Origin: Halogeometricum sp. S3BR5-2
GTDB taxonomy: Archaea; Halobacteriota; Halobacteria; Halobacteriales; Haloferacaceae
DNA: 64,000 nucleotides
Assembly (NCBI RefSeq): GCF_031624635.1
Contig: NZ_JAMQOQ010000001.1
Span: forward strand, 806,001 to 870,000
Direction: 5' to 3'
Shown here piece after piece: positions 1 to 64,000 of this stretch (within the stretch, counting starts at the first letter, position 1; every line of letters starts with the position of its first letter). The notes beneath the pieces are model-generated. The model did no database searches, was not told where the DNA came from, and saw only the letters and a program-made list of their open reading frames with translations. The translations under genes and the position numbers were made by a program.

Positions 1-113
1 CGGGCGTCGTCGGCGCGGACGACCACGCCGTCGTACCCCTGCCTCGCGGCCGTCGCGGCGAACCGCGCCGCGGTGCTGTCGCCGTCGGGGTGGGCGTGGA
101 CCGCCTCGTACAT
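1..113 (-). CDS. rnp3: RNase P protein component 3 (p30), 5' end only
   Basis: This is the first 37 codons of a gene that leaves the left edge of the window. The N-terminus begins MYEAVHAHPDGDST and continues to a YDGVVVR segment, which I recognise as the start of the haloarchaeal RNase P p30 subunit (a PHP/TIM-barrel protein; about 230 residues in relatives). In other archaea it joins the RNase P RNA and other protein subunits to mature the 5' ends of tRNAs. It lies on the same strand as the dap operon, 52 bp beyond dapE, so it may be read from the same transcript. The call rests only on the N-terminal motif. Confidence 0.75.
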   Translation of the reverse strand, partial: MYEAVHAHPDGDSTAARFAATAARQGYDGVVVRADDA

Positions 114-165
114 ACCCGACCCGACTCCGCCGACGGGTATGGCAGTTACGCTTCGCGAGGAGAGA

Positions 166-1302
166 CTACTCGACGCCGACGAGTTCGGCCGTCGCGTCGG
201 TCACCGCCTCGGCGGCGCGCCGGACGTCCGCGACGCGCACGTACTCGCGGTCGGCGTGGGCCACCGCGCCCTCGCCGTCGGCGAGGACGCCCGGCCCGAA
301 GACGACGACGGGCGCCGGCGCGAAGTACGACGCCTCCGTCGCCGCCGCGAACGGCCGGACGGTCCCGGACCCGCCCGCGCGTTCGGACGCCGCGGCGAGC
401 GCCGAGACGAGTTCGTGGTCCTCGTCGGTGGCGAACGCCTCCAGGAACGGCGTCGCGCGGTCGGTGAGGGAGAAGTCGACGCCCACGTCGTCGGGGACGG
501 CCGCCCGGACGGTCGATTCGAGCGACTCGCGGAACCCCTCGGCCGTCTCCGGCGGGACGCTCCGCCGGTCGAGGACGAGGCGGCACGCCGCGGGCACCTG
601 ATTCGTCGAGTCGCCGCCGTCGACCATCGTCGGCGTGAGCGTCGCGCCGCCCAACTGCGGGTGTTCCTCGCGACCGTCGTCGAAGGCCCGAATCGCCGCG
701 AGAGCCTGCTCTAAGGCGAACACGGCGTTGACGCCGGAGTCGGGTTCGGCGGCGTGGGAGGCGACGCCCGAGAGCGTCAGTGTCCCCTGAAATCTCCCTT
801 TGGCAGCGGTACAGACGTCGAGCCCCGTGGGTTCGCCGACGACGTACATGTCGGCGTCCAAATCGAGCGCCGCCGCGCCCGTCGACAGCACCTCCTCGTC
901 GGGGGTGACGGCCAGCGTCACGCGAGCGTCCGGAGCGGGGTCGACGGCGAGGAACGCTGCGAGGAGGGCGGCGAGCGGTCCCTTCGCGTCGCAGGAACCG
1001 CGGCCCCGGATATGGTCACCGTCCCGTTCGAAGGGGACGTGCGGCGAGACGGTGTCGACGTGCGTGTTGAAGACGAGATGGGTCTCGGGGTCCGTGGCGC
1101 CCTTCGAGGCGAGGGTGTTGCCCGCGTCGTCCACCGTCGCCTCGACGCCGTTCGATTCGAGCGTCTCGACGAGGAACGCACGCATCTCTTCGACGCTCTC
1201 GTTCGAGGCGATGGGGACGGCGTCCTCCAGAAAGGCTATCGGGTCGAAGCCGCCGGTCGCGTCGGCCGTCGCTCCGTCGGCGGCCGAATCGAACCCGACC
1301 AT
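166..1302 (-). CDS. dapE: Succinyl-diaminopimelate desuccinylase (M20 peptidase family)
   Basis: This 378-residue enzyme would hydrolyse N-succinyl-LL-diaminopimelate to LL-diaminopimelate in lysine synthesis. Visible M20 metal-site motifs, in order, are NTHVDTVSP, GRGSCDAKGPLAAL, TPDEEVLSTG (catalytic Glu pair) and VVGEPTGL, with a C-terminal VAHADREYV histidine segment. M20 enzymes with other substrates, such as the LysK-type deacetylases of the alternative lysine route, look similar. Its place as the last dap gene of a complete succinylase operon decides the call. Its start codon abuts the dapF stop with no spacer. Confidence 0.88.
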   Translation of the reverse strand: MVGFDSAADGATADATGGFDPIAFLEDAVPIASNESVEEMRAFLVETLESNGVEATVDDAGNTLASKGATDPETHLVFNTHVDTVSPHVPFERDGDHIRGRGSCDAKGPLAALLAAFLAVDPAPDARVTLAVTPDEEVLSTGAAALDLDADMYVVGEPTGLDVCTAAKGRFQGTLTLSGVASHAAEPDSGVNAVFALEQALAAIRAFDDGREEHPQLGGATLTPTMVDGGDSTNQVPAACRLVLDRRSVPPETAEGFRESLESTVRAAVPDDVGVDFSLTDRATPFLEAFATDEDHELVSALAAASERAGGSGTVRPFAAATEASYFAPAPVVVFGPGVLADGEGAVAHADREYVRVADVRRAAEAVTDATAELVGVE

Positions 1303-2211
1303 CTACCGCGAGCGGACGGCCACGTCGAGTTCGGTCTCGAACTCGTAGGCGGCCGGCCCGGACAGCGTCGCCGACCCGACGTCCGGGACGGTGATTTCGA
1401 GGTCGCCGCCCGGCGGCGAGACGGTCACGGGGTCGTCGCCCTCGACGAGGCCGAGGCGCTTGGCCGCGGCGACGACGGCGACGGCGCCCGTGCCGCACGA
1501 CCGCGTCTCCCCCTCGACGCCGCGTTCGAAGGTGCGCTGGCTGAACGACCCGTCGTCGTTCCGCGAGGCGAGGACGACGTTCGCCCCCTGCGGGAAGACG
1601 TCGGCGTGGCGAACGGGCGGTGCGACGGCCTCTAGGTCCGCCTCGTCCACGTCGTCGACGAACGCCACGGCGTGCGGGACGCCGGTGTTCACGGCGGTGA
1701 CCGTCAGGCCCTCTACGTCCGCTTCGACCAGTTCCTCGTCGCCGGCCAGGGGGACGTCGCGGGGGTGGAAAGAGGGGGTGCCCATCTCGATGGTCACCCG
1801 GCCGCCGTCGACGGCGGCGCGGCGGGTGCCGGCGGGCGTGTCTATCATCAGTTCGTCGCTGCCGGTTCGCTCGGCGGCCCACGCGGCGGCGCAGCGCGCG
1901 CCGTTGCCGCACATCGCCGCGACGGAGCCGTCCGGTTGGACCAATGTCATTACGACGCGCGGCGGCGAGTAGCGGCCTTCGAGGGCGAGAAAGAGGACGC
2001 CGTCCGCGCCGCGTCGGGGCGGGCCGTCGGCACCGGCCTCGGTCCCGGTGTCGGCATCGCCCTCCGTGTCTTCGATGCCGGACTCCCGGTTACAGTGCGT
2101 CTTCGCGAACGCCGGTCGGTCGGGGACCGACTCCTCGGCGTCGACGACGATGAAGTCGTTTCCGGTTCCGTGGTACTTTGCGACTGGGATTCGCTCTTCG
2201 AGTACGCTCAT
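1303..2211 (-). CDS. dapF: Diaminopimelate epimerase
   Basis: This 302-residue enzyme interconverts LL- and meso-diaminopimelate without a cofactor, using two cysteines. Both are visible: CGNGARCAAAW in the first half and RSCGTGAVAV in the second. The N-terminus MSVLEERIPVAKYHGTGNDF matches the family. An acidic insertion of about 25 residues follows residue 42 (EDTEGDADTGTEAG), consistent with a halophilic loop. The start codon overlaps the lysA stop by 4 bp (2208-2211), suggesting translational coupling. Confidence 0.93.
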   Translation of the reverse strand: MSVLEERIPVAKYHGTGNDFIVVDAEESVPDRPAFAKTHCNRESGIEDTEGDADTGTEAGADGPPRRGADGVLFLALEGRYSPPRVVMTLVQPDGSVAAMCGNGARCAAAWAAERTGSDELMIDTPAGTRRAAVDGGRVTIEMGTPSFHPRDVPLAGDEELVEADVEGLTVTAVNTGVPHAVAFVDDVDEADLEAVAPPVRHADVFPQGANVVLASRNDDGSFSQRTFERGVEGETRSCGTGAVAVVAAAKRLGLVEGDDPVTVSPPGGDLEITVPDVGSATLSGPAAYEFETELDVAVRSR

Positions 2212-3461
2212 TGTTCTAGCTCCGTGAGGTCAGTCAGGGTCTCGCGCCGTCGCACGAGGCGGGCCTTCCCGCCGTCGAGCGCGACTTCGGCCGGTCTCGG
2301 CCGCGAATTGTAGGTGCTCGCCATCTCGTATCCGTACGCCCCCGCGTTTCCGACGGCGAGATACGCTCCCCGTCGGGGATTCGCAAGGGACCTGTTCTCA
2401 CACAGGACGTCGGCCGACTCACAGATAGGGCCCGCGACGGTGGCAGATATCGCCTCTTCAGTATTTTCTGCTGACAGGTTCCGGATCTCGTGGTACGCGT
2501 CGTACATCGCCGGGCGGAGTAAGGTGGTCATCCCGGCGTCGACGCCGACGACGGTGGCGTCGGCCGCTTCCTTCACGGTGTTGACCCGCGCGAGGAGGAC
2601 GCCCGCGTCCGCGACGACGTACCGGCCGGGTTCGACCGCGAGCGTCCCCGACACGTCGCCGAGGGCCTCGCGCGTCGCGTCGGCCACGCTCTCCAAGTCG
2701 AGCGGCGGTTCGTCTTCTCGGTAGGGAACGCCGAACCCGCCGCCCACGTCGACGAACTCCAGGGGACCGACGCGCGACTCCACCTCGCGGGCGAGTTCGC
2801 CCATTCTTCTCACTAGTTCGCGGTGGTTCGAGAGGTCCTCGCCGGAGATGCCGCTCCCGGCGTGGGCGTGTAGGCCGACGAAGTCGAACTCGTCGGCGAC
2901 GGACGCCGCGAGGTCGGCCACCTCGTCGTACGGGACGCCGAACTTCGCGTTCGCGCCCGTCCGGACCTTCTCGTGGTGGCCCGCGCCGACGCCCGGATTC
3001 GCGCGGATGCAGAGGCGACCGTCGAACCCGCGGTCGCGCAGGCGGCCGACGGTGTCGGCGGCGCCGACGGTGACCGTCAGTTCGGGATTCTCGCGCCAGC
3101 GGTCGACGACGTGGTCCAAATCGCGGCCGGGCGGGTTCACCGCGGTGTACTGCACTTCCGAACCGTCGTAGCCGGCGGCGAGGGCGCGTTCGACCTCGCC
3201 CGCGGAGGCGCACTCGGCGGCGAGGCCGGACTCCCGGACCGCTTCGAGCACCGCGCGGCCCGTGTGCGCCTTCACCGCGTAGCGGACCTCCGCGTCGGGG
3301 AACGCCCCGCGGAGGCGCGCGCAGTTCTCCCGGACGCGGTCGCGGTCCATCACGTACAGCGGCGTGCCGTACTCCCCGGCGAGGGCGACGAGTTCGTCGG
3401 CATCCCACCCGGAGAGGCGCCGAACCGGCGGGTTTTCGGTGTCGCCCCCGTGCGCCGTCAT
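2208..3461 (-). CDS. lysA: Diaminopimelate decarboxylase
   Basis: This 417-residue PLP enzyme of the alanine-racemase fold decarboxylates meso-diaminopimelate to L-lysine. The PLP lysine sits in VRYAVKAHTG. Further family motifs are HAHAGSGI, VDVGGGFGVPY, AVEPGRYVV and the C-terminal GPICESADVL with its active-site cysteine. I chose the ATG at 3461 (MTAHGGDTENPP), although the frame stays open far upstream, because it overlaps the dapD stop by 4 bp (ATGA) as at other junctions here and gives the usual family length. The upstream part of the frame is the shadow of dapD. Confidence 0.94.
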   Translation of the reverse strand: MTAHGGDTENPPVRRLSGWDADELVALAGEYGTPLYVMDRDRVRENCARLRGAFPDAEVRYAVKAHTGRAVLEAVRESGLAAECASAGEVERALAAGYDGSEVQYTAVNPPGRDLDHVVDRWRENPELTVTVGAADTVGRLRDRGFDGRLCIRANPGVGAGHHEKVRTGANAKFGVPYDEVADLAASVADEFDFVGLHAHAGSGISGEDLSNHRELVRRMGELAREVESRVGPLEFVDVGGGFGVPYREDEPPLDLESVADATREALGDVSGTLAVEPGRYVVADAGVLLARVNTVKEAADATVVGVDAGMTTLLRPAMYDAYHEIRNLSAENTEEAISATVAGPICESADVLCENRSLANPRRGAYLAVGNAGAYGYEMASTYNSRPRPAEVALDGGKARLVRRRETLTDLTELEQ

Positions 3462-4303
3462 TCCCGAAGCGCCTCCTCGCGGCGCGTGCTGTCGAGGGTG
3501 TCCTCCTCGATGTCGAGGGCGACGACGGCGGGCTTGTACGCCCCGCCCTCGAAGAGGTCGTGGTCGCCGAGCGAGGACTCGACGTAGCGCGTGAACGCCC
3601 GACGGTCGGAGGGCAGGTGTCCGTACAGCACCTCCTCTTCCACCAAGTCGTACACGGGGATGCGCGGCGACAGCAGCGTGTTCTCGCCGACGACGGTGTT
3701 CTCCCCGACGTGGAAGCCGGAAGTGACCCGACACCCTGCGCCGAGGGAGACGCCGTCTTCGATTATCACGGGCGCGTCCTCGACGGGTTCGAGCACGCCC
3801 CCGATGAGGGTGTTCGCGCCGAGTTTGACGTTCTTGCCGAGTTGGGCGCAGGAGCCGACGGTGTCGCAGGAGTCGACGAGGGTGCCGTCGTCGACGTGCG
3901 CGCCGACGTTGACGAACGACGGCGACATCATGATGCAGTCGGAGCCGAGGTACGCCCCCCGGCGGATGGTCGTCCCGTCCGGCGTGTTCCGCGTCCCGCG
4001 CTGGCCGAGGTCGGTCGTCTGGCGCAGGGGGAGCACGTCGTAGTACCGCACGCCGCCGTACTCGCGTGCGGTCGTCTCGCGCAGGCCGAAGTTCAGCAGG
4101 ATTCCCCGCTTGACCCACTCGTTGACCGTCCAGCCGTCCGGGCCGGACCCGCCTACGGGTTCGGCCGCCCGCTCCTCGCCCTGTTCGAGGGCGACGAGGA
4201 ACGCGTCGAGCGTCGCCAGCGTCTCGGAGCCGGCGGTGTCCGCGGAAAGTTCGTCGTCTTCGTATCGCTGCCACAGGTCGTCTATCTCGGTCTGGATGCT
4301 CAT
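3458..4303 (-). CDS. dapD: Tetrahydrodipicolinate N-succinyltransferase
   Basis: This 281-residue acyltransferase adds succinyl from succinyl-CoA to tetrahydrodipicolinate, committing the pathway to the succinylase branch. An N-terminal helical domain (about 1-90) is followed by left-handed beta-helix hexapeptide repeats, seen as the series from RRGAYLGSDCIMM through VGAHVDDG, LGKNVKLGANT, ISLG-like EDGVSLGAGC and VGENTVVGENT. The ATG at 4303 is preferred because it overlaps the dapB stop by 4 bp and fits the family length; an in-frame start 54 bp upstream would lie inside dapB. Confidence 0.93.
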   Translation of the reverse strand: MSIQTEIDDLWQRYEDDELSADTAGSETLATLDAFLVALEQGEERAAEPVGGSGPDGWTVNEWVKRGILLNFGLRETTAREYGGVRYYDVLPLRQTTDLGQRGTRNTPDGTTIRRGAYLGSDCIMMSPSFVNVGAHVDDGTLVDSCDTVGSCAQLGKNVKLGANTLIGGVLEPVEDAPVIIEDGVSLGAGCRVTSGFHVGENTVVGENTLLSPRIPVYDLVEEEVLYGHLPSDRRAFTRYVESSLGDHDLFEGGAYKPAVVALDIEEDTLDSTRREEALRE

Positions 4304-5094
4304 GCGTCGAGTACCTCCTCGAAGTCGTAGCCGCCGGCGTCCCGCCCAGAGAGCCACACCGCGGCGTCGAGGGCGCCCGCGGCGAAGACGCCGCGCGAGC
4401 CGGCGCGGTGCGTCAGGCTCAGCGTCTGGTGGTCGTCGGCGAGGAGCACCTCGTGCTCCCCGGTCACGCCCCCGGCGCGGCGGGCGTGAACGCCGATTTC
4501 GCCCTCGGTTCGGGGCTGGTCGCCCTCGCGACCGTACACGCGCTCCGCGTCGCCGCGCGCGTCGTCGATATCGTCCAACAGGGTGTTCGCGGTGCCGGAG
4601 GGAGCGTCGCGCTTCCCGTTGTGATGCGTCTCGGTCACCTCGATATCGTAGTCGGGGAGAGCGGCGACCGCCTCGCCGACGGCCCGCCGCAGGGCGGCGA
4701 TGCCGCGCGAGAAGTTCGTCGCGTGCAGGAGGGGAACCGATTCGGCGGCGGCGTCGAGGGCCGCGCGGCCGTCCTCGTCGAAGCCGGTGGTGCCGACGAC
4801 GACGGCGACGCCCATCTCGGCGCAGGCGGCGACGTAGTCGACGCTCGACTCGGGGCCGGTGAAGTCGACCAGCACGTCCGGCTCCGTCTCGCCGAGGTGG
4901 CCGGACAGGTCGTCGGCCGAGCGCACGTCGACGCCCGCCACCGAGTCGACCGGAGTCCGGTTGACGGCGAGGACCACCTCGACGTCGTCGCGACCGGCGG
5001 CCACGTCGAGCAGTTCCCGTCCCATCCGACCCGCGGCGCCCGTGACGGCGACGCGGACCGGTTCGCTCTCACCCTCGCGCCCGCTTCCGCTCAT
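4300..5094 (-). CDS. dapB: 4-hydroxy-tetrahydrodipicolinate reductase
   Basis: This 264-residue enzyme reduces the DapA product with NAD(P)H. A Rossmann motif, VTGAAGRMGRELL, sits near residue 16, and the substrate-binding, catalytic segment ETHHNGKRDAPSGTA is at about residue 155. The first eight or so residues are a short charged lead-in. The start codon directly abuts the dapA stop (5094/5095) and the end overlaps dapD by 4 bp, so it lies inside a tightly packed operon. Confidence 0.94.
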   Translation of the reverse strand: MSGSGREGESEPVRVAVTGAAGRMGRELLDVAAGRDDVEVVLAVNRTPVDSVAGVDVRSADDLSGHLGETEPDVLVDFTGPESSVDYVAACAEMGVAVVVGTTGFDEDGRAALDAAAESVPLLHATNFSRGIAALRRAVGEAVAALPDYDIEVTETHHNGKRDAPSGTANTLLDDIDDARGDAERVYGREGDQPRTEGEIGVHARRAGGVTGEHEVLLADDHQTLSLTHRAGSRGVFAAGALDAAVWLSGRDAGGYDFEEVLDA

Positions 5095-6018
5095 CTACGT
5101 TCCCTCCGCGGCTTCGAGTCCCAGCGACTCCGCGCGGCTCTCTTCGAGGTCCTCGAGGATGGCCTCCAACTCCGCGCGCGGCTCCGCCGAGAGGTCCGTG
5201 AGCGGCGAGCGGAGCCGTCCCGGCCCGTAGCCGCGAATCTCCGAGGCGGCCTTCACCGGGATGGGGTTCGTCTCGGCGAACAGTTGGCGGTTGAGCGGGC
5301 CGAGTTCGTGGTGGAGTTCGCGGGCGCGGGCGTAGTCGTCCGCGGCGGCCGCCTCGACCATCGCGACGGTCCGCTCGGGTTCGACGTTCGCGGAGACGGA
5401 GATGGTGCCGTCGCCGCCGACGGACATGACGGGGAGGGTGAGCGCGTCGTCGCCCGACAGCACCGAGAACTCCTCGTCTCGCGTCCGCTCAACGACCTCG
5501 GAAATCTGCCCGAGGTCGCCGCTGGCGGCCTTGTAGCCCGCGATGTTCTCGTGGCCGGCGAGCAGTTCGACCGTCGCCGGTTCGATATTGCGTCCCGTGC
5601 GCGAGGGGACGTTGTACACTATCTGCGGCGCGTCGACGGCGTCGGCGATGGTGCGGTAGTGCTCGACGAAGCCCGCCTGCTCGGGCTTGTTGTAGTACGG
5701 CGAGATGTGGAGCAGGCCGTCGGCGCCGACGTCGACGGAGCGCCGCGAGAGTTCGAGCGCCTCGCGGGTGGAGTTCGAACCCGCACCCGCGATGACGGGC
5801 ACGTCGACGGCGTCGACCACCGTCTCCACCACCTCGACGTGTTCGTCGTGGGTGAGCGTCGCGCTCTCCCCCGTGGAGCCGACGGGAACCAGTCCGTCGA
5901 CGCCGGCGCGTTCGAGCCGTCTGGCGTCTTCGGCGAGCGTCTCGTGGTCGATGCGTTCGTCCGGGGCGAACGGCGTCGTCATCGCCGGGAACACCCCTGT
6001 CAGGTCGAAGTCTGTCAT
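5095..6018 (-). CDS. dapA: 4-hydroxy-tetrahydrodipicolinate synthase
   Basis: This 307-residue TIM-barrel aldolase condenses pyruvate with aspartate semialdehyde at the entry to the lysine branch. The Schiff-base lysine lies in IAGYKAASGDL, the catalytic tyrosine in IVYNVPSRTGRN, and the substrate-binding segment is VPVGSTGESATL. I chose the ATG at 6018 (MTDFDLTGVFPAMTTPF) because family members start just before the conserved GV-PAM-TPF strand; the 44 residues upstream are Arg/His-rich and unlike protein. It is the first gene of the six-gene dap operon and probably carries its promoter far upstream (see 6019-6235). Confidence 0.94.
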   Translation of the reverse strand: MTDFDLTGVFPAMTTPFAPDERIDHETLAEDARRLERAGVDGLVPVGSTGESATLTHDEHVEVVETVVDAVDVPVIAGAGSNSTREALELSRRSVDVGADGLLHISPYYNKPEQAGFVEHYRTIADAVDAPQIVYNVPSRTGRNIEPATVELLAGHENIAGYKAASGDLGQISEVVERTRDEEFSVLSGDDALTLPVMSVGGDGTISVSANVEPERTVAMVEAAAADDYARARELHHELGPLNRQLFAETNPIPVKAASEIRGYGPGRLRSPLTDLSAEPRAELEAILEDLEESRAESLGLEAAEGT

Positions 6019-6374
6019 GTGCTGTGTGTCGTGTCTGTGGGTCGGTCGGTCACCTGCGCGCCGCGCCGGTCGGGGGTCGCCAGAGACGGGGTCGCCACTC
6101 CCGCCCAGAGCGTCAGGGCGCGCGTTTTTTCGGGTCCAAAAGAGCCCCACGCGTCGCTACCGACCGGCGAGCGGCGGACGGGGACGGCGTGGTGTGCGTC
6201 ACGTTCGACGGACGGCGCCACGCGGTCATATAGCTTACGTCGCTCGCAAGAACCGCCGTCCGAGCGGGGTCCGGGCGGAGTTCCCGCGAGGGTGCTTCGG
6301 TGCCCCCGGGCGGCCGCGTCCGGGTGCGGCGTCAGACACCCCCATTGATAAGGAACCACCACCGGGATTGTACT
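6019..6374. other. Divergent gene-free region: dap leader and NYN-gene promoter
   Basis: These 356 bp separate dapA from the NYN gene and hold no convincing gene; the open frames across it are Arg-rich shadows. On the minus strand a TATA-like CTATATGA (6226-6233) would start transcription near 6202, giving dapA a leader of about 185 nt, long for a haloarchaeon. A T6 run on the plus strand (about 6124-6129) follows a GC-rich tract. For the NYN gene, TTGATAAGG at about 6344-6352 is a weak TATA candidate about 27 nt before its ATG. Promoter positions are inferred from spacing. Confidence 0.4.
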
Positions 6375-6872
6375 ATGACCGACATCCACCCGGGGCAGCG
6401 CGTCGCCGTGCTGGCGGACGCGCAGAACCTCTATCACTCCGCGCAGAGCCTCTACTCGCGGAACATCGACTACTCGTCGCTGCTGAAGAAGAGCGTCGCC
6501 GACCGGAGTCTGACGCGCGCCATCGCCTACGTCGTCCGGGCGGACTCCCCCGACGAGGAGACGTTCTTCGACGCCCTCGTCGACATCGGCTTCGAGACGA
6601 AGATACGCGACATCAAGACGTTCGGCGACGGGTCGAAGAAGGCCGACTGGGACGTGGGGATGAGTCTCGACGCGGTGACGCTGGCGAACCACGTCGACAC
6701 CGTCGTCCTCTGCACCGGCGACGGCGACTTCTCCCGCCTCTGCTCGCACCTCCGCCACGAGGGCGTGCGCGTGGAAGTCATCGCGTTCGAGGAGTCGACG
6801 GCCGACGAACTCGTCGAGGCGGCGGACAACTTCATCAACATGTCCGACCGGCAGGACACGTTCCTGCTGTAG
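6375..6872 (+). CDS. NYN-domain (PIN-like, LabA/DUF88) putative nuclease
   Basis: The 165-residue protein is a single NYN domain, a PIN-fold family thought to cleave RNA. Acidic metal-site residues are visible in VAVLADAQNLYHS (Asp15, Asn18), KKADWDVGMSLDA (near residue 95) and CTGDGDFSRLC (near residue 120), so the active site looks intact. The ATG at 6375 is chosen because the upstream extension is Arg-rich non-coding sequence and a weak TATA lies at leaderless distance. No toxin or antitoxin partner is adjacent; the downstream gene converges 6 bp away. The substrate is unknown. Confidence 0.8.
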   Translation: MTDIHPGQRVAVLADAQNLYHSAQSLYSRNIDYSSLLKKSVADRSLTRAIAYVVRADSPDEETFFDALVDIGFETKIRDIKTFGDGSKKADWDVGMSLDAVTLANHVDTVVLCTGDGDFSRLCSHLRHEGVRVEVIAFEESTADELVEAADNFINMSDRQDTFLL

Positions 6873-6878
6873 GCCGAG

Positions 6879-7868
6879 TTAGAACCGGTCGTCCGAGCGG
6901 TCGTCGGAACGGTCGTTCTCGAATCGGTCGTCCGAGCGGTCGAACGCGTCGTCGTTCGCGTCTCTCGTCCACCCGGCGTCGTCCGTCGCGTCCGGTCTCC
7001 CGGCCGCGCCCGTCGCGGACCCGGGGTCCTCGGGTCCGAGCGGCGGGACGTGGTCCCGATAGAACGCCGTCGCGTACGCCTGCCGGAAGGTGAACACGAG
7101 CATCATCGACGCCAGCGAGATGACCGCGAGGAGGAGAATCTCCGCCGTGGAGAACTGGAACATCTCCATCCCGGTCGGCATCCCGCCGGGGCCGACGGCG
7201 GGCGCGGCGCCGCCCTGCTGCATCTCTTGGAACCGACTCAGCGTCTGTATCTGCTGGTAGTAGATGGGACCGGCGGTGACGAGGGAGACGGCGGCGGTGA
7301 CGAGGAACGTGAGGACGGTGTAACCGAGCGTGCTGAGCAGGTTCTCGCGGACGAGGCGGAGGCTCACGCGGAAGCTATCGATGGCGTCCGCGTCGTCGAG
7401 GGCGACGGCGACGGGGAAGAACTGGATGAAGAACTGGAGCACCAGCGCCCCGAGGAAGAACAGCAGGAGGGCGAGAGCGGCCAGGAGCGGCACGCCGACG
7501 ACGAACCCGATGACGGCGACGATGAGAGCGACGATACCGGCGGCGATGGCGTAGGCGATGTAGACGCCTATCTGGACGAACTTGGCGATGAGTAGCGGGA
7601 CGAACCGGTCCTTGCCGACGCGGGTGAGCGTCGACAGCGACGTGTCGCCGTCCGTCGCCTCCGCGGCCATGCCGATGATGCCGGCGATGAGGAACGGCGT
7701 GACGAAGAACGTCAGGAACTGGAGCGCCGACCCGGCGAGTGACGTCCCGGCCAGCGGCAACACCGACTGTGGGAGGACGACGACGGCGTACGCGAGGCCG
7801 GCGAGGAACAACACGGGGTTGCTCGCGAGCGACCCGAACGCGGTTCGAAGCGACTGGAGAGCTGACAT
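6879..7868 (-). CDS. Polytopic membrane protein (DUF7847-like)
   Basis: This 329-residue protein has about six hydrophobic segments between residues 15 and 265. They start at VLFLAGLAYAVVVLPQSV and include the Gly/Ala-rich VALIVAVIGFVVGVPLLAAL. A conserved-looking RVSLRLVRENLLSTLGY loop precedes the fifth segment. A hydrophilic tail of about 60 residues ends in repeated DRSDDRF units. It resembles a haloarchaeal family annotated from memory as DUF7847; function is unknown. Start MSALQSLRTAFG at 7868 is preferred over an ATG 21 bp upstream because relatives begin this way. Confidence 0.75.
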   Translation of the reverse strand: MSALQSLRTAFGSLASNPVLFLAGLAYAVVVLPQSVLPLAGTSLAGSALQFLTFFVTPFLIAGIIGMAAEATDGDTSLSTLTRVGKDRFVPLLIAKFVQIGVYIAYAIAAGIVALIVAVIGFVVGVPLLAALALLLFFLGALVLQFFIQFFPVAVALDDADAIDSFRVSLRLVRENLLSTLGYTVLTFLVTAAVSLVTAGPIYYQQIQTLSRFQEMQQGGAAPAVGPGGMPTGMEMFQFSTAEILLLAVISLASMMLVFTFRQAYATAFYRDHVPPLGPEDPGSATGAAGRPDATDDAGWTRDANDDAFDRSDDRFENDRSDDRSDDRF

Positions 7869-7976
7869 ACTCGGCGGTTCGGAATACACCTTGTTAAAAT
7901 CACACGTCTCCGAATCGACTCCGTCGCTCGATTAGCCCGGCCGCGTTCGGAGAGTCGGCGCTCACCCGGTCCGCGC

Positions 7977-8156
7977 TCAGGCGGCCCGGCCGTCGGCGTC
8001 GCCGAGGAGCCGGACGACGGCGAGGCCGAACGCGCAGACGGCGATTCCGACGAGGAGCGCCGAGACGCGGCCGTCGATGCCCGTCTCCAAGAAGAGGGCG
8101 CTGCTGGCCAACAGCAGCGAGGTTCCGAGCGCGACTTGCCGCACGTTCGTCGACAT
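7977..8156 (-). CDS. Small two-segment membrane protein
   Basis: This encodes a 59-residue protein starting MSTNVRQVALGTSLLLASSA, with two hydrophobic stretches (about 7-23 and 32-50) and a short polar end. I do not recognise the family. The start is supported by a TATA-like GTTACTTATC (read on the opposite strand, 8178-8187) centred 26 nt upstream of the ATG, the expected spacing for a leaderless haloarchaeal mRNA. The frame extends much further upstream, but that part overlaps the PUA gene on the other strand. Confidence 0.6.
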   Translation of the reverse strand: MSTNVRQVALGTSLLLASSALFLETGIDGRVSALLVGIAVCAFGLAVVRLLGDADGRAA

Positions 8157-8276
8157 AGTCGTCTCCGAGAACCGTCGGTTACTTATCGCTTTCTTCGTGA
8201 ACCGAGCGTGGTAGCAGTTCGCAACCGGGCGCCGCGGACCGCGAGTGACTTCACGGACCGACCGAAAGGGGCGGGT

Positions 8277-8774
8277 ATGAGCGACGACACCGACGGGAGC
8301 GGCGACGGCGGCGACGCGACGCTGTCGGACCTCCGGACCGTCGCCGACTACCAGTTCGGCGCGGGCGCGGGGCGGGCGCTGTTCCCCGACGACGACCTGA
8401 CCGTCAAGCGGTCGACCAGCGGTCGGCCGCGGCAGGTGCTCGGCGACGAGAGCCGCGTCGTCTCCTACGGGACGGACGGCCGGTTCACCCTCGGCGTGGA
8501 GGGCGGGCGACGACTCGTCGAGCAGTTCCCGGCGCCGGCGAACCGTGTCGCCGTCGGCGCGGAGAGCGAACCGTTCGTCCGCGACGGCAAGAACGCCTTC
8601 GCGAAGTTCGTCACCGAGGTGGACCCGGCGGTTCGTCCCGGCGACGAGGTGGCCGTCGTCACGACCGACGACGACGTCCTCGGCGTCGGCCGCGCGGAAC
8701 TCTCCGCCGACGCGATGGACGACTTCCAGTCGGGGATGGCCGTGTTCGTCCGGCACGGGGCGGGCGAGAGGTAG
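8277..8774 (+). CDS. PUA-domain protein, probable RNA binding
   Basis: The 165-residue protein starts MSDDTDGSGDGG. After an acidic lead-in, LRTVADYQFGAGAGRALFP is the N-terminal segment common in archaeal PUA proteins. The C-terminal half (about 80-160), with AVGAESEPFVRDGKNAFAKF and RPGDEVAVVTTDDDVLGVG, is a PUA domain, a fold found in tRNA-guanine transglycosylase partners and pseudouridine synthases. Its exact RNA target cannot be told. I chose the ATG at 8277; the upstream extension (VAVRNRAPRTASDF) is basic and non-conserved in character. Confidence 0.75.
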   Translation: MSDDTDGSGDGGDATLSDLRTVADYQFGAGAGRALFPDDDLTVKRSTSGRPRQVLGDESRVVSYGTDGRFTLGVEGGRRLVEQFPAPANRVAVGAESEPFVRDGKNAFAKFVTEVDPAVRPGDEVAVVTTDDDVLGVGRAELSADAMDDFQSGMAVFVRHGAGER

Positions 8775-8837
8775 CGCCGTCCGCGGTCCCCGAGGGGACG
8801 GCAAAAATGATATCTGCGTGAGTATTCTCTGACGCCC

Positions 8838-9041
8838 ATGGACGCGAAGTGGTACGCCGTCGGGGCGGTCTCGATGCTCCTGTTCACCGCGGCCTCTATC
8901 GTTCACTATCTGGAAGCGCCGAACGCGGCGGACCCGGCGGCTCTCAGCGTCGTCTCCGGAGTGGTCGGAACCGTCGGTTTCGCTCAGTTGTACCGACAGC
9001 ACCGACGGGACCGACGTGACCGCTCCGCTCGGTCGCTCTGA
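8838..9041 (+). CDS. Small membrane protein with basic tail
   Basis: A 67-residue protein with two hydrophobic segments (MLLFTAASIVHYL, about 14-26, and VVSGVVGTVGFAQLY, about 39-53) and a basic end, RQHRRDRRDRSARSL. It lies 63 bp after the PUA gene on the same strand, behind an AT-rich patch (8811-8830) that could hold its own promoter. The family is not recognised; the hydrophobic pattern and start context support a real gene. Confidence 0.55.
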   Translation: MDAKWYAVGAVSMLLFTAASIVHYLEAPNAADPAALSVVSGVVGTVGFAQLYRQHRRDRRDRSARSL

Positions 9042-9173
9042 TAACACGGCTCGACGTCGTTCGCCGCACCGATTCCGAACCTCCCTTCTCCGGACCGAGC
9101 GATTCGCGACGCCGCGATACGAAGCGGCTACTTCGGGCGTCTTCTCGGCGAAGAGATGCGTCAGAGGCCGCGA

Positions 9174-10187
9174 TCACAGCCCCAGCGCCGTCAGCAGCGG
9201 CACGCCTGAGAGCAACGCGCCGACCAGATAGCCGCCGATGGTGCCGCCGTTGAGCAGGGGGAGGCCCGCGTGGGCGCGCCCCTTCAGCACCAACCAGAGG
9301 AGGACGAACAGGCCGGCGAACGTCCCTATCATCGCCGTCAGCGCGGGCAGCGTCAGCGCCGGGAGGAACCCGACGCCGAGCGACGGGGCGAGCGACCGCG
9401 GTAAGAAGAACGCGCCGCTGGCGACCATCACGGTCGGCATCACGGCGTCGCCGAGGCCGATGAAGAACGCGTCGCGCACGTCGTCGTCGGTCAGGTCCTC
9501 CTCGATTTCCGTTCCGGCGTCGCGGCCGCCGTCCGCGTCCGCGCCGGCACCGCCCGCGTCGGCGCTCCCCTCGCTCCCGTCCTCGTGGACGTCGTTCGCG
9601 TCGGAGAAGTCGTCGCCGAGCAGCGAGTACGACAGCGTCGTCGGAATGACGAGTACGACCGGGATGCGCAGGTCCATCACGCCCTCCGCGAGGTCCAGCA
9701 TGTGCTTCGTGCCGTAGACGCTGACGGCGTCGTAGATGGCGAGGGCGACGAGGAGGACCACCGCGGGTAAGAGACCGAAGCTGATTCCGAACAGGGCGGC
9801 CGCGCCGGCGCCCATGAGGACGCCCGCGGCGTCGATGACGTACCACTCGGGGTACGCGAGCAGGGCGGCCGAGACGCCTACCGCGGCCGCGACGGCGACC
9901 GTTCCGGGGAGGAACACCGAGAAGACGTACCACGAGAGCATCCCGCTGGTGACGACGACCAGCGCGCGGACCGCCCAGTCGAAGTCGTACTTGAACGCCG
10001 CGAGCATCACGCCGGTGGCGACGAGGATGGCGGCGAGGTAGGCGAGGCTGTTCGTCGGGTCCGTCGGGTCCTCGACGGTCTGGTAGCCCGCGTCGTAGAA
10101 CGTGGGGACCAGCGCCAGCGCCCCCAACTGGACGAGGAGGAAGACGAGTGCCGCGAGACCGACCGCGAAGGCGACGCGTTTGCGCAT
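9174..10187 (-). CDS. Presenilin-type intramembrane aspartyl protease (family A22)
   Basis: This 337-residue polytopic membrane protein has the two catalytic aspartates of presenilin/signal-peptide-peptidase enzymes: the YD motif in ALAIYDAVSVYGTKHM and GLGD in FFIGLGDAVMPTVM. The C-terminal PALTAMIG corresponds to the family PAL motif. Nine or so hydrophobic segments are seen. A soluble acidic loop of about 45 residues (HEDGSEGSADAGG onward) separates the two catalytic segments. It would cleave transmembrane helices of unknown substrates. Neighbours gar1 and srp19 lie upstream on the same strand but are not obviously related in function. Confidence 0.9.
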   Translation of the reverse strand: MRKRVAFAVGLAALVFLLVQLGALALVPTFYDAGYQTVEDPTDPTNSLAYLAAILVATGVMLAAFKYDFDWAVRALVVVTSGMLSWYVFSVFLPGTVAVAAAVGVSAALLAYPEWYVIDAAGVLMGAGAAALFGISFGLLPAVVLLVALAIYDAVSVYGTKHMLDLAEGVMDLRIPVVLVIPTTLSYSLLGDDFSDANDVHEDGSEGSADAGGAGADADGGRDAGTEIEEDLTDDDVRDAFFIGLGDAVMPTVMVASGAFFLPRSLAPSLGVGFLPALTLPALTAMIGTFAGLFVLLWLVLKGRAHAGLPLLNGGTIGGYLVGALLSGVPLLTALGL

Positions 10188-10232
10188 GTCCGCCCGTTTC
10201 GCGTCGGGGGCTATGGGGATTGTGTTCTCGAA

Positions 10233-10460
10233 TCAGCGCGCGTACAGTTTCGTCCCGACGAGCGTCGCGGGCGCGACACGGTCGCCGGTCGCCACGGCCA
10301 CGTACGGCCGCTCAACCGGTCCGAACACGTCGACGACGCGGCCGACCGAGGAGAGCGACTCGTCGACGACTTCGCGGCCGATGTCGGGGTGTTCGGCGCC
10401 CTCGCAGCGCGCGATGGCGAGGTTCTGCGCCGTCCGGGAGACGGTGCCGACTCGTTGCAT
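10233..10460 (-). CDS. gar1: H/ACA ribonucleoprotein subunit Gar1
   Basis: The 75-residue protein starts MQRVGTVSRTAQNLAIAR and contains the small beta-barrel pattern VGRVVDVFGPVERPYVAV typical of Gar1. With Cbf5, Nop10 and L7Ae it forms the H/ACA guide-RNA pseudouridylation complex. I chose the ATG at 10460 because the frame upstream overlaps srp19 and is Arg-rich. The gene follows srp19 by 5 bp; this srp19-gar1 pairing is, from memory, common in haloarchaea. Confidence 0.85.
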   Translation of the reverse strand: MQRVGTVSRTAQNLAIARCEGAEHPDIGREVVDESLSSVGRVVDVFGPVERPYVAVATGDRVAPATLVGTKLYAR

Positions 10461-10465
10461 CGCTG

Positions 10466-10747
10466 TCAGTCCCGCAGGATGCCGACGTAGGCGGCGACGG
10501 CCTGCACGAGGTCGTTCTTCGTCGAGTCCTCGGCGCCCTTGACGACGACGCGGCCGCGCGTCTCCCACTCTCTGGGGTGTCGCACGTCGCGTTCGATGAC
10601 GGCGTCGTAGCCGATCTGTTGGACCGCCTCGGCTATCTCGTCTATCGTCGGTTCCACGACGGCGTCCTCGAGCGGCACGCGCCGGCCCGCGGACCGCGAC
10701 TTCTCGGCGTCGAGGTAGCGGGGCCAGATGACGTTCTCCACAGCCAT
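10466..10747 (-). CDS. srp19: Signal recognition particle 19 kDa protein
   Basis: The 93-residue protein begins [22 protein letters not shown], the conserved SRP19 opening, and continues with RRVPLEDAV and [10 protein letters not shown] typical of the family. SRP19 binds SRP RNA and helps SRP54 load, for targeting membrane and secreted proteins. It is the first gene of a pair with gar1. Length matches archaeal SRP19. Confidence 0.93.
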
Positions 10748-10795
10748 GCTCGAACGACCGCGACGCGCCCGTAATACGGTTGTGGTCCGCGATTA

Positions 10796-10822
10796 TCAGA
10801 CGGTTCGGTCGCTTCCGTCTGA
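10796..10822. promoter_or_regulatory. Inverted repeat between btuF and srp19
   Basis: TCAGACGG (10796-10803) and CCGTCTGA (10815-10822) form a perfect 8-bp inverted repeat with an 11-bp spacer. It lies 50-75 bp upstream of srp19 and about 130 bp past the btuF stop, both on the minus strand. There is no T run on the minus-strand side, so it looks more like a protein-binding site or RNA hairpin than a standard terminator. Confidence 0.35.
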
Positions 10823-10948
10823 ACCGCTCCTGTCGCTGGAACCGCCCCGAAAGGGGCCGCCCGCGGCAGTTGCTCGGTCCGTCGTCGAGACGGCGGGTCG
10901 GACAGCCGTAGCCACGTCCGAGACGGCCGGGCGAAGGGAAGACACCGA

Positions 10949-12121
10949 CTACCGTCGCGCCGCCAACAGCGCCGCGCCGACGAGGGCGACGAGGCCGGCC
11001 AGAACACCGAATCCGGGCGAGTCGGCGCCCGTCTCGGTTCCGGTCTCGGGTTCGGTCCCCGCCTCCGTCTCGGACTCCGGCGGCGTGTCGTCGACGACCA
11101 CGGTGGTCGTCGTCTCGGCGGCCGTCGCGTCACTCGCCTCCGACCCGGTCGCGGTGCCGTTCCCGGTCTGTATCTGCTGATACTCCTCGTACGCCTCGGG
11201 GTGGACGGCCCGCATGATGGTCTCGGCGGCGTCGACGGACCGCGGCGCGGGCTGTTGGAGGTAGTTCGTGTTCACGCGGACCACGTTGCCCTCCCGAATC
11301 GCCGTCGTGCTGTTCCACGCCTCGTTCGCCGGAACGGGCGACTCCTCGGGCGCGACGACGTACTCGGGGTTCATCTCGACGACCGTCTCGTCGTTTATCT
11401 GCGCGAAGCCGCTGACGTTCGCCTCCGCCGCGCCGTTGCGCAGGCCGGCGGTGGTCATCACGTCGCCGATGAACGTGTTCGACCCGGAGGTGTAGCCGTA
11501 GAAGTAGTTGAGGCCGACCGGTTTCTCCTCGTCTTCGAGGACGCTACGCATCTGACTGACGGAGTCGCGGACGTCGTTCGCCACCTCGGCCCCCGCCTCG
11601 CAGTTGCCGGTGAGGCGGCCGATTCGCTCGGTCTTGTTCGCGACGTACGCGAGGGAGGTCCCCTCACCGAACACGAACACTGGGACGCCCTGCGCGCGGA
11701 GTTGGTCGACGCGGTCCTTCGAGGCGCCGTAGGAGGAACTCGGAACGAGGACGAGGTCCGGGTTCGCCGCGAGCACTCTTTCGACGCTCGCGCCGTTCGG
11801 CCCCGAGACGTTCTGCTTCTCCGCGGCTCCGTCGAGGTAGGCGGCGTACTGGGAGACGCCGACGACTTCGTCGCGGGCGCCTATCTCCCACATCGTCTGC
11901 GCGGCGCTGGGGTTCAGCGTCACGATTCGGTCGGGGTCCGAGTCGAGCGTCACCTCCGTTCCCGTCGCGTCCGTCGCCGAGTACGGGAACGAACAGGCCT
12001 GGGCCTGCGTGGTCGTCGTCTGCTGTTCGAACCCGTTCGAACCGACCGCCGCGGCGCCGGAGACGGGCGCGACGGCGGCGACGAGAAGAAGCGTCACGAG
12101 CGAGAGTGTCCTGAGTCGCAT
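10949..12121 (-). CDS. btuF: Cobalamin-type ABC transporter substrate-binding protein, PGF-CTERM anchored
   Basis: The 390-residue protein has a Sec signal (about 1-25, TLSLVTLLLVAAVAPVSGAAA), then a periplasmic-binding-protein fold typical of BtuF/FecB, with RIVTLNPSAAQTMWEIGA and ANPDLVLVPSSSYGAS. A Thr/Glu-rich linker (about 335-370) leads to DSPGFGVLAGLVALVGAAL, the PGF-CTERM signal cut by archaeosortase A. It would sit at the outer face of the membrane and deliver corrinoid, or possibly ferric chelate, to BtuCD. It is divergent from btuCD across a 62-bp promoter region. Specificity for B12 is inferred from similarity of the cluster to the Halobacterium btu genes. Confidence 0.85.
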   Translation of the reverse strand: MRLRTLSLVTLLLVAAVAPVSGAAAVGSNGFEQQTTTTQAQACSFPYSATDATGTEVTLDSDPDRIVTLNPSAAQTMWEIGARDEVVGVSQYAAYLDGAAEKQNVSGPNGASVERVLAANPDLVLVPSSSYGASKDRVDQLRAQGVPVFVFGEGTSLAYVANKTERIGRLTGNCEAGAEVANDVRDSVSQMRSVLEDEEKPVGLNYFYGYTSGSNTFIGDVMTTAGLRNGAAEANVSGFAQINDETVVEMNPEYVVAPEESPVPANEAWNSTTAIREGNVVRVNTNYLQQPAPRSVDAAETIMRAVHPEAYEEYQQIQTGNGTATGSEASDATAAETTTTVVVDDTPPESETEAGTEPETGTETGADSPGFGVLAGLVALVGAALLAARR

Positions 12122-12139
12122 GTACGCCGCGTGCGGACT

Positions 12140-12173
12140 ATCGCAACAAGTATTTACCTAAACCAACTGCGAT
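12140..12173. promoter_or_regulatory. Shared divergent promoter of btuF and btuCD with inverted repeat
   Basis: The 62 bp between btuF and btuC are visibly AT-rich. ATCGCA (12140-12145) and TGCGAT (12168-12173) form an inverted repeat that brackets AGTATTTACC, which can act as a TATA box in either direction, centred about 31 nt from both start codons. One regulator bound here could control importer and binding protein together. This is inferred from geometry only. Confidence 0.45.
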
Positions 12174-12183
12174 TGCATAACGA

Positions 12184-13203
12184 ATGACCGTCCGAACGCG
12201 GGCCCTCGCGTGGTCCGGGGGGTTGTGCGTCCTCCTCGTCGCCGTCGTCCTCGCCAGCGCCGGCGTCGGACCCGTCTCCATCCCGCCCGTGACGGTTGCG
12301 AAGGCGGTGCTCGGGGCGCTGGTCCCGTCGCTCGGCTACGCCGTCGAGCGGACCGTCCGCGTCATCGTCGTCGACGTGCGCCTGCCGCGCATCCTGCTGG
12401 CGGCGCTGGTCGGGTTCGCCCTCGCCACCGCGGGCGTCGTGATGCAGGGGTTCTTCCGCAACCCGATGGCCGACCCCTCCATCATCGGCATCTCCTCGGG
12501 GGCGGCCGTCGGCGCCGTCGCCAGCATCGTCTTCCCGTTCGTCCTCCCGTTCGGCCTCCAACTGCAGGGCGCGGCGTTCGTCACCTCCGTTCTCACCGGG
12601 TTCGGCGTCTACCTCCTCGCCACGCGCGACGGGCACACGCCGACGGCGACGCTGCTGCTGGCGGGCGTCGCCGTCCAGACGTTTCTCGGCGCCGTCATCT
12701 CCTTCATGATGCTCGAGAGCGGGTGGAGCCTCCAGCGCGTCGTCTTCTGGCTGATGGGACACCTGAGCGGGACGACGTGGCGCGAGGTGAGCGTCGTCGC
12801 CGCCGTTCTCCCGCCTCTCTTCCTCCTGCTCCTGTTCTACGCCTCCGACATGAACGTCCTCCTCCTCGGGGAGGCCGACGCCCACAGCCTCGGTATCGAA
12901 GTCGAGCGGACGAAGCGAATCCTCCTCGCCGTCTCCAGCGTCGTCACCGCGGCGGCCGTCGCCGTCTCCGGCGTCATCGGCTTCGTCGGCCTCATCGTCC
13001 CGCACGCGATGCGCCTGCTCGTCGGCCCGGACCACCGCATCCTCCTGCCGACCAGCGCCCTCGCCGGCGCGTCGTTCCTCGTGGCCACGGACACCCTCGC
13101 CCGTTCGGGCGCCGCGGAGGTGCCCGTCGGCATCGTCACCGCCGCCATCGGAGCCCCGTTCTTCCTCTACCTGCTCCGCACGCGGGAGGTGCACCGACTG
13201 TGA
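12184..13203 (+). CDS. btuC: Cobalamin-type ABC transporter permease
   Basis: The 339-residue FecCD/BtuC-family permease has about ten membrane helices. Family motifs include [56 protein letters not shown] and a C-terminal [19 protein letters not shown]. It would form the channel for corrinoids delivered by BtuF. The stop codon overlaps the GTG start of btuD by 4 bp, so both should be co-translated. Confidence 0.92.
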
Positions 13204-14570
13204 GCCGAGAGGGGGAGTCGGAATCCCGGCCCCGGCCGGTGGTCCGAACGACGGACCTCTCCGTCGAACTCGGCGGGGAAACCATCCTCGACGACGTGGA
13301 CTTGACCGTCGGTCGGGGGACGTTCGTCGGCCTCATCGGGCCGAACGGCGCCGGAAAGACGACCCTGCTCGAAACCATCAACGGGTCGCTCGCGCCCTCC
13401 GGCGGCCGCGTCGACGTCGACGGCGAGAACGTCCACGCGCTCTCCTCGAAGGCGGCGAGCCGCCTCGTCGCCACGGTTCCCCAAGACACCTCGCTCACCT
13501 TCGACTTCGACGTGCGAGAGACCGTTCGCATGGGGCGAACGCCCCACCGCTCCCGATTCGGCGGTTGGCGCGAGGACGACGAGTCGGCGGTCGAACGCGC
13601 CCTCGAACGGACGCGGACGACCGAGTTCGTCGACCGGACGGTGAGCGACCTCTCGGGCGGCGAGCGCCAACGGGTGCTCATCGCCCGCGCGTTGGCGCAG
13701 GAGACGCCGCTTCTCCTCCTCGACGAACCGACGGCCAGCCTCGACATCAACCACCAAGTGCGAACGCTCGAACTGGTGCGGGAGTTGGTCGGCGAGGGGA
13801 AGACGGCCGTCGCCGCCATCCACGACCTGAACCTCGCCGCGCACTACTGCGACGAACTCCTCCTGCTGTCGGGCGGCCGCGTCGTCGCCGCCGGTCCGCC
13901 GGAGTCGGTGCTCACGGAAGAGAACCTCGAGGACGCCTTCGGCGCGAACGCAGTCGTCGCACGCCACCCCGTCACGGGGTCGGTGTACGTCACCGCCCTC
14001 CCGGACCGACGGGTCGGCGCCGGGGACGGGGCGCGCGGCCGCGTCCACGTCGTCGGCGGGGGCGGCGCCGCCTCGCGGCACCTGTATCTCCTCTCTGCGG
14101 CGGGGTACGACGTCTCCGTCGGCGCACTGAACGAGGGCGACACGGACACCGAGACGGCGCGGAGTCTGGGGTTGGAGGCGGTGACCGTCGACCCGTTCTC
14201 CCCCGTCGACGAGGCGGCCGAGTCGAGCGTGGCCGACCGCGTCGCCGCCGCGGACTGCGTCGTCGTCGCGGACGTGGAGGTGGGGTCGGGCAACCTCGCC
14301 AACCTCCGCGCCGCCGCGGGCGCCGAGCGCCTCGTCCTCGTCGAGGAACGACCGTTCTCCGAACGTAACTACGCGGGGGTGGCGGGCGAGGAGGCGTACC
14401 GAAGGCTCCGCGAACGCGGCGTCGTCGTCTCCCCCGAGGAGGTGCTCGCGGCCGTCTCGGACCGACTCGACGGAGGTAGGGGCCAACGGGAGAACGACGG
14501 AGACGACGGCGAGAGGGGGGACGACCGCGGAGAGACCGACGCGTCGGTGGACGCGCGCTCGTCGACGTAA
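13200..14570 (+). CDS. btuD: Cobalamin-type ABC transporter ATPase with extra C-terminal domain
   Basis: The 456-residue protein starts at a GTG overlapping the btuC stop (GTGA). Residues about 14-265 form a standard ABC ATPase: Walker [14 protein letters not shown]-loop VPQDTSLT, signature LSGGERQRV, Walker [13 protein letters not shown] and H-loop [10 protein letters not shown]. Residues about 279-430 form a second alpha/beta domain opening [17 protein letters not shown], a Gly-rich Rossmann-like turn, followed by an acidic, probably disordered tail. Bacterial BtuD is about 250 residues, so the extension is unusual; my recollection is that the Halobacterium BtuD is also extended. Confidence 0.9.
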
Positions 14571-14775
14571 GGCGGGAGACGGGCGTTACGACCTTCCCTC
14601 TCTTCTTCTCCTCCCGTTCAGTCGCCCGAGACCCTTCGAAATATCATGTTCTTTCCGAAGAGATGATTATCGGGAATAATGTCCTGTCGCTGCCGACGCA
14701 TTTTTGTGCGCGCGGCCGTTACGTAGGTACGAGCGAGGGTCGGGGCTCCCGTTCTCCCCGACCTGCGACCCCATA
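14571..14775. promoter_or_regulatory. Upstream region of the TFB gene
   Basis: These 205 bp contain a pyrimidine-rich tract just after btuD (CCCTCTCTTCTTCTCC, about 14597-14612) that may end btuCD transcription. Two short inverted repeats follow in AT-rich sequence: CTTCG...CGAAG (about 14635-14662) and ATTAT-CGGGA-ATAAT. A T5 stretch (CATTTTTG, about 14699-14706) is a plausible TATA element for the TFB gene, giving a leader near 45 nt. Element roles are inferred. Confidence 0.35.
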
Positions 14776-15822
14776 ATGAGTGACTCCGTCACCGAACGCG
14801 CCCGTCAGCGCGTCCCGACCGACTCCCAGGAGCGTCGAACGGAGAACACACGCGACGAGACGGAGGACGAACGCGAGCGACAGGACGACGAGACGCTTCG
14901 CTGTCCGGAGTGCGGTTCGACCGACCTCGCCACCGACGAGGGACGCGGCGAGACGGTGTGTGAGGACTGCGGCCTCGTCGTCGACGAGGACGCCGTCGAC
15001 CGCGGCCCCGAGTGGCGCGCGTTCGACTCGAAGGAGAAAGACGAGAAGTCCCGCGTCGGCGCGCCGACGACGAACATGATGCACGACAAGGGGCTGTCGA
15101 CCAACATCGGCTGGCAGGACAAGGACGCCTACGGCAACTCCCTGTCGTCGAACCAGCGTCAGAAGATGCAGCGCCTGCGAACGTGGAACGAGCGCTTCCG
15201 AACACGCGACTCCAAGGAGCGCAACCTGAAACAGGCGCTCGGCGAAATCGACCGCATGGCCTCCGCGCTCGGCCTGCCCGACAACGTCCGCGAGACGTCG
15301 TCGGTCATCTACCGCCGCGCGCTCGAAGACAGCCTGCTACCCGGTCGGTCCATCGAGGGCATCGCGACGGCTTCCCTGCACGCGGCCGCCCGGATGGCGC
15401 AGGTGCCCCGGTCGCTCGACGAGGTGGCTCGCGTCTCCCGCGTCGACGAGGACGAGTTCGAGCGAGCGTACCGCTACATCGTCCGCGAACTCTCCCTCGA
15501 AATCAAGCCCGCGGACCCGACCGAGTACCTCCCGCGGTTCGCCTCGGACGTGGAGGTGCCCAAGGAGACGGAGCGCACCGCGCGCGAACTGCTGGAGAAC
15601 GCGAAGCGCGAGAACGTCCACTCCGGCAAATCGCCCGTCGGCCTCGCGGCCGCCGCGCTCTACGCCGCCGCGCAGTTGACCAACGAGGACGTGACACAAC
15701 ACCAGGTCAGCGAGGTCACGGACATCTCGGAAGTGACCATCAGAAACCGCTATCAGGAACTGCTCGAAGCGTGGGACGCGACGCCGTTCGTCGGCGGCGG
15801 CGGGTCCGGCGCAGAGGCCTGA
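14776..15822 (+). CDS. tfb: Transcription initiation factor IIB (TFB)
   Basis: The 348-residue protein has an acidic, Arg/Glu-rich N-terminus, then a zinc ribbon (CPECGSTDL ... CEDCGLVVDED, about 43-70), a B-reader/linker stretch (GPEWRAFDSKEKDEKSRVGA) and two cyclin-like repeats (about 130-335). It recruits RNA polymerase to TBP-bound promoters through the BRE. Haloarchaea carry several TFB paralogues; which one this is cannot be told here. ATG 14776 is preferred over an in-frame ATG 72 bp upstream because the extra residues are Arg-rich and unlike TFB. Confidence 0.93.
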   Translation: MSDSVTERARQRVPTDSQERRTENTRDETEDERERQDDETLRCPECGSTDLATDEGRGETVCEDCGLVVDEDAVDRGPEWRAFDSKEKDEKSRVGAPTTNMMHDKGLSTNIGWQDKDAYGNSLSSNQRQKMQRLRTWNERFRTRDSKERNLKQALGEIDRMASALGLPDNVRETSSVIYRRALEDSLLPGRSIEGIATASLHAAARMAQVPRSLDEVARVSRVDEDEFERAYRYIVRELSLEIKPADPTEYLPRFASDVEVPKETERTARELLENAKRENVHSGKSPVGLAAAALYAAAQLTNEDVTQHQVSEVTDISEVTIRNRYQELLEAWDATPFVGGGGSGAEA

Positions 15823-15937
15823 TCCGCAGAGTCGGTCGGTCGATCGGTGACGAGCGGCTTTCTTCTCTCCGTCGGTTCGTCGGACTAGTTGAGCCGGACG
15901 CGACCGCTTTTTGGTGACCGCCCGTCGAGAGGGAGGT

Positions 15938-16564
15938 ATGACCGACATCCGCGAGGGGGTGGTCCTCTGCGGGGGGTACTCCACCCGCTTCGGCGACGGC
16001 GACAAGGCGCTCGCCGACCTCGCGGGAACGCCCCTCGTCCGCCGCGTCGCGGACCGCCTCGCGTCCGTCTGCGACCGACTCGTGCTGAACTGCCGGGAGG
16101 AACAGGTCGAGGCGCTCCGCGCGGCCGTCGAGGGCTGCGGCGTCCCCGTCGCCGTCGCCGCGGACCCCGTCCCGGACCGCGGGCCGACGGCCGGCATCGC
16201 GACGGGTCTCTCGGCCGTCGACTCGACGTACGCCGCCGTCGTCGCCTGCGACATGCCGTTCGTCGACCCCGCGTTCGTCGAATATCTCTTCTCGCGCGCG
16301 GAGGGACGCGACGCCGCGGTGCCGCGGCCGGACGAGTGGTACCAGACGACGCAGGCGGTCTACCGGGCCGACGCGATGGCCGCGGCGTGCGAACGCGTCC
16401 TGAGTCGAGGAGAGGCGCGCGTCGTCGCCGCCCTCGACGAACTGGACGACTGGGCGACGGTGACCGAAGAAGAGGTGCGGGCGCACGCGACGCCGGAGAC
16501 GTTCGAGAACCTGAACACCGAGTCGGAGGTGCGCGAGGCGGCGCGGCGGTTCGAGTCGTTCTGA
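15938..16564 (+). CDS. mobA: Molybdenum cofactor guanylyltransferase MobA
   Basis: The 208-residue nucleotidyltransferase opens with VVLCGGYSTRFGDGDKALADL, a variant of the MobA signature (first Ala of the usual LAGG replaced by Cys), then PDRGPTAGIATGL, VACDMPFVDP and the closing NLNTESE. It would attach GMP to molybdopterin to make the guanine dinucleotide cofactor of DMSO-reductase-type enzymes. ATG 15938 follows GGGAGGT, a good Shine-Dalgarno match. It converges on the YqeC-like gene. Confidence 0.87.
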   Translation: MTDIREGVVLCGGYSTRFGDGDKALADLAGTPLVRRVADRLASVCDRLVLNCREEQVEALRAAVEGCGVPVAVAADPVPDRGPTAGIATGLSAVDSTYAAVVACDMPFVDPAFVEYLFSRAEGRDAAVPRPDEWYQTTQAVYRADAMAAACERVLSRGEARVVAALDELDDWATVTEEEVRAHATPETFENLNTESEVREAARRFESF

Positions 16565-16577
16565 CGGGTTCTCCCGA

Positions 16578-17318
16578 CTAATCGCGTTCGACCACGTCGA
16601 CGACCGGGTCGTCGTGAATGAGTCGCGTCACGAGGACGCGCGGGACCGACGGCGCTCGCTCGAGCACCCGTTCCGCGACTTCTCTCGCCGTCTCGACCGT
16701 CTCCTCCGTGTCGGCCATGTTCACGACGGGGACGGCGTCGGCGTCCTCGGGGACGTTCTTCAGGCCGCCGTCGGGGTGGGCGAGGACGTCCGCGACGTGT
16801 TTCGGGCGGATTTCGTTCCCCGCGGCGAGGTCGGTGAGTTCGGCGACGCGCTTGGGCCGGTGGACCGCCTCCTCGGTGAGGGGTTGACCGACGACGCGGA
16901 CGGAGGCGAGGGGGACGACGACCGTGGCGGCGCTCGGAACCGGCGGTTCGCCCTCCTTGGGCGCCTTGAGCAGTCGCGTCCGGGCGCCGTCGCCCTTCAC
17001 CAGCAGCGGGGTCGCGCCCGCCTCGGCCAGGTCGTCGACGACGTCCGGGTCGTAGCCGAGGTACCGGTCGCTCCGGTCGCCGTCGCGGGCGAGGCCGAGC
17101 GGTCGTTCTTCGGCCTCCCGCGCGGCCGAGACGGGGTCGTCGGTGAGGACGGTGCGCTCGACCTTCCCGCCGAACTTCGGCATCTTGACAGTCGCGGTGA
17201 CGACGGCGTCGGGGAGTTCGTCGGCGAGGGAGTAGAGGAGCGACTTCTTCCCGCCCGCGCCGACGGCGACGAGCACGGAGTCGTCGCCGACGCCGAGGGC
17301 GTCGGAGAGCGTTGGCAT
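16578..17318 (-). CDS. YqeC-like putative molybdoenzyme/selenium cofactor accessory protein
   Basis: The 246-residue protein has a P-loop-like VAVGAGGKKSLLYSLADEL at about 18-36 and the YqeC-family pattern ATVKMPKFGG, LLVKGDGARTRLLKAP and a VVPLASVRVVGQPL segment, ending VLVTRLIHDDPVV. YqeC is predicted in bacteria to help mature selenium-dependent molybdenum hydroxylases; no biochemical role is firm. Convergence with mobA 13 bp away supports a molybdenum-enzyme context. ATG 17318 is chosen over one 36 bp upstream because MPTLSDALG directly precedes the conserved part. Confidence 0.7.
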   Translation of the reverse strand: MPTLSDALGVGDDSVLVAVGAGGKKSLLYSLADELPDAVVTATVKMPKFGGKVERTVLTDDPVSAAREAEERPLGLARDGDRSDRYLGYDPDVVDDLAEAGATPLLVKGDGARTRLLKAPKEGEPPVPSAATVVVPLASVRVVGQPLTEEAVHRPKRVAELTDLAAGNEIRPKHVADVLAHPDGGLKNVPEDADAVPVVNMADTEETVETAREVAERVLERAPSVPRVLVTRLIHDDPVVDVVERD

Positions 17319-17466
17319 GGTCGGGGTGACGGGTGGCGTCGGTTTCAACGCCACGGCCCGCCCGTTCGTCTTCGGGGCGGGCGGGGCGGACGGTCGGAGC
17401 GAGCGACCGGGCCGTCCAGGGACGCCGAAGCGTCACGCTTACTCGCTCGCGCGGTCAGCATCGGAC

Positions 17467-18450
17467 ATGAACGTCCCCTGCGTCCGCGTCCCGACGAGCG
17501 AGGGGGAGGCGACGCGGCGCGTCCTCGCGGAACGCGACCTCGTGGACCGCTCCCACGAGATAACCGTCCGCGACGGGTCGCTGTACATCCCCGTGACCGA
17601 CGCCGCAGCCGCCCGCGCGGAGTTCGACGTAGTCGAGTTCGACGCGGCGGCCCGCGAGACGCAGACGATGCCCGCCGACGTCCTCGGGTTCGACCCGACC
17701 TACGAGCGACTCGGCGACGTGGTCATCCTCGACGAGGACGACCCCGACCGCGCCCGGGAGATAGCCGACGCCATCGCCGATTCGGCCCTCCGCGCCCGGA
17801 CGGTGGTCAACCGCGCCTCGAAGGTGAAAGGCGAACTCCGCGTGCGCGAGTGGGACGTGCTGGTCGGAGAGAGCACGGAGACGGTCCACCGCGAGTACGG
17901 CTGTGAGTTCCTGCTGGACATCGCACAGGTGTATTTCTCCCCCCGTCTGGCGACCGAACGGCATCGCGTGGTCGAGCAGGTCGGTGAGGGCGAACGCGCC
18001 TTCGACATGTTCGCCGGCGTCGGCCCGTTCGCCGTTCCCATGGCGAAGCGCGGCGCCGAGGTGGTCGGCTGCGACCTGAACGACGCCGCCGTCGACTACC
18101 TCCGCGAGAACGCCCGCCGCAACGGCGTCGAAGAGCGCCTGACCGCGGTTCAGGGCGACGTGCGCGAGGCGGCCGCCGACTACGAGGACTGGGCCGACCG
18201 ACTCGTGATGAACCTCCCGCACAGCGCCGACGAGTTCCTCGACGCCGCCGTCCGACTGGCGGGCGAGGAGTGCGTCCTCCACTACTACGACATCCAGCAC
18301 GAGGACGACCCGTTCGGTCCCGGCATCGACGCCATCAGAGCGGCCGCGGAACCGGCGTACGACGTGCGGGTGGACACCGAACGCGTCGTGCGGTCGTACG
18401 CGCCCCACGAGTACAACGTGTGCCTCGACGTGACGCTCTTCGCGCGCTGA
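17467..18450 (+). CDS. trm5: tRNA (guanine37-N1)-methyltransferase Trm5
   Basis: The 327-residue class I methyltransferase shows an N-terminal D1-like region (about 1-70) and linker, then the Trm5 catalytic core: EYGCEFLLDIAQVYFSPRLA, the SAM-binding AFDMFAGVGPFAVPMA, VVGCDLNDAA, and MNLPHSADEFLDAA. It would make m1G37 next to the anticodon, preventing frameshifting. The tRNA-Thr gene lies just downstream on the same strand. ATG 17467 is chosen because the upstream extension is Gly/Arg-rich and low quality. Confidence 0.9.
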   Translation: MNVPCVRVPTSEGEATRRVLAERDLVDRSHEITVRDGSLYIPVTDAAAARAEFDVVEFDAAARETQTMPADVLGFDPTYERLGDVVILDEDDPDRAREIADAIADSALRARTVVNRASKVKGELRVREWDVLVGESTETVHREYGCEFLLDIAQVYFSPRLATERHRVVEQVGEGERAFDMFAGVGPFAVPMAKRGAEVVGCDLNDAAVDYLRENARRNGVEERLTAVQGDVREAAADYEDWADRLVMNLPHSADEFLDAAVRLAGEECVLHYYDIQHEDDPFGPGIDAIRAAAEPAYDVRVDTERVVRSYAPHEYNVCLDVTLFAR

Positions 18451-18508
18451 TTCGGAAGCCTTTTCTTCGTCATGCGAATACGGTAAGATGCGTTCGATAG
18501 CACTCCGC

Positions 18509-18581
18509 GCCGGTGTAGCTCAGCTGGCAGAGCGATTCCTTCGTAAGGAATAGGCCGAGGGTTCAAATCCCTCCACCGGCT
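18509..18581 (+). tRNA. tRNA-Thr, anticodon CGT
   Basis: A 73-nt cloverleaf fits perfectly: 7-bp acceptor stem (GCCGGTG with CACCGGC), D arm GCTC/GAGC, anticodon stem ATTCC/GGAAT around loop TTCGTAA, and T arm GAGGG-TTCAAAT-CCCTC. The anticodon CGT reads ACG, hence threonine. The discriminator is T, as expected for haloarchaeal tRNA-Thr. CCA is not encoded and no intron is present. The sequence just downstream carries degenerate copies of its 3' half. Confidence 0.97.
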
Positions 18582-18800
18582 CTTTCTGACGCGAACTACG
18601 ACGAGGAGCGAAGCGACGAGTCCGTGAGCGTCGAAAGAGACGACGAGGGATTTGAACTAGGGAGCGAACGTCAGTGAGCGACCGTAGTTCACAATCTCCT
18701 CCATCGGCGCTTACTTCTCCCGCGAACCTATCTTCGTACACGTACGCGGTGTTCGTGGCTCGTCCCTCATTCGCCGCCACTCAATCCGTACGCGAACGAC
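18582..18800. repeat. tRNA-Thr-derived degenerate repeats downstream of the tRNA
   Basis: No gene is visible in these 219 bp. Positions 18645-18657 are an exact inverted copy of the tRNA T-arm bases 18561-18573 (13 of 13). Positions 18687-18708 are a degenerate direct copy of the tRNA 3' end (18561-18580), differing by two single-base insertions and one substitution. GAACTACG (18593-18600) and CGTAGTTC (18683-18690) form an inverted repeat around the stretch between. This pattern suggests a worn attachment site or a former second tRNA end left by an integrated element. Confidence 0.55.
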
Positions 18801-19079
18801 TCACGGCACGTCGTAGTCGTACTCGAATCGGACGCTCGACTCGTCCACTTCCACGTGCCCGCCCTCGTAGGGAAAGCGGACGTCGACGTCGGTCCGAGAG
18901 TTGGTGAACAACGCTTCGAGCGATTCGGGGTCGACCACCTCCGAGACGGGGCGAAGCGACAGGGGGTCGCAGCCTTTCACCTCGGCGACGAGCGTGATAA
19001 TCTCGTAGAGGACGTTCTCGCGGGACGGTTCTCCGAGCGAGCGTTCCGGCGTACCGGCGCGTGAAGTCTTCCCGGGCAT
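18801..19079 (-). CDS. HalOD1 output domain protein
   Basis: The 92-residue protein starts MPGKTSRAGTPERS and is almost wholly a HalOD1 domain: VLYEIITLVAEVKGCDPLSL, PVSEVVDPESLEALF and a beta-rich VRFEYDYDV end. HalOD1 is a haloarchaeal domain found alone or at the end of signalling proteins; its role is unknown but a regulatory output is assumed. A TATA-like TGTTTACC (plus-strand 19155-19162 read in reverse) would give a leader of about 50 nt. An ATG further upstream exists but lies on this TATA. Confidence 0.8.
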   Translation of the reverse strand: MPGKTSRAGTPERSLGEPSRENVLYEIITLVAEVKGCDPLSLRPVSEVVDPESLEALFTNSRTDVDVRFPYEGGHVEVDESSVRFEYDYDVP

Positions 19080-19259
19080 GTGTTCCCATCCATCGTCCGT
19101 CGGTCGCGGCGGCGACCGACCGACGACCGTGCGTGGTAGTATCTGTCTCAGGGAGGTAAACATTTCGGCGGATTGAGACGATGGCGGCGGGAGTCGGGCG
19201 GTCCGCGTCCCGCCGCGGCAGGACACGGCACTTATCGGGCGGGCCGGCCGAGAGGTGGT

Positions 19260-20039
19260 ATGCTCACCTTCATCGGACTCGGTCTGTACGACGAGCGGTC
19301 GATAACGGTCGAGGGGCGCGACGCCCTCGCCGACGCGGACCGCGCGTTCGCGGAGTTCTACACCAGCCATCTCGTCGGCGCGACGGTCGAAGACCTCGAA
19401 TCGTACCACGACATCGATATCGAGGTGCGGGACCGCGCGGGCGTCGAACAGCATCCCGGGGATATCCTCGACGCCGCCGAGGAGGAGAACGTCGCCTTCC
19501 TCACCGCCGGCGATACGATGATATCCACGACGCACGTGGACCTGCGCCTCCGCGCCGTCGAACGGGAAATCGAGACGCGACTGATCCACGGCGTGACCGC
19601 GCAGTCGGCCGCCAGCGGCCTGACGGGGCTTCAGAACTACCGGTTCGGGAAGGCGGTGACGCTGCCGTTTCCGTACGCTCACGGCGCCGACGGCGTGCCG
19701 AAGAGCGTCACTGACTCCGTCGAAGCGAACCGCGAACGCGGCCTGCACACGCTGGTCTACCTCGACATCAAAGCCGACCGCGAGGAGTACATGACCGGCG
19801 ACTACGCCGCGGAGATGCTCGCGGAGGACTGGAAGGACGTGTTGGGCGTCGTCGTCGCGCGGGCGGGAAGCGAGGACCCCGTCGTCGCCGCGGACCGACT
19901 GTCGGCGCTCGCGGAACGGGAGTTCGGCGACCCCCTGCACATGCTCGTGATTCCGGGCGACGTTCATCACGTCGAGGCCGACGCGCTCCGAGCGCTCGGC
20001 GGCGCGCCGGACGACGTCGTGGAAGAAAACGAAGTGTGA
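19260..20039 (+). CDS. dphB: Diphthine synthase
   Basis: The 259-residue SAM-dependent methyltransferase starts MLTFIGLGLYDERSITVEG and shows the DphB pattern VAFLTAGDTMISTTH, HGVTAQSAASGLTGLQNYRFG and FPYAHGADGVPKSV. It methylates the amino-carboxypropyl group on the elongation factor 2 histidine during diphthamide formation. The ATG at 19260 gives the exact conserved N-terminus and follows GAGAGGTGGT, a Shine-Dalgarno-like run. Length is typical. Confidence 0.94.
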   Translation: MLTFIGLGLYDERSITVEGRDALADADRAFAEFYTSHLVGATVEDLESYHDIDIEVRDRAGVEQHPGDILDAAEEENVAFLTAGDTMISTTHVDLRLRAVEREIETRLIHGVTAQSAASGLTGLQNYRFGKAVTLPFPYAHGADGVPKSVTDSVEANRERGLHTLVYLDIKADREEYMTGDYAAEMLAEDWKDVLGVVVARAGSEDPVVAADRLSALAEREFGDPLHMLVIPGDVHHVEADALRALGGAPDDVVEENEV

Positions 20040-20068
20040 ACGTGGGAGAGGGGGACGCGAGCGAGGCG

Positions 20069-21010
20069 TCAGACGCTCCCGCTCCCGCCGCGGCCCGCCT
20101 CCTCTAAGTCCAAGGCCTCGCGGAGGTCGTACTCGTCGCCGGTGACCATGTAGAGGACGTCCTCGATTATCGTCAGTAGTTCCGGCACCTCGCGGACGAC
20201 GAGGTAGGTGATGCCGACCAGCGCGACGACTGCGAGGAACTGGCTGATGATGCGGTCGGAGATGAAGAACGAGACCATGTACGGGTCGCTCGACCCGAAC
20301 AGCATGAGAATCTCGTCGACGAAGAAGTGCATGTACTGCTCGCCGAACGCGATGGTGATGAACGTCGTGCGGGCGAGGTTCAGCGCGTAGATGATGGGGA
20401 TGGCGATGGCGAGGGCGCGGGCCTTCCGCCGGAGGGGGGCGTCGACAGCGGCGATGAGGCCGCCGAAGATGGCCATGCTGCCGAGTCCGGTGCAGGCGAG
20501 GACGACCGAGACGGTGATGCGGTGGGTACCTTCCATGAACACGAACATGTTGTGGTAGCCGAGGTCGCCGGCGGTCATCTCGGGGTGGTAGCCGAGGGCG
20601 TTCACGAAGAACTGGGTCTGAGCCGCGACGGTCTCTATCAGGACGGCCTGCGGGGCCGGGACGGTCAGACCGAAGAGCGTGAGCGCGGGAATCGTCTCGA
20701 ACGGGAGGTAGATGACGCCCATGGCGGCGACGGCCTTCGAGAGGACGAACAGGCTGTCGCGTCCCGCGTAGAGGAGATAGCCGGCGTAGAGACACGCTGG
20801 AACCGCGGCAAGGGAGAGGAACCCCTCGATGTAGCTCTTGTGCTCGAAGGCGAAGTGCGGGACCAACCGGAGCCAAAAGAGGGCGAAGAGGCCCCACGCG
20901 GCGGCGGAGACGTACCGCGCCGCGCGGTCGTTCCGGCGGTACAGGAGGGCGCCGGCGACGAAGGTGAGGATCGACGCCCACGCGAGGAAGTCAGACAGCA
21001 GTCCGGGCAT
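20069..21010 (-). CDS. artA: Archaeosortase A
   Basis: The 313-residue polytopic membrane transpeptidase-like enzyme cleaves PGF-CTERM proteins near the PGF motif, after which they are lipid-anchored. From the start MPGLLSDFLAW, the catalytic triad known from Haloferax ArtA falls at the same numbers: Cys173 in VVLACTGLGSMA, Arg214 in YALNLARTTFIT and Arg253 in FFISDRIISQ. This agreement supports ATG 21010 over an ATG 39 bp upstream. Eight or so membrane helices precede a short cytosolic tail. A PGF-CTERM surface glycoprotein gene lies just upstream on the same strand. Confidence 0.95.
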   Translation of the reverse strand: MPGLLSDFLAWASILTFVAGALLYRRNDRAARYVSAAAWGLFALFWLRLVPHFAFEHKSYIEGFLSLAAVPACLYAGYLLYAGRDSLFVLSKAVAAMGVIYLPFETIPALTLFGLTVPAPQAVLIETVAAQTQFFVNALGYHPEMTAGDLGYHNMFVFMEGTHRITVSVVLACTGLGSMAIFGGLIAAVDAPLRRKARALAIAIPIIYALNLARTTFITIAFGEQYMHFFVDEILMLFGSSDPYMVSFFISDRIISQFLAVVALVGITYLVVREVPELLTIIEDVLYMVTGDEYDLREALDLEEAGRGGSGSV

Positions 21011-21140
21011 AGAGGATAGATAGGGATACCGGACTAAATCCCTTGTCATTCCGCGCGTCGGTCAGGTCGGAACGTCCGGACCATCGGGCGCGGCCTTCCG
21101 CCCCGACGACCCGACTGACTCGACTGACTCGACCGGCCCG

Positions 21141-22811
21141 CTATCGGTCGCGGCGGGCCGTCAGCACGGCGAACATCGCGCCGAGGAACAGCGCCGCGGC
21201 GGCGGCACCGACGCCGAATCCGGGAACGCCGGTCCCGGTGGCCGTCTCAGATTCCGTTCCAGAGGCAACGACGGGCGCCGCCTCGGTGGTCGTCGGCGAC
21301 GCGGCGGCGTCCGTGGTCGCTCCCTCGGTCACCCCGTTCACGGGCGACGCCGCATCGACCGCCGTCTCCCGCTCTTCCGCGTTCTCGCCGAACTCGACGC
21401 CCGCCGCGTCCCTCCCGTCCGACGGCCCGGCGACCGGACCCGCATCGGCGGTCGACCGCTCCGTCGACGTCGGCGACAACGTCGTCTCGGTCGGGGTCGG
21501 CGTCGGGTCGCGGTAGTCGCCGTACTCGGAGTCGTCGTCACCGCCGTCGTCGCTATCGTCGCTCGGCGGGTCCGAGACGACCACCGGTTCGGATCGTTTC
21601 TCCGCGCCGGACGGACCGTCGACCGCGAGGACGGCGTAGTCGCCCGCTCCGAGACCGGACGCGTCGAACGCGTAGTCGTACTCCCCGCGACCGTCGAGGA
21701 CGGCGGCGTCGGCCGCCACCGCGTTCCCGTCGGCGTCCCGGAGTTCGACCGCGACGGACCGCCCGCCCGCGTCGGCCGAGACGGTCGCGGCGACGGTCGC
21801 GCCGTCGTCGTTCGTGACCGTCGCGTCGGCCACGCCGACCGTGAGGCCGAGGCTCTCGACGCGGAACGTGGCGTTCCGATTCGCGTCGCCGCCGTAGACG
21901 ACGTCGTACGCGCCGCGGTCGAGCGTCCCGGTGTCGAGGAGGTACGCCTTGCTGTTCGCCCCGGTCGACTCGGACCGACTAACCGAACCGTCCGCGGCGT
22001 CGACGGCGACGCTCGTGTTCGTCCGGTCGGTCAGGACGGCGAGCGTCGACCCCTCGTAGACCGTGTCGTCGTCGCCGGCGCCGGTCGTCACGGCCGCGGA
22101 CCGGACCGTCGCCGCCTGTTCAGTCGCGTACCGATTCCCCGCGTCGTCGGCGACGTCGTACGCGACCGTCAACTCGTCCGGGGCGGTGCCGTCTACCGTC
22201 GCCACGACGCGCCCCCGCGAGACGCTGACGGACTCCGTGAGGTTCGCGTCGCCGTCGACCGTCGACACGTTCAGCGCCCGAACAGCCGAGACGTTCTCGT
22301 CGAAGGCGAGTTCCACTTCGGCGTCGGTCCCGTTGTCGTAGCGCACCGCCGACCGGAGTTGGGGTGCGGCGCCCGAGACGACCGTTAGTTGGTCTTGGAC
22401 GGTTGTATTTGCTTCAATTCCAACGTAGATCGACTCCGATTCAGCAGCTGAAACGTTGTATGTTCCAGCCGAAATATCCGAGATACTCATGTATGGAATG
22501 TGGACTTCACTCCCGATACCTCCAGTCTGGTTGCTGTTCGGCTCTGATTTTTCCCAAACACCATTTCCGTTTTTGTCAATCCATACAACGAACTCACCTC
22601 TTGTGCTGTCACTATCATATGTCGTGATATCTGTGACCTCAGCAAGAGGACCCGCTTCGATGGTCACCTGCGTCCCGTTGCCCGCCCCGAGGTCGATGTC
22701 CGACGCGTCCGCGGCGGCGGTCCCCGTGAACGCGACGGTGCCGGCGACAGTCGAGAAAGTCACTAATACGGCGAACGTGACGGCCCGGAGCCGTTCTGAT
22801 CTATGTATCAT
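21141..22811 (-). CDS. PGF-CTERM-anchored surface glycoprotein
   Basis: The 556-residue secreted protein starts MIHRSERLRAVTFAVLVTF, a Sec signal ending GTAAADA near residue 35 and very like S-layer glycoprotein signals. The body is beta-rich with many N-glycosylation sequons (NGTQ, NVSA, NTTV, NLTE, NATF). A Thr/Pro/Ser/Asp-rich stalk (about 430-520) leads to VPGFGVGAAAAALFLGAMF, the ArtA recognition and membrane segment, and a basic end. Residues about 54-140 are encoded by an AT-rich patch unlike the rest. A possible in-frame start at 22904 would add 31 residues before the signal peptide; I reject it because the signal sequence is complete from 22811. Function beyond cell surface is unknown. 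Confidence 0.85.
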   Translation of the reverse strand: MIHRSERLRAVTFAVLVTFSTVAGTVAFTGTAAADASDIDLGAGNGTQVTIEAGPLAEVTDITTYDSDSTRGEFVVWIDKNGNGVWEKSEPNSNQTGGIGSEVHIPYMSISDISAGTYNVSAAESESIYVGIEANTTVQDQLTVVSGAAPQLRSAVRYDNGTDAEVELAFDENVSAVRALNVSTVDGDANLTESVSVSRGRVVATVDGTAPDELTVAYDVADDAGNRYATEQAATVRSAAVTTGAGDDDTVYEGSTLAVLTDRTNTSVAVDAADGSVSRSESTGANSKAYLLDTGTLDRGAYDVVYGGDANRNATFRVESLGLTVGVADATVTNDDGATVAATVSADAGGRSVAVELRDADGNAVAADAAVLDGRGEYDYAFDASGLGAGDYAVLAVDGPSGAEKRSEPVVVSDPPSDDSDDGGDDDSEYGDYRDPTPTPTETTLSPTSTERSTADAGPVAGPSDGRDAAGVEFGENAEERETAVDAASPVNGVTEGATTDAAASPTTTEAAPVVASGTESETATGTGVPGFGVGAAAAALFLGAMFAVLTARRDR

Positions 22812-23107
22812 CTGTGATTTTGCACTACCGGCTACGACCGAATCGACTCGCAGAGACGTCTCTAAACCCCCACATGAGGTGTTCTCGAACGACCCCGGCC
22901 GCATCGTAGTGTAGTTGCACCGAATATCGGTTCTAATAAAAACTCTTTCTTTCCTGAATTGGAGTGCGGACGAATGCCGCGGTAACGGTTCTGTCGCTCC
23001 ATTGCAGTCGGTGGAGTCGGTGAGAAGCCGTGGCTATCACGTCCGATAACGTTCCTCGGAACGGGGTCGACGACTCGGCTCGAAGAAAAGCGGGGTCGGA
23101 CGCGTCC
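22812..23107. promoter_or_regulatory. Leader and promoter region of the surface glycoprotein gene
   Basis: These 296 bp separate the surface glycoprotein gene from the tandem glyoxalase-fold gene, both on the minus strand. An AT-rich block at 22921-22962 contains, on the minus strand, TTTTTATTAG (22936-22945), a good TATA box. Transcription would start near 22913, giving a leader of about 100 nt, comparable to the long leaders known for S-layer genes. Nothing else coding is seen. Confidence 0.45.
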
Positions 23108-23872
23108 TCAGTCGTCGGTGACGATTTCGATTTCGTGGCCGTCCTGGTCCTTCGTGAACGCGTAGCGGTTGTCGCAGGACTCGGGGTCGCGGTAGTCCTC
23201 CGCCTCGCGTTCCATCAGCGTCTCCCACTCCTCGTCGAGGTCGTCGGTTCGGACGGCGAGGTGGCCCCACGCGTCGCCCATGTCGTACGTCTGACCGCCG
23301 TAGTTGTAGGTGAGTTCGACGGTCATCGCGTCCTCGGAGGCGTCCTGCGGCGCCATGAAGTAGTTCGCGAAGGAGTCCGACTCCCAGCGACTCGTGTGCT
23401 CGTACTCGAACTTGCGGGTCCAGAAGCCGAGGGCGTCGTCGGCGTCCTCGACGCGGATCATCGTGTGGTCGAGGCTCCACTTCGCGCCGTGGTCGCGCTT
23501 GACGATCTCTATCTCGTGGCCGTCGGGGTCCTTGACGAACGCGTAGCGGTTGTCGTTCGATTCGGGGTCGCGGTAGTCCTCGACGCCCTCCTCCATCAGT
23601 TGGTCGTACGAGGACTGCAGTTCGTCCTCGGGGACGCGCACGGCGATGTGCCCCCACGCGTCGCCCATCTCGTAGGTGCGGTCGTCGTGGTTGTACGTCA
23701 GTTCGAGCAGCGCGTCGTCCTCGCCGGCGTCCTCGGGGCCGAGGAAGACGTTCGTGAAGGTGTCGGCCTCCCAGCGACCCTTCTCCTCGTAGTCGAGGTG
23801 CGTGGTGTACCACTCCAGCGATTCGTCGAGGTCTTCGACGCGCATCATCACGTGGTCGAGTACTCCGGACAT
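23108..23872 (-). CDS. Tandem VOC (glyoxalase I-fold) protein
   Basis: The 254-residue protein consists of two VOC modules (about 1-128 and 129-254) that are clear copies of one another: both contain MGDAWGH-AVR, EDYRDPES-DNRYAF and DGHEIEIV. Each module keeps likely metal ligands, His in LDH-M-RVED, Glu in ELTYN, His in WGH and Glu in GHEIEIV. In two-module glyoxalases the active site forms between modules. Lactoylglutathione lyase activity is uncertain because haloarchaea lack glutathione; related bacillithiol-type, gamma-glutamylcysteine or dioxygenase activities are possible. Confidence 0.82.
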   Translation of the reverse strand: MSGVLDHVMMRVEDLDESLEWYTTHLDYEEKGRWEADTFTNVFLGPEDAGEDDALLELTYNHDDRTYEMGDAWGHIAVRVPEDELQSSYDQLMEEGVEDYRDPESNDNRYAFVKDPDGHEIEIVKRDHGAKWSLDHTMIRVEDADDALGFWTRKFEYEHTSRWESDSFANYFMAPQDASEDAMTVELTYNYGGQTYDMGDAWGHLAVRTDDLDEEWETLMEREAEDYRDPESCDNRYAFTKDQDGHEIEIVTDD

Positions 23873-24021
23873 GTGCGAGCGATGGGCCGGGGCGTCGAAA
23901 AGCGTACCGACCGCGGAAGGGGCGGGACGCCGCGAACGGAGGGACGGGCGCTACTTCGATACGCACAAGGCGGTCGACTCGGAAGGAGGTATATCGAATC
24001 GAAATAGGTGTCCTCGCCCCC

Positions 24022-25461
24022 GTGTCAAGAGTCCCCAACCCAGTCAGACGCTGCATCCTCTCGGTCGGTCTCCTCCTCGCCCACTTCGGTCTGGTCGACC
24101 GCGACAGAGCGGTCAGAACCGCCGAACTCGCGTGGCCCCGCGTCGTCACGGGCATCGCCCGCATGTCGAAGAACGCCGTCGACGTGGCGATGGTCGGCAG
24201 CGCCGTCGGCGTCGCCGCCATCAACGGCGTCGGGTTCGCCGGCCCCTACTGGGGTCTCGCGTTCGCCCTCGGCGGCGGCGTCGCCGCCGGGACGCTGGCG
24301 CTGGTCTCCCAGCGCTACGGCGCCGGTCGGTCCGACGGCCTCGGCGTCGCCGTGCGTTCGAGCGCCGTCCTGACCGTCCTCGCGACGCTGCCGGTCACGG
24401 CGGCCTTCTGGCTCTTCTCGGAGCCGCTCATCTCGGTGCTGACGAACGACCCCGAATCGATAGCCCTCGGCGCGCGCTACCTCCGAATCGTCGGCCTCGG
24501 CGTCCCGTTCGCCGGATTGAATCTCGTCGGAAGCCGCACGCTCGTCGGCGCCGACGACGCCTACATCGCCATGGTGCTCCGCGCCGGCGGCGCGGCCGTC
24601 AACGTCGTCGTCAACGCCGCGCTCATCTTCGGTCTCGGACTGGGCGTCGAGGGGGCGGCCGTCGGCACCGTGCTCTCGAACGTCGTCGTCACGGGCGCGT
24701 TCGCCCTCGGACTCGCGCGCGGCGGCCTCCCCGGCGTCGGCGCGTTTCCCGTACAGATCGACCCGTTCGGCCGCTACGCCGCCCTCGAACCGATGCGAGA
24801 CATCTTCTCCATCGGCCTGCCCGTCTTCGGCCGGTCGCTCGTCTGGACCGTCGCCGAGTTCCCGATGCTCTTCTTCGTGAGCGCCCTCGGACCGAACGTG
24901 ACGGCCGCGTTCGTCATCGCGCGGCGCATCTGGGGCATCATGAACACGCCCGGATGGGGCTTCGGACTCGCCTCCTCGAGCCTCGTCGGCCAGTCGCTCG
25001 GGCGGAACGACGAGGAGACGGCGGAGGCGTACGGCCGCGAGATCATCCTCCACGCGGTGGCGACGTACGTCGTCTCCGCCGCACTCATCGCCGCCTTCGC
25101 CGAACCCATCGTGCGCCAGTTCGCCGAGAGTCCGTCCTCGCCCGCGGTTCCCATCGCGGTGTCGCTCGTCTACGCCGCCTGCGCCGCGGTGCTCATGCAG
25201 GGCGTCTCCGGAGCGTCCGCCGGGCCGCTGGACGCCAGCGGCGACACGCGCGTCCCCTTCCTCAGCCAACTGCTCGGCATGTTCGGCTGTTCGATTCCCC
25301 TGGCCTATCTCGCCGCGCAGACGAACCAGATAGAACTGCTGTATCTCTCCTTCCTCGCGGAGACGACGATTCCGGGCATCATCAACTACTACCGGTTCTC
25401 GACGGGCAAGTGGAAGTCCGTGAGCCAGCAGTACCGCCCCGGCGCGGCGTCGGACGACTAG
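24022..25461 (+). CDS. MATE-family multidrug/sodium antiporter
   Basis: The 479-residue membrane protein has twelve hydrophobic segments arranged as two MATE halves. Typical features are AINGVGFAGPYWGLAFALGG and GTLALVSQRYGAGR in the first half, and AAFVIARRIWGIMNTPGWGF and SSLVGQSLGRNDEETA in the second. It would export organic cations using a sodium or proton gradient. The start is a GTG at 24022, with GGAGGT about 33 bp before it and TATATCG nearby; start choice is only moderately sure. Its stop overlaps the converging next gene by 4 bp. Confidence 0.87.
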   Translation: MSRVPNPVRRCILSVGLLLAHFGLVDRDRAVRTAELAWPRVVTGIARMSKNAVDVAMVGSAVGVAAINGVGFAGPYWGLAFALGGGVAAGTLALVSQRYGAGRSDGLGVAVRSSAVLTVLATLPVTAAFWLFSEPLISVLTNDPESIALGARYLRIVGLGVPFAGLNLVGSRTLVGADDAYIAMVLRAGGAAVNVVVNAALIFGLGLGVEGAAVGTVLSNVVVTGAFALGLARGGLPGVGAFPVQIDPFGRYAALEPMRDIFSIGLPVFGRSLVWTVAEFPMLFFVSALGPNVTAAFVIARRIWGIMNTPGWGFGLASSSLVGQSLGRNDEETAEAYGREIILHAVATYVVSAALIAAFAEPIVRQFAESPSSPAVPIAVSLVYAACAAVLMQGVSGASAGPLDASGDTRVPFLSQLLGMFGCSIPLAYLAAQTNQIELLYLSFLAETTIPGIINYYRFSTGKWKSVSQQYRPGAASDD

Positions 25462-25928
25462 CGCTCGGCCCGCGCGCTATCGGACCCGCCGAGGTAGACG
25501 TACGCGGCGACGGCGAGGAGGAGCACCGTCCCGACGGGCCACGCCGTCCGGCCCGGTTGCACCGAGAACCCCCGCGCCAGGGTGAGTTGCGCCACGGCCG
25601 CGGCGCCCAGCAGACCGGCGACGACCCGCCCGTCCTCGACGTCGAGGGCCGGACCGGCGACGGCGAATGCGAACGCCGCGAGGTAGAGCAGCACCGAGAG
25701 CGGCCACGCGTAGATGTAGTCGGGCAGGCCGGCGGTGTAGACGAACAGAAAATCAGAGACGGTCGTCACGCCGAACGGTTCGAGGTTGAGCAGGCCCCAC
25801 GGGAAGACGAGCGTCGGGGTCCGACCGACGAACGTCTGCACCGACCACGGGAGGGCGAGGAGGCAGAGGAGAAGGGGAACGGTGAGCGCGGGGACCGACC
25901 GAGCGGGTCCGTCGTGAGAGTGGGACAC
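25458..25928 (-). CDS. Small polytopic membrane protein (TIGR04206-like)
   Basis: The 156-residue protein has four hydrophobic segments: VPALTVPLLLCLLALPWSV, the FPWGLLNLEPF re-entrant region, LSVLLYLAAFAFAVAGPAL and the C-terminal VGTVLLLAVAAYVYLGG. I recall it as a haloarchaeal family named TIGR04206, function unknown. It starts 7 bp after the DRG GTPase stop on the same strand, so the two are probably co-transcribed; it converges with the MATE gene. Confidence 0.7.
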   Translation of the reverse strand: MSHSHDGPARSVPALTVPLLLCLLALPWSVQTFVGRTPTLVFPWGLLNLEPFGVTTVSDFLFVYTAGLPDYIYAWPLSVLLYLAAFAFAVAGPALDVEDGRVVAGLLGAAAVAQLTLARGFSVQPGRTAWPVGTVLLLAVAAYVYLGGSDSARAER

Positions 25929-25935
25929 GACCGCG

Positions 25936-27048
25936 CTACTTCCGCGCGATGACCCGGAGCACGTCCTCGTCGGCGAGTTCGTGGTCGCGGCCGACCTGCT
26001 GCTCGTCGTGTTTGGCGCTCGGGCCGGTGACGCGGGCGAACCGGAACCGCTCGTCGAGGGTGCCGCCGAGTCTGTGCAGGGCGTCGTCGACGGTGTTCTC
26101 GCCCTCCTGGAGGACGAGCGGTTCCTCGTAGTCGACGCCGCGGCCGGGTTTGTCCATGTAGACGCGGATGAGGCCCAGCCGTTCCCACATCGTCTCTTTG
26201 AGCCCTTCGAGGCCCTTCTCCGTCTCGGCGCTGATGAAAATGGCCTCGTCGGGGTCGATGTCGAACTCGCGGAGGTTCTCCTTCACCGTCGGGAGGTAGT
26301 CCTTCTCGATGAGGTCGGCCTTGTTCACCGTGACCATCGACGGCAGGTACACCCGGTTGTCCATGATGCCGTCGATGAGTTCGTCGATGGTCAGGTCGCC
26401 GCGGATGGTCACGTCGGCGTTGACGTAGCCGTACTCGCGGAGCACCTCCTTGATGGTGTTCTCGTCGAGGGAGACGTCGTCCGTCGTCGTGACCTGAATG
26501 CCGCCTTTGTGTTTCTTCGAGATGGTGACGCTGGGCGGCGTCGTGTCGAGGCGTATCTTGTTCTCGTACAGTTCCTCGCGCAGGCGCTCGTAGCGCTCTA
26601 TCTCGAACACCGAGAGCATGAACACCACGAGGTCGGCGGTGCGGACGACCGACAGCACCTCCTTGCCGCCGCCGCGTCCGCTCGCGGCCCCTTCGATGAG
26701 GCCCGGTACGTCCAGAATCTGGATGTTCGCTCCGTTGTAGTGGAGCATGCCGGGGTTGACGTTCAGCGTCGTGAACTCGTACTCGCCGACCTCGCTGTCG
26801 GCGTTCGTGAGGGCGTTGATGAGCGTCGACTTGCCGACGCTGGGGAACCCGACGAGGGCCACGGTCACGTCGCCCGTCTTCTCGACGGCGTAGCCGTGGC
26901 CGCCACCGCTGGAGGATTGGTTCTCCAGTTTCTCTTTCTTCTCCGAGAGCTTCGCCTTCAGCCGACCGATGTGCGACTCCGTGGCCTTGTTGTACGGCGT
27001 GTTGGCTATCTCCTCTCGGAGGTCGTCTATCTCCTCCTCCAGTCCCAT
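25936..27048 (-). CDS. DRG-family GTP-binding protein (OBG-type, with TGS domain)
   Basis: The 370-residue GTPase has an N-terminal coiled region (about 1-45, KLSEKKEKLENQ), a G domain with Walker A VALVGFPSVGKSTLINALT, G3 ILDVPGLIEGA, G4 TVNKADLIEK and an S5D2L-like insertion, and a C-terminal TGS domain (about 295-368). DRG proteins bind translating ribosomes and are conserved in archaea and eukaryotes. Overlap of the whole domain order with eukaryotic DRG1/DRG2 makes the family call firm, though the exact role is not. Confidence 0.93.
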   Translation of the reverse strand: MGLEEEIDDLREEIANTPYNKATESHIGRLKAKLSEKKEKLENQSSSGGGHGYAVEKTGDVTVALVGFPSVGKSTLINALTNADSEVGEYEFTTLNVNPGMLHYNGANIQILDVPGLIEGAASGRGGGKEVLSVVRTADLVVFMLSVFEIERYERLREELYENKIRLDTTPPSVTISKKHKGGIQVTTTDDVSLDENTIKEVLREYGYVNADVTIRGDLTIDELIDGIMDNRVYLPSMVTVNKADLIEKDYLPTVKENLREFDIDPDEAIFISAETEKGLEGLKETMWERLGLIRVYMDKPGRGVDYEEPLVLQEGENTVDDALHRLGGTLDERFRFARVTGPSAKHDEQQVGRDHELADEDVLRVIARK

Positions 27049-27173
27049 CGCCTAAGCCTCGGCCACGTACGTCGAAAAAGTTGTTCCTTCCGCGCCGCCG
27101 GACCGCGACGTGTCCCGCGACAAGCACTTCGATACCGTTATCAATCGAACTCGTGAGGGAACGCAGTGAGGAG

Positions 27174-27374
27174 ATGCCCGACCCGTCCAACCTCCGGGAC
27201 AGCACCCAAATCGTCGTTCCGTGCGCGTCGCTGGAAGACGTCCGCGAGGAGTTGAAACGGGAGTTCACCATCACCGTGTTTCCGAGCGACGGTATCTGTA
27301 AGATAATCGGGAGCCCCGTCGAGATAAAAGCGGTCAGCGACTTTCTCACCCGACACGGCGTCACGGTTCCCTGA
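27174..27374 (+). CDS. Small conserved haloarchaeal protein (VNG_1110C-like)
   Basis: This 66-residue protein begins MPDPSNLRDSTQIVVPCASL and ends FLTRHGVTVP. It is soluble, with an alternating hydrophobic pattern suggesting a small alpha/beta fold (REFTITVFPSDGICKIIGSP). I recall a haloarchaeal family of the same length named after Halobacterium VNG_1110C; no function is known. The ATG at 27174 follows GTGAGGAG, a Shine-Dalgarno-like run. It is divergent from the DRG GTPase. Confidence 0.75.
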   Translation: MPDPSNLRDSTQIVVPCASLEDVREELKREFTITVFPSDGICKIIGSPVEIKAVSDFLTRHGVTVP

Positions 27375-27445
27375 CTGGTCCTCGGCGGCGAGGGACGCCC
27401 GAATCCTTCCGAAGCGCTTTGTACGACGGAACACCAACGGTTCGT

Positions 27446-27811
27446 ATGGACGATACGCCGGGACTCTCCGACCAGTACCGGACGGCAAGCCCGTGGCCGA
27501 TATTCGTCGCACTCGGCATCCCCATCTCAGAGATCGGAATCCTGTTCGACCTCTTTCCCGTCGCCGTCGGCGGCCTCCTCCTGTTCTCGGGAAGCGTCGC
27601 CGGGATGACCAGAGAGTCCGGCTACGCGAAGACGCCGTGGGGACCGCTGGCCGTCCTCGGCGTCATCTTCCTCGCCCTCGGCGCCGCGTTCGTGTTCACG
27701 GGGCTGAACCTCCAGACGCGAGGGTACGCCATCGTCGCCGCCGCCGTCATCCTCCTGTTGGCGAGCGTCGCCGGCCACCTGTTCGGGTCGGGCGAGGAAC
27801 CGTCGCTCTGA
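27446..27811 (+). CDS. Small membrane protein of the oxidase region (DUF7541-like)
   Basis: This 121-residue protein has three to four hydrophobic segments: PIFVALGIPISEIGILF, FPVAVGGLLLFSGSVAG, GPLAVLGVIFLALGAAFVF and IVAAAVILLLASVAGHLF. It starts MDDTPGLSDQYRTASPWP. Proteins like it sit beside terminal-oxidase genes in haloarchaea (from memory DUF7541). It could assist oxidase assembly, but that rests only on position. It lies on the same strand as the oxidase. Confidence 0.7.
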   Translation: MDDTPGLSDQYRTASPWPIFVALGIPISEIGILFDLFPVAVGGLLLFSGSVAGMTRESGYAKTPWGPLAVLGVIFLALGAAFVFTGLNLQTRGYAIVAAAVILLLASVAGHLFGSGEEPSL

Positions 27812-27868
27812 GGCGCGCCGGACGGACGAACCAACAACCTATTTGATTCCGCCCCGAAACTGGCGACC

Positions 27869-28294
27869 ATGGCGAACGAGATATTCGACAGGGAGACGCT
27901 CCTCGACCTCACTGTCAACATGATCCCGCTGTTCATCATCGCCTTCTTCATCGTCGCGTTCGCGGCGTTCCCCCTGTTCGGCCGGGGGGACCTCCTCGCG
28001 ATGGCGGTGCAGTACGGACTGTTGCTCGTCCCGTTCGTGGCGCTCGCGGCCCTGACGTACGTGTCCGGGAAGGCGATCGCGGGCGACGAGAAGCGCTCGG
28101 CCGTGTTCCTACAGGGACAGGCGACCGTCGACGAACCGACCGAACTCCACGAGTACGAAGAGCAGGCGGAGCAAGCGGCGGTCGACGACGGCAACGACGA
28201 CGACGGCCCCGCGGAGTTGGAGAGCGGCGACGACGAGTCGACTCGGACGGACGACGAGACGGCCCAGACCGACGACGAGACGACCCAGAACTGA
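27869..28294 (+). CDS. Membrane protein with acidic tail (DUF6684-like)
   Basis: The 141-residue protein starts MANEIFDRETLLDLTVNMIP, has two membrane segments (about 18-37 and 47-66), and a soluble acidic tail with repeated DDET units (TRTDDETAQTDDETTQN). I recall the family as DUF6684, found next to cytochrome oxidase subunit genes. It precedes coxA by 89 bp on the same strand. Function unknown; an oxidase-associated role is inference. Confidence 0.72.
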   Translation: MANEIFDRETLLDLTVNMIPLFIIAFFIVAFAAFPLFGRGDLLAMAVQYGLLLVPFVALAALTYVSGKAIAGDEKRSAVFLQGQATVDEPTELHEYEEQAEQAAVDDGNDDDGPAELESGDDESTRTDDETAQTDDETTQN

Positions 28295-28383
28295 GACAGC
28301 GCGTACGCCCGACGGCGTTCGATTTCCGCACCCCGCGGAGCGTTCCCGAACCTTTCATTACCCTCCGTTCCTGATTCACGCCC

Positions 28384-30168
28384 ATGCAGGTTACTGGACA
28401 GCTAGCACTGACGGTTCTGATGGGGGTTTTCCTCGTCGCCGTCGCCGCGTGGCTCGCGCGGGTCGAAAACTGGCGCACCTACACCCCGCTCGCGGGGGGT
28501 GGCGGTGCGTACGGGCAGGAGGGGTACGCCTCCGAAGAGAAGCCATCCGGAGTCATCCGATGGCTGACCACCGTCGACCACAAAGACATCGGGATTCTGT
28601 ACGGCACCTTCGGTCTCATCTCGTTCGCCGTCGGCGGACTGATGGTGGTGCTGATGCGGGTGGAACTGGCCGACCCGGGCATGACGCTCATCTCGAACAC
28701 GTTCTACAACTCGCTTCTCACCAGCCACGGAATCACGATGCTGTTCCTGTTCGGGACGCCCATCATCGCGGCGTTCTCGAACTACCTCATCCCGCTTCTC
28801 ATCGACGCCGACGACATGGCGTTCCCGCGCATCAACGCCATCGCCTTCTGGCTCCTGCCGCCCGCGGCGCTGCTCATCTGGGCGGGCTTCTTCCCGATTC
28901 CGGACCTCATCCCCGCACAGACCGCGTGGACGATGTACACGCCGCTGTCGGCGGGTATCGGCAACGGGAATCAGGCGAACGCCGGCGTCGACATGATGCT
29001 GCTCGGCCTCCACCTCTCGGGCGTCTCGGCCACGATGGGCGCCATCAACTTCATCGCGACCATCTTCACCGAACGCGCCGAGGAGGTCACCTGGGCGAAC
29101 CTCGACATCTTCTCGTGGACCATCCTCACGCAGTCGGGGCTCATCCTGTTCGCGTTCCCGCTTCTCGGGAGCGCGCTCATCATGCTGCTTCTCGACCGCA
29201 ACTTCGGGACGGCGTTCTTCGTTAACGGCGGCGACCCCATCCTCTGGCAGCACCTGTTCTGGTTCTTCGGTCACCCCGAAGTGTACATCCTCGTGTTGCC
29301 GCCGATGGGCATCGTCAGCTACGTCCTCCCGCGGTTCTCCGGACGGCGGCTGTTCGGCTTCAAGTTCGTCGTCTACTCGACGCTCGCCATCGGCGTGCTC
29401 TCGTTCGGCGTGTGGGCCCACCACATGTTCGCGACGGGCATCGACCCGCGGCTCCGCGCCTCGTTCATGGCCGTCTCGTTGGCAATCGCCATACCGAGTG
29501 CGGTCAAGACGTTCAACTGGATCACGACGATGTGGAACGGGAGAGTCCGGCTGACGACGCCGATGCTGTACTGCATCGGGTTCGTCTCGAACTTCATCAT
29601 CGGCGGCGTCACGGGCGTGTTCCTCGCGTCCGTTCCCGTCGACCTGGTGCTGCACGACACCTACTACGTCGTGGGCCACTTCCACTACATCGTCATGGGC
29701 GCCATCGCCTTCGCCGGGTTCGCGGGCCTGTACTACTGGTTCCCGCTCTACACGGGCCGGATGTACCAGCGCACCCTCGGGAAGGCCCACTTCTGGCTCT
29801 CGATGGTCGGGACGAACGTCACGTTCTTCGCGATGATTCTGATGGGCTACGGCGGGATGCCCCGGCGGTACGCGACGTACCTGCCGCAGTTCGCCACGCT
29901 CCACCAAGTTGCGACGCTCGGCGCGCTCATCCTCCTGGTCGGCCAGATAATCTTCGTCTGGAACTTCGTCCAGTCGTGGCTCGAAGGCCCCACGGTCGAG
30001 AACGGCGACCCGTGGAACCTCAAGGAGGACAACCTCTACACGGCCGAGTGGAACTGGTACGACCGGAAGCTCAAGACCGCAGTCGCCGACGGGGGCGAGG
30101 AAGGGGAGGCCCGCACCGACGGCGGACAGGCGGCCGACGCGGACGAGACGGCCGACGACGCGAACTGA
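28384..30168 (+). CDS. coxA: Cytochrome c oxidase-type terminal oxidase subunit I
   Basis: The 594-residue haem-copper oxidase subunit carries twelve core helices plus an extra N-terminal membrane segment (about 7-25). Visible ligands are His in SHGITMLFLFG (low-spin haem), FWFFGHPEVYILVLPP (CuB His and cross-linked Tyr), WAHHMFATG (two CuB His) and VGHFHYIVMG (haem a3 and low-spin haem ligands). It reduces oxygen to water at the end of respiration and pumps protons. Subunits II and III are not in the window. The C-terminus is an acidic Gly/Glu/Asp tail. Confidence 0.95.
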   Translation: MQVTGQLALTVLMGVFLVAVAAWLARVENWRTYTPLAGGGGAYGQEGYASEEKPSGVIRWLTTVDHKDIGILYGTFGLISFAVGGLMVVLMRVELADPGMTLISNTFYNSLLTSHGITMLFLFGTPIIAAFSNYLIPLLIDADDMAFPRINAIAFWLLPPAALLIWAGFFPIPDLIPAQTAWTMYTPLSAGIGNGNQANAGVDMMLLGLHLSGVSATMGAINFIATIFTERAEEVTWANLDIFSWTILTQSGLILFAFPLLGSALIMLLLDRNFGTAFFVNGGDPILWQHLFWFFGHPEVYILVLPPMGIVSYVLPRFSGRRLFGFKFVVYSTLAIGVLSFGVWAHHMFATGIDPRLRASFMAVSLAIAIPSAVKTFNWITTMWNGRVRLTTPMLYCIGFVSNFIIGGVTGVFLASVPVDLVLHDTYYVVGHFHYIVMGAIAFAGFAGLYYWFPLYTGRMYQRTLGKAHFWLSMVGTNVTFFAMILMGYGGMPRRYATYLPQFATLHQVATLGALILLVGQIIFVWNFVQSWLEGPTVENGDPWNLKEDNLYTAEWNWYDRKLKTAVADGGEEGEARTDGGQAADADETADDAN

Positions 30169-30369
30169 CGCAGCGACTTCGCTTCTATCCTCGCCGCCTG
30201 CGGATTTTCTCCGACGCCCCGCCCGACGAGCGACGGTGACGGCGACAGCGATTCACGGTCGGCCGACGGGTTCGGGGCGGAGTCGCGCGAACGGAGGAGC
30301 GTAGCGTACGAACCACGAACCACGAACGCAGTCGCTCGGCGGAAGAGGAGAGCGTCTCGCGGGCGGCGT

Positions 30370-30453
30370 TCAGATGGCGAGGAGGACGCCCGTGAGCGAC
30401 ATCAGCACCGCCACGGCGGCGAGCAGGAGGCCGAGCAAATCTCTGTCGGACAT
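30370..30453 (-). CDS. 27-residue single-segment membrane peptide
   Basis: A short frame on the minus strand reads MSDRDLLGLLLAAVAVLMSL followed by TGVLLAI and a stop. It is one transmembrane helix with a short acidic N-terminus, like small subunits of respiratory complexes. It lies just past coxA in the opposite direction. Such a short ORF can arise by chance, but the clean helix, good codon use and the oxidase context make it worth keeping. Confidence 0.45.
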   Translation of the reverse strand: MSDRDLLGLLLAAVAVLMSLTGVLLAI

Positions 30454-30569
30454 AGTCGTCGGTTACGGTCGCACGCTCAAAGAGCCGTCGGTGCGCTCTC
30501 TCGGCGACCGTGTCCCGGACGCGAGGTGAAGAGCGGAACGGCTAACCGCCCGGCCGCCCGACTCCGAAT

Positions 30570-30863
30570 GTGAGCGACCACGCGGACGAAGACGCCGACG
30601 CGAGCGCCGAACCGGGACTCCGCGGCCCGCGGATGGTCGGTATCCTCTACGCCGCTCTCGTCGCCGTCACCAGCGTCGCCGGCTTCCTCGTCGGCGTTTT
30701 CGTCGACGGCCTGCGCGCCCCTCGATTCCTGTTTCTCGTCCCGTTCCCGCCGACGCCGCTCGGATTCGCCGCTTACGGGGCGTTGACCATCGCGCTGGTG
30801 TTGGGCGTCCCGTTGGCGCTCGTCGTCTACGTCTCGCGGAACCTCGACGACGAGGCGGTGTAG
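30570..30863 (+). CDS. Two-helix membrane protein (DUF7520-like)
   Basis: The 97-residue protein starts at a GTG (VSDHADEDADAS) and has two membrane segments (ILYAALVAVTSVAGFLVGVF, about 26-45, and AAYGALTIALVLGVPLALVV, about 67-86) joined by a Phe/Pro-rich loop. I recall the family as DUF7520, seen near cox genes. An out-of-frame ATG overlaps the GTG, so the start should be regarded as probable. Function unknown. Confidence 0.65.
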   Translation: MSDHADEDADASAEPGLRGPRMVGILYAALVAVTSVAGFLVGVFVDGLRAPRFLFLVPFPPTPLGFAAYGALTIALVLGVPLALVVYVSRNLDDEAV

Positions 30864-31005
30864 CCGGGCGTCCCGCGAGGCCGACGAGCGCCGCCCGAAC
30901 GGCGGGCCACCCGGACGACGAGAACCCCGCCGTACCGGGGTTCGAGCGTCGAACACCGCCGCCGTCCCCCAAAGGACTAAGCTTCGCGACGCGGCACTTG
31001 TTAGT

Positions 31006-31401
31006 ATGTATCACGTGGTAGTCGGCGTCGACGAGGAGGAGGAACACGCCCGCCGGTGCGTCGAGGAGGTGGTGAACCTGCCGGGCGAGTCGAGCGAGAA
31101 GCGGGTGACGCTCATCCACAGTTTCGTCGACAACCCGAGCGGCGCGTCGGCGACGCAGGTCCACTCGGTCCGGGAGGCGAGCGAGACGCTCGAAGCGGCG
31201 GGCATCGAGTACGACGTCGAGGAGTCGAGCGGCGACCCCGCCGACGCCATCGTCTCGGTCGCGGACGACGTCGACGCCGACCTCGTCGTCGTGGGCGGGC
31301 GGAAGCGCTCGCCCGCCGGGAAGGCGCTGTTCGGCAGCGTCACGCAGTCGGTCATCCTCGGCGCGGACCGTCCGGTGATGGTCACCGGCGTCGTGAAGTG
31401 A
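31006..31401 (+). CDS. Universal stress protein (UspA family)
   Basis: The 131-residue protein is a single Usp domain. It begins MYHVVVGVDEEEEHARR and has the ATP-binding pattern near its end, VVVGGRKRSPAGKALFGSV followed by TQSVI, matching the G-2x-G-9x-G(S/T) motif. Such proteins bind ATP and help cells survive stress; the specific role here is open. It stands alone, with an AAGGACTAAG stretch about 30 bp upstream that may hold its promoter. Confidence 0.9.
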   Translation: MYHVVVGVDEEEEHARRCVEEVVNLPGESSEKRVTLIHSFVDNPSGASATQVHSVREASETLEAAGIEYDVEESSGDPADAIVSVADDVDADLVVVGGRKRSPAGKALFGSVTQSVILGADRPVMVTGVVK

Positions 31402-31739
31402 ACGTCGGAAAAACCGGTCGAGAGATCGGCTACGCCGACGCCTCGTAGCCGGTCCCGAACGGCGTCGCGAGTTCCGCCGGCGGCTTTCTTTCCCTCTTCA
31501 GCGTCTCCAGCGTTCCGTCGCGGAAACACCGCACCGCGGGCGCGGCGTCGACGCCGAACGCGCGGCGGAACGCGTCCGCCCCGGCGCCGCGCGCGCCGCA
31601 CCCGCAGAGACGGACGGTACGACACCGTCTCGGCGGGTACCGGGTCGACCGAGAGGCGAAAACTGTCGTCGGAGCACGACTGTCATGCGTGGTAGCACGA
31701 GCCACGAACGTGAAGTGGGCCAACGGCGTAACGGGTGGC
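31402..31739. other. 338-bp stretch without an intact gene
   Basis: No complete gene with convincing start and length is seen between the UspA and GNAT genes. The minus strand carries gene-like coding in two frames that join at about 31600 (see the pseudogene entry). The short segment just before the GNAT start (about 31690-31739) is the likely GNAT promoter region, but I see no clear TATA box. Confidence 0.4.
31430..31685 (-). pseudogene. Possible frameshifted gene remnant
   Basis: On the minus strand the C-terminal part reads ADAFRRAFGVDAAPAVRCF, then RDGTLETLKRERKPPAEL, with nearly pure G/C third positions like real genes here. Going upstream this frame loses that bias at about 31600, and a neighbouring frame takes over with DDSFRLSVDPVPAETVSYRP, again gene-like. 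A single-base shift in a GC run would join them into a protein of about 80 residues. The family is unknown. A sequencing or true frameshift would explain it; chance is also possible. Confidence 0.3.
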
Positions 31740-32495
31740 ATGGATCTTCGAGACGCCACGACGGACGACGCAGCGCAGATCCGGTCGGTCGCCGAGCGGT
31801 CGATGACCGCCTCCTACGGGCACGCCATCGATGAATCGACGATGGCCGACGCCGTCGAAGAGTGGTACGACGGCGAGACGGTGAGCGACGCCGTCGAGGA
31901 CGAGGAGGCGGTGTTCGTCGTCGCCGTCGACGACGGCGAGGTGGTCGGCTTCGTGCAGGCGTACGTGTCGACGGGACAGGTCGTCGTCGGCGAGATAGAC
32001 TGGCTTCACGTCGTCCCGGAGCACCGCGGCGAGGGAATCGGCACGCAACTGCTCAAGCGCGTCGAACAGGTGCTCAGCGACCGCGGGGTCGACCTCATCG
32101 AGGGGCGCGTGCTGACGGACAACGAAGCGGGCGGGGAGTTCTACGCCGAACAGGGGTACGAAGAGGCGAGCGAACGGACCGTCGGAATCGGCGGCGAGGA
32201 GTTCGAGGAGGTGGAGTACGTCAAGCGCCTCGGCGACGAAGGGGAAGGGGCACTCACCGAGGAGCGAACGACCGAGGACGGAACGACGGTGTACGTGGCG
32301 TACGACGACGCCGTCCGCGGGTCGCGTGCGCCGTTCTACGCCGTCTACACGGACGAGGAGCGCACGGAGCGCTACGGGTGGATGTGCGGACAGGACGAGA
32401 GCTTCGACGTGGCGATGGACACGATGGAGCGCATCGAGTGCAACACCTGCCGGAACCGCCGGAAGGCGGCCCGGTGGGACGCCGCCTACCTGTAA
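31740..32495 (+). CDS. GNAT acetyltransferase fused to a DUF5816-type zinc domain
   Basis: Residues 1-150 of the 251-residue protein are a GNAT fold: MDLRDATTDDAAQIRS, then the acetyl-CoA site IDWLHVVPEHRGEGIGTQLL and FYAEQGYEEASERT. Residues about 165-251 form a second module with YVAYDDAVRGSRAPFYAVY, RYGWMCGQDESFD and CNTCRNRRKAARW, which looks like a small zinc-binding domain (DUF5816 from memory). The substrate is unknown. It converges with the acyl-CoA synthetase gene, 8 bp away. ATG 31740 is chosen because it directly precedes the GNAT core. Confidence 0.8.
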   Translation: MDLRDATTDDAAQIRSVAERSMTASYGHAIDESTMADAVEEWYDGETVSDAVEDEEAVFVVAVDDGEVVGFVQAYVSTGQVVVGEIDWLHVVPEHRGEGIGTQLLKRVEQVLSDRGVDLIEGRVLTDNEAGGEFYAEQGYEEASERTVGIGGEEFEEVEYVKRLGDEGEGALTEERTTEDGTTVYVAYDDAVRGSRAPFYAVYTDEERTERYGWMCGQDESFDVAMDTMERIECNTCRNRRKAARWDAAYL

Positions 32496-32503
32496 CTTGT
32501 AAC

Positions 32504-34117
32504 TCAGCCCTGGCCGACCATCCGGTCCTCGTCGGCCCACTCCTCCTCGCGGAGTTCGTACTTCTGTATCTTCCCGGTGGCCGTCTTCGGCAACTCGGCG
32601 ACGAACGCGATTTCCTTCGGCGCCTTGTACGTCGCGATGCGTTCGCGCGTGAAGTCGATGAGTTCCTCGGCGGTCACGCCGGGGTCGGATACGTCGCCGT
32701 TGGCCGGCACGACGAACGCCTTCGGCGACTCGCCCCACTCCTCTGAGGGCATCGGAATCACGGCCACGTCGCCGACCGCCTCGTGGTCGAACAGCGTGTC
32801 TTCCAACTCGATGCTGGAGATGTTCTCCCCGCCCGAGATGATGATGTCCTTCTTCCTGTCCTGGATGGTGACGAAGCCGTCCTCGTCGACGACGGCCAAG
32901 TCGCCCATGTGGTAGTACCCCTCCAGTCGGTCCGTGAACGCCTCCTCGGTCTCTTCGGGCTTGTTCCAGTAGCGGTCCATCACCTGGTTGCCGCGCACGA
33001 CTATTTCGCCGACGGTCTGTCCGTCCGGCGCCACGTCCTCGCCGTCCTCGTCGACGACGCGCACGTCGGTGCCGAGGTAGCCGATGCCCTGCTGTTTCTT
33101 CACCGCGAAGCGGTCGTCGCTGTCGTCCTCGAAGAAGCGGCGCGCGTCGGAGGTGGTGATGAGCGGTCCGGTCTCGGTCGCCCCGTAGACGTGCATGAGA
33201 TACCAGCCGAACTCGTCCTCGACGGTCCGGATGGTCGCCTCCGGCGGGGCCGCCCCCGCCGTGGCCGCGCGGACGGGCGCGTCGCCCGCCGTCTCGACGC
33301 CGCCCCGGTCGTCGTAGTGGTCCATCAGCATGTTCAGCACCGTCGGCGCGGCGCACAGGTAGGAGACGTCCTCCTCGCGCACGGTGTCGAATATCCACTC
33401 GGCGTCGACGCCGCGGGTGCAGACGTGTTTGGCGCCCGCGCCCGTGACCGCGTAGAGGTGCCCCCAGCCGTTGACGTGGAACATCGGGAGCGTCCACAGG
33501 TAGACGTCGTCGTCGGAGATGTTCTGATGGGAGGTGACGAGGTACGCGTGCAGCGTCTCCGTCCGGTGGGTCCGGCAGACGCCCTTCGGGTCGCCCGTCG
33601 TCCCCGAGGTGTAGTTGATGGTGATGAGGTCGTCCTCGGCCATCTCCGGGCGGTCGTAATCGGTCGACTCCGCGACGAGGTCGTCGAACGAGAGCCACTC
33701 TCCCTCGACCTTCTCGGGGTCGTTCGTGACGAACGTCTCCGTCGGCACGTCCTCGCGCACCGCTTCGATCTTCTCGGCGTACGCGTGGTCGGCGTACACC
33801 ACCTTCACGCCGGCGTCGTTCAGGATGTACTCGTAGTCCGCCGGGACGAGTCGGTAGTTCAGCGGCGTGTGCACCGCCCCGAGTTGCATCGCGCCGTAGG
33901 CCGCTTCCAGGTGGTAGTGGGTGTTCGGGTCCAGAACGGCCACCCTGTCGCCCTTCACGACGCCGCGCGCGGCGAGGGCCGCCGAGTAGCCGTCGGCGCG
34001 TTCGCCGAGTTCCTCGTACGTGTACCGCTCACCGGTCGTCGCGACGACCGCCTCCTGACCGCCGTAGTGCCGCCGCGCTCGGTCCAGAAAGTCCGTGACG
34101 AGCAGTGGTTTCTCCAT
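32504..34117 (-). CDS. Long- or medium-chain acyl-CoA synthetase
   Basis: The 537-residue AMP-forming enzyme has the adenylation motifs INYTSGTTGDPKGVCRTHR, YGATETGPL and YHMGDLAVVDEDGFVTIQDR, and a C-terminal lysine loop LPKTATGKIQKYELR. It activates a carboxylic acid to its acyl-CoA through an acyl-adenylate. The closest general match is the fatty-acyl-CoA synthetase group; the exact chain length cannot be told. Haloarchaea usually hold many paralogues. The promoter probably lies in the AT-rich stretch 34130-34160. Confidence 0.85.
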   Translation of the reverse strand: MEKPLLVTDFLDRARRHYGGQEAVVATTGERYTYEELGERADGYSAALAARGVVKGDRVAVLDPNTHYHLEAAYGAMQLGAVHTPLNYRLVPADYEYILNDAGVKVVYADHAYAEKIEAVREDVPTETFVTNDPEKVEGEWLSFDDLVAESTDYDRPEMAEDDLITINYTSGTTGDPKGVCRTHRTETLHAYLVTSHQNISDDDVYLWTLPMFHVNGWGHLYAVTGAGAKHVCTRGVDAEWIFDTVREEDVSYLCAAPTVLNMLMDHYDDRGGVETAGDAPVRAATAGAAPPEATIRTVEDEFGWYLMHVYGATETGPLITTSDARRFFEDDSDDRFAVKKQQGIGYLGTDVRVVDEDGEDVAPDGQTVGEIVVRGNQVMDRYWNKPEETEEAFTDRLEGYYHMGDLAVVDEDGFVTIQDRKKDIIISGGENISSIELEDTLFDHEAVGDVAVIPMPSEEWGESPKAFVVPANGDVSDPGVTAEELIDFTRERIATYKAPKEIAFVAELPKTATGKIQKYELREEEWADEDRMVGQG

Positions 34118-34283
34118 TGCGTCCGTAGGTCATCAACGTCGATGATAAAATACGCGGGTCGACGCGAATCTATCGAGCGGTACCGATAGGTACCGAACGG
34201 CCCCGAACGCTCGATTCAGGTCCGTTCTCGTGGGGACGCGTCCGAAGCAAGTAACTTCACGCGGCGCGCCGTACCGCGTCGCG

Positions 34284-34526
34284 ATGGCGCTCTCAGAGTA
34301 CGCCGGACGGTCGCCGCGGGGCGAGGAGGACGCGACGGTGGTCCGCGTCGTCCCGCACCGACTGTGGCGTCCGGGGCGGACGCGGACCGAACCGTGCGCG
34401 AACTGCGGCGAGGAGATGGTCCTCTCGGAGGAACACCTCCTCGTGGTCGTCGACGAGAGGGGAACGCGGACCCGCCGGTACTTCCGCGAGGAGTCGTGCA
34501 TCCGCGAGTGGTTGGACGGGGAGTGA
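34284..34526 (+). CDS. Small zinc-finger protein (DUF7576-like)
   Basis: The 80-residue protein starts MALSEYAGRSPRGEED and has CANCGEEMVLSEEH followed 28 residues later by a third cysteine in FREESCIREWL. This matches the short C-x2-C zinc proteins common in haloarchaea (DUF7576 from memory). Its role is unknown; small zinc proteins of this type may regulate transcription. An upstream in-frame ATG at 34230 adds 18 basic residues and is less likely. Confidence 0.65.
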   Translation: MALSEYAGRSPRGEEDATVVRVVPHRLWRPGRTRTEPCANCGEEMVLSEEHLLVVVDERGTRTRRYFREESCIREWLDGE

Positions 34527-34575
34527 GAGAGATGAGACGCGGCGGAACGGAAACGGACGCCCGGGTTAATTCAGG

Positions 34576-36555
34576 TCAGTTCCCGCCGACCTTCGTCTGG
34601 ATGTCCTTGACGATTTCGGGGTTGCGCAGGGTGGTGGTGTCGCCGAGTTCCTCCTCGTTGGCTATCTCCTCGAGGAGGCGGCGCATGATCTTACCCGACC
34701 GCGTCTTCGGCAGTTCGGGCGTGAAGACCACCTGCTCGGGTCGGGCGATTGGACCGATGGCGTCCTCGACGCCCTCGGTTATCCTCTCGCGCATCTCCTC
34801 GCTCTCCTCGTAGCCGTCTTCGAGGATGACGTAGGCGTAGACGGCCTCGCCTTTCACCTCGTGGTCGCCGCCGACGACGGCCGCCTCCGCGACGCCCTCG
34901 ACGCCGACGATGGCCGACTCTATCTCCATCGTGCCGAGGCGGTGTCCGGAGACGTTCAGCACGTCGTCGACGCGCCCGAGGATGGTGATGTAGCCGTCCT
35001 CGTCTATCTTCGCGCCGTCCTCCGGGAAGTACACCCACTCGTCGGCGTCGGGGTTGGAGTACTCCTGCCAGTACTCGGAGACGAAGCGGTCGTCGTTGTC
35101 GTACAGCGTCCGGAGCATCCCGGGCCACGGCTTGTTCACCGTGAGGTAGCCCGCGCGCCCGGGTTCGACTTCCTCGCCCTCGGTGTCGACGATGCGGGCG
35201 TCGATGCCCGGAAGCGGCGGCCCGGCGGACCCGGGTTTCATCGTGCCGACGCCGGGGAGGGTGGTGACCATCATTCCGCCCGTCTCCGTCTGCCACCACG
35301 TGTCGACGATGGGACACTCCTCGTCCCCGATGTGCTGGTAGTACCACTTCCACGCGCGCGGGTTGATGGGTTCGCCGACGGTCCCGAGCAGTCGCAGCGA
35401 CGACAGGTCGTGGTCGTCCGGGAACTGCGAACCCCACTTCATGAACGCGCGGATGGCCGTCGGCGCGGTGTAGAACACGTCGACGGAGTACTCCTCGACC
35501 ATCTCCCACAGGCGGTCCCGTTCGGGGAAGTCGGGCGTCCCCTCGTACATCACCGTCGTCGTGCCCAGGGCGAGGGGGCCGTAGACGATGTAGGAGTGGC
35601 CCGTAATCCACCCGATGTCCGCCGAGCACCAGTAGGTGTCCTCGGGTTTCAGGTCGAGGACCGAGTGCGACGTCCACGACGTGTACGCGAGGTAGCCGGC
35701 GGTGGTGTGTTTGACCCCCTTCGGTTCGCCCGTCGTCCCCGAGGTGTACATGAGGAACAGCATGTCCTCGGCGTCGCGTTCGACGGGGTCGACCTCCTCG
35801 CCCTCGTGTTCGTCCGTCAGTTCGTCCCAGTCGTGCTGGTTGCCCTTCAGGTCGTGCCCGAAGCCGTCCTCGCCGAGTCTGTCGACGACGACGGTGGCGT
35901 CGACGCCGTGGTCGACGCCGCCGAGGCCCTCGTTGGCCTTCTCCATGTGGTCGAGGGCGTCGCCGCGGCGGTAGTAGCCGTCGCAGGTAACGAGGAATCG
36001 GGAATCCGCGGAGTTCATCCGCGTGGCGAGGGCGTCCGCCGAGAACCCGGCGAACACCACGGAGTGGGGCGCGCCGATGCGGGCGCAGGCGAGCATGGCG
36101 ATGGGGAGTTCCGGCACCATCGGCATGTAGAGCGTCACCACGTCGTCCTCCTCGACGCCGAGGTCGCGGAGCGCCGCCGCGAACTCGTTCACCTCGCGCT
36201 GGAGGTCCTCGTAGGTGTACGTGCGCGTCTCGCCGTGTTCGCCCTCCCAGTTGATGGCGGTGCGGTCGCCGTTGCCCTCCTCGACGTGTCGGTCGACGCA
36301 GTTGTACGACGCGTTCAGCGTCCCGCCCTGGAACCACTCGTAGAACGGGCCGTCGGAGTCGTCCAGCACCGTGTCGTAGTCGTCGTACCAGTCCAACATA
36401 TCGGCCGCGCGCTCCCAGCACTGCGGCCAGTTCTCCTCGAACTCCTCGTAGATGTCCGGGTCGGAGACGTTCGCCTGCTCGACGAACTCGTCGGACGGTT
36501 CGAACTCCTCTTGCTCAACTAACCGAGCCTCTAGTTCTCCGTCTCCGTCTGACAT
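34576..36555 (-). CDS. acs: Acetyl-CoA synthetase
   Basis: The 659-residue AMP-forming enzyme converts acetate, ATP and CoA to acetyl-CoA. Motifs are MYTSGTTGEPKGVKHTTAGY, YWCSADIGWITGHSYIVYG, VDTWWQTETGGMM, VYFPEDGAKIDEDGYI and, near the C-terminus, ELPKTRSGKIMRRLLEEI with the catalytic lysine that is reversibly acetylated in bacterial Acs. An acidic N-terminal extension of about 30 residues is halophile-like. The acetate transporter gene lies upstream on the same strand, supporting acetate use. Confidence 0.94.
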   Translation of the reverse strand: MSDGDGELEARLVEQEEFEPSDEFVEQANVSDPDIYEEFEENWPQCWERAADMLDWYDDYDTVLDDSDGPFYEWFQGGTLNASYNCVDRHVEEGNGDRTAINWEGEHGETRTYTYEDLQREVNEFAAALRDLGVEEDDVVTLYMPMVPELPIAMLACARIGAPHSVVFAGFSADALATRMNSADSRFLVTCDGYYRRGDALDHMEKANEGLGGVDHGVDATVVVDRLGEDGFGHDLKGNQHDWDELTDEHEGEEVDPVERDAEDMLFLMYTSGTTGEPKGVKHTTAGYLAYTSWTSHSVLDLKPEDTYWCSADIGWITGHSYIVYGPLALGTTTVMYEGTPDFPERDRLWEMVEEYSVDVFYTAPTAIRAFMKWGSQFPDDHDLSSLRLLGTVGEPINPRAWKWYYQHIGDEECPIVDTWWQTETGGMMVTTLPGVGTMKPGSAGPPLPGIDARIVDTEGEEVEPGRAGYLTVNKPWPGMLRTLYDNDDRFVSEYWQEYSNPDADEWVYFPEDGAKIDEDGYITILGRVDDVLNVSGHRLGTMEIESAIVGVEGVAEAAVVGGDHEVKGEAVYAYVILEDGYEESEEMRERITEGVEDAIGPIARPEQVVFTPELPKTRSGKIMRRLLEEIANEEELGDTTTLRNPEIVKDIQTKVGGN

Positions 36556-36751
36556 AGGTCGTGCTATGCTACCGAATCCTCCATGATAAATCTATGCGAA
36601 CGCACAATCGGGCTAATCGGGCGACCGCGACGGGATAACTAAGCTGTTGTGGCCGTCTCGGACCGCGCGAGCGACCGCGTAACGTTCGGCACTCAGCGAG
36701 AAGGGTCGCCGGGAACTCGGACGACGGGCGACCCGTCGAACCGCGCTCCGT

Positions 36752-37366
36752 TCAGTCGCTCGTCGACGCGTTCGAGGAGGACGACTCGCCGAACGGCGTC
36801 CCGCCGAGGGGCACCTTCGAGTCGGCGAACGTCCAGTTCGTCACCTCGGCGAAACTCGTGTACGCCGCCGCCAGCGACGTCACCATCGCGAGGTAGCCGC
36901 CGACGACGTTGCCCCACGAGAGGCCGAGCCACGTGCCGAACCCGACGAAGTAGAACGTCAGGGCCAGCGTCAGGAACACGAACCAGAGGGCCCAGTTCAG
37001 GTTGAACGTGCTGAACCAGAGGTAGGTGGTGATGACGCCGAACCCGACCAGCACGACGCCGTTAGCGGTGGCGCTCGGGTCGAGGACGCCGTTGGCCGCG
37101 AACAGTTCGGTGAGACCCCACCACCACCAGTACGCGCCGTACGTACAGAATCCGGTCGTCTCGAAGGTGTTGCCCGTCCGGAACGCGAGCAGTCCGGCGA
37201 ACAGTTGGATGGTCCCCCCGTACGCCATCGCGAGGGGGATGAGCGTGTGGATGGCGCTCTCGGAGGTCAGCCACCCGGACTCGATGAGTCCGATGACGAA
37301 CGTCGTGAGCGCGAAGCCGATGAGGCCGAGGGGCGCCGGGTTCGCGAGTTTCGTGTCCCGCGGCAT
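36752..37366 (-). CDS. Acetate uptake transporter (GPR1/FUN34/YaaH family)
   Basis: The 204-residue protein has six membrane helices and the family signature NPAPLGLIGFALTTF near its N-terminus. Further family stretches are MAYGGTIQLFAGLLAFRTGN and CTYGAYWWWWGLTELFAANG. Family members (SatP in bacteria) import acetate or succinate with protons. Located about 200 bp upstream of acs in the same direction, it would feed Acs. The start follows GGAGG by 7 nt, inside a short upstream ORF that ends 1 nt before this ATG. Confidence 0.9.
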   Translation of the reverse strand: MPRDTKLANPAPLGLIGFALTTFVIGLIESGWLTSESAIHTLIPLAMAYGGTIQLFAGLLAFRTGNTFETTGFCTYGAYWWWWGLTELFAANGVLDPSATANGVVLVGFGVITTYLWFSTFNLNWALWFVFLTLALTFYFVGFGTWLGLSWGNVVGGYLAMVTSLAAAYTSFAEVTNWTFADSKVPLGGTPFGESSSSNASTSD

Positions 37367-37367
37367 C

Positions 37368-37454
37368 TCAGCGAACCTCCGCGCGCGCCGACGGCCGCCG
37401 TCGAGTCGGTTCCGACGCTCTCACGGTGTCCGAATCGACTGTCGTTGCAGACAT
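37368..37454 (-). CDS. Possible 28-codon upstream ORF before the acetate transporter
   Basis: A short frame starting MSATTVDSDTVRASEPTRRR and ending ARAEVR stops in TGAG directly before the transporter ATG (TGA-G-ATG). The Shine-Dalgarno sequence of the transporter, GGAGG, lies inside its last codons. Such coupling would make transporter translation depend on reading this ORF. A TATA-like CTTTTACA (plus-strand 37493-37502 reversed) would give a short leader. It might also be chance. Confidence 0.35.
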   Translation of the reverse strand: MSATTVDSDTVRASEPTRRRPSARAEVR

Positions 37455-37547
37455 AACACCGCGACTAGGGGCGAGCTCTCATTATCGACGATGGCTGTAA
37501 AAGCAAGGAACTTATCGGCGGTAAATAAGCTTCCAGCAAGCGGGCGC

Positions 37548-37784
37548 TCAGAGCGAGTCGACGACGGCGACGGCGACGAGACCGTGCGCCAGCGAGACGC
37601 CGCCCATGACCGCGAGCGAGAGGTGGTGTTCGCCTTCGGCGGAGGGGAGGGCGAGGCCGGCGTGCGGGAGGGTCCACCACAGGCCCGCGCCGACGAGGAG
37701 GAGGCCGACGGTCCGCATCGCCCACCGCCGGGTCGACGGCGGGCGCAACTCCGCGGGGAGCGTCTCGGAGGGGTCGGTGCGCAT
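37548..37784 (-). CDS. Small membrane protein
   Basis: The 78-residue protein starts MRTDPSETLPAELRPPSTRR and has two hydrophobic segments (TVGLLLVGAGLWWTLPHAGL, about 25-44, and LAVMGGVSLAHGLVAVAVV, about 57-75), with an acidic and histidine-bearing loop (PSAEGEHHLS). I do not recognise it. It lies 76 bp beyond the MCM gene, upstream of it on the same strand. Confidence 0.5.
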   Translation of the reverse strand: MRTDPSETLPAELRPPSTRRWAMRTVGLLLVGAGLWWTLPHAGLALPSAEGEHHLSLAVMGGVSLAHGLVAVAVVDSL

Positions 37785-37860
37785 CTCGTGGGAGAGTATC
37801 CGTCCTCCTACTTACGTGTGCGGGGCCGGTTCTCACGCCCGAGAACCGCCGCGAGTCGGG

Positions 37861-39561
<1,701 letters not shown>

Positions 39562-39668
39562 GTCGCGGATTTTGCCGGGCAAATGATTAAGGATTCGGGT
39601 GCCGGACGCGACGGGCGGGGCGGACCGCGACGGAGGCGGCGCGCGACGACGGCATCCGCGACGCCGGC

Positions 39669-40307
39669 TCAGCCGAAGTTCTCGACGCTCGCCGCGTCGG
39701 GGTCGCCGCCGGTCGCCACGATGGCCGACTCCGCCGCCTCGACGAAGTCCGCGAAGCCGTAGACGAAGACGTGTTCGTCCTCGGCGTTGGTCATCGCCTC
39801 GGCGACGGCCGGTCCGATGTCCCCGCCGGTGACGGTCACGGACGCGCCGGCCTCGCGGAGGGCGTCCAGTCGGTCCTCGTGGGCGGGCGCGTCCATCTGG
39901 TAGACGATGGCGACCTCGTTGCCGTCCGCGACGGCCGCCTCGCCGATGCCGACGGCGGGGCCGACGCCGGGGCCGCCGGCGAGGACGACGACGCGGGGCT
40001 CTCCGGCGTAGTAGCTCCGGCCGAAGGGACCGGAGACGCCGAGTTCGTCGCCCGCTTCGAGGTCCATGAGATGCAGAGAGAACGGGCCGGCCTCCTCGGG
40101 GTCGACGCCGACGGTGACCTCGAACGTGTCTTTCACGCCCGGCGACGATAGCGTGTAGAAGCGGTCGTACTCCTCGCCGTCGACGGTCCCGGAGAGCTTC
40201 ACGAACTGGCCGGGGTCGGCCTCGAACCCGTCCGGGGTCTCGAACTCGATGGCGACGGTGTTCGGTCCGACCTCGCGGACCTCGGTGACGGCGACTGTGG
40301 CGTCCAT
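39669..40307 (-). CDS. Ferredoxin-NADP reductase-like FAD-dependent oxidoreductase
   Basis: The 212-residue protein has an FAD-binding barrel (about 1-95), with the FAD motif DRFYTLSSPG and GVDPEEAGPFSLHL, then an NAD(P)-binding half with VVVLAGGPGVGPAVGIGEA and a C-terminal HVFVYGFADFVEAAE. It resembles small FNR-type reductases that move electrons between NAD(P)H and a ferredoxin or oxygenase partner. The partner is unknown; the divergent korAB operon makes ferredoxin possible. ATG 40307 is chosen from the clear barrel start MDATVAVTEVREVGPN. Confidence 0.82.
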   Translation of the reverse strand: MDATVAVTEVREVGPNTVAIEFETPDGFEADPGQFVKLSGTVDGEEYDRFYTLSSPGVKDTFEVTVGVDPEEAGPFSLHLMDLEAGDELGVSGPFGRSYYAGEPRVVVLAGGPGVGPAVGIGEAAVADGNEVAIVYQMDAPAHEDRLDALREAGASVTVTGGDIGPAVAEAMTNAEDEHVFVYGFADFVEAAESAIVATGGDPDAASVENFG

Positions 40308-40538
40308 ATCTCCGGGTTCGTCGGCGCCGCCGAAGGGTCTTGCCATCCCGGCGGCGGGCGGGGACGACCGGCGTCCGGACGCCGACCCGCGACCCGGACG
40401 AAGGGCGGGGGAGGTCGGTCGCGCCGGAGTTGACGAACCGGAAGTGATAGCCGAGCGACGTGCGGAAACCGCCCTCGAGGCGAGCGAGAAATGGTTGCAC
40501 GATTGAGTACAGACCGTGTTCCCGGGAATCAAGTTTTT

Positions 40539-40562
40539 CACTGTTTTCAGTGCCTTTCAGAA
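40539..40562. promoter_or_regulatory. Paired inverted repeats upstream of korA
   Basis: CACTG-TTTT-CAGTG (40539-40552) is a perfect inverted repeat. It is followed at once by CCTT-TCAG-AAGG (about 40553-40564), a second one. They lie 35-60 bp upstream of the korA start, just before a TATA-like CTTTTCAT (about 40564-40571). The next gene on the other side is transcribed away, so a terminator is unlikely. They look like regulator-binding sites; which regulator is unknown. Confidence 0.4.
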
Positions 40563-40597
40563 GGCTTTTCATCGGGCCATGGGTACCCCTCACCCAC

Positions 40598-42343
40598 ATG
40601 CCTGCGGACTTCAACTGGGCCATCGGCGGGGAAGCCGGCGATGGCATCGATTCGACGGGGAAGATCTTTGCCCAGGCACTCTCTCGGGCTGGACGACACG
40701 TCTTCACCTCGAAGGACTTCGCGTCTCGTATCCGCGGCGGGTACACGGCGTACAAAGTCCGGACGGCGGTGGACCCGGTGCAGAGCGTCGTCGACAGACT
40801 CGACGTGCTCATCGCGCTGACCCCCCGCACCATCGAGGAGAACCTCGACGAACTCCACGAGGGTTCCGTCATCATCTACGACGGTGAGCGGACCACGATG
40901 GAGGACGTCGAGATTCCCGAGGGGATGATTGGGCTGGAGGTCCCCCTCAAGCGACTCGCCGAGGAGGCCGGTGGGGCGATTATGCGCAACGTCGTCGCGC
41001 TCGGCGCGGCGTGCGAAGTCGCCGACTTCCCCATCGAGAACCTCGACAGCGCACTGGAGAAACGCTTCGGGTCGAAAGGACAGCAACTCGTCGACAACAA
41101 CAAGGAGGCCGCCCGAAAGGGTCAGGACTACGTCGACGAGGAGTACGACCACGAGTTCGACTACGACCTCGAGACGACAGACGAGGACTACGTCCTCCTG
41201 AACGGCGACGAGGCCATCGGGATGGGCGCCATCGCCGCCGGCTGTAAGTTCTACGCCGGCTACCCCATCACGCCCGCGACGGACGTGATGGAGTACCTCA
41301 CGGGCCGCATCGAGAACTTCGGCGGCCACGTCGTCCAAGCGGAGGACGAACTGTCGGCCATCAACCTCGCCCTCGGCGCCGCGCGCGCCGGCGCGCGGTC
41401 GATGACGGCCACCTCCGGGCCGGGCATCGACCTGATGACCGAGACGTTCGGGCTGGTCGCCACCTCGGAGACTCCCCTCGTCATCTGCGACGTGATGCGC
41501 TCGGGCCCCTCCACCGGGATGCCGACGAAGCAGGAGCAGGGCGACCTGAACATGCTGCTCTACGGCGGTCACGGCGAGGTGCCGCGGTTCGTCCTCGCGC
41601 CGACCACCATCTCCGAGTGCTTCTGGAAGACCGTCGAGGCGTTCAACCTCGCCGAGAAGTACCAGACGCCCGTCTACCTCACCGCCGACCTCTCGCTGGC
41701 GGTCACGGAGCAGACGTTCTCCCCCGAGGAGTTCGACATGGACGAGGTCGAAATCGACCGCGGGAAGGTCGTCGACGACGACACCATCGAGGAGTGGCAG
41801 AACGAGAAGGGGCAGTTCCAACCCCACGCCATCACCGACGACGGCGTCTCCCCGCGCGCGTTCCCCGGCACCGGCGAGGGTGCGCACATGACCACCGGTC
41901 TCGAACACGACGAACTCGGACGCCGGACCGAGGACACGGACCTGCGCATCGAACAGGTCGACAAGCGTAACCGCAAGGTCGAGACCGCAAAGGAGCAGGA
42001 GGACTGGAGTCCGCGCGAGTTCGGCGACGCCGACTCCGACAACCTCGTCGTCTCGTGGGGTTCGAACGAGGGCGCGATGGTCGAAGCCATCGCCCTCCTC
42101 GAGGAGGAAGACGTCGACGTGCGCTTCCTCTCCATCCCGTACATGTTCCCGCGCTTCGACCTGACCGAGGCGTTCGAGGACGCCGAGGAAGTCGTCGTCG
42201 TCGAGTGTAACGCCACGGGACAGTTCGCCGACGTCATCGAGCACGACACACTTACACGCGTCAAGCGTGTGAACAAATACAACGGTGTCCGGTTCAAGGC
42301 GGACGAACTCGCCGAGGACATCAAACAGACGCTGGAGGCCTGA
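40598..42343 (+). CDS. korA: 2-oxoacid:ferredoxin oxidoreductase alpha subunit
   Basis: The 581-residue subunit joins a gamma domain (about 1-195, NWAIGGEAGDGIDSTGKIF and SRIRGGYTAYKVR) to an alpha domain (about 205-580, GYPITPATDVMEYL, QAEDELSAINLALGAARAGA, TATSGPGIDLMTETFG). With KorB it decarboxylates 2-oxoglutarate or pyruvate and reduces ferredoxin. The two-subunit, haloarchaeal KorA type is my recollection of best match; PorA is the alternative. ATG 40598 gives MPADFNWAIGG, the family start. korB begins 3 bp after the stop. Confidence 0.9.
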   Translation: MPADFNWAIGGEAGDGIDSTGKIFAQALSRAGRHVFTSKDFASRIRGGYTAYKVRTAVDPVQSVVDRLDVLIALTPRTIEENLDELHEGSVIIYDGERTTMEDVEIPEGMIGLEVPLKRLAEEAGGAIMRNVVALGAACEVADFPIENLDSALEKRFGSKGQQLVDNNKEAARKGQDYVDEEYDHEFDYDLETTDEDYVLLNGDEAIGMGAIAAGCKFYAGYPITPATDVMEYLTGRIENFGGHVVQAEDELSAINLALGAARAGARSMTATSGPGIDLMTETFGLVATSETPLVICDVMRSGPSTGMPTKQEQGDLNMLLYGGHGEVPRFVLAPTTISECFWKTVEAFNLAEKYQTPVYLTADLSLAVTEQTFSPEEFDMDEVEIDRGKVVDDDTIEEWQNEKGQFQPHAITDDGVSPRAFPGTGEGAHMTTGLEHDELGRRTEDTDLRIEQVDKRNRKVETAKEQEDWSPREFGDADSDNLVVSWGSNEGAMVEAIALLEEEDVDVRFLSIPYMFPRFDLTEAFEDAEEVVVVECNATGQFADVIEHDTLTRVKRVNKYNGVRFKADELAEDIKQTLEA

Positions 42344-42346
42344 ACT

Positions 42347-43210
42347 ATGAGCTCCGAAATTCGATTCACGGACTTCAAGTCCGACAAGCAACCGACGTGG
42401 TGTCCGGGATGCGGCGACTTCGGCACCATGAACGGCATGATGAAAGCCCTCGCGAACACCGGCAACGACCCCGACAACACGTTCGTCGTCGCCGGTATCG
42501 GCTGTTCCGGTAAGATCGGGACGTACATGCACTCGTACGCCCTCCACGGCGTCCACGGGCGCGCCCTGCCCGTCGGCGCGGGCGTCAAACTCGCCAACCC
42601 CGACCTCGAGGTGATGGTCGCGGGCGGCGACGGCGACGGCTACTCCATCGGCGCGGGCCACTTCGTCCACGCCGTCCGGCGGAACGTCGACATGACGTAC
42701 GTCGTGATGGACAACCGCATCTACGGGCTGACGAAGGGGCAGGCCTCGCCCACCTCGCGCGAGGACTTCGAGACGTCCACGACGCCCGAGGGGCCGCAGC
42801 AACCCCCCGTCAACCCGATGGCCCTCGCTCTCGCGTCGGGTGCGACGTTCATCGCCCAGTCGTTCTCCACGGACGCGCAGCGACACGCCGAAATCGTCCA
42901 GAAGGCCATCGAGCACGACGGCTTCGGCTTCGTGAACGTGTTCAGCCCGTGCGTGACGTTCAACGACGTGGACACGTACGACTACTTCCGCGACTCGCTC
43001 GTGGACCTCGCCGAGGAGGACCACGACCCGACCGACTACGACGCCGCCAAGGACGCCATCCTCGACGCCGACAAGGAGTTCCAGGGCGTCGTCTGGCAGA
43101 ACGAGGAGTCGGTGCCGTACGGCGAGAAGCACGGCGTCACCGAGGATATGTCGCAGGTCGACGAGGGCGCGCCGGAGGGCGCGATGGACCTCGTCCGCGA
43201 GTTCTACTGA
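42347..43210 (+). CDS. korB: 2-oxoacid:ferredoxin oxidoreductase beta subunit
   Basis: The 287-residue beta subunit carries the thiamin diphosphate and iron-sulfur sites. Motifs are TWCPGCGDFGTMNG (first cysteine pair), GIGCSGKIGTYMHSYALHG, the TPP-binding AGGDGDGYSIGAGHF and VVMDNRIYGLTKGQASP, and a later cysteine in NVFSPCVTFNDV. It works with KorA in the step feeding or draining the citric acid cycle with ferredoxin as electron carrier. A strong stem-loop with a T6 run follows. Confidence 0.93.
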   Translation: MSSEIRFTDFKSDKQPTWCPGCGDFGTMNGMMKALANTGNDPDNTFVVAGIGCSGKIGTYMHSYALHGVHGRALPVGAGVKLANPDLEVMVAGGDGDGYSIGAGHFVHAVRRNVDMTYVVMDNRIYGLTKGQASPTSREDFETSTTPEGPQQPPVNPMALALASGATFIAQSFSTDAQRHAEIVQKAIEHDGFGFVNVFSPCVTFNDVDTYDYFRDSLVDLAEEDHDPTDYDAAKDAILDADKEFQGVVWQNEESVPYGEKHGVTEDMSQVDEGAPEGAMDLVREFY

Positions 43211-43224
43211 ACGCACGCCGCGGT

Positions 43225-43273
43225 GCGGACGCGGCGTTCGCGTCCGCTTCGCGTTCTCCGATTTCGGTTTTTT
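43225..43273 (+). terminator. Stem-loop and T run after korAB
   Basis: GCGGACGCG (43225-43233) and CGCGTCCGC (43239-43247) form a perfect 9-bp stem with a 5-base loop, 15 bp after the korB stop. A T6 run follows at 43268-43273. Archaeal RNA polymerase stops at T runs, so the run is the probable end of the korAB transcript, with the hairpin protecting the 3' end. Confidence 0.6.
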
Positions 43274-43313
43274 CGGTCGGTCGGTGTCCCGGAAGCGGCG
43301 GGACCGCGTCGCG

Positions 43314-43676
43314 TTAGTCGCTCGCCAACGCGTCGGCGCACTCTGCGGCGAGCGTCTCGGACATTCCGGAGAGTCGTGCGACCGCCGCCTCGTCCACGTC
43401 GACGACGGTCCGTTCGGCCGCGTCGTACGCGAGGACGCCGGCGGCGTCGAGTTTCGGGAGGTGCGTGTGGTGCAGGTGAAGTTCGAGGTTCGGCGTCGCC
43501 CGCGGAGCGTCGGGTGTCGCCGGTTCGGGGATCGACGCGAGGGCGTCCGTCACCGCGTCGGCCATTCGCGACAGGGAAATCGGCGCGCGGAGGGCGTCGG
43601 CGGCGACGAGAGCGCGTCTGAACGGGTGTCCCAAGAGCCCGTACATCACGTCTCGTTCCATAGACTGAGAAGTCAC
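43314..43676 (-). CDS. Winged-helix regulator (DUF7344-like)
   Basis: The 120-residue protein starts MTSQSMERDVMYGLLGHPF and has a winged-helix DNA-binding pattern: GHPFRRALVAADAL, ISLSRMADAVTDAL, and HLHHTHLPKLDAAGVLAYDA as the recognition helix and wing. The GTG at 43676 is preferred over an ATG 15 bp later because a clear TATA box (TATTTATATCT, on the minus strand at 43696-43706) lies 25 nt upstream, the leaderless spacing. Target genes are unknown. Confidence 0.75.
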   Translation of the reverse strand: MTSQSMERDVMYGLLGHPFRRALVAADALRAPISLSRMADAVTDALASIPEPATPDAPRATPNLELHLHHTHLPKLDAAGVLAYDAAERTVVDVDEAAVARLSGMSETLAAECADALASD

Positions 43677-43695
43677 AATTTATCGCACGCGCTTC

Positions 43696-43706
43696 AGATA
43701 TAAATA
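43696..43706 (-). promoter_or_regulatory. TATA box of the winged-helix gene
   Basis: Read on the minus strand the sequence is TATTTATATCT, centred about 25 nt before the GTG of the winged-helix gene. The spacing implies a leaderless mRNA and helps decide that start codon. Confidence 0.6.
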
Positions 43707-43769
43707 ACGAATGTGTCCGCCAGTGACATGGTCGGAGCGCTCCCCGTCTCGGCGGGGCCGGGTGGAGGA

Positions 43770-44411
43770 CTACCGCGTCGCCCGGTGTTCGGCCGCGGCG
43801 AGCATCCGTCCGACGGCGGCGCGTTCGTCCATCGACGCCGGGTGAACGGAGAGGGCCAGGACCACGTCCTCCTCGTACTCGACGACGGCGACGTGAACGC
43901 GGACGTCCGCCGAACCCGCCTCGGTGTCGACGACGCCGGCGTACGTCGTCAGCGCCGTCGCCTCGCCGAGCAGTTCGACCTCCTCGGAACCGAGTTCGCG
44001 GAGGTCGGTGACGTTCTCGACGTTTCCCGCCGTCCGAGCCCTGCCGACGAACTCCAACCCGGTGCGGACGAGCGTCGGGTCCGTCGCGCCGCGGAGGGGG
44101 TTGACCGAGACGCCGCCGACGCGAGCGTTCGGCGTCGTGAGCAGGAGGAGCGCCGCCGTCTCGTTCTCTTCGGCCGTCCGGGAGTACCCGGCGACGTGGC
44201 TCGTCACGGCCACCTCGCCGCCGACGCCCGCGACGCCGAGGGGAAAGCGGAGGGGGACGCTCGTCTCGTTGCCCGCGACGTAACCCTCGCGTTCGTACGC
44301 GGCCGTCGGAACCGACGCCGCGCCGGCGTCGGCGCTGGCGAGCGTTCCGAGACACCCCGCGAGGGCGACGACGAGGACGACGGCGAGAAGCGGTACCGTT
44401 CGACGAGACAT
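43770..44411 (-). CDS. Lipoprotein (DUF6517-like)
   Basis: The 213-residue protein has a lipoprotein signal, MSRRTVPLLAVVLVVALAGC, with lipobox LAGC and cleavage before Cys20. The mature part is beta-rich with two visible N-glycosylation sequons (NETS, NVTD) and no transmembrane segment. I recall a haloarchaeal lipoprotein family DUF6517 with this layout; function unknown. It would be anchored on the outside of the membrane. Confidence 0.7.
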   Translation of the reverse strand: MSRRTVPLLAVVLVVALAGCLGTLASADAGAASVPTAAYEREGYVAGNETSVPLRFPLGVAGVGGEVAVTSHVAGYSRTAEENETAALLLLTTPNARVGGVSVNPLRGATDPTLVRTGLEFVGRARTAGNVENVTDLRELGSEEVELLGEATALTTYAGVVDTEAGSADVRVHVAVVEYEEDVVLALSVHPASMDERAAVGRMLAAAEHRATR

Positions 44412-44477
44412 ACGGCCGTCACGCGGGGGACGGGCATGACCGTTTCCCCGCTCGAGACGGCCGAATCCCTTCGACCC

Positions 44478-44666
44478 TCAGCCGTCGACCCGTTCGACGT
44501 GGAGGCGGTACCGGGCGCCGCAGTCCAGACAGCGGGCGTCCTCGGACTCGATGAGGTCCGTCACTAACACCTCGCCGAACTCGCAGTCCGGGCAGTCGTA
44601 GACGAGCGAGTCGCCGGCGATTCGGTGCGCGAACGCGTTGGTGTTCCCGGCGGTCAGTCGTGACAT
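44478..44666 (-). CDS. Small zinc-ribbon protein
   Basis: The 62-residue protein starts MSRLTAGNTNAFAHRIAGDS and carries two zinc knuckles, CPDCEFGE and CLDCGARY, spaced about 20 residues apart. Its size suggests a treble-clef or ribbon accessory protein. Function unknown. It is divergent from the geranylgeranyl reductase gene across a 142-bp region with inverted repeats. Confidence 0.65.
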   Translation of the reverse strand: MSRLTAGNTNAFAHRIAGDSLVYDCPDCEFGEVLVTDLIESEDARCLDCGARYRLHVERVDG

Positions 44667-44672
44667 ATCTTG

Positions 44673-44742
44673 CCACCTCGGTGGACGTGTCACCGGGTGA
44701 CGTGGTAAAGCTAGCGGCGGATTCGCGTCCCCTGAAAAGGGG
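44673..44742. promoter_or_regulatory. Inverted repeats in the zinc-ribbon / reductase divergent promoter
   Basis: Three inverted repeats lie in 70 bp: CCACC-TC-GGTGG (44673-44684), GTCACC-G-GGTGAC (44689-44701) and CCCCT-GAAA-AGGGG (44729-44742). The first two share CACC/GGTG and are spaced so that one protein could bind both. They sit where the TATA box and upstream region of the zinc-ribbon gene would be. The third has a GNRA loop and could be an RNA hairpin. Confidence 0.45.
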
Positions 44743-44770
44743 CAAGATGGGCGTGCGAGCGGGTGATACG

Positions 44771-44783
44771 GTTTATTTTTATG
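44771..44783 (+). promoter_or_regulatory. TATA box of the geranylgeranyl reductase gene
   Basis: GTTTATTTTTATG is strongly AT-rich against the local background and is centred about 33 nt before the reductase ATG. That gives a leader of only a few nucleotides. Confidence 0.55.
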
Positions 44784-44808
44784 ACGGGCCGGGGAAAGAT
44801 GGAACAAC

Positions 44809-46176
44809 ATGCCAGCGGAAGCCTACGACATGGTCGTCGTCGGGGGAGGGACGGCGGGTGCCTTCGCCGCGGCCACGGCGGCGTCGGAGGGACTCGACGT
44901 CGTCCTCCTCGAACGGAAGTCCGAGGAGGAGGCGGGCCACATCGCCTGTGGTGACGCCATCAAGGGCACGAGCACCTTTCCCGACGTCATCGACCTCGAC
45001 TACCTGAAAGAGGAGTCGTTCACGAACCAGAACCTCACCCGCGCGGTGTTCGAGAACCCGGGCGGCGACGACCTGGACGTCCCGTTCCGCGCCCCCGGCG
45101 CCGTCCTCGACCGGAAGCGCTACGGCGAGATAATCCTCGAAGAGGCCGAACGCCTCGGCACCGAGATGCACTACGACACCGTGGTGCAGGACGTGACGCA
45201 GAACGACGACGGCCGGGTGACGGGCGTCCGCGCCAAGCGGAAGGGCGACGTCGTCGAGTACGAGGCCGAGGTGACCATCGACGGTGCGGGCGCGCTCTCC
45301 ATCCTGCAGGACAAAGCCGACTTCTCCCAGAGCCGATTCGACACGAACGTCTCCTACTCGCAGTTCTGCTCTGCCTACCGCGAGGTCATCGACGTCCCCG
45401 ACCCGGTCGACTACGACGACGCCATCGTGTTCAAACCGACCGAGGAACTCGGCTACCTCTGGTACTTCCCCCGGACCGCCACGGAGATAAACGTCGGTCT
45501 CGGCTTCCAGATGACCGAGGACCCGATGACGCTCGTCGACACGCTCAAGCGCGACATCCGGTCTCGACCCGAGTTGAAACGCGGGACCGTCGTCGACAAA
45601 CTCGGCGCGGCCCTGCCGACGCGCCGCCCCTACGACTCCGCCGTCGCCGACGGCTTCATCGCCGCCGGCGACTCGGCGGGCCACGTCAACCCCACCACCG
45701 GCGGCGGCATCCCCGGCGCCGCGAAGTCGGCCCACTGGGCGGCCAAACACGCCGTGCGCGCCATCTCCGAGGGCGACGTGAGCGAGTCGAACCTCTGGGA
45801 GTACAACCGCGACGTGATGACCGACTTCGGCAAGCGCTTCGCCGCCGTCGACCTCTACAACATCTGGGGGACGTCCCACGACGTGGACGAACTGGTGGAG
45901 ATGGTGTCGTCGGTTCCCGGCCAGCAGTTGATGGACTCGCTCAGCAGCGGTTCCTCGGACATGAGTCTCGGACTCAAACTGGAGACGCTGGTGAAGACGT
46001 TCGGCCACTGGGACTCGCTGTACGAACTGTACCGCGTCAGAAAGCGCGCCGCCGAGATAACGCGTCAGTACAACGCCTACCCCTCCTCCCCGCGCGGGTT
46101 CGACGCGTGGCAGGAGGCGCGCGACAGGGTGATGGACGACCTCTACGACCTCATCGACGCCGACCCGAAGTACTGA
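44809..46176 (+). CDS. Geranylgeranyl reductase-family flavoprotein
   Basis: The 455-residue flavoprotein has an FAD-binding start, DMVVVGGGTAGAFAAATAAS, the family segment GHIACGDAIKGT and a second FAD site DGFIAAGDSAGHVNPTTGGG. Members reduce the geranylgeranyl chains of archaeal lipids (digeranylgeranylglycerophospholipid reductase) or of isoprenoid cofactors. It is a good candidate for membrane-lipid saturation; haloarchaea have paralogues, so the exact substrate is uncertain. Length and motif order are normal. Confidence 0.85.
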   Translation: MPAEAYDMVVVGGGTAGAFAAATAASEGLDVVLLERKSEEEAGHIACGDAIKGTSTFPDVIDLDYLKEESFTNQNLTRAVFENPGGDDLDVPFRAPGAVLDRKRYGEIILEEAERLGTEMHYDTVVQDVTQNDDGRVTGVRAKRKGDVVEYEAEVTIDGAGALSILQDKADFSQSRFDTNVSYSQFCSAYREVIDVPDPVDYDDAIVFKPTEELGYLWYFPRTATEINVGLGFQMTEDPMTLVDTLKRDIRSRPELKRGTVVDKLGAALPTRRPYDSAVADGFIAAGDSAGHVNPTTGGGIPGAAKSAHWAAKHAVRAISEGDVSESNLWEYNRDVMTDFGKRFAAVDLYNIWGTSHDVDELVEMVSSVPGQQLMDSLSSGSSDMSLGLKLETLVKTFGHWDSLYELYRVRKRAAEITRQYNAYPSSPRGFDAWQEARDRVMDDLYDLIDADPKY

Positions 46177-46244
46177 CTCGGGCTAGTCCGACTCGACCGC
46201 CGCCGCGTTTGCGACACGCTGACGCGTCTGTCACAACGGCTTTT

Positions 46245-46257
46245 GGGCTGACAGCCC
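46245..46257. promoter_or_regulatory. Dyad in the aldo/keto reductase promoter
   Basis: GGGCT-GAC-AGCCC is a perfect 5-bp inverted repeat, centred about 21 nt before the AKR start codon. It lies between a TATA-like ACGGCTTTTG (about 46236-46245) and the likely start of transcription. A repressor there would block initiation; no regulator is identified. Confidence 0.35.
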
Positions 46258-46271
46258 TCCGATAAATTGCT

Positions 46272-47102
46272 ATGTCTGAGCAGTCTCTCACCGAAACGGA
46301 CGTGCCACGAGCGAACGGAATGCCGATGCTCGGCCTCGGCACGTGGCAGAACGACGACCCGGAAGACTGCGCGAAGGCGGTCGAGACGGCCCTAAACATG
46401 GGGTACCGTCACATCGACACCGCCCAAGCCTACGACAACGAAGAACACGTCGGTGAGGGCATCGAGAACGCCGACGTGCCGCGAGAGGACGTCTTCCTCG
46501 CCACGAAGGTGTGGAAAGCGAACCTCGGGTACGACGACCTGCTCTCCTCGACGGAAGAGAGCCTCGACAAACTCGGCGTCGACTCCGTGGACCTGCTGTA
46601 CATCCACTGGCCGGCCGGCGAGTACGACCCCGAGGAGACGTTCCGCGCGCTGAACGAACTGTACGACGACGGGAAGATAGACCGCATCGGAATCAGCAAC
46701 TTCGAACCGGAGCACATCGAAGAGGCCGTCGAGCACTCCGCCGCCCCCATCTTCGCGAACCAGGTCGAACTGCACCCCCTCTTCCAGCAGGAGGAGATTC
46801 GGTCGGCCTGCGAGGAACACGACATCGAAGTCGTCGCGTACTCCCCGCTGGCCCGCGGGAACGTGTTCGACGACGACGTGCTCTCCGAGATAGCCGACGA
46901 CCACGGCGTCAGCGCGGCGCAGGTGTCGCTGGCGTGGCTCCGCGAGAAGGGCGTCACCGCCATCCCGAAGGCCACCGGCGAGGACCACATCCAGGACAAC
47001 TGGGAGTCGCTTCGCGTCGAACTCGACGACGAGGAGATAGAGCGCATCGACGAGATGGACCGGAACGACCGGCAGGTCGACCCCGACTTCGCCCCCTGGT
47101 AG
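46272..47102 (+). CDS. Aldo/keto reductase
   Basis: The 276-residue TIM-barrel reductase has the AKR catalytic tetrad in order: Asp and Tyr in YRHIDTAQAYDNEEHVGEG, Lys in FLATKVWKANLG and His in LLYIHWPAGEYDPEE. The NADPH-binding region IPKATGEDHIQDN lies near the C-terminus. It reduces aldehydes or ketones with NADPH; substrate unknown. Related to 2,5-diketo-gluconate reductases. Confidence 0.92.
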   Translation: MSEQSLTETDVPRANGMPMLGLGTWQNDDPEDCAKAVETALNMGYRHIDTAQAYDNEEHVGEGIENADVPREDVFLATKVWKANLGYDDLLSSTEESLDKLGVDSVDLLYIHWPAGEYDPEETFRALNELYDDGKIDRIGISNFEPEHIEEAVEHSAAPIFANQVELHPLFQQEEIRSACEEHDIEVVAYSPLARGNVFDDDVLSEIADDHGVSAAQVSLAWLREKGVTAIPKATGEDHIQDNWESLRVELDDEEIERIDEMDRNDRQVDPDFAPW

Positions 47103-47177
47103 ACGGACGGGGACGACACGGCTATCGACGCTCGAACCGAGGAAACCGATTAGGGGACGGCGACCCTACGAGCGGCC

Positions 47178-47375
47178 ATGGAGTTCAACGCAGCGGTGAC
47201 GTACGGTGCGCTGGTCGGTCTCGTCGTCCTCGGAACGGTCGGACTGATCGCGATGGGCGCGATGGGAACCGGCACGATACTGATGATGGTGGCGCCGTCG
47301 ATGCTCGTCTTCGGCGCCGTCTGTCTCGCCCTCGGTATCAAACACGGCGAGTACCGCGCGTGCGGCGCCCGCTAG
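47178..47375 (+). CDS. Small two-helix membrane protein (DUF7333-like)
   Basis: The 65-residue protein starts MEFNAAVTYGALVGLVVLG and has two hydrophobic segments (about 7-27 and 31-50) with many Gly and Met, ending KHGEYRACGAR. I recall a haloarchaeal family called DUF7333 of this size. Function unknown. It follows the AKR gene by 75 bp and converges with the DUF373 gene. Confidence 0.6.
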   Translation: MEFNAAVTYGALVGLVVLGTVGLIAMGAMGTGTILMMVAPSMLVFGAVCLALGIKHGEYRACGAR

Positions 47376-47393
47376 CCGCGTACTCTTTTCGCG

Positions 47394-48512
47394 TCACTGT
47401 TCGACCGCCTCTTCGGGCGCCTCGCTCTCGCTCATCGTCGCCGCGGCCCGGACGCCGACGATGCTGACGACGATGCCGCCGACGATGAACAGCGCGAGTC
47501 GCTGCCGCGCCGACAGCGACCACCCCAGGAGGAGGGCGTCCTCGAGGATTCCCTCGCGCTGGAGGAACCACCCGGCGAAGCCGCGGACGACGAGTCCGAG
47601 GGCGACGACGCCGAACGGGAGGTTCATGTACTGCCGGCGCGCCCCGCCCGCGCCGATGAGTTCGTCGATGAGGCGCCCGGCGCTGGCGGTGAGCGCCGCG
47701 AGCGCCAGCCACGGGACGGCGTAGTAGACGAACAGCATCGAGGAGACGAGCGTCACGCCGGCGTCGCCGCCGGCGTGCTGGGTCGCCGAGAGCGCGCCGA
47801 GAAACGAGCCGACGAGGGTGAGACCGGCGCCGACGACGTAGGTGACGACGGACACCTGCCCGGAGTACAGCGCGTCGCGGACGCGGTCCGGCGACTCCGC
47901 GAGGAACTTGTCGACGGCCAACCCCTTGTAGAGGAGCGCCGCGCCCAAAACCGACGCGAGGCCGGCCAGCGCGACGGCCGGGGAGAAGCGCGTGAGGAGA
48001 AGCGGCATCAACAGGAGGGTGACGCCGAGGGGGACCAAAACCGTCGAGCGGAGTTCCTCGTCGGCGAGGAACTGTTTGAGGAGGTAGTAGGTCGACTCGA
48101 TGTCGTGGGCCTGCCGGACGACCACCCGGTCGACCGAGTCCACCCGGAGCCGGCTCTCGATGACCGGAACGACCCGTTCGTCGCCGGCGCTGTCGACGAC
48201 GACGATGGTCGAGTCGGGGTCGTACTCCGCGACGAGTTCGTCCACCTGCGCGGCCAGCGAGCGGTCCGCGCCCACCAAGGTCTCGCTGGCGCCGGAGACG
48301 ACGGCCACGACCGACTCCTCGTGTTCGTCCCGCAGGTCGCGCGCCACGCGGAGGGCTTCGAGCAGGCAGTTCACGTTCGAGTCCTCCGGGTCGGCGAGGC
48401 CCACCTCGGTGACGAGCGACCGGACGGCCTCCCAGCCGACGACCGGCGTGGGCAGGCCCGCCTTCCGTCCGATGTCGTTCGAACGGTCCACACAGAGGAC
48501 GAGCGTGGTCAC
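47394..48512 (-). CDS. DUF373 family membrane protein
   Basis: The 372-residue protein starts MTTLVLCVDRSNDIGRKAGL and has a soluble alpha/beta half (about 1-150) with VVAVVSGASETLVGADRS and DSTIVVVDSAGDERVVPV, then six to seven hydrophobic segments (about 160-355). The layout matches the archaeal DUF373 family. Its acidic CVDRSND opening resembles a nucleotide- or metal-binding strand-turn, but no function is established. It stands 106 bp beyond a second membrane protein gene on the same strand. Confidence 0.85.
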   Translation of the reverse strand: MTTLVLCVDRSNDIGRKAGLPTPVVGWEAVRSLVTEVGLADPEDSNVNCLLEALRVARDLRDEHEESVVAVVSGASETLVGADRSLAAQVDELVAEYDPDSTIVVVDSAGDERVVPVIESRLRVDSVDRVVVRQAHDIESTYYLLKQFLADEELRSTVLVPLGVTLLLMPLLLTRFSPAVALAGLASVLGAALLYKGLAVDKFLAESPDRVRDALYSGQVSVVTYVVGAGLTLVGSFLGALSATQHAGGDAGVTLVSSMLFVYYAVPWLALAALTASAGRLIDELIGAGGARRQYMNLPFGVVALGLVVRGFAGWFLQREGILEDALLLGWSLSARQRLALFIVGGIVVSIVGVRAAATMSESEAPEEAVEQ

Positions 48513-48618
48513 ACCCGTGCGAACGCCTCTCGGGGTTAAAGTATGCTCGGTAGACGGAGCCGATAACCGTCCGACGACGCCGCGTCGACGGCGGCTCGGA
48601 GGCCCGTTCGGAGGCCGC

Positions 48619-49632
48619 TCAGAGGTTCAGCTCTTCTTCCTGCTCCGGCGTCGTGAACGGGGTGATGGCGATGGTGCGCTGAGAGACCACGGCGAGCCTG
48701 ATGGCGTAGGAGAACAGCACGGCCAGCGGCAGGAGGCCGACGGCGGCGACGAGGGGCGCCACCACCGGCGGGAGCACTTGAGGAAGGTTCGGTCCGCTGG
48801 CGGTCAGCGCCAGCAGCGTCGACACCAACACCAGTTCGGCGATGACGCCGGCGTAGAGCAGCACGCGCGAGATGTACGCCAGTTCGGTCTGGATGTACAG
48901 CGTCTTGAAGTACTGCCGCGCCACGTCCAACTGCTGCAGCGTCGAGACGATGTCGTCGACGTACTCCTCCGTCTCCTCGGAGAGCGACTCCTGATGTTTC
49001 GATTTCAGCCGCCGTATCTGGTAGATTCGGTCGGCGTAGTTCGTCGTCAACAGCGCCGACAGCGTGTCGAACGTCCCCGACCCGGACCCCTCGATGAGTC
49101 GGATGACCCGGTCGACGTGGTCGGTGATTCCGGACACGAGTTCGTCGGTGTCCTCGCGGAGTTCGTCGTCGTCCGCCCGCGCGGTGAGTCCGCCGAGTCG
49201 CTGCAGGTCGCGGCGGATGCTCTCGAGGAGCAGTTTCAGGAAATCGGAGGGCGTCACCGGCACCACGTCCACCTGCTCGGGGTCGAACACGCGCTCTCGG
49301 AACTCGTTGACGTTCTCGATGTCCTCGCGGAGTTCGCCCGGCGAGTTCAGCTGTCGGGAGATGATGACTTGGTTGATGGAGATGACGAGCGTCACGAGCG
49401 TGAGGTTCCCGCTGATGAGGCTGCTCAGGATGTACTGCATCGCCGTCTTGTTCTGCAGCGTCACGTAGCCGAAGACCCAGAGGGCGTAGAAGACGACCAA
49501 GAAGACGACGAACAGTCCGACGCCGACGACGGGTCTACTCCCGACGAGGAACACCCACCGGGCGGGGCTCTCGCGGACGTCTGAAAACTCTTCGCGGGCG
49601 ATCGTGAGGGTCGAGGAGGTTTCGGAACTCAT
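48619..49632 (-). CDS. Four-helix membrane protein with central helical domain
   Basis: The 337-residue protein has an N-terminal pair of membrane segments (about 33-55 and 68-88), a long soluble helical part (about 95-245, with RQLNSPGELREDIENVNEFR and RRLKSKHQESLSEETEEYVD), then a second pair of hydrophobic segments (about 255-320). I do not recognise the family. The pairing resembles bestrophin-like or sensor-type membrane proteins only in outline. A promoter is likely in the AT-rich stretch 49700-49720. Confidence 0.65.
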   Translation of the reverse strand: MSSETSSTLTIAREEFSDVRESPARWVFLVGSRPVVGVGLFVVFLVVFYALWVFGYVTLQNKTAMQYILSSLISGNLTLVTLVISINQVIISRQLNSPGELREDIENVNEFRERVFDPEQVDVVPVTPSDFLKLLLESIRRDLQRLGGLTARADDDELREDTDELVSGITDHVDRVIRLIEGSGSGTFDTLSALLTTNYADRIYQIRRLKSKHQESLSEETEEYVDDIVSTLQQLDVARQYFKTLYIQTELAYISRVLLYAGVIAELVLVSTLLALTASGPNLPQVLPPVVAPLVAAVGLLPLAVLFSYAIRLAVVSQRTIAITPFTTPEQEEELNL

Positions 49633-49795
49633 GGGGGACGGGGGCGGGCGAGGGACGCTCCGCCCTCTGCCCGGCCGTACACTCGTCCCGAACTTACACC
49701 TGATGGCTCGATGAAATTATGTCGCCGTCGGACCGCGGAACGCCGTCGCTCGCGGGCGGCGAAAAACGGAACAGAAGAGAGAGAACGGCCGGCGC

Positions 49796-50719
49796 TTAGA
49801 GGAGTCCGGTCTTCTGGAGCTTCATCAGGTCCTCGGTGTCGAGGGTCTCGCCCTCCTTGAACTTCTGGTAAATCTCCTCGGCCTCTTCCTTGGCGGCTTC
49901 GCGCTTCTCGGCGCGCTCGGCGTCGCGCTCCTGCTCTTCTTCCTTGTCGAGTTCGCGGAGACGCTTCTGGACGCGGACGAAGTCCTCGTGGTGACGGTCG
50001 GCGGACTCCTGGGCCTCGACGAACAGCTCGTGCATCGCGTCGGCCTTGTCTCGGATGTCGTCGGCCTCTCGGTAGGCCTCGATCATCTGGTTGTGGTGCT
50101 CCTGGGCCTTGTCGGCCAGCTCGGTCACCTTCTGGTGGTGCTGGGACGCCTCCGAGCGGACCTCCTCTGCCTCCTCGATGAGCTCTTCGAGTTCGCCGCT
50201 GTCATCGACTTTGTCCTTCTTCTGACGGAGCTCCTCGCGTTTGTTCTCGATCTTCTCGATGAGCTCTCGCTCGTCTTCCGTCGAGAGAACCTCCGTCTGC
50301 TGGCGGAACTCGAGCTGCTCGATCTCCTCTTTGAGCTCCTCGATGTCCTTGCCGTCGTCGAGCTCGAGGTCCTCTTTCATCTGCTCGACCTCGTCGAACA
50401 GCTCGTTGGCCTCGGCGTTGAGCTCGTTACGCTTGTTCTTGTGCTCTTGGACCTGCTCGTTGAGCTCGTCGCGCTGCTCGCGGTGCTCTTGGGCCTCGTC
50501 GACCTTCTCGCGAGTCTTCGCGTTCAGGTCGTCGCGCTTGGAGGCGCGCTCGGAGGCCATCTGGTTCAGGTCGTTTCGTCGGTCTCGGAGCTGACCGGCG
50601 AGCTTGATGAGCTGCCCTTTCGAGTCGTCTTCGAGCTGCTCGTCGCTTAGGTCGACGTTTGCCGATTCGTCGAGCTCTTGTACATCGTACTCCGTGAGAA
50701 CGTCTTGCTGTGTCACCAT
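49796..50719 (-). CDS. Long coiled-coil protein (COG1340-like)
   Basis: The 307-residue protein is almost wholly coiled coil (about 40-285) with heptads rich in Glu, Lys, Arg and Leu, such as EQRDELNEQVQEHKNKRNEL and KIENKREELRQKKDKVDD. There are no membrane segments or enzymatic motifs. Related archaeal proteins have often been called phosphoserine phosphatases without good reason. It may act as a scaffold or in chromosome organisation, but this is inference. A short acidic N-terminus (SANVDLSDEQLEDDSKG) and a C-terminal EGETLDTEDLMKLQKTGLL flank the coil. Confidence 0.82.
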   Translation of the reverse strand: MVTQQDVLTEYDVQELDESANVDLSDEQLEDDSKGQLIKLAGQLRDRRNDLNQMASERASKRDDLNAKTREKVDEAQEHREQRDELNEQVQEHKNKRNELNAEANELFDEVEQMKEDLELDDGKDIEELKEEIEQLEFRQQTEVLSTEDERELIEKIENKREELRQKKDKVDDSGELEELIEEAEEVRSEASQHHQKVTELADKAQEHHNQMIEAYREADDIRDKADAMHELFVEAQESADRHHEDFVRVQKRLRELDKEEEQERDAERAEKREAAKEEAEEIYQKFKEGETLDTEDLMKLQKTGLL

Positions 50720-51094
50720 TCGTAATCAAACCTCGATACCATTACCACTCCGTGCGTGGCGGCTGCTCGTGAGGGTGCGACCGGCCGTGGATAAGAATTC
50801 CCGATCATTCTGCGTGCGGTGCCGCCGGAACGCCGGAGGCGTTCTGGTAATAGCACATTGCGCGTGGTTGGTTATAAAGCCTTCGGTGGTCACGGCCTGT
50901 GAAAACGGCTACCACGGGCCGTGTAGCGGCGCAATATGCGTCCTGCGCATCCGTCTCGTCCCTTATAAATTGACTCGTGGTAACGTGGGGCATGAACCGG
51001 AGGGTTCGGCGCGGTCGTCTGACGCTCGTCTGCCAGTTTCGCCCGCCTCGGACCGAACCGTCGGGGACTTACCGTCGGACCGGCACCGAGGAGT
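50720..51094. other. 375-bp gene-free locus with strong hairpins and TATA-like boxes
   Basis: No convincing gene lies here. Three inverted repeats are present: a 10-bp stem with a 3-base loop (50825-50847), CACGGCC with GGCCGTG (50891-50897 and 50917-50923), and ATGCG-TCCTG-CGCAT (50936-50950). TATA-like GGTTATAAAG (about 50870-50879) and CCTTATAAATTG (about 50971-50982) and GGATAAGAATTCC (about 50789-50801) are scattered through it. Part of it must be the promoter of the coiled-coil gene; the hairpin region could encode an RNA. Confidence 0.45.
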
Positions 51095-51526
51095 ATGCAC
51101 GAAGAAGTCGTCCGCGCGCGCGGGCACGAAAACGTCTCAGCCGAGCACGCGAGCACGTTCGAGGTCACCTCGGACGACTGGCTCACGCCGGCCGGCGACT
51201 GCATCCTCGCCGTCGAGGCGGACCGGGTCCCGGCGGACTTCTCGACGGCGTTCGTCGACGCCTGTCGGGACGCCGAAGCGGCCATCACGGTCACCGTCGA
51301 GGTGGAGACGGCCGACGGGGAGACGCTCGGTGAGCGAGTCGAGGGACGCGGGCACCCGGACCTGACGTTCGAGGGCGACCGGAGCCACGTCGGCCGGACG
51401 AGCGACTACGTGGACGACCGCACGGTCCTCGTCGGCGCCGACGCCGCGGCCGCGGACTTCGACCGCGACTTCGTGGCGGCCCTCGCCGACGGCGGCGACG
51501 TGACGGTCACGTTCCGCGTGGAGTAG
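51095..51526 (+). CDS. DUF371 family protein
   Basis: The 143-residue protein starts MHEEVVRARGHENVSAEHAS and shows the DUF371 pattern RARGHENV, FEVTSDDWLTPAGDCILAVE and GRGHPDLTFEGDRSHVGRTS. It is a small beta-rich archaeal family without known function. The two GH-containing loops carry conserved His and Glu/Asp that could bind a metal. Length is normal for the family. Confidence 0.85.
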   Translation: MHEEVVRARGHENVSAEHASTFEVTSDDWLTPAGDCILAVEADRVPADFSTAFVDACRDAEAAITVTVEVETADGETLGERVEGRGHPDLTFEGDRSHVGRTSDYVDDRTVLVGADAAAADFDRDFVAALADGGDVTVTFRVE

Positions 51527-51594
51527 TCGGCGCCGGCGCCCGGCCGACCGCCGCTTCCCGACCGTTTTTCGAGGCGGCGTCCCTTCTCCTCACT

Positions 51595-52398
51595 ATGCCC
51601 GAAGAGCCGACGGAGAACATCAGCGGCGGCGACGAGGGCGGCGGCGCCGCCGCGGAGTTCGACCCCGCGGACGCGGACACGCGCGCCGAGGCCGTCGTGG
51701 ACGAACTGGGTCGGATGTACTGGCAGAAGGCCTACGGCGGGCAGGACGCCTTCGAGTGTCTGGTCCGCACCATCCTCAGTCAGAACACCAGCGACGTGGC
51801 GAGCCAACCTGCGCACGACTCGCTCATGGAGCGATACGACGAGGACGGGCGCGACTTGGCCGAGACGCTCGCGGACGCCGAGCAGTCCGAACTCGCCGAG
51901 ACCATCTCCTCTGCCGGCCTGTACAATCAGAAGTCCGAGATGATCATCGGCGCGGCGGAGCGCATCCGCGAGGAGTTCGGCGGCGCCGACGGCTTCGACG
52001 CCTTCGTGACGGACGAGGACCCCGGCGAGGTCAGGGAGCGACTGCTCGACATCCACGGCGTCGGCCCGAAGACGGCCGACTGCGTCCTCCTGTTCTCCGG
52101 GGGAAGGGGCGGCGTCTTCCCCGTCGACACGCACGTCCACCGCATCGCGCGGCGGATGGGACTCGCGCCCGCCGACGCCGACCACGAGGCGGTCAGAGCG
52201 CACCTCGAACGCGACGTGCCCGCCGAGAAGTGCGGCTTCGGCCACACGGCGATGATACAGTTCGGTCGAGAGTACTGCAAGGCGAGGAAGCCGGCCTGTC
52301 TCGACGGTCCGGAGGCGTGCCCGCTGTACGACCTCTGCGACCGGGTCGGCGTCGACGAGGTGGCGGAGTCGGTGGTCGACCCGGCGGACGCCGACTGA
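51595..52398 (+). CDS. nth: Endonuclease III (HhH-GPD DNA glycosylase)
   Basis: The 267-residue protein is a DNA glycosylase/AP lyase for oxidised pyrimidines. It has TILSQNTSDV, the helix-hairpin-helix with catalytic lysine in LLDIHGVGPKTADCVL, and the catalytic aspartate in VFPVDTHVHRIARRMG. The 4Fe-4S cysteines read C-x6-C-x6-C-x5-C (YCKARKPACLDGPEACPLYD, then LC), with the middle gap four residues longer than the usual two. An acidic Gly/Asp N-terminus of about 30 residues precedes the domain. Confidence 0.92.
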   Translation: MPEEPTENISGGDEGGGAAAEFDPADADTRAEAVVDELGRMYWQKAYGGQDAFECLVRTILSQNTSDVASQPAHDSLMERYDEDGRDLAETLADAEQSELAETISSAGLYNQKSEMIIGAAERIREEFGGADGFDAFVTDEDPGEVRERLLDIHGVGPKTADCVLLFSGGRGGVFPVDTHVHRIARRMGLAPADADHEAVRAHLERDVPAEKCGFGHTAMIQFGREYCKARKPACLDGPEACPLYDLCDRVGVDEVAESVVDPADAD

Positions 52399-52408
52399 CC
52401 GCGCGGGC

Positions 52409-53590
52409 CTACCTCGTCGCCCCGAGGAGGAGGGCGCCGAACGCGAACGCGCCGACGCCGCCGAACAGGAAGAGCGGGCGGTAGCCGGTCCGTAGGCCGA
52501 TTCCGGCGAAGAGGAGCGGACCGAGGGCGCGCCCGAGGAACGTCGCGCTCCCCCGGAAACTCAGCGCCCCCGCCCGGAACTGCGCCGGGACGAGGTCGCT
52601 GACCCCGGCGTCGATGGACGGGAGCGTCAGCCCCCACCCTCCGCCGAAGCCGACCATCGCGGCGGTGAGGAAGAGAGGCGTCGGAGCGACCCACGCGCCG
52701 ACGAGTCCGGCGGCGGCGACGACGAACCCGGCGGCGATGATCCGCTCGTCGGAGAATCGCGCGGCGAGGCGCCCGTTCTGCGTCGCCGTCACCATCGACG
52801 CCACCTCGCTGACGGTCACGACGAGGCCGATGCGGAGCGGCGAGAGGCCGTACGTACCCGCGAGGAGGAACGGGAGTCCGGTGAACATCGCGCCGAACAG
52901 CAGGAGTTCGATGACGAGCGCCGACCCGTACAGCACCGCCGCGTCCTTCGCCGAGAGCGCGGTGACGACGCGGCGGAGGTAGGCGAGGCTTCGCGTCCGG
53001 CGTTCCGGCGGCGGGTCGTCGAGGACGCGCGCCGCGAAGAGCGCCACCGGGAGACCGAGGAGGTACAGCGCGAACGGGGCGTTCCACGCGACGACCACCA
53101 GCGCACCGCCCACGAGCGGGTACACGGCGGAGCCCGCGGAGAGGACGGCCGCGTTGACGCCGAGGACCGCGTTTCGCCGGACGCCCTCGAAGGAGTCGCC
53201 GATGAGCGAGATGGTCGTGACGATGATTCCGGCCAGCGCGGCCCCCTGAGCGAGTCTGAGCGCGACGACGGACCAGAAGGAGGGGCGGAGCGTGACGGCC
53301 GCCCCCGCGACGCTCCAGGCGAGGAGGCTGGCGACGAGCACCCGCCGCCGGCCGAGGCGGTCCGCGAGGAGGCCCGCGACGGGCGAGAGGACCACTCCCG
53401 GAATCAGCACCGCCGAGAGCAGGAGGCTCGCCTCCGCGTCGGTGACGTCGAACGCTCGCCGGTAGACCGGCAACCCGGGGCTGATGAGCGTGACGCTGAA
53501 CGGCGCCAGCAGCGTGCTGGACAGGACGGCCTGAACGGTGCGGGAACGCCACGGAACGGACAGTTCGTCGGGGATCAGGTCTGTAGTCAC
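52409..53590 (-). CDS. Major facilitator superfamily transporter
   Basis: The 393-residue membrane protein has twelve hydrophobic segments and the MFS loop motif GLLADRLGRRRVLVASLLAW after the second helix. The pattern PGLPVYRRAFDVTDAEASLL at the first periplasmic loop is common in drug-efflux type MFS proteins. The substrate is unknown. The GTG at 53590 is preferred over an ATG 45 bp upstream because GAGGT lies 8 nt before it; the extension is Arg/Pro-rich. Confidence 0.85.
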   Translation of the reverse strand: MTTDLIPDELSVPWRSRTVQAVLSSTLLAPFSVTLISPGLPVYRRAFDVTDAEASLLLSAVLIPGVVLSPVAGLLADRLGRRRVLVASLLAWSVAGAAVTLRPSFWSVVALRLAQGAALAGIIVTTISLIGDSFEGVRRNAVLGVNAAVLSAGSAVYPLVGGALVVVAWNAPFALYLLGLPVALFAARVLDDPPPERRTRSLAYLRRVVTALSAKDAAVLYGSALVIELLLFGAMFTGLPFLLAGTYGLSPLRIGLVVTVSEVASMVTATQNGRLAARFSDERIIAAGFVVAAAGLVGAWVAPTPLFLTAAMVGFGGGWGLTLPSIDAGVSDLVPAQFRAGALSFRGSATFLGRALGPLLFAGIGLRTGYRPLFLFGGVGAFAFGALLLGATR

Positions 53591-53707
53591 TAGAGTACCT
53601 CGGGGACGAAGCGGACGTCCCCGGGTTTGGAACATCGGTACAAAAAGGGTTCCGCCCGTCGAGTCGGCCGGCCGCGCGGACGACCGAACGTCGGCCTCTC
53701 GGCGGCG

Positions 53708-54187
53708 CTACGCCCCGCACCCGCGCGACTCGACGCCCTTCACCGGCGATTCGTCGGACTCGTAGCTCGGACTGTCGACCATCCCGACGAACATCGGGAG
53801 TTCGAACGAGTAGTCGAACAGAATCGCGAAGCGCGAGAACGGGTCCGAGAGGAAGTCGCCGAGGGGGCCGACGCCGTCGAAGGCGACGCCCGTCCGGAGT
53901 TCGACTATCGTCTCGTTCAGCGCGGACCCGCGCGCCTCGACGCCGAGTGCGCCCTCGTCGCCGAGGTTCGTGAACAGCGAGGTGTGGACGGTCACCGCGA
54001 TACCCGGACCTTCGGTTCCGATGTCCAACTCGTGACCGCCGGGCGGGAAACACCGCCGCTCGTCCGAGTCGTCCGCGCCCGTCGGACCGGCCGCGGAACC
54101 GGCCTGCGCCGCCGCCGGCGCCGCGACGACGGCCGCGAGGACGGCGACGGCGAGGACGACGGACAGCGCGCGCGATAGTTGTCGCAT
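53708..54187 (-). CDS. Secreted protein (DUF7332-like)
   Basis: The 159-residue protein has a Sec signal (MRQLSRALSVVLAVAVLAAV, cut near AAPAAAQA) and a beta-rich domain with one N-glycosylation site (NETI). Two cysteines, one after ERRC and one near the C-terminus (SRGCGA), could form a disulphide. I recall a haloarchaeal family DUF7332 of this layout. No anchor is present. Function unknown. Confidence 0.65.
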   Translation of the reverse strand: MRQLSRALSVVLAVAVLAAVVAAPAAAQAGSAAGPTGADDSDERRCFPPGGHELDIGTEGPGIAVTVHTSLFTNLGDEGALGVEARGSALNETIVELRTGVAFDGVGPLGDFLSDPFSRFAILFDYSFELPMFVGMVDSPSYESDESPVKGVESRGCGA

Positions 54188-54250
54188 ATCGTAACTGTCC
54201 GCCCAATCGGGCTTGAACGTTTGGCTCGATTATCAGCCGAGAGAGCCGGG

Positions 54251-54646
54251 CTACTCCCGATGGTCGTACTCGCCTTCCAACTGGTCCATGAGTTCGTCGA
54301 GGACGGCGTCCGCGCTGGCGAGGTTGGTGGCGAGGGGGACGTCGTGGACGTCGCAGATGCGGAGCAGCGCGGTGATGTCGGGTTCGTGCGGTTGGGCGGT
54401 GAGTGGGTCGCGCAGGAAGACGACGCCGTGGCAGTCCTCGCTGGCTATCTCGGCGCCGATCTGCATGTCGCCGCCGAGCGGTCCCGACTGCTTGCGCTCG
54501 ATGTCGAGACCCGTGGCCTCGATGAGGCGCTTGCCGGTCGTCCCCGTCGCCATGAGTTCGAAGTGCTCCAAGTCGTCGCTGCGGTTCTGCGCGAAGTCGA
54601 TGAGGTCCGGTTTCTTCTCGTCGTGTGCGATGAGCGCGAGACGCAT
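54251..54646 (-). CDS. mgsA: Methylglyoxal synthase
   Basis: The 131-residue enzyme converts dihydroxyacetone phosphate to methylglyoxal and phosphate. Motifs are [19 protein letters not shown], the phosphate loop ATGTTGKRL, the catalytic aspartate in [15 protein letters not shown] and [15 protein letters not shown]. Length matches the family well. It could bypass lower glycolysis under phosphate limitation. The tandem VOC protein in this window is a candidate for methylglyoxal handling, but they are 30 kb apart. Confidence 0.95.
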
Positions 54647-54734
54647 GCCTTAGTGGTGCGCGCGCGGCGGTAAGAAGGTGGCAGTCTCCGACGGCGGGCG
54701 GTCCGCCGACCGCGGCGTGACGGACGCGGGCGGG

Positions 54735-56657
54735 CTACTTGAACCGGAACGTCTCGAGGTTCTTCGGGGCGAACGTCCGCATGTTGTAGTTGTGGTACAG
54801 CGCCGAGGAGAGGTCCTGCACGGAGCGCTCGTCGCCGTGGACGCACAGCACTTTCTCGGGGCGCGGGTTCATCGTCTTCACGAAGTTCTCCAGGCCCGCG
54901 CGGTCGGCGTGCCCGGAGAAGCCGTCGACCGTCTCGACGTCCATCTTCAGCGTGAGCGTGTTCGAGCGGCCCATGTTGTCCCGGTCGTTGACCGGAATCT
55001 CGTCCCAACCGTTCTGGATGCGGCGCCCGAGGGTCCCCTGCGCCTGGTAACCGACGAAGACGAGGCGGGAGTCCGGGTCGGGGCCGACGTGGCGGAGCCA
55101 CGACATGATGGGGCCGCCGGTGACCATCCCGGAGGTGGAGAGCACGATGGCGGGGTCGCCGTCGGCCACGTCCTGTCGCTCCTCCTCGCCGCCGTCGATG
55201 TGGTTGAACTCCTCGGCGAGGAACGGGTTCTCGTCCTCGTGGAAGATTCTATCCCGCAGGTCGTCGCGGAGGTACTCGGGGTAGGTGGTGTGGATGGCCG
55301 TCGCCTCCCAGATCATCCCGTCGAGGTGGACGGGCATCTCCGGAATCTTCCCCGAGCGCATCGCCTCCTCGAGGACGAGCATGATCTCCTGGGAGCGCCC
55401 GACGGCGAACGCCGGGATGAGCACCTTCCCGCCCCGGTCGTGGGTCTCGTTGATGACGTCGATGAGTTTCTGCTCGGAGTCCCCTTGGTCGGTCTGGTAG
55501 TCGTTGCGACCGCCGTAGGTGGATTCGAGGACGAGCGTCTCCACGCGCGGGAAGTCGTTGACCGCGCCGTTGAACAGGCGGGTGTCCTCGTAGTGGATGT
55601 CGCCGGAGAACGCCACGTTGTAGAGGCCGTCGCCGATGTGGAAGTGCGACACCGCGGAGCCGAGGATGTGCCCCGCGTTGTGGAACGTGAGCTTCACGTC
55701 GGGGGCGATGTCGGTCACGTCGCCGTATTCGAGAGGGATGCAGTGCTTGAGCGCCTCGCGGACCATCTCGGACTCGTACGGCGGCGTACGACCCTCCTTG
55801 GCGGCCACGTCGAGGTAGTCGAGCGTGAGCAGGCCCATCAGGTCCCGCGTCGGTTCGGTCGTGTAGATGGGACCGTCGTAGCCGTACTTGAAGAGGAGGG
55901 GGACGAGCGCCGAGTGGTCGAGGTGGGCGTGCGTGAGGACGACGGCGTCCAGCGAGTTGGCGCCGGAGCCGAGCGCCTCGGGCACTTGGAGGTACGGCAC
56001 GTCGTCCGACCCCGGCTTGTCGCCGCAGTCGATGAGGATGCGCGTCTCGGGCGTCGAGAGGATGAAGGAGGCGCGTCCGACCTCCCGACAGCAGCCGAGC
56101 GTGGAGATGCGGACCCACTCGTCGTCGGAGAGCTGTTGGCGGTGGATCTGTCGGCCGACGCGTTCGAGTATCTGCCGTCGCTCGTCGCGCTCCTGCTTCA
56201 GGAAGTTACGGACGTTCGAGACGGTCGACGACTGGATGGGCGGGGTGCGGACCACCTCGGGCGTCCACCCCACCTGCTGGGTTATCTTCCGGAGCGTCGA
56301 CCCGTGGCGGCCGATGACCATCCCCGGCTTCGACGCCTCGATGACGACTTCGCCGGTGTCCTCGTGGAAGTCGAGGTCGGTGACGCCGGCGTCCTCCGGG
56401 ATGACCTCGAGCACCTGCTCCTCCGCGTCGCGGGGGGGCGAGAGCACTTCGGGGGCCGGGCGCACGGTGATGCGCTTTCGGAGTTTGCTGGCGAGCTTTC
56501 GGATGAGGTCGCCGTTCTGTGCGAACTCTTTCGGGTCGCGCGTGTAGACGACGAGTTCCGGGCCTTCGTACTTGACGTCGGAGACGGAGATGTCCGAAGG
56601 GAGTTCGTTCGTTATCTCTGCTTTCAGTTCCTCGAGCTGCTTATCTACTGAACTCAT
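54735..56657 (-). CDS. aCPSF1 beta-CASP ribonuclease
   Basis: The 640-residue protein has two N-terminal KH domains (about 1-145; GxxG loop in PGMVIGRHGSTLRK), then a metallo-beta-lactamase fold with RILIDCGDKPG, the VLTHAHLDHSALVP metal motif, HFHIGDG, VAFSGDIHYE and, after the beta-CASP cap, GFSGHADRAGLENF and VLCVHGDE. It is the archaeal homologue of the cleavage factor CPSF73 and is known to end transcription by cutting RNA at T-rich 3' ends. Length and domain order are typical. Confidence 0.95.
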   Translation of the reverse strand: MSSVDKQLEELKAEITNELPSDISVSDVKYEGPELVVYTRDPKEFAQNGDLIRKLASKLRKRITVRPAPEVLSPPRDAEEQVLEVIPEDAGVTDLDFHEDTGEVVIEASKPGMVIGRHGSTLRKITQQVGWTPEVVRTPPIQSSTVSNVRNFLKQERDERRQILERVGRQIHRQQLSDDEWVRISTLGCCREVGRASFILSTPETRILIDCGDKPGSDDVPYLQVPEALGSGANSLDAVVLTHAHLDHSALVPLLFKYGYDGPIYTTEPTRDLMGLLTLDYLDVAAKEGRTPPYESEMVREALKHCIPLEYGDVTDIAPDVKLTFHNAGHILGSAVSHFHIGDGLYNVAFSGDIHYEDTRLFNGAVNDFPRVETLVLESTYGGRNDYQTDQGDSEQKLIDVINETHDRGGKVLIPAFAVGRSQEIMLVLEEAMRSGKIPEMPVHLDGMIWEATAIHTTYPEYLRDDLRDRIFHEDENPFLAEEFNHIDGGEEERQDVADGDPAIVLSTSGMVTGGPIMSWLRHVGPDPDSRLVFVGYQAQGTLGRRIQNGWDEIPVNDRDNMGRSNTLTLKMDVETVDGFSGHADRAGLENFVKTMNPRPEKVLCVHGDERSVQDLSSALYHNYNMRTFAPKNLETFRFK

Positions 56658-56927
56658 AAGTGAGTACCACTCGTCCGTGTCGTGACGGACGGCATCAGGG
56701 TCGGGTCACTGCCTCGGGGTGTCTCGAACGACGAGGCGGCGACTACGGCCGCGCGGTCGCAAGGGATGTAATCGTGAGAGAGCATAGGCAACGTCTGCGT
56801 TCGGATCGCTATCTTCTGCTATCCTGTCTGCGGGAAGAGGCAGGGAAAACCCGCTTACTCGGACGTATTCTCTCCTCCGTATAAAACTCTTCGCAAAGTC
56901 GAAGCGTCTCGGGTCCCTCCGCCGGGT
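56658..56927. promoter_or_regulatory. Divergent promoter region between aCPSF1 and an unknown gene
   Basis: These 270 bp hold no gene. GTATAAAAC (56879-56887) is a strong TATA box for the plus-strand gene at 56928 (start of transcription near 56910, leader about 18 nt). No comparable box is seen near aCPSF1. A GC-rich stretch with scattered inverted repeats lies at 56680-56760. Confidence 0.4.
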
Positions 56928-57410
56928 ATGGAACTCACCCCCGAGACCGTCGCCGAGGAGGCGCGCTGGGTCCGAGACCGCTCGTCGACCGTCGTTCCGC
57001 TGTTGAACGAGACGCGCGCGGAGTTGGGCGCCCTGTTCGACACGGAGGTGGCGACGGTGTCCGAGGAGCGCTATCGGGAGGAGGTCGAGACCGTGTTCGC
57101 TGACGGCGAGGTGGCCGTCAACGTCGCCGGCTACGTGGGACTGCTGCGCGGGTTGGACGTCGAGGGCGACTACCCCGGCTTCGTCGTCGACGAGGTGCTC
57201 GGGCGGGAACTGGCCGCGGCCGTCGCGGGCGGGCAGCCGCTGTCGCTGCTCGCGCAGGCGACGTTTCACTTCGCGGATACGCGGACGCACACGGAGGGCG
57301 CCGCCGGCGCCGACGACTTGGACGCCGCCCTCGCCGCCGGCTTCCAGACCCGGCTACCGGGGTGGGGATGGCGCGACCGGCCGAGTCCGTTCGCCGTCTC
57401 GTTCGACTAA
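56928..57410 (+). CDS. Uncharacterised soluble protein
   Basis: The 160-residue protein starts MELTPETVAEEARWVRDRSS and is soluble and mostly helical (YREEVETVFADGEVAVNVAG, ELAAAVAGGQPLSLLAQATF). No catalytic motif is seen. I do not recognise it. Codon use and a TATA box at the right place support it as a real gene. It converges and overlaps by 4 bp with the Arg-tailed protein gene downstream. Confidence 0.7.
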   Translation: MELTPETVAEEARWVRDRSSTVVPLLNETRAELGALFDTEVATVSEERYREEVETVFADGEVAVNVAGYVGLLRGLDVEGDYPGFVVDEVLGRELAAAVAGGQPLSLLAQATFHFADTRTHTEGAAGADDLDAALAAGFQTRLPGWGWRDRPSPFAVSFD

Positions 57411-58042
57411 GGTCGGAGCCGTTCGCGGTCGCGTGGGCGCTGGCGGTCTCGGTCTCGGGTCCGACGGTTCCGGTCCCGGTCCCGACTCCGCCGTCGGTCG
57501 GCGGACGTCGCCGCCGACGGCGACTCGGGGACCGACTCCGGTCGCTCGCGCTCCGCCAGCGTCTCCAGTCGCTCGGTGAGACAGGCGGTGCGCTCGTCGG
57601 CGAACGTCACGTTCCGCACCACTCCGTTCTCGAACTCGACGAGGGCGGCGCGCGGGACGCGGTGCAGTTCGACGGCGGGTCCGAGTCGCCCGCGGCCGGC
57701 GGGTGCGGACCCGTCCGAGGCCTCCTCGCGGCGCCGCCACGTCCACTCGCGGAGGCGGGCGAGGCGGTCCCTCGTCTCCCTCGCGGTTTCGTCCCGGACG
57801 AACCCGCCCGAGACGTCCACGTAGCGGTCCCACGTCTCGACGGCCGCGGCGTCGATGTCGCCGCGGTCGGCGAGTCGTCGGAGGCGCTTCGCGACCCGGT
57901 CGAACTCGCCGTCGCCCCCGGTCCGCGTCGCCTCGCACCACAACTCGACGCGAGTGCCTTCCCGGTCGGTGTCCGCCGACTCGTTCGCTCCGGCGCCCGC
58001 CCCTTCGCTCCGCACCGGTTCGTTCGTGCTGTATGTTAACAT
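57407..58042 (-). CDS. Uncharacterised protein with Arg/Asp-repeat tail (HTH-type?)
   Basis: The 211-residue protein starts MLTYSTNEPVRSEGAGAGA. A central part (about 30-165) with RVELWCEATRTGG, KRLRRLADRGDIDAAAVETW and VELHRVPRAALVEFENG resembles a haloarchaeal HTH family, though only weakly. The last 45 residues are a repeat tract of Arg-Asp pairs (RDRDRNRRTRDRDRQRPRDR), unlike the acidic proteins around it. It may bind nucleic acid. A 12-bp palindrome overlaps the start codon. Confidence 0.6.
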   Translation of the reverse strand: MLTYSTNEPVRSEGAGAGANESADTDREGTRVELWCEATRTGGDGEFDRVAKRLRRLADRGDIDAAAVETWDRYVDVSGGFVRDETARETRDRLARLREWTWRRREEASDGSAPAGRGRLGPAVELHRVPRAALVEFENGVVRNVTFADERTACLTERLETLAERERPESVPESPSAATSADRRRSRDRDRNRRTRDRDRQRPRDRERLRP

Positions 58043-58058
58043 AGTATCGACCCATACT
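58032..58058. promoter_or_regulatory. Palindrome and inverted repeat at the start of the Arg-tailed gene
   Basis: TATGTTAACATA (58032-58043) is a perfect 12-bp palindrome that includes the start codon of the minus-strand gene. Next to it AGTAT (58043-58047) and ATACT (58054-58058) form an inverted repeat. The arrangement looks like an autoregulatory operator at the transcription/translation start. Confidence 0.45.
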
Positions 58059-58175
58059 GTTCTACGCCGGCCGACGATTTGTAGCTACCTCTTCGTTCCG
58101 CCGAACGGGACTCTCAACGGCGGCGACCACTTGAGAGCGTCGGAGTTCGGCGGCGGGCCTCCGGCGCTTCAGGAC

Positions 58176-58182
58176 ATTTAAG
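58176..58182 (+). promoter_or_regulatory. TATA box of proS
   Basis: ATTTAAG is centred about 29 nt before the proS ATG, implying a leaderless mRNA. The segment between it and the ATG contains TCGGGTGAAATAGCGGT (58190-58206), also found with one extra A at 59788-59805. Confidence 0.55.
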
Positions 58183-58207
58183 ACCGCAGTCGGGTGAAAT
58201 AGCGGTA

Positions 58208-59674
58208 ATGAGCGACGAGCAGGAACTCGGTATCACCGAGTCCAAGCAGTACAACACGGGCGAGTGGTACGCGGAGGTCGTCCAGAAGGCCGAGTTGGCC
58301 AACTACGGACCCGAGGGGATGAGCGGCTTCATCGTGACGCGTCCGCGCGCCTATGCCCTCTGGGAACGCGTGCAGAACTTCCTCGACTCGAAGTTCAAGC
58401 AGACGGGGGTGCAGAACGCCTACTTCCCCGTGTTCATCCCCGAGCAGTACCTCGAACGCGAGAAGGACGTCGTCGAGGGGTTCGACCCCGAGGTGGCGTG
58501 GGTCACGCACGCCGGCCGCGAGGAACTGGAGGAACGACTCGCCGTGCGCCCCACCTCCGAGTCCATCATCGCGCCGTACATGGCCCAGTGGATCCGGAGC
58601 CACCGCGACCTGCCCCTGCGCGTGAACCAGTGGACGTCCGTCGTCCGCTGGGAGGCCACGGAGACGAAGCCGTTCTTCCGGACGAAGGAGTTCCTCTGGC
58701 AGGAGGGCCACACCGCGCACGCGACCCACGAGGACGCGTGGGAGGAGACGATGACCCGCCTCGACCAGTACGCGTCGATGTACGAGGACCTGCTGGCGAT
58801 GCCCGTCCTCCGCGGCGCGAAACCGGAGCACGACAAGTTCCCCGGCGCGGACACGACGACGACCGTCGAGGCCCTGATGCCGGACGGTAAGTCGGTGCAG
58901 GCGGGCACCTCCCACCACCTCGGCACGTCGTTCGCCGAGGCGTTCGACATCACCTACACCGACGAGGACGAGGGGAGTCAGGTAGCCCACACTACCTCGT
59001 GGGGGCTCTCGTGGCGCGCCCTCGGCGCGCTCATCATGACGCACTCGGACGACCAGGGCCTCGTCCTGCCGCCGACCGTCGCGCCCGAACAGGTCGTCGT
59101 CGTGCCCATCTGGCAGGCCGACACGCGGGAGAAGGTGCTCGACTACGCCGAGTCCGTCGTCGACGAGTTGGAGGCCGACGGCGTCCGCGTCGAACTCGAC
59201 GACCGCGACGAGCGCAACCCCGGCTTCAAGTTCAACGAGTGGGAACTGAAAGGGGTCCCGGTCCGCTTCGAAATCGGTCCGAACGAGGTGGACGACGAGG
59301 TGGTGACGGTGGTCCACCGACCCGACGGCGAGTCCAAGGAGGTCGCCCGCGAGGACATCGCCGAGACCGTCCGCGAGGAGTTCGACGAGGTGTACGCGAA
59401 ACTGTACGCCGCCGCCGAGGAGAACTTGGAGGGGAACGTCCGCGAGGCGGACTCGCGCGCCGACATCCTCGGCACCATCGGCCAGCACGGCGGGTACGTG
59501 AAGGCCCCGTGGTGCGGCGACGAGGACTGCGAGGCGGAGATCAAAGACCAGATAGCCGCCGAGATAGTGATGGTCCCCCTCAACGACGAAGCGGCGGAGA
59601 TACACGACGGCGAGGAGTGCGCCGTCTGCGGCGAGGACGCGGCGGAGACGGCGTACTTCGCCAAATCCTACTGA
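58208..59674 (+). CDS. proS: Prolyl-tRNA synthetase (archaeal/eukaryal type)
   Basis: The 488-residue class II synthetase has motif 2 around LRVNQWTSVVRWEATETKPF and FRTKEFLWQEGHTAH, motif 3 GLSWRALGALIMTHSDDQGL, an anticodon-binding domain (about 275-390) and the C-terminal zinc-binding domain (APWCGDEDCEAE ... CAVCGEDA) typical of the archaeal type. It charges tRNA-Pro. The ATG at 58208 lies at leaderless distance from a TATA box. Confidence 0.96.
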   Translation: MSDEQELGITESKQYNTGEWYAEVVQKAELANYGPEGMSGFIVTRPRAYALWERVQNFLDSKFKQTGVQNAYFPVFIPEQYLEREKDVVEGFDPEVAWVTHAGREELEERLAVRPTSESIIAPYMAQWIRSHRDLPLRVNQWTSVVRWEATETKPFFRTKEFLWQEGHTAHATHEDAWEETMTRLDQYASMYEDLLAMPVLRGAKPEHDKFPGADTTTTVEALMPDGKSVQAGTSHHLGTSFAEAFDITYTDEDEGSQVAHTTSWGLSWRALGALIMTHSDDQGLVLPPTVAPEQVVVVPIWQADTREKVLDYAESVVDELEADGVRVELDDRDERNPGFKFNEWELKGVPVRFEIGPNEVDDEVVTVVHRPDGESKEVAREDIAETVREEFDEVYAKLYAAAEENLEGNVREADSRADILGTIGQHGGYVKAPWCGDEDCEAEIKDQIAAEIVMVPLNDEAAEIHDGEECAVCGEDAAETAYFAKSY

Positions 59675-59787
59675 GCCGACGAGGATTCTCTCGAACTCGC
59701 CGCCCGCCTCGGCCGCGACGCCGGGAACGTATCACCCGTCTCGACGGTCAGTTCAGGGTCGGTTTCGACCGTCCGCGAATTACTCGA

Positions 59788-59805
59788 TCGGGTGAAATAA
59801 GCGGT
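59788..59805. repeat. Second copy of the proS leader element
   Basis: TCGGGTGAAATAAGCGGT matches TCGGGTGAAATAGCGGT at 58190-58206 except for one extra A. It lies about 50 bp upstream of the small PRC-barrel-like gene. Its role is unknown. Confidence 0.4.
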
Positions 59806-59852
59806 TCGCGGCCAATAATTCCTTACGAACTCCGCGAAAAAATTAGGTCGCA

Positions 59853-60101
59853 ATGGCACGAACTAACTTCACGGACGACGACCGGAACAAGGACGTCGTA
59901 ACGGCGGACGGGACGCGCATCGGAACGGTTCACGACGTGAACGACGGGCGTGCGACCGTCGACCGCGACAACGACAGCGACGGTCTCACGGACAAACTGA
60001 AGGGCATGCTCGGTTGGGACGACGACGACTCCAACGAGATCCGCGACGAACACGTCGACTCCTACGACGACGACCGGATCCGACTCCGACGCCGCGTCTG
60101 A
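59853..60101 (+). CDS. Small PRC-barrel-like / DUF2171-like protein
   Basis: The 82-residue acidic protein starts MARTNFTDDDRNKDVVTADG and has a beta-barrel pattern TADGTRIGTVHDVNDGRATV with a helical DGLTDKLKGMLGWDDDDSNE and a final HVDSYDDDRIRLRRRV. This fits PRC-barrel or DUF2171 proteins, which in haloarchaea are small and abundant. Function unknown. An AT-rich block before it (AATAATT, about 59814-59820) fits a TATA box. A hairpin and T run follow its stop. Confidence 0.75.
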   Translation: MARTNFTDDDRNKDVVTADGTRIGTVHDVNDGRATVDRDNDSDGLTDKLKGMLGWDDDDSNEIRDEHVDSYDDDRIRLRRRV

Positions 60102-60127
60102 GAGCGCCGTCCGACTCCGCTCTTTTT
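60101..60127 (+). terminator. Hairpin and T run after the PRC-barrel-like gene
   Basis: AGAGCG (60101-60106, overlapping the stop codon) and CGCTCT (60118-60123) form a 6-bp stem with an 11-base loop, running straight into T5 (60123-60127). It is a reasonable transcription end point. Confidence 0.5.
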
Positions 60128-60209
60128 CCGAGTCCCCCTCACCGCCCCAGCGTCGCGAACGCAATAGTACCATATTCGGCCCGCCACCCTTATACAAAGA
60201 CCATTACAA

Positions 60210-60227
60210 TAATATGTCCTAATATGT
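60210..60227. repeat. Direct repeat TAATATGT upstream of gltB
   Basis: TAATATGT occurs at 60210-60217 and again at 60220-60227, exactly 10 bp apart, i.e. on the same face of the helix. The whole block 60160-60260 is AT-rich in a GC-rich genome. It lies about 35-50 bp upstream of the gltB TATA box, where an activator could bind. Confidence 0.45.
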
Positions 60228-60260
60228 GATAAACATACCCTTATGCTTTCAGGAAAACTC

Positions 60261-60268
60261 GTTTAAAC
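60261..60268 (+). promoter_or_regulatory. TATA box of gltB
   Basis: GTTTAAAC is centred about 26 nt before the gltB ATG, the spacing for a leaderless transcript. Confidence 0.6.
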
Positions 60269-60289
60269 GGAGGATGGAAAGTGGGACGC

Positions 60290-63200
60290 ATGACCAAGCC
60301 ACATAGAGACACCCCTGCGAAATCGGCCGGGTTGGCGGACCCGACCGACGAGCGTTCGAACTGTGGGGTCGGAGCCGTAATCGACCTCGACGGCGGAGCC
60401 AGCCACGAGACCGTCGCCGACGGACTCGAACTCCTGATCAATCTCGAACACCGGGGCACCACCGGTGCCGAGGAGGACACGGGCGACGGCGCGGGCATCA
60501 TGATACAGCGCCCCGACGAGTTCTTCGACGCCGTCGTCGACGCCGAGTTGCCCGAGGAGTACGCCGTCGGCTCCGTCTTCATGCCGACGGAGGACGCCGA
60601 ACGGGAGACGCTGACCGAAGTGTTCGAACGGGAACTGGGCGCACACGGACTGGACGTGCTTCACTGGCGCGACGTCCCGACGGACAACTCCGACCTCGGG
60701 AAAACGGCCGTCGACTCCGAACCCGACGTCTGGCAGGCGTTCGTCGCCCCAACGAGCGAGATGGACGCCGACGCGTTCGACCGCGCCCTGTACGTCGGGC
60801 GCCGAGCCGTCGAGAACGCCGTCGACGACCTCGACTCGGCGGGTGCGGGCCGCTTCTACGTCTGCTCGCTGTCTCGGAAGACGCTCGTCTACAAGGGCCT
60901 GCTCAAGGGCGACCAACTCGCCGGCTACTACCCGGACCTGACCGACGAGCGCATGAAGACGACGCTGACGCTCGTCCACGAGCGGTTCTCGACGAACACC
61001 TTGGGCGCGTGGCACCTCGCACACCCGTACCGCAACGTCGTCCACAACGGCGAGATAAACACCATCCGCGGCAACGTCAACTGGATGCGCGCGCGGGAGA
61101 CGGACATCGAGCACCCCGCCTTCGGCGACGACTTGGAGGAGGTCACGCCGGTGACGAGAGCGGACCAGTCCGACACCGCCTCCGTCGACAACGTCGTCGA
61201 ACTGCTCCTCCGCGGCGGCCGCGAACTCCCGCACGTCCTGCGGATGCTCATCCCCGAGGCGTACCACGGCGACGACGCGATGGCCCCCGAACGCCGGGAG
61301 TGGTACGACTACCACGCCTCCCTGGTCGAACCGTGGGACGGTCCCGCCCTCGTGGCGGCCACCGACGGCGACCGGGTGGCCGCGGTCCTCGACCGCAACG
61401 GCCTCCGGCCGTGCCGCTACGACGTCACCACCGACAACCGACTCATCATGGCCTCCGAAGCCGGAGCGCTCGACACCGACCCCTCGGACATCCGCGAGCG
61501 CGGCCGGCTTCAGCCCGGACAGCTGTTCGTCGCCGACCCCGAGGAGGGGCGCGTCATCCCCGACGAGGAGGTGTTCGACTCGCTGACCGACGAGAAGTAC
61601 GGCGAGTGGGTCGAGTCCGAGCAGCGCCGGATGGGCGAACTGGCCGACGCGGACGACTACGCGCCGCAGGGCCGCGTCGAGGACCTGCGCGCCCGACAGG
61701 CCGCCTTCGGCTACACGACCGACCAGCTCAACCACCTCATCGAACCGATGGCGCGCGACGGGAAGGACCCCGTCGGGTCGATGGGCGACGACACCCCCCT
61801 GTCGGTCCTCTCGGACTTCGACCGACCGCTGTTCACCTACTTCAAACAGCTGTTCGCGCAGGTGACGAACCCGCCGCTGGACTACATCCGCGAGGAACTC
61901 GTCACCTCCCTGGAGTCGCGCCTCGGCGGCCAGCGCAACCTGCTCGACGAGACGCCCGAGCACGCCCGCCAACTCGTGCTCGACTCGCCCATCATCTCGG
62001 ACGCGGAGACGGCGGCCATCAAGGACCTCGACGGAGAGATGTCATCGACTGTCGTCGACATCACCTTCGAGACCGAAACGTCGCTACGCGAGGCGGTCGA
62101 ACGCGTCCGCGACGACGCGAAGGAGGCCATCGCCGACGGCGCCGACGTCGTCGTGCTCTCGGACCGGAACCTCGGTCCGGACCGCGCCGCCGTCCCGAGT
62201 CTGCTGGCGACGGGCGCGGTCCACCACAGCCTCGTCCGAAACGGCATGCGGAACCACGCGGGCCTCGTCGTCGAGTCGGGCGAACCAAGCGAGGTCCACC
62301 ACATGGCCACGCTCATCGGCTACGGCGCGGGCGCGGTGAACCCCTACCTCGCCTACCAGACCATCGGCGACATCGTCGCCGGCCCCGACGGCGCCGACGA
62401 AGAGGCGTCCATCGCCGCCTACACGAAGGCGCTCGAAGACGGCGTGCTGAAGACGATGGCGAAGATGGGCATCTCCACCGTCGCCTCCTACCAGGGCGCA
62501 CAGATTTTCGAGGCGGTCGGCCTCGACTCCGACTTCGTCGCGGAGTACTTCGAGGGGACGGAGATTCGGACGGAGGGAATCGGCATCGACGTCGTCGAAC
62601 AGGACCTCATGACCCGTCACGCCGTCGCCTACGGCGCGGACCCGGACCTCCAGCACCAGGGCGAGTTCGAGCACCGCTCGAACGGCATCCACCACCAGTG
62701 GAACCCGAAGACGGTCGGGACGCTCCAGCAGGCGGTCCGGTCGGGCAACTACGAGAAGTACCAGGAGTTCGCCGACCTCATCAACGACCAGTCGAAGGAG
62801 CTTCAGACGCTCCGCGGCCTCCTGGAGTTCGACCCGGACCCCGACCGCGAGTCGGTACCCATCGAGGAGGTCGAACCCGTCGAGGACATCGTCGAGCGCT
62901 TCTCGACGGCGGCGATGTCGCTCGGCAGCCTCTCGCCGGAGGCCCACGAGAACAACTCCATCGCCATGAACCGCATCGGCGGCAAGTCCAACTCCGGCGA
63001 GGGCGGCGAACCGCCCGAGCGGTTCGGCACGGAGAAGGAGTGCAACGTGAAGCAGGTGGCGTCGGGCCGCTTCGGCGTCACGAGCCAGTACCTCTCCTCG
63101 GCCGACGAGATTCAGATCAAGATGGCGCAGGGCTCGAAGCCCGGCGAGGGCGGTCACCTGCCCGGCAAGAAGGTCAACGAGATGATAGCGCACGTCCGCT

Positions 63201-64000
63201 TCGCCACGCCGGGCGTCGGCCTCATCTCGCCGCCGCCGCTGCACGACATCTACTCCATCGAGGACCTGAAACAGCTCATCCACGACCTGAAGGCGGCCAA
63301 CCCGGACGCCGACATCAACGTCAAACTCGTCTCGGAGGCCGGCATCGGCACCATCGCCGCGGGCGTGGCGAAGGCGAACGCCGACGTGGTCCACATCTCG
63401 GGGCACGACGGCGGCACCGGCGCCTCGCCGAAGACCTCGATTAAAAACGCCGGCCTGCCGTGGGAACTCGGCCTCGCGGAGGCCAACCAGATGCTGCGGG
63501 CGACGAACCTGCGCTCGCGCATCCGCGTCACCGCCGACGGCGGGATGAAGACGGGGCGAGACATCGCCGTCGCCGCCCTCCTCGGCGCCGAGGAGTACGT
63601 GTTCGGCACGGCGTCGCTCGTCACCTCGGGATGCGTGATGGCCCGACAGTGCCACGAGAACACCTGTCCGGTCGGCGTCGCCACCCAGCGGGAGGACCTG
63701 CGCAAGCGCTTCCCCGGTCAGCCCGACCACGTCATCAACTACATGACGTTCATGGCCCAGGAGTTCCGCGAGATAATGGCCGAACTCGGCTTCACCTCGG
63801 TCGACGAGATGATCGGTCGCCCCTCGCTGCTCCGCCAGCGAGAGACCGACCACGAGAAGGCCAAGCATCTCGACCTCTCCTCCGTCCTCGCCGAACCCGC
63901 CTCGGGCGCGCGCTACAAGACGGAGTCGCAGGCGCACTCGGACGTAGCCGACCAGATAGACCACGAACTCATCAAACAGGCCGAACCCGCGCTCGAAGAC
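60290..64000 (+). CDS. gltB: Glutamate synthase large subunit, 3' end missing
   Basis: The gene runs off the right edge after 1237 codons; family members are about 1500 residues. It starts MTKPHRDTPAKSAGLADPTD. The glutaminase nucleophile would be Cys25, in SNCGVGAVIDL, after removal of a 24-residue propeptide. The glutamine amidotransferase domain (about 25-430), central domain and FMN-binding synthase domain with AQGSKPGEGGHLPGKKV, HDGGTGASPKTS and the 3Fe-4S cysteines GCVMARQCHENTCPVGV are all visible. It makes two glutamates from glutamine and 2-oxoglutarate. The electron donor is ferredoxin or NAD(P)H; no small subunit is seen here. Confidence 0.95.
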   Translation, partial: MTKPHRDTPAKSAGLADPTDERSNCGVGAVIDLDGGASHETVADGLELLINLEHRGTTGAEEDTGDGAGIMIQRPDEFFDAVVDAELPEEYAVGSVFMPTEDAERETLTEVFERELGAHGLDVLHWRDVPTDNSDLGKTAVDSEPDVWQAFVAPTSEMDADAFDRALYVGRRAVENAVDDLDSAGAGRFYVCSLSRKTLVYKGLLKGDQLAGYYPDLTDERMKTTLTLVHERFSTNTLGAWHLAHPYRNVVHNGEINTIRGNVNWMRARETDIEHPAFGDDLEEVTPVTRADQSDTASVDNVVELLLRGGRELPHVLRMLIPEAYHGDDAMAPERREWYDYHASLVEPWDGPALVAATDGDRVAAVLDRNGLRPCRYDVTTDNRLIMASEAGALDTDPSDIRERGRLQPGQLFVADPEEGRVIPDEEVFDSLTDEKYGEWVESEQRRMGELADADDYAPQGRVEDLRARQAAFGYTTDQLNHLIEPMARDGKDPVGSMGDDTPLSVLSDFDRPLFTYFKQLFAQVTNPPLDYIREELVTSLESRLGGQRNLLDETPEHARQLVLDSPIISDAETAAIKDLDGEMSSTVVDITFETETSLREAVERVRDDAKEAIADGADVVVLSDRNLGPDRAAVPSLLATGAVHHSLVRNGMRNHAGLVVESGEPSEVHHMATLIGYGAGAVNPYLAYQTIGDIVAGPDGADEEASIAAYTKALEDGVLKTMAKMGISTVASYQGAQIFEAVGLDSDFVAEYFEGTEIRTEGIGIDVVEQDLMTRHAVAYGADPDLQHQGEFEHRSNGIHHQWNPKTVGTLQQAVRSGNYEKYQEFADLINDQSKELQTLRGLLEFDPDPDRESVPIEEVEPVEDIVERFSTAAMSLGSLSPEAHENNSIAMNRIGGKSNSGEGGEPPERFGTEKECNVKQVASGRFGVTSQYLSSADEIQIKMAQGSKPGEGGHLPGKKVNEMIAHVRFATPGVGLISPPPLHDIYSIEDLKQLIHDLKAANPDADINVKLVSEAGIGTIAAGVAKANADVVHISGHDGGTGASPKTSIKNAGLPWELGLAEANQMLRATNLRSRIRVTADGGMKTGRDIAVAALLGAEEYVFGTASLVTSGCVMARQCHENTCPVGVATQREDLRKRFPGQPDHVINYMTFMAQEFREIMAELGFTSVDEMIGRPSLLRQRETDHEKAKHLDLSSVLAEPASGARYKTESQAHSDVADQIDHELIKQAEPALED

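Follow-up and report, generated by a model that had tools for sequence, protein, structure and literature searches.

Translational riboswitches combine a conserved core with two alternative pairings beside the start region, and Shine-Dalgarno-sequestering leaders keep a Shine-Dalgarno-like strand paired just before the start codon. A survey from 2017 is said to have brought forward 224 candidate RNAs. The closest systems described in archaea are the structured leaders of ribosomal-protein genes, namely the Halobacteria S15 leader and the eL15 leader (Eckert and Weinberg 2020, PMC7247131), and structured cis-regulatory leaders are said not to be typical of the haloarchaeal lineage.

The locus analysed here carries a predicted leader ahead of a gene for a coiled-coil protein with the domain DUF7121. 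Like the S15 and eL15 leaders, as described in PMC7247131, it is a lineage-restricted structured leader of one orthologous gene, found by covariation, and in all of these the regulator is presumably the gene's own product. Unlike them, it precedes DUF7121 instead of a ribosomal-protein gene, and it has no match in Rfam. The candidate of a ribosomal-protein leader was rejected, as DUF7121 follows in the window and in the loci examined. With translational riboswitches the DUF7121 leader appears to share a conserved core and alternative pairings near the start region, whereas it occurs as one match per genome and, in the loci examined, before the same gene of unassigned function, and its ligand is hypothetical. 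Similar to Shine-Dalgarno-sequestering leaders, one of its helices (P2) has a 3' strand that resembles GGAG in the window's genus and is followed closely by an AUG; in contrast to them, the complementarity is kept and not the GGAG sequence.

In the window, the whole 64-kb stretch of DNA analysed, the locus is a gene-free interval bounded by the DUF7121 gene on the minus strand and the DUF371 gene (51095-51526) on the plus strand. The first-pass annotation had seen no credible ORF between these genes, which was borne out, and had proposed three hairpins between TATA-like boxes as a small RNA, a long leader or a protein-binding site. Leader nucleotides are numbered such that nucleotide (nt) k lies at window position 50851-k, with the predicted transcription start at nt 3 (50848). 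The genes and promoter elements concerned are the following.

49796-50719, minus strand: DUF7121 (PF23435) coiled-coil gene (Pfam E = 2.3e-169), which the leader is predicted to serve
50720-50848, minus strand: predicted 5' leader of the DUF7121 mRNA (5'-UTR), about 129 nt, delimited by blastn, covariance model and TATA spacing
50872-50878, minus strand: TATA box of the DUF7121 promoter; in 89/94 leaders its first T and the A of ACCAG further downstream are exactly 30 nt apart
50881-50887, minus strand: BRE-like element ACCGAAG, conserved at -39 to -33
50896-50920, no strand assigned: operator-like conserved motif GTGGTA..GTTTTCAC, conserved at about -72 to -48 in 94 upstream regions
50963-50969, no strand assigned: second TATA-like box, with T at -120 in 64/94 upstream regions

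A blastn search with 50720-51100 matched 39 of 60 genomes (own genome counted); outside the genus the matches mostly stop near 50850, and the several that reach into the promoter go no further than about 50925. The best match of the covariance model R2 in the window covers 50729-50850 on the minus strand (120.8 bits, E = 1.1e-24), the other one, on the plus strand, being at chance level (E = 0.24). Plasmid records gave no match. At the gathering threshold of Rfam release 15 the leader is unmatched and the locus gave no credible match; relaxing E to 10 around the locus gave three matches (E 1.5-3.5) far below gathering scores, and seven diverse relatives gave none at E up to 0.1. A tRNA gene at 18509-18581 is the sole Rfam gathering-threshold match within the 64-kb window. 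Searches of open-access literature, without supplements, brought up no description of the leader and nothing on DUF7121. The protein family carries the label COG1340, and among the open-access papers found under it none is about the leader, judging by titles and the opening of abstracts. The element is likewise not reported in the consulted parts of PMC4983044, PMC7247131, PMC2864571, PMC1906763, PMC3225822, PMC6490895 and PMC3986360.

Alignment of the minus strand (29 loci, as well as 94 leaders with their upstream DNA) revealed the BRE and TATA elements, then a 23-nt stretch, and then a conserved block starting UACCAGAACG. The 23-nt stretch between TATA box and leader is variable apart from its -11/-10 and last bases, and A is found at -10 in 94/94 distinct leaders. 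PMC4983044 gives TTWT, CGAAA as BRE and WW at -10 as haloarchaeal promoter motifs, and the motifs of the DUF7121 promoter match these. Together with this agreement, the fixed distance from TATA to ACCAG places the predicted transcription start at about 50848, where the DUF7121 transcript would begin.

Of the two TTATAA-type boxes reported earlier, both exist at 50872-50878 and 50963-50969; the one placed at 50871 is real and is in fact the TATA box of the DUF7121 gene itself, while the one placed at 50973 was about 8-10 bases off. The second box could be a second DUF7121 promoter or a box for the divergent side. The 7-bp stem (50891-50897 with 50917-50923) and the 5-bp stem (50936-50950, ATGCG/CGCAT, read off the sequence) proposed in the same annotation are present, and the GTGGT/ACCAC pairing that it set against the former falls inside the 50896-50920 motif, which the 7-bp stem flanks. 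Both stems lie upstream of the TATA box and hence outside the predicted RNA, so that the proposed three-hairpin unit does not hold, nor does its lower boundary, since the leader continues about 80 bases beyond it to the gene start. As for conservation in related haloarchaea, the first stem is kept, the 7-bp stem is not preserved in that form in the other four loci of the genus that were aligned (L002-L005), and the 5-bp stem recurs in some members of the genus only (L001-L003). The motif at 50896-50920, also in the form GTGTG..GTTTTCAC, is kept across haloarchaeal families, and a second palindrome-like block occurs near -100 in many loci of other genera in the 94-region profile. The palindrome-like motifs at 50896-50920 and 50936-50950 are candidate operators, and the upstream motifs of this kind look like transcription-factor sites. 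The palindrome GTGTGAA..TTCACAC gave no exact match with a 4-nt gap (one base too long) in 40 genomes and none with a 3-nt gap in 99 genomes, which says little about a genome-wide regulon because the motif is degenerate.

Two covariance models were built, R1 from 23 and R2 from 50 sequences. R1 matched 251 of 392 genomes of the order, and R2 at least 372 of 392 (among good-quality genomes, 337 of 345), with one match each. The R2 search scored the best 9 candidates per genome under strict filters, so that extra or weak copies may be missed. The value of 372 is a lower bound, since two of the 20 unmatched genomes (G046 and G073) gave matches in a smaller search of the phylum. Genomes without an R2 match include small-genome families, and all 12 sampled genomes taken as Haloferax gave one. 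When 196 genomes were drawn from the phylum, 32/32 leader matches belonged to the window's own order. The DUF7121 protein was found in 389 of 392 genomes of the order, including 345/345 good-quality ones, and also in two control genomes, Haloferax volcanii and the methanogen Methanosarcina acetivorans; with leader matches confined to the window's own order, its presence in a methanogen indicates that DUF7121 does not require the leader. A phmmer search (E up to 0.01) gave no solved-structure relative of DUF7121.

DUF7121 adjoins the leader in 120/120 leader-selected loci (109 genomes, 11 loci repeating a genome). Conversely, in 80/80 protein-selected loci, many of them from the same genera, the leader sits in the sense direction where the gene begins, one of these loci being cut by a contig end. 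From the 120 loci 95 leaders were retained, those left out being mainly duplicates and near-duplicates, plus L025 with a long insert; low-scoring extra matches of L005 (22.3 bits) and L061 (16.6 bits) were dropped as chance. Removal of one duplicate left 94 distinct leaders, and removal at ≥97% identity left 82. Long interior inserts occur in Haloquadratum and some other leaders. The inserted leaders L139 and L142 (789-991 in both), L172 (817-1002) and L187 (801-987) measure 186-203 nt and are matched by R2 end to end. L025 (1500-1691) has both P2 arms and 192 nt in all, and its genome, G009, was matched over 132 nt only.

The predicted structural elements of the leader are given below.

50845-50847, minus strand: P1 5' strand, nt 4-6, CCA, predicted to pair with the UGG that overlaps an upstream AUG
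50739-50741, minus strand: P1 3' strand, nt 110-112, UGG (CC:GG in 82/82 leaders, A-U in 77/82)
50833-50838, minus strand: P2 5' strand, nt 13-18, CUCCGG, covarying with 50748-50753
50748-50753, minus strand: P2 3' strand, nt 98-103, covarying with 50833-50838
50821-50826, minus strand: P3 5' strand, nt 25-30, GGCGGC, predicted to pair with 50758-50763
50758-50763, minus strand: P3 3' strand, nt 88-93, predicted to pair with 50821-50826
50785-50809, minus strand: conserved central core AAUGAUCGGGAAUUCUUAUCCACGG, a candidate receptor site with many near-invariant columns
50825-50847, minus strand: local 5' hairpin, nt 4-26, loop UCC, predicted to compete with P1 and P2

P2 occurs in seven fully complementary versions, CUCCGG/CCGGAG, CACCGG/CCGGUG, CUUCGG/CCGAAG, CUCCAG/CUGGAG, CACUGG/CCAGUG, CAUCGG/CCGAUG and CACCGA/UCGGUG. 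In P3, 73.9% of cells are paired across 50 leaders, with GC/AU/GU exchanges. The CC:GG pairs of P1 are invariant and therefore yield no covariation evidence, and its extension (nt 2-3 with 113-114) is partly variable. In a sequence-only MAFFT alignment of 50 of the 95 leaders (A4), P1, P2 with two adjacent pairs, and P3 are paired in 88.6% of cells, against 22-48% when partners are slid by 1-3 columns. Compared with shuffles, which ignore relatedness, the same alignment gave 50 double-change cells vs 23.2 +/- 5.6 (0/500 as high), a covariation score of 0.207 vs 0.140 (0/500), 8 pairs with a double change vs 5.0 (7/500) and 22 further pair types vs 18.8 (30/500). In a tree-based test of our own implementation, in which all 7021 column pairs of 82 leaders were compared with alignments simulated on the tree, the P2 pair 14-102 ranked first (E = 0.033), and no second pair among the 7021 fell below E = 0.05. 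A first covariation test on 23 close relatives, with an additional hairpin included, gave nothing above shuffles, and RNAalifold on 26 sequences returned a weak consensus (-9.55 kcal/mol, covariation term -0.28). Overall, P2 covaries strongly and P3 moderately, and P1 shows no covariation.

Folded one at a time, most leaders form a single long rod; L013 and L086 are among the exceptions, in which the local hairpin is favoured. The hairpin around the core (P5) pairs well in part of the sequences only, and for this reason no fixed fold was assigned around the core. With up to 3 mismatches allowed, the core motif occurs once in the own genome, in the leader itself, and possible imitation of an rRNA site was assessed through this search only. 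The core (AUGAUCGGG...) was not taken as coding, since by eye neither codons nor length are kept. The claim of much more structure than in other intergenic regions is true in a weak form only, 50800-50990 having z = -2.61 (plus strand) and z = -0.83 (minus strand). The sense-strand 115-nt leader has a folding z of -2.2, and of 150 windows drawn at random from the 64-kb stretch, intergenic or not, 6 are equally low or lower. The DNA upstream of the TATA box has no folding excess (z = +0.09 minus, -0.93 plus). It is conservation and covariation that are decisive, folding energy giving a modest signal alone.

The first stem of the earlier proposal (50825-50847) is present with its 3-nt loop and forms 9 of the 10 pairs claimed. 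The 5' strand of P2 doubles as part of the 5' arm and loop of this local hairpin. The bases at nt 10, 11 and 13 have downstream partners inside nt 3-32 in 82 of the 94 leaders; among the remaining 12, all but L075 have a variant hairpin, and L075 has a weak one only. The mean energy of the local hairpin is -11.0 kcal/mol, compared with -7.0 kcal/mol in segments subjected to simple shuffling. In 88/89 scored leaders the P2-containing rod is predicted to be more stable than a crude split fold, the average margin being 8.4 kcal/mol, and 81/89 have it as their minimum-energy fold, five of the 94 being unscored because their central P2 pairs are not all standard. That both folds persist suggests a two-state RNA; the local hairpin may also persist just because the CCGG of P2 is self-complementary.

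The 3' part of the leader carries a further conserved feature, which brings in an alternative reading of the locus.

50713-50742, minus strand: candidate uORF MVSRFDYEW, AUG at nt 109, overlapping the DUF7121 start, proposed from AUG conservation

Possibly, though we lean against it, expression is governed by a leader peptide, such that uORF coupling or re-initiation would set DUF7121 output and the fold would mainly hide or expose the AUG. Indeed, nt 109-111 read AUG in 88 of 94 leaders (GUG in 3, ACG in 2, AAG in 1), 15-25 nt ahead of the next in-frame ATG of DUF7121, which was taken as the main start, and in 72 of 94 a stop in the uORF frame is reached by main AUG +16 through differing stop codons and spacings. 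However, such stops also occur in the other frames (55 in the uORF frame vs 27 and 42 among 72 distinct segments), in several lineages the short uORF gives way to an in-frame extension or to a long overlapping ORF in another frame, and AUGG could be kept as the pairing partner of CCA instead. In L081, L092 and L096, among others, the upstream AUG is in frame with DUF7121, and the true DUF7121 start may therefore vary. The strand ahead of the upstream AUG keeps its complementarity while GGAG changes to GGUG, GAAG, GAUG or AGUG, and a Shine-Dalgarno sequestrator was rejected on these grounds, the sequence of the paired strand varying while complementarity stays. According to PMC3986360, Haloferax does not use the Shine-Dalgarno mechanism at 5'-UTRs, with which the non-conserved GGAG agrees.

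A rod that protects the mRNA or fixes its translation level as a constitutive 5'-end stabiliser, without switch or ligand, would fit a structure beginning at the predicted 5' end and the predicted greater stability of the rod over the split fold, but it gives no evident reason for the strong conservation of the central core, and we regard it as unlikely. The compact and predicted stable leader might also give rise to a small RNA of its own that acts in trans, the mRNA being its precursor or a read-through product, and Haloferax does have small intergenic RNAs directly upstream of genes, as stated in PMC6490895; this we hold to be improbable, given that in all 80 protein-selected loci the leader is sense-oriented and ends at or shortly before the gene, and that a bacterial-type scan, itself weak evidence, gave no terminator-like site in 50600-51200. 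It is very hard to credit that the conserved sequence acts as DNA only, through a promoter and transcription-factor sites and with no functional RNA. Conserved palindrome-like motifs upstream of the TATA box would explain the second stem of the early proposal, perhaps the third, but past the predicted start two arms, separated in the window by about 80 nt, change in step so as to stay complementary, which a DNA site does not need.

We therefore return to a 5'-terminal structured mRNA leader acting in cis on the DUF7121 gene, a reading that we consider fairly probable. Of the three options first offered for the locus, the long leader is the one well supported, for 50848 down to 50720, by the fixed TATA distance, the same downstream gene and the compensatory base changes. 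The leader position, the gene linkage and the P2 helix are supported by sequence. On our best reading of these data, this so far undescribed leader would control DUF7121 expression via alternative pairing near the start, most likely at the level of translation. In the cell it would fold as a long rod, in which P1 would tie the extreme 5' end (CCA) to the UGG overlapping the upstream AUG, itself 15-25 nt ahead of the true start codon, P2 would stack inside P1, and P3 with the conserved core would form the rod tip. The local hairpin, made from the segment transcribed first, could form first, and the two folds would be mutually exclusive because the same 5' bases are usable for either. A factor bound to the conserved core might then decide between them and so set ribosome access to the start region. 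As the leader was found before the DUF7121 gene only, the DUF7121 protein would be the most economical factor, although autogenous control by this protein is a guess and the weakest step of the scheme. In its full form, which we offer tentatively, the proposal is a near-universal haloarchaeal RNA switch, in which the first ~20 nt would enter either a local hairpin or a ~115-nt rod hiding the upstream AUG, the choice being set by the coiled-coil protein or another core-bound ligand.

The occurrence of the leader in at least 372 of 392 haloarchaeal genomes would be a clear exception to the rarity of structured leaders ascribed to this lineage, and provides a first handle on DUF7121, a protein without assigned function in 345/345 good-quality genomes searched. 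Its occurrence in Haloferax offers a tractable system for leader-controlled translation without Shine-Dalgarno pairing. If the RNA switch is true, it would be among the few natural cis-regulatory RNA switches in archaea, and would operate in organisms of which one reportedly does without Shine-Dalgarno initiation at 5'-UTRs.
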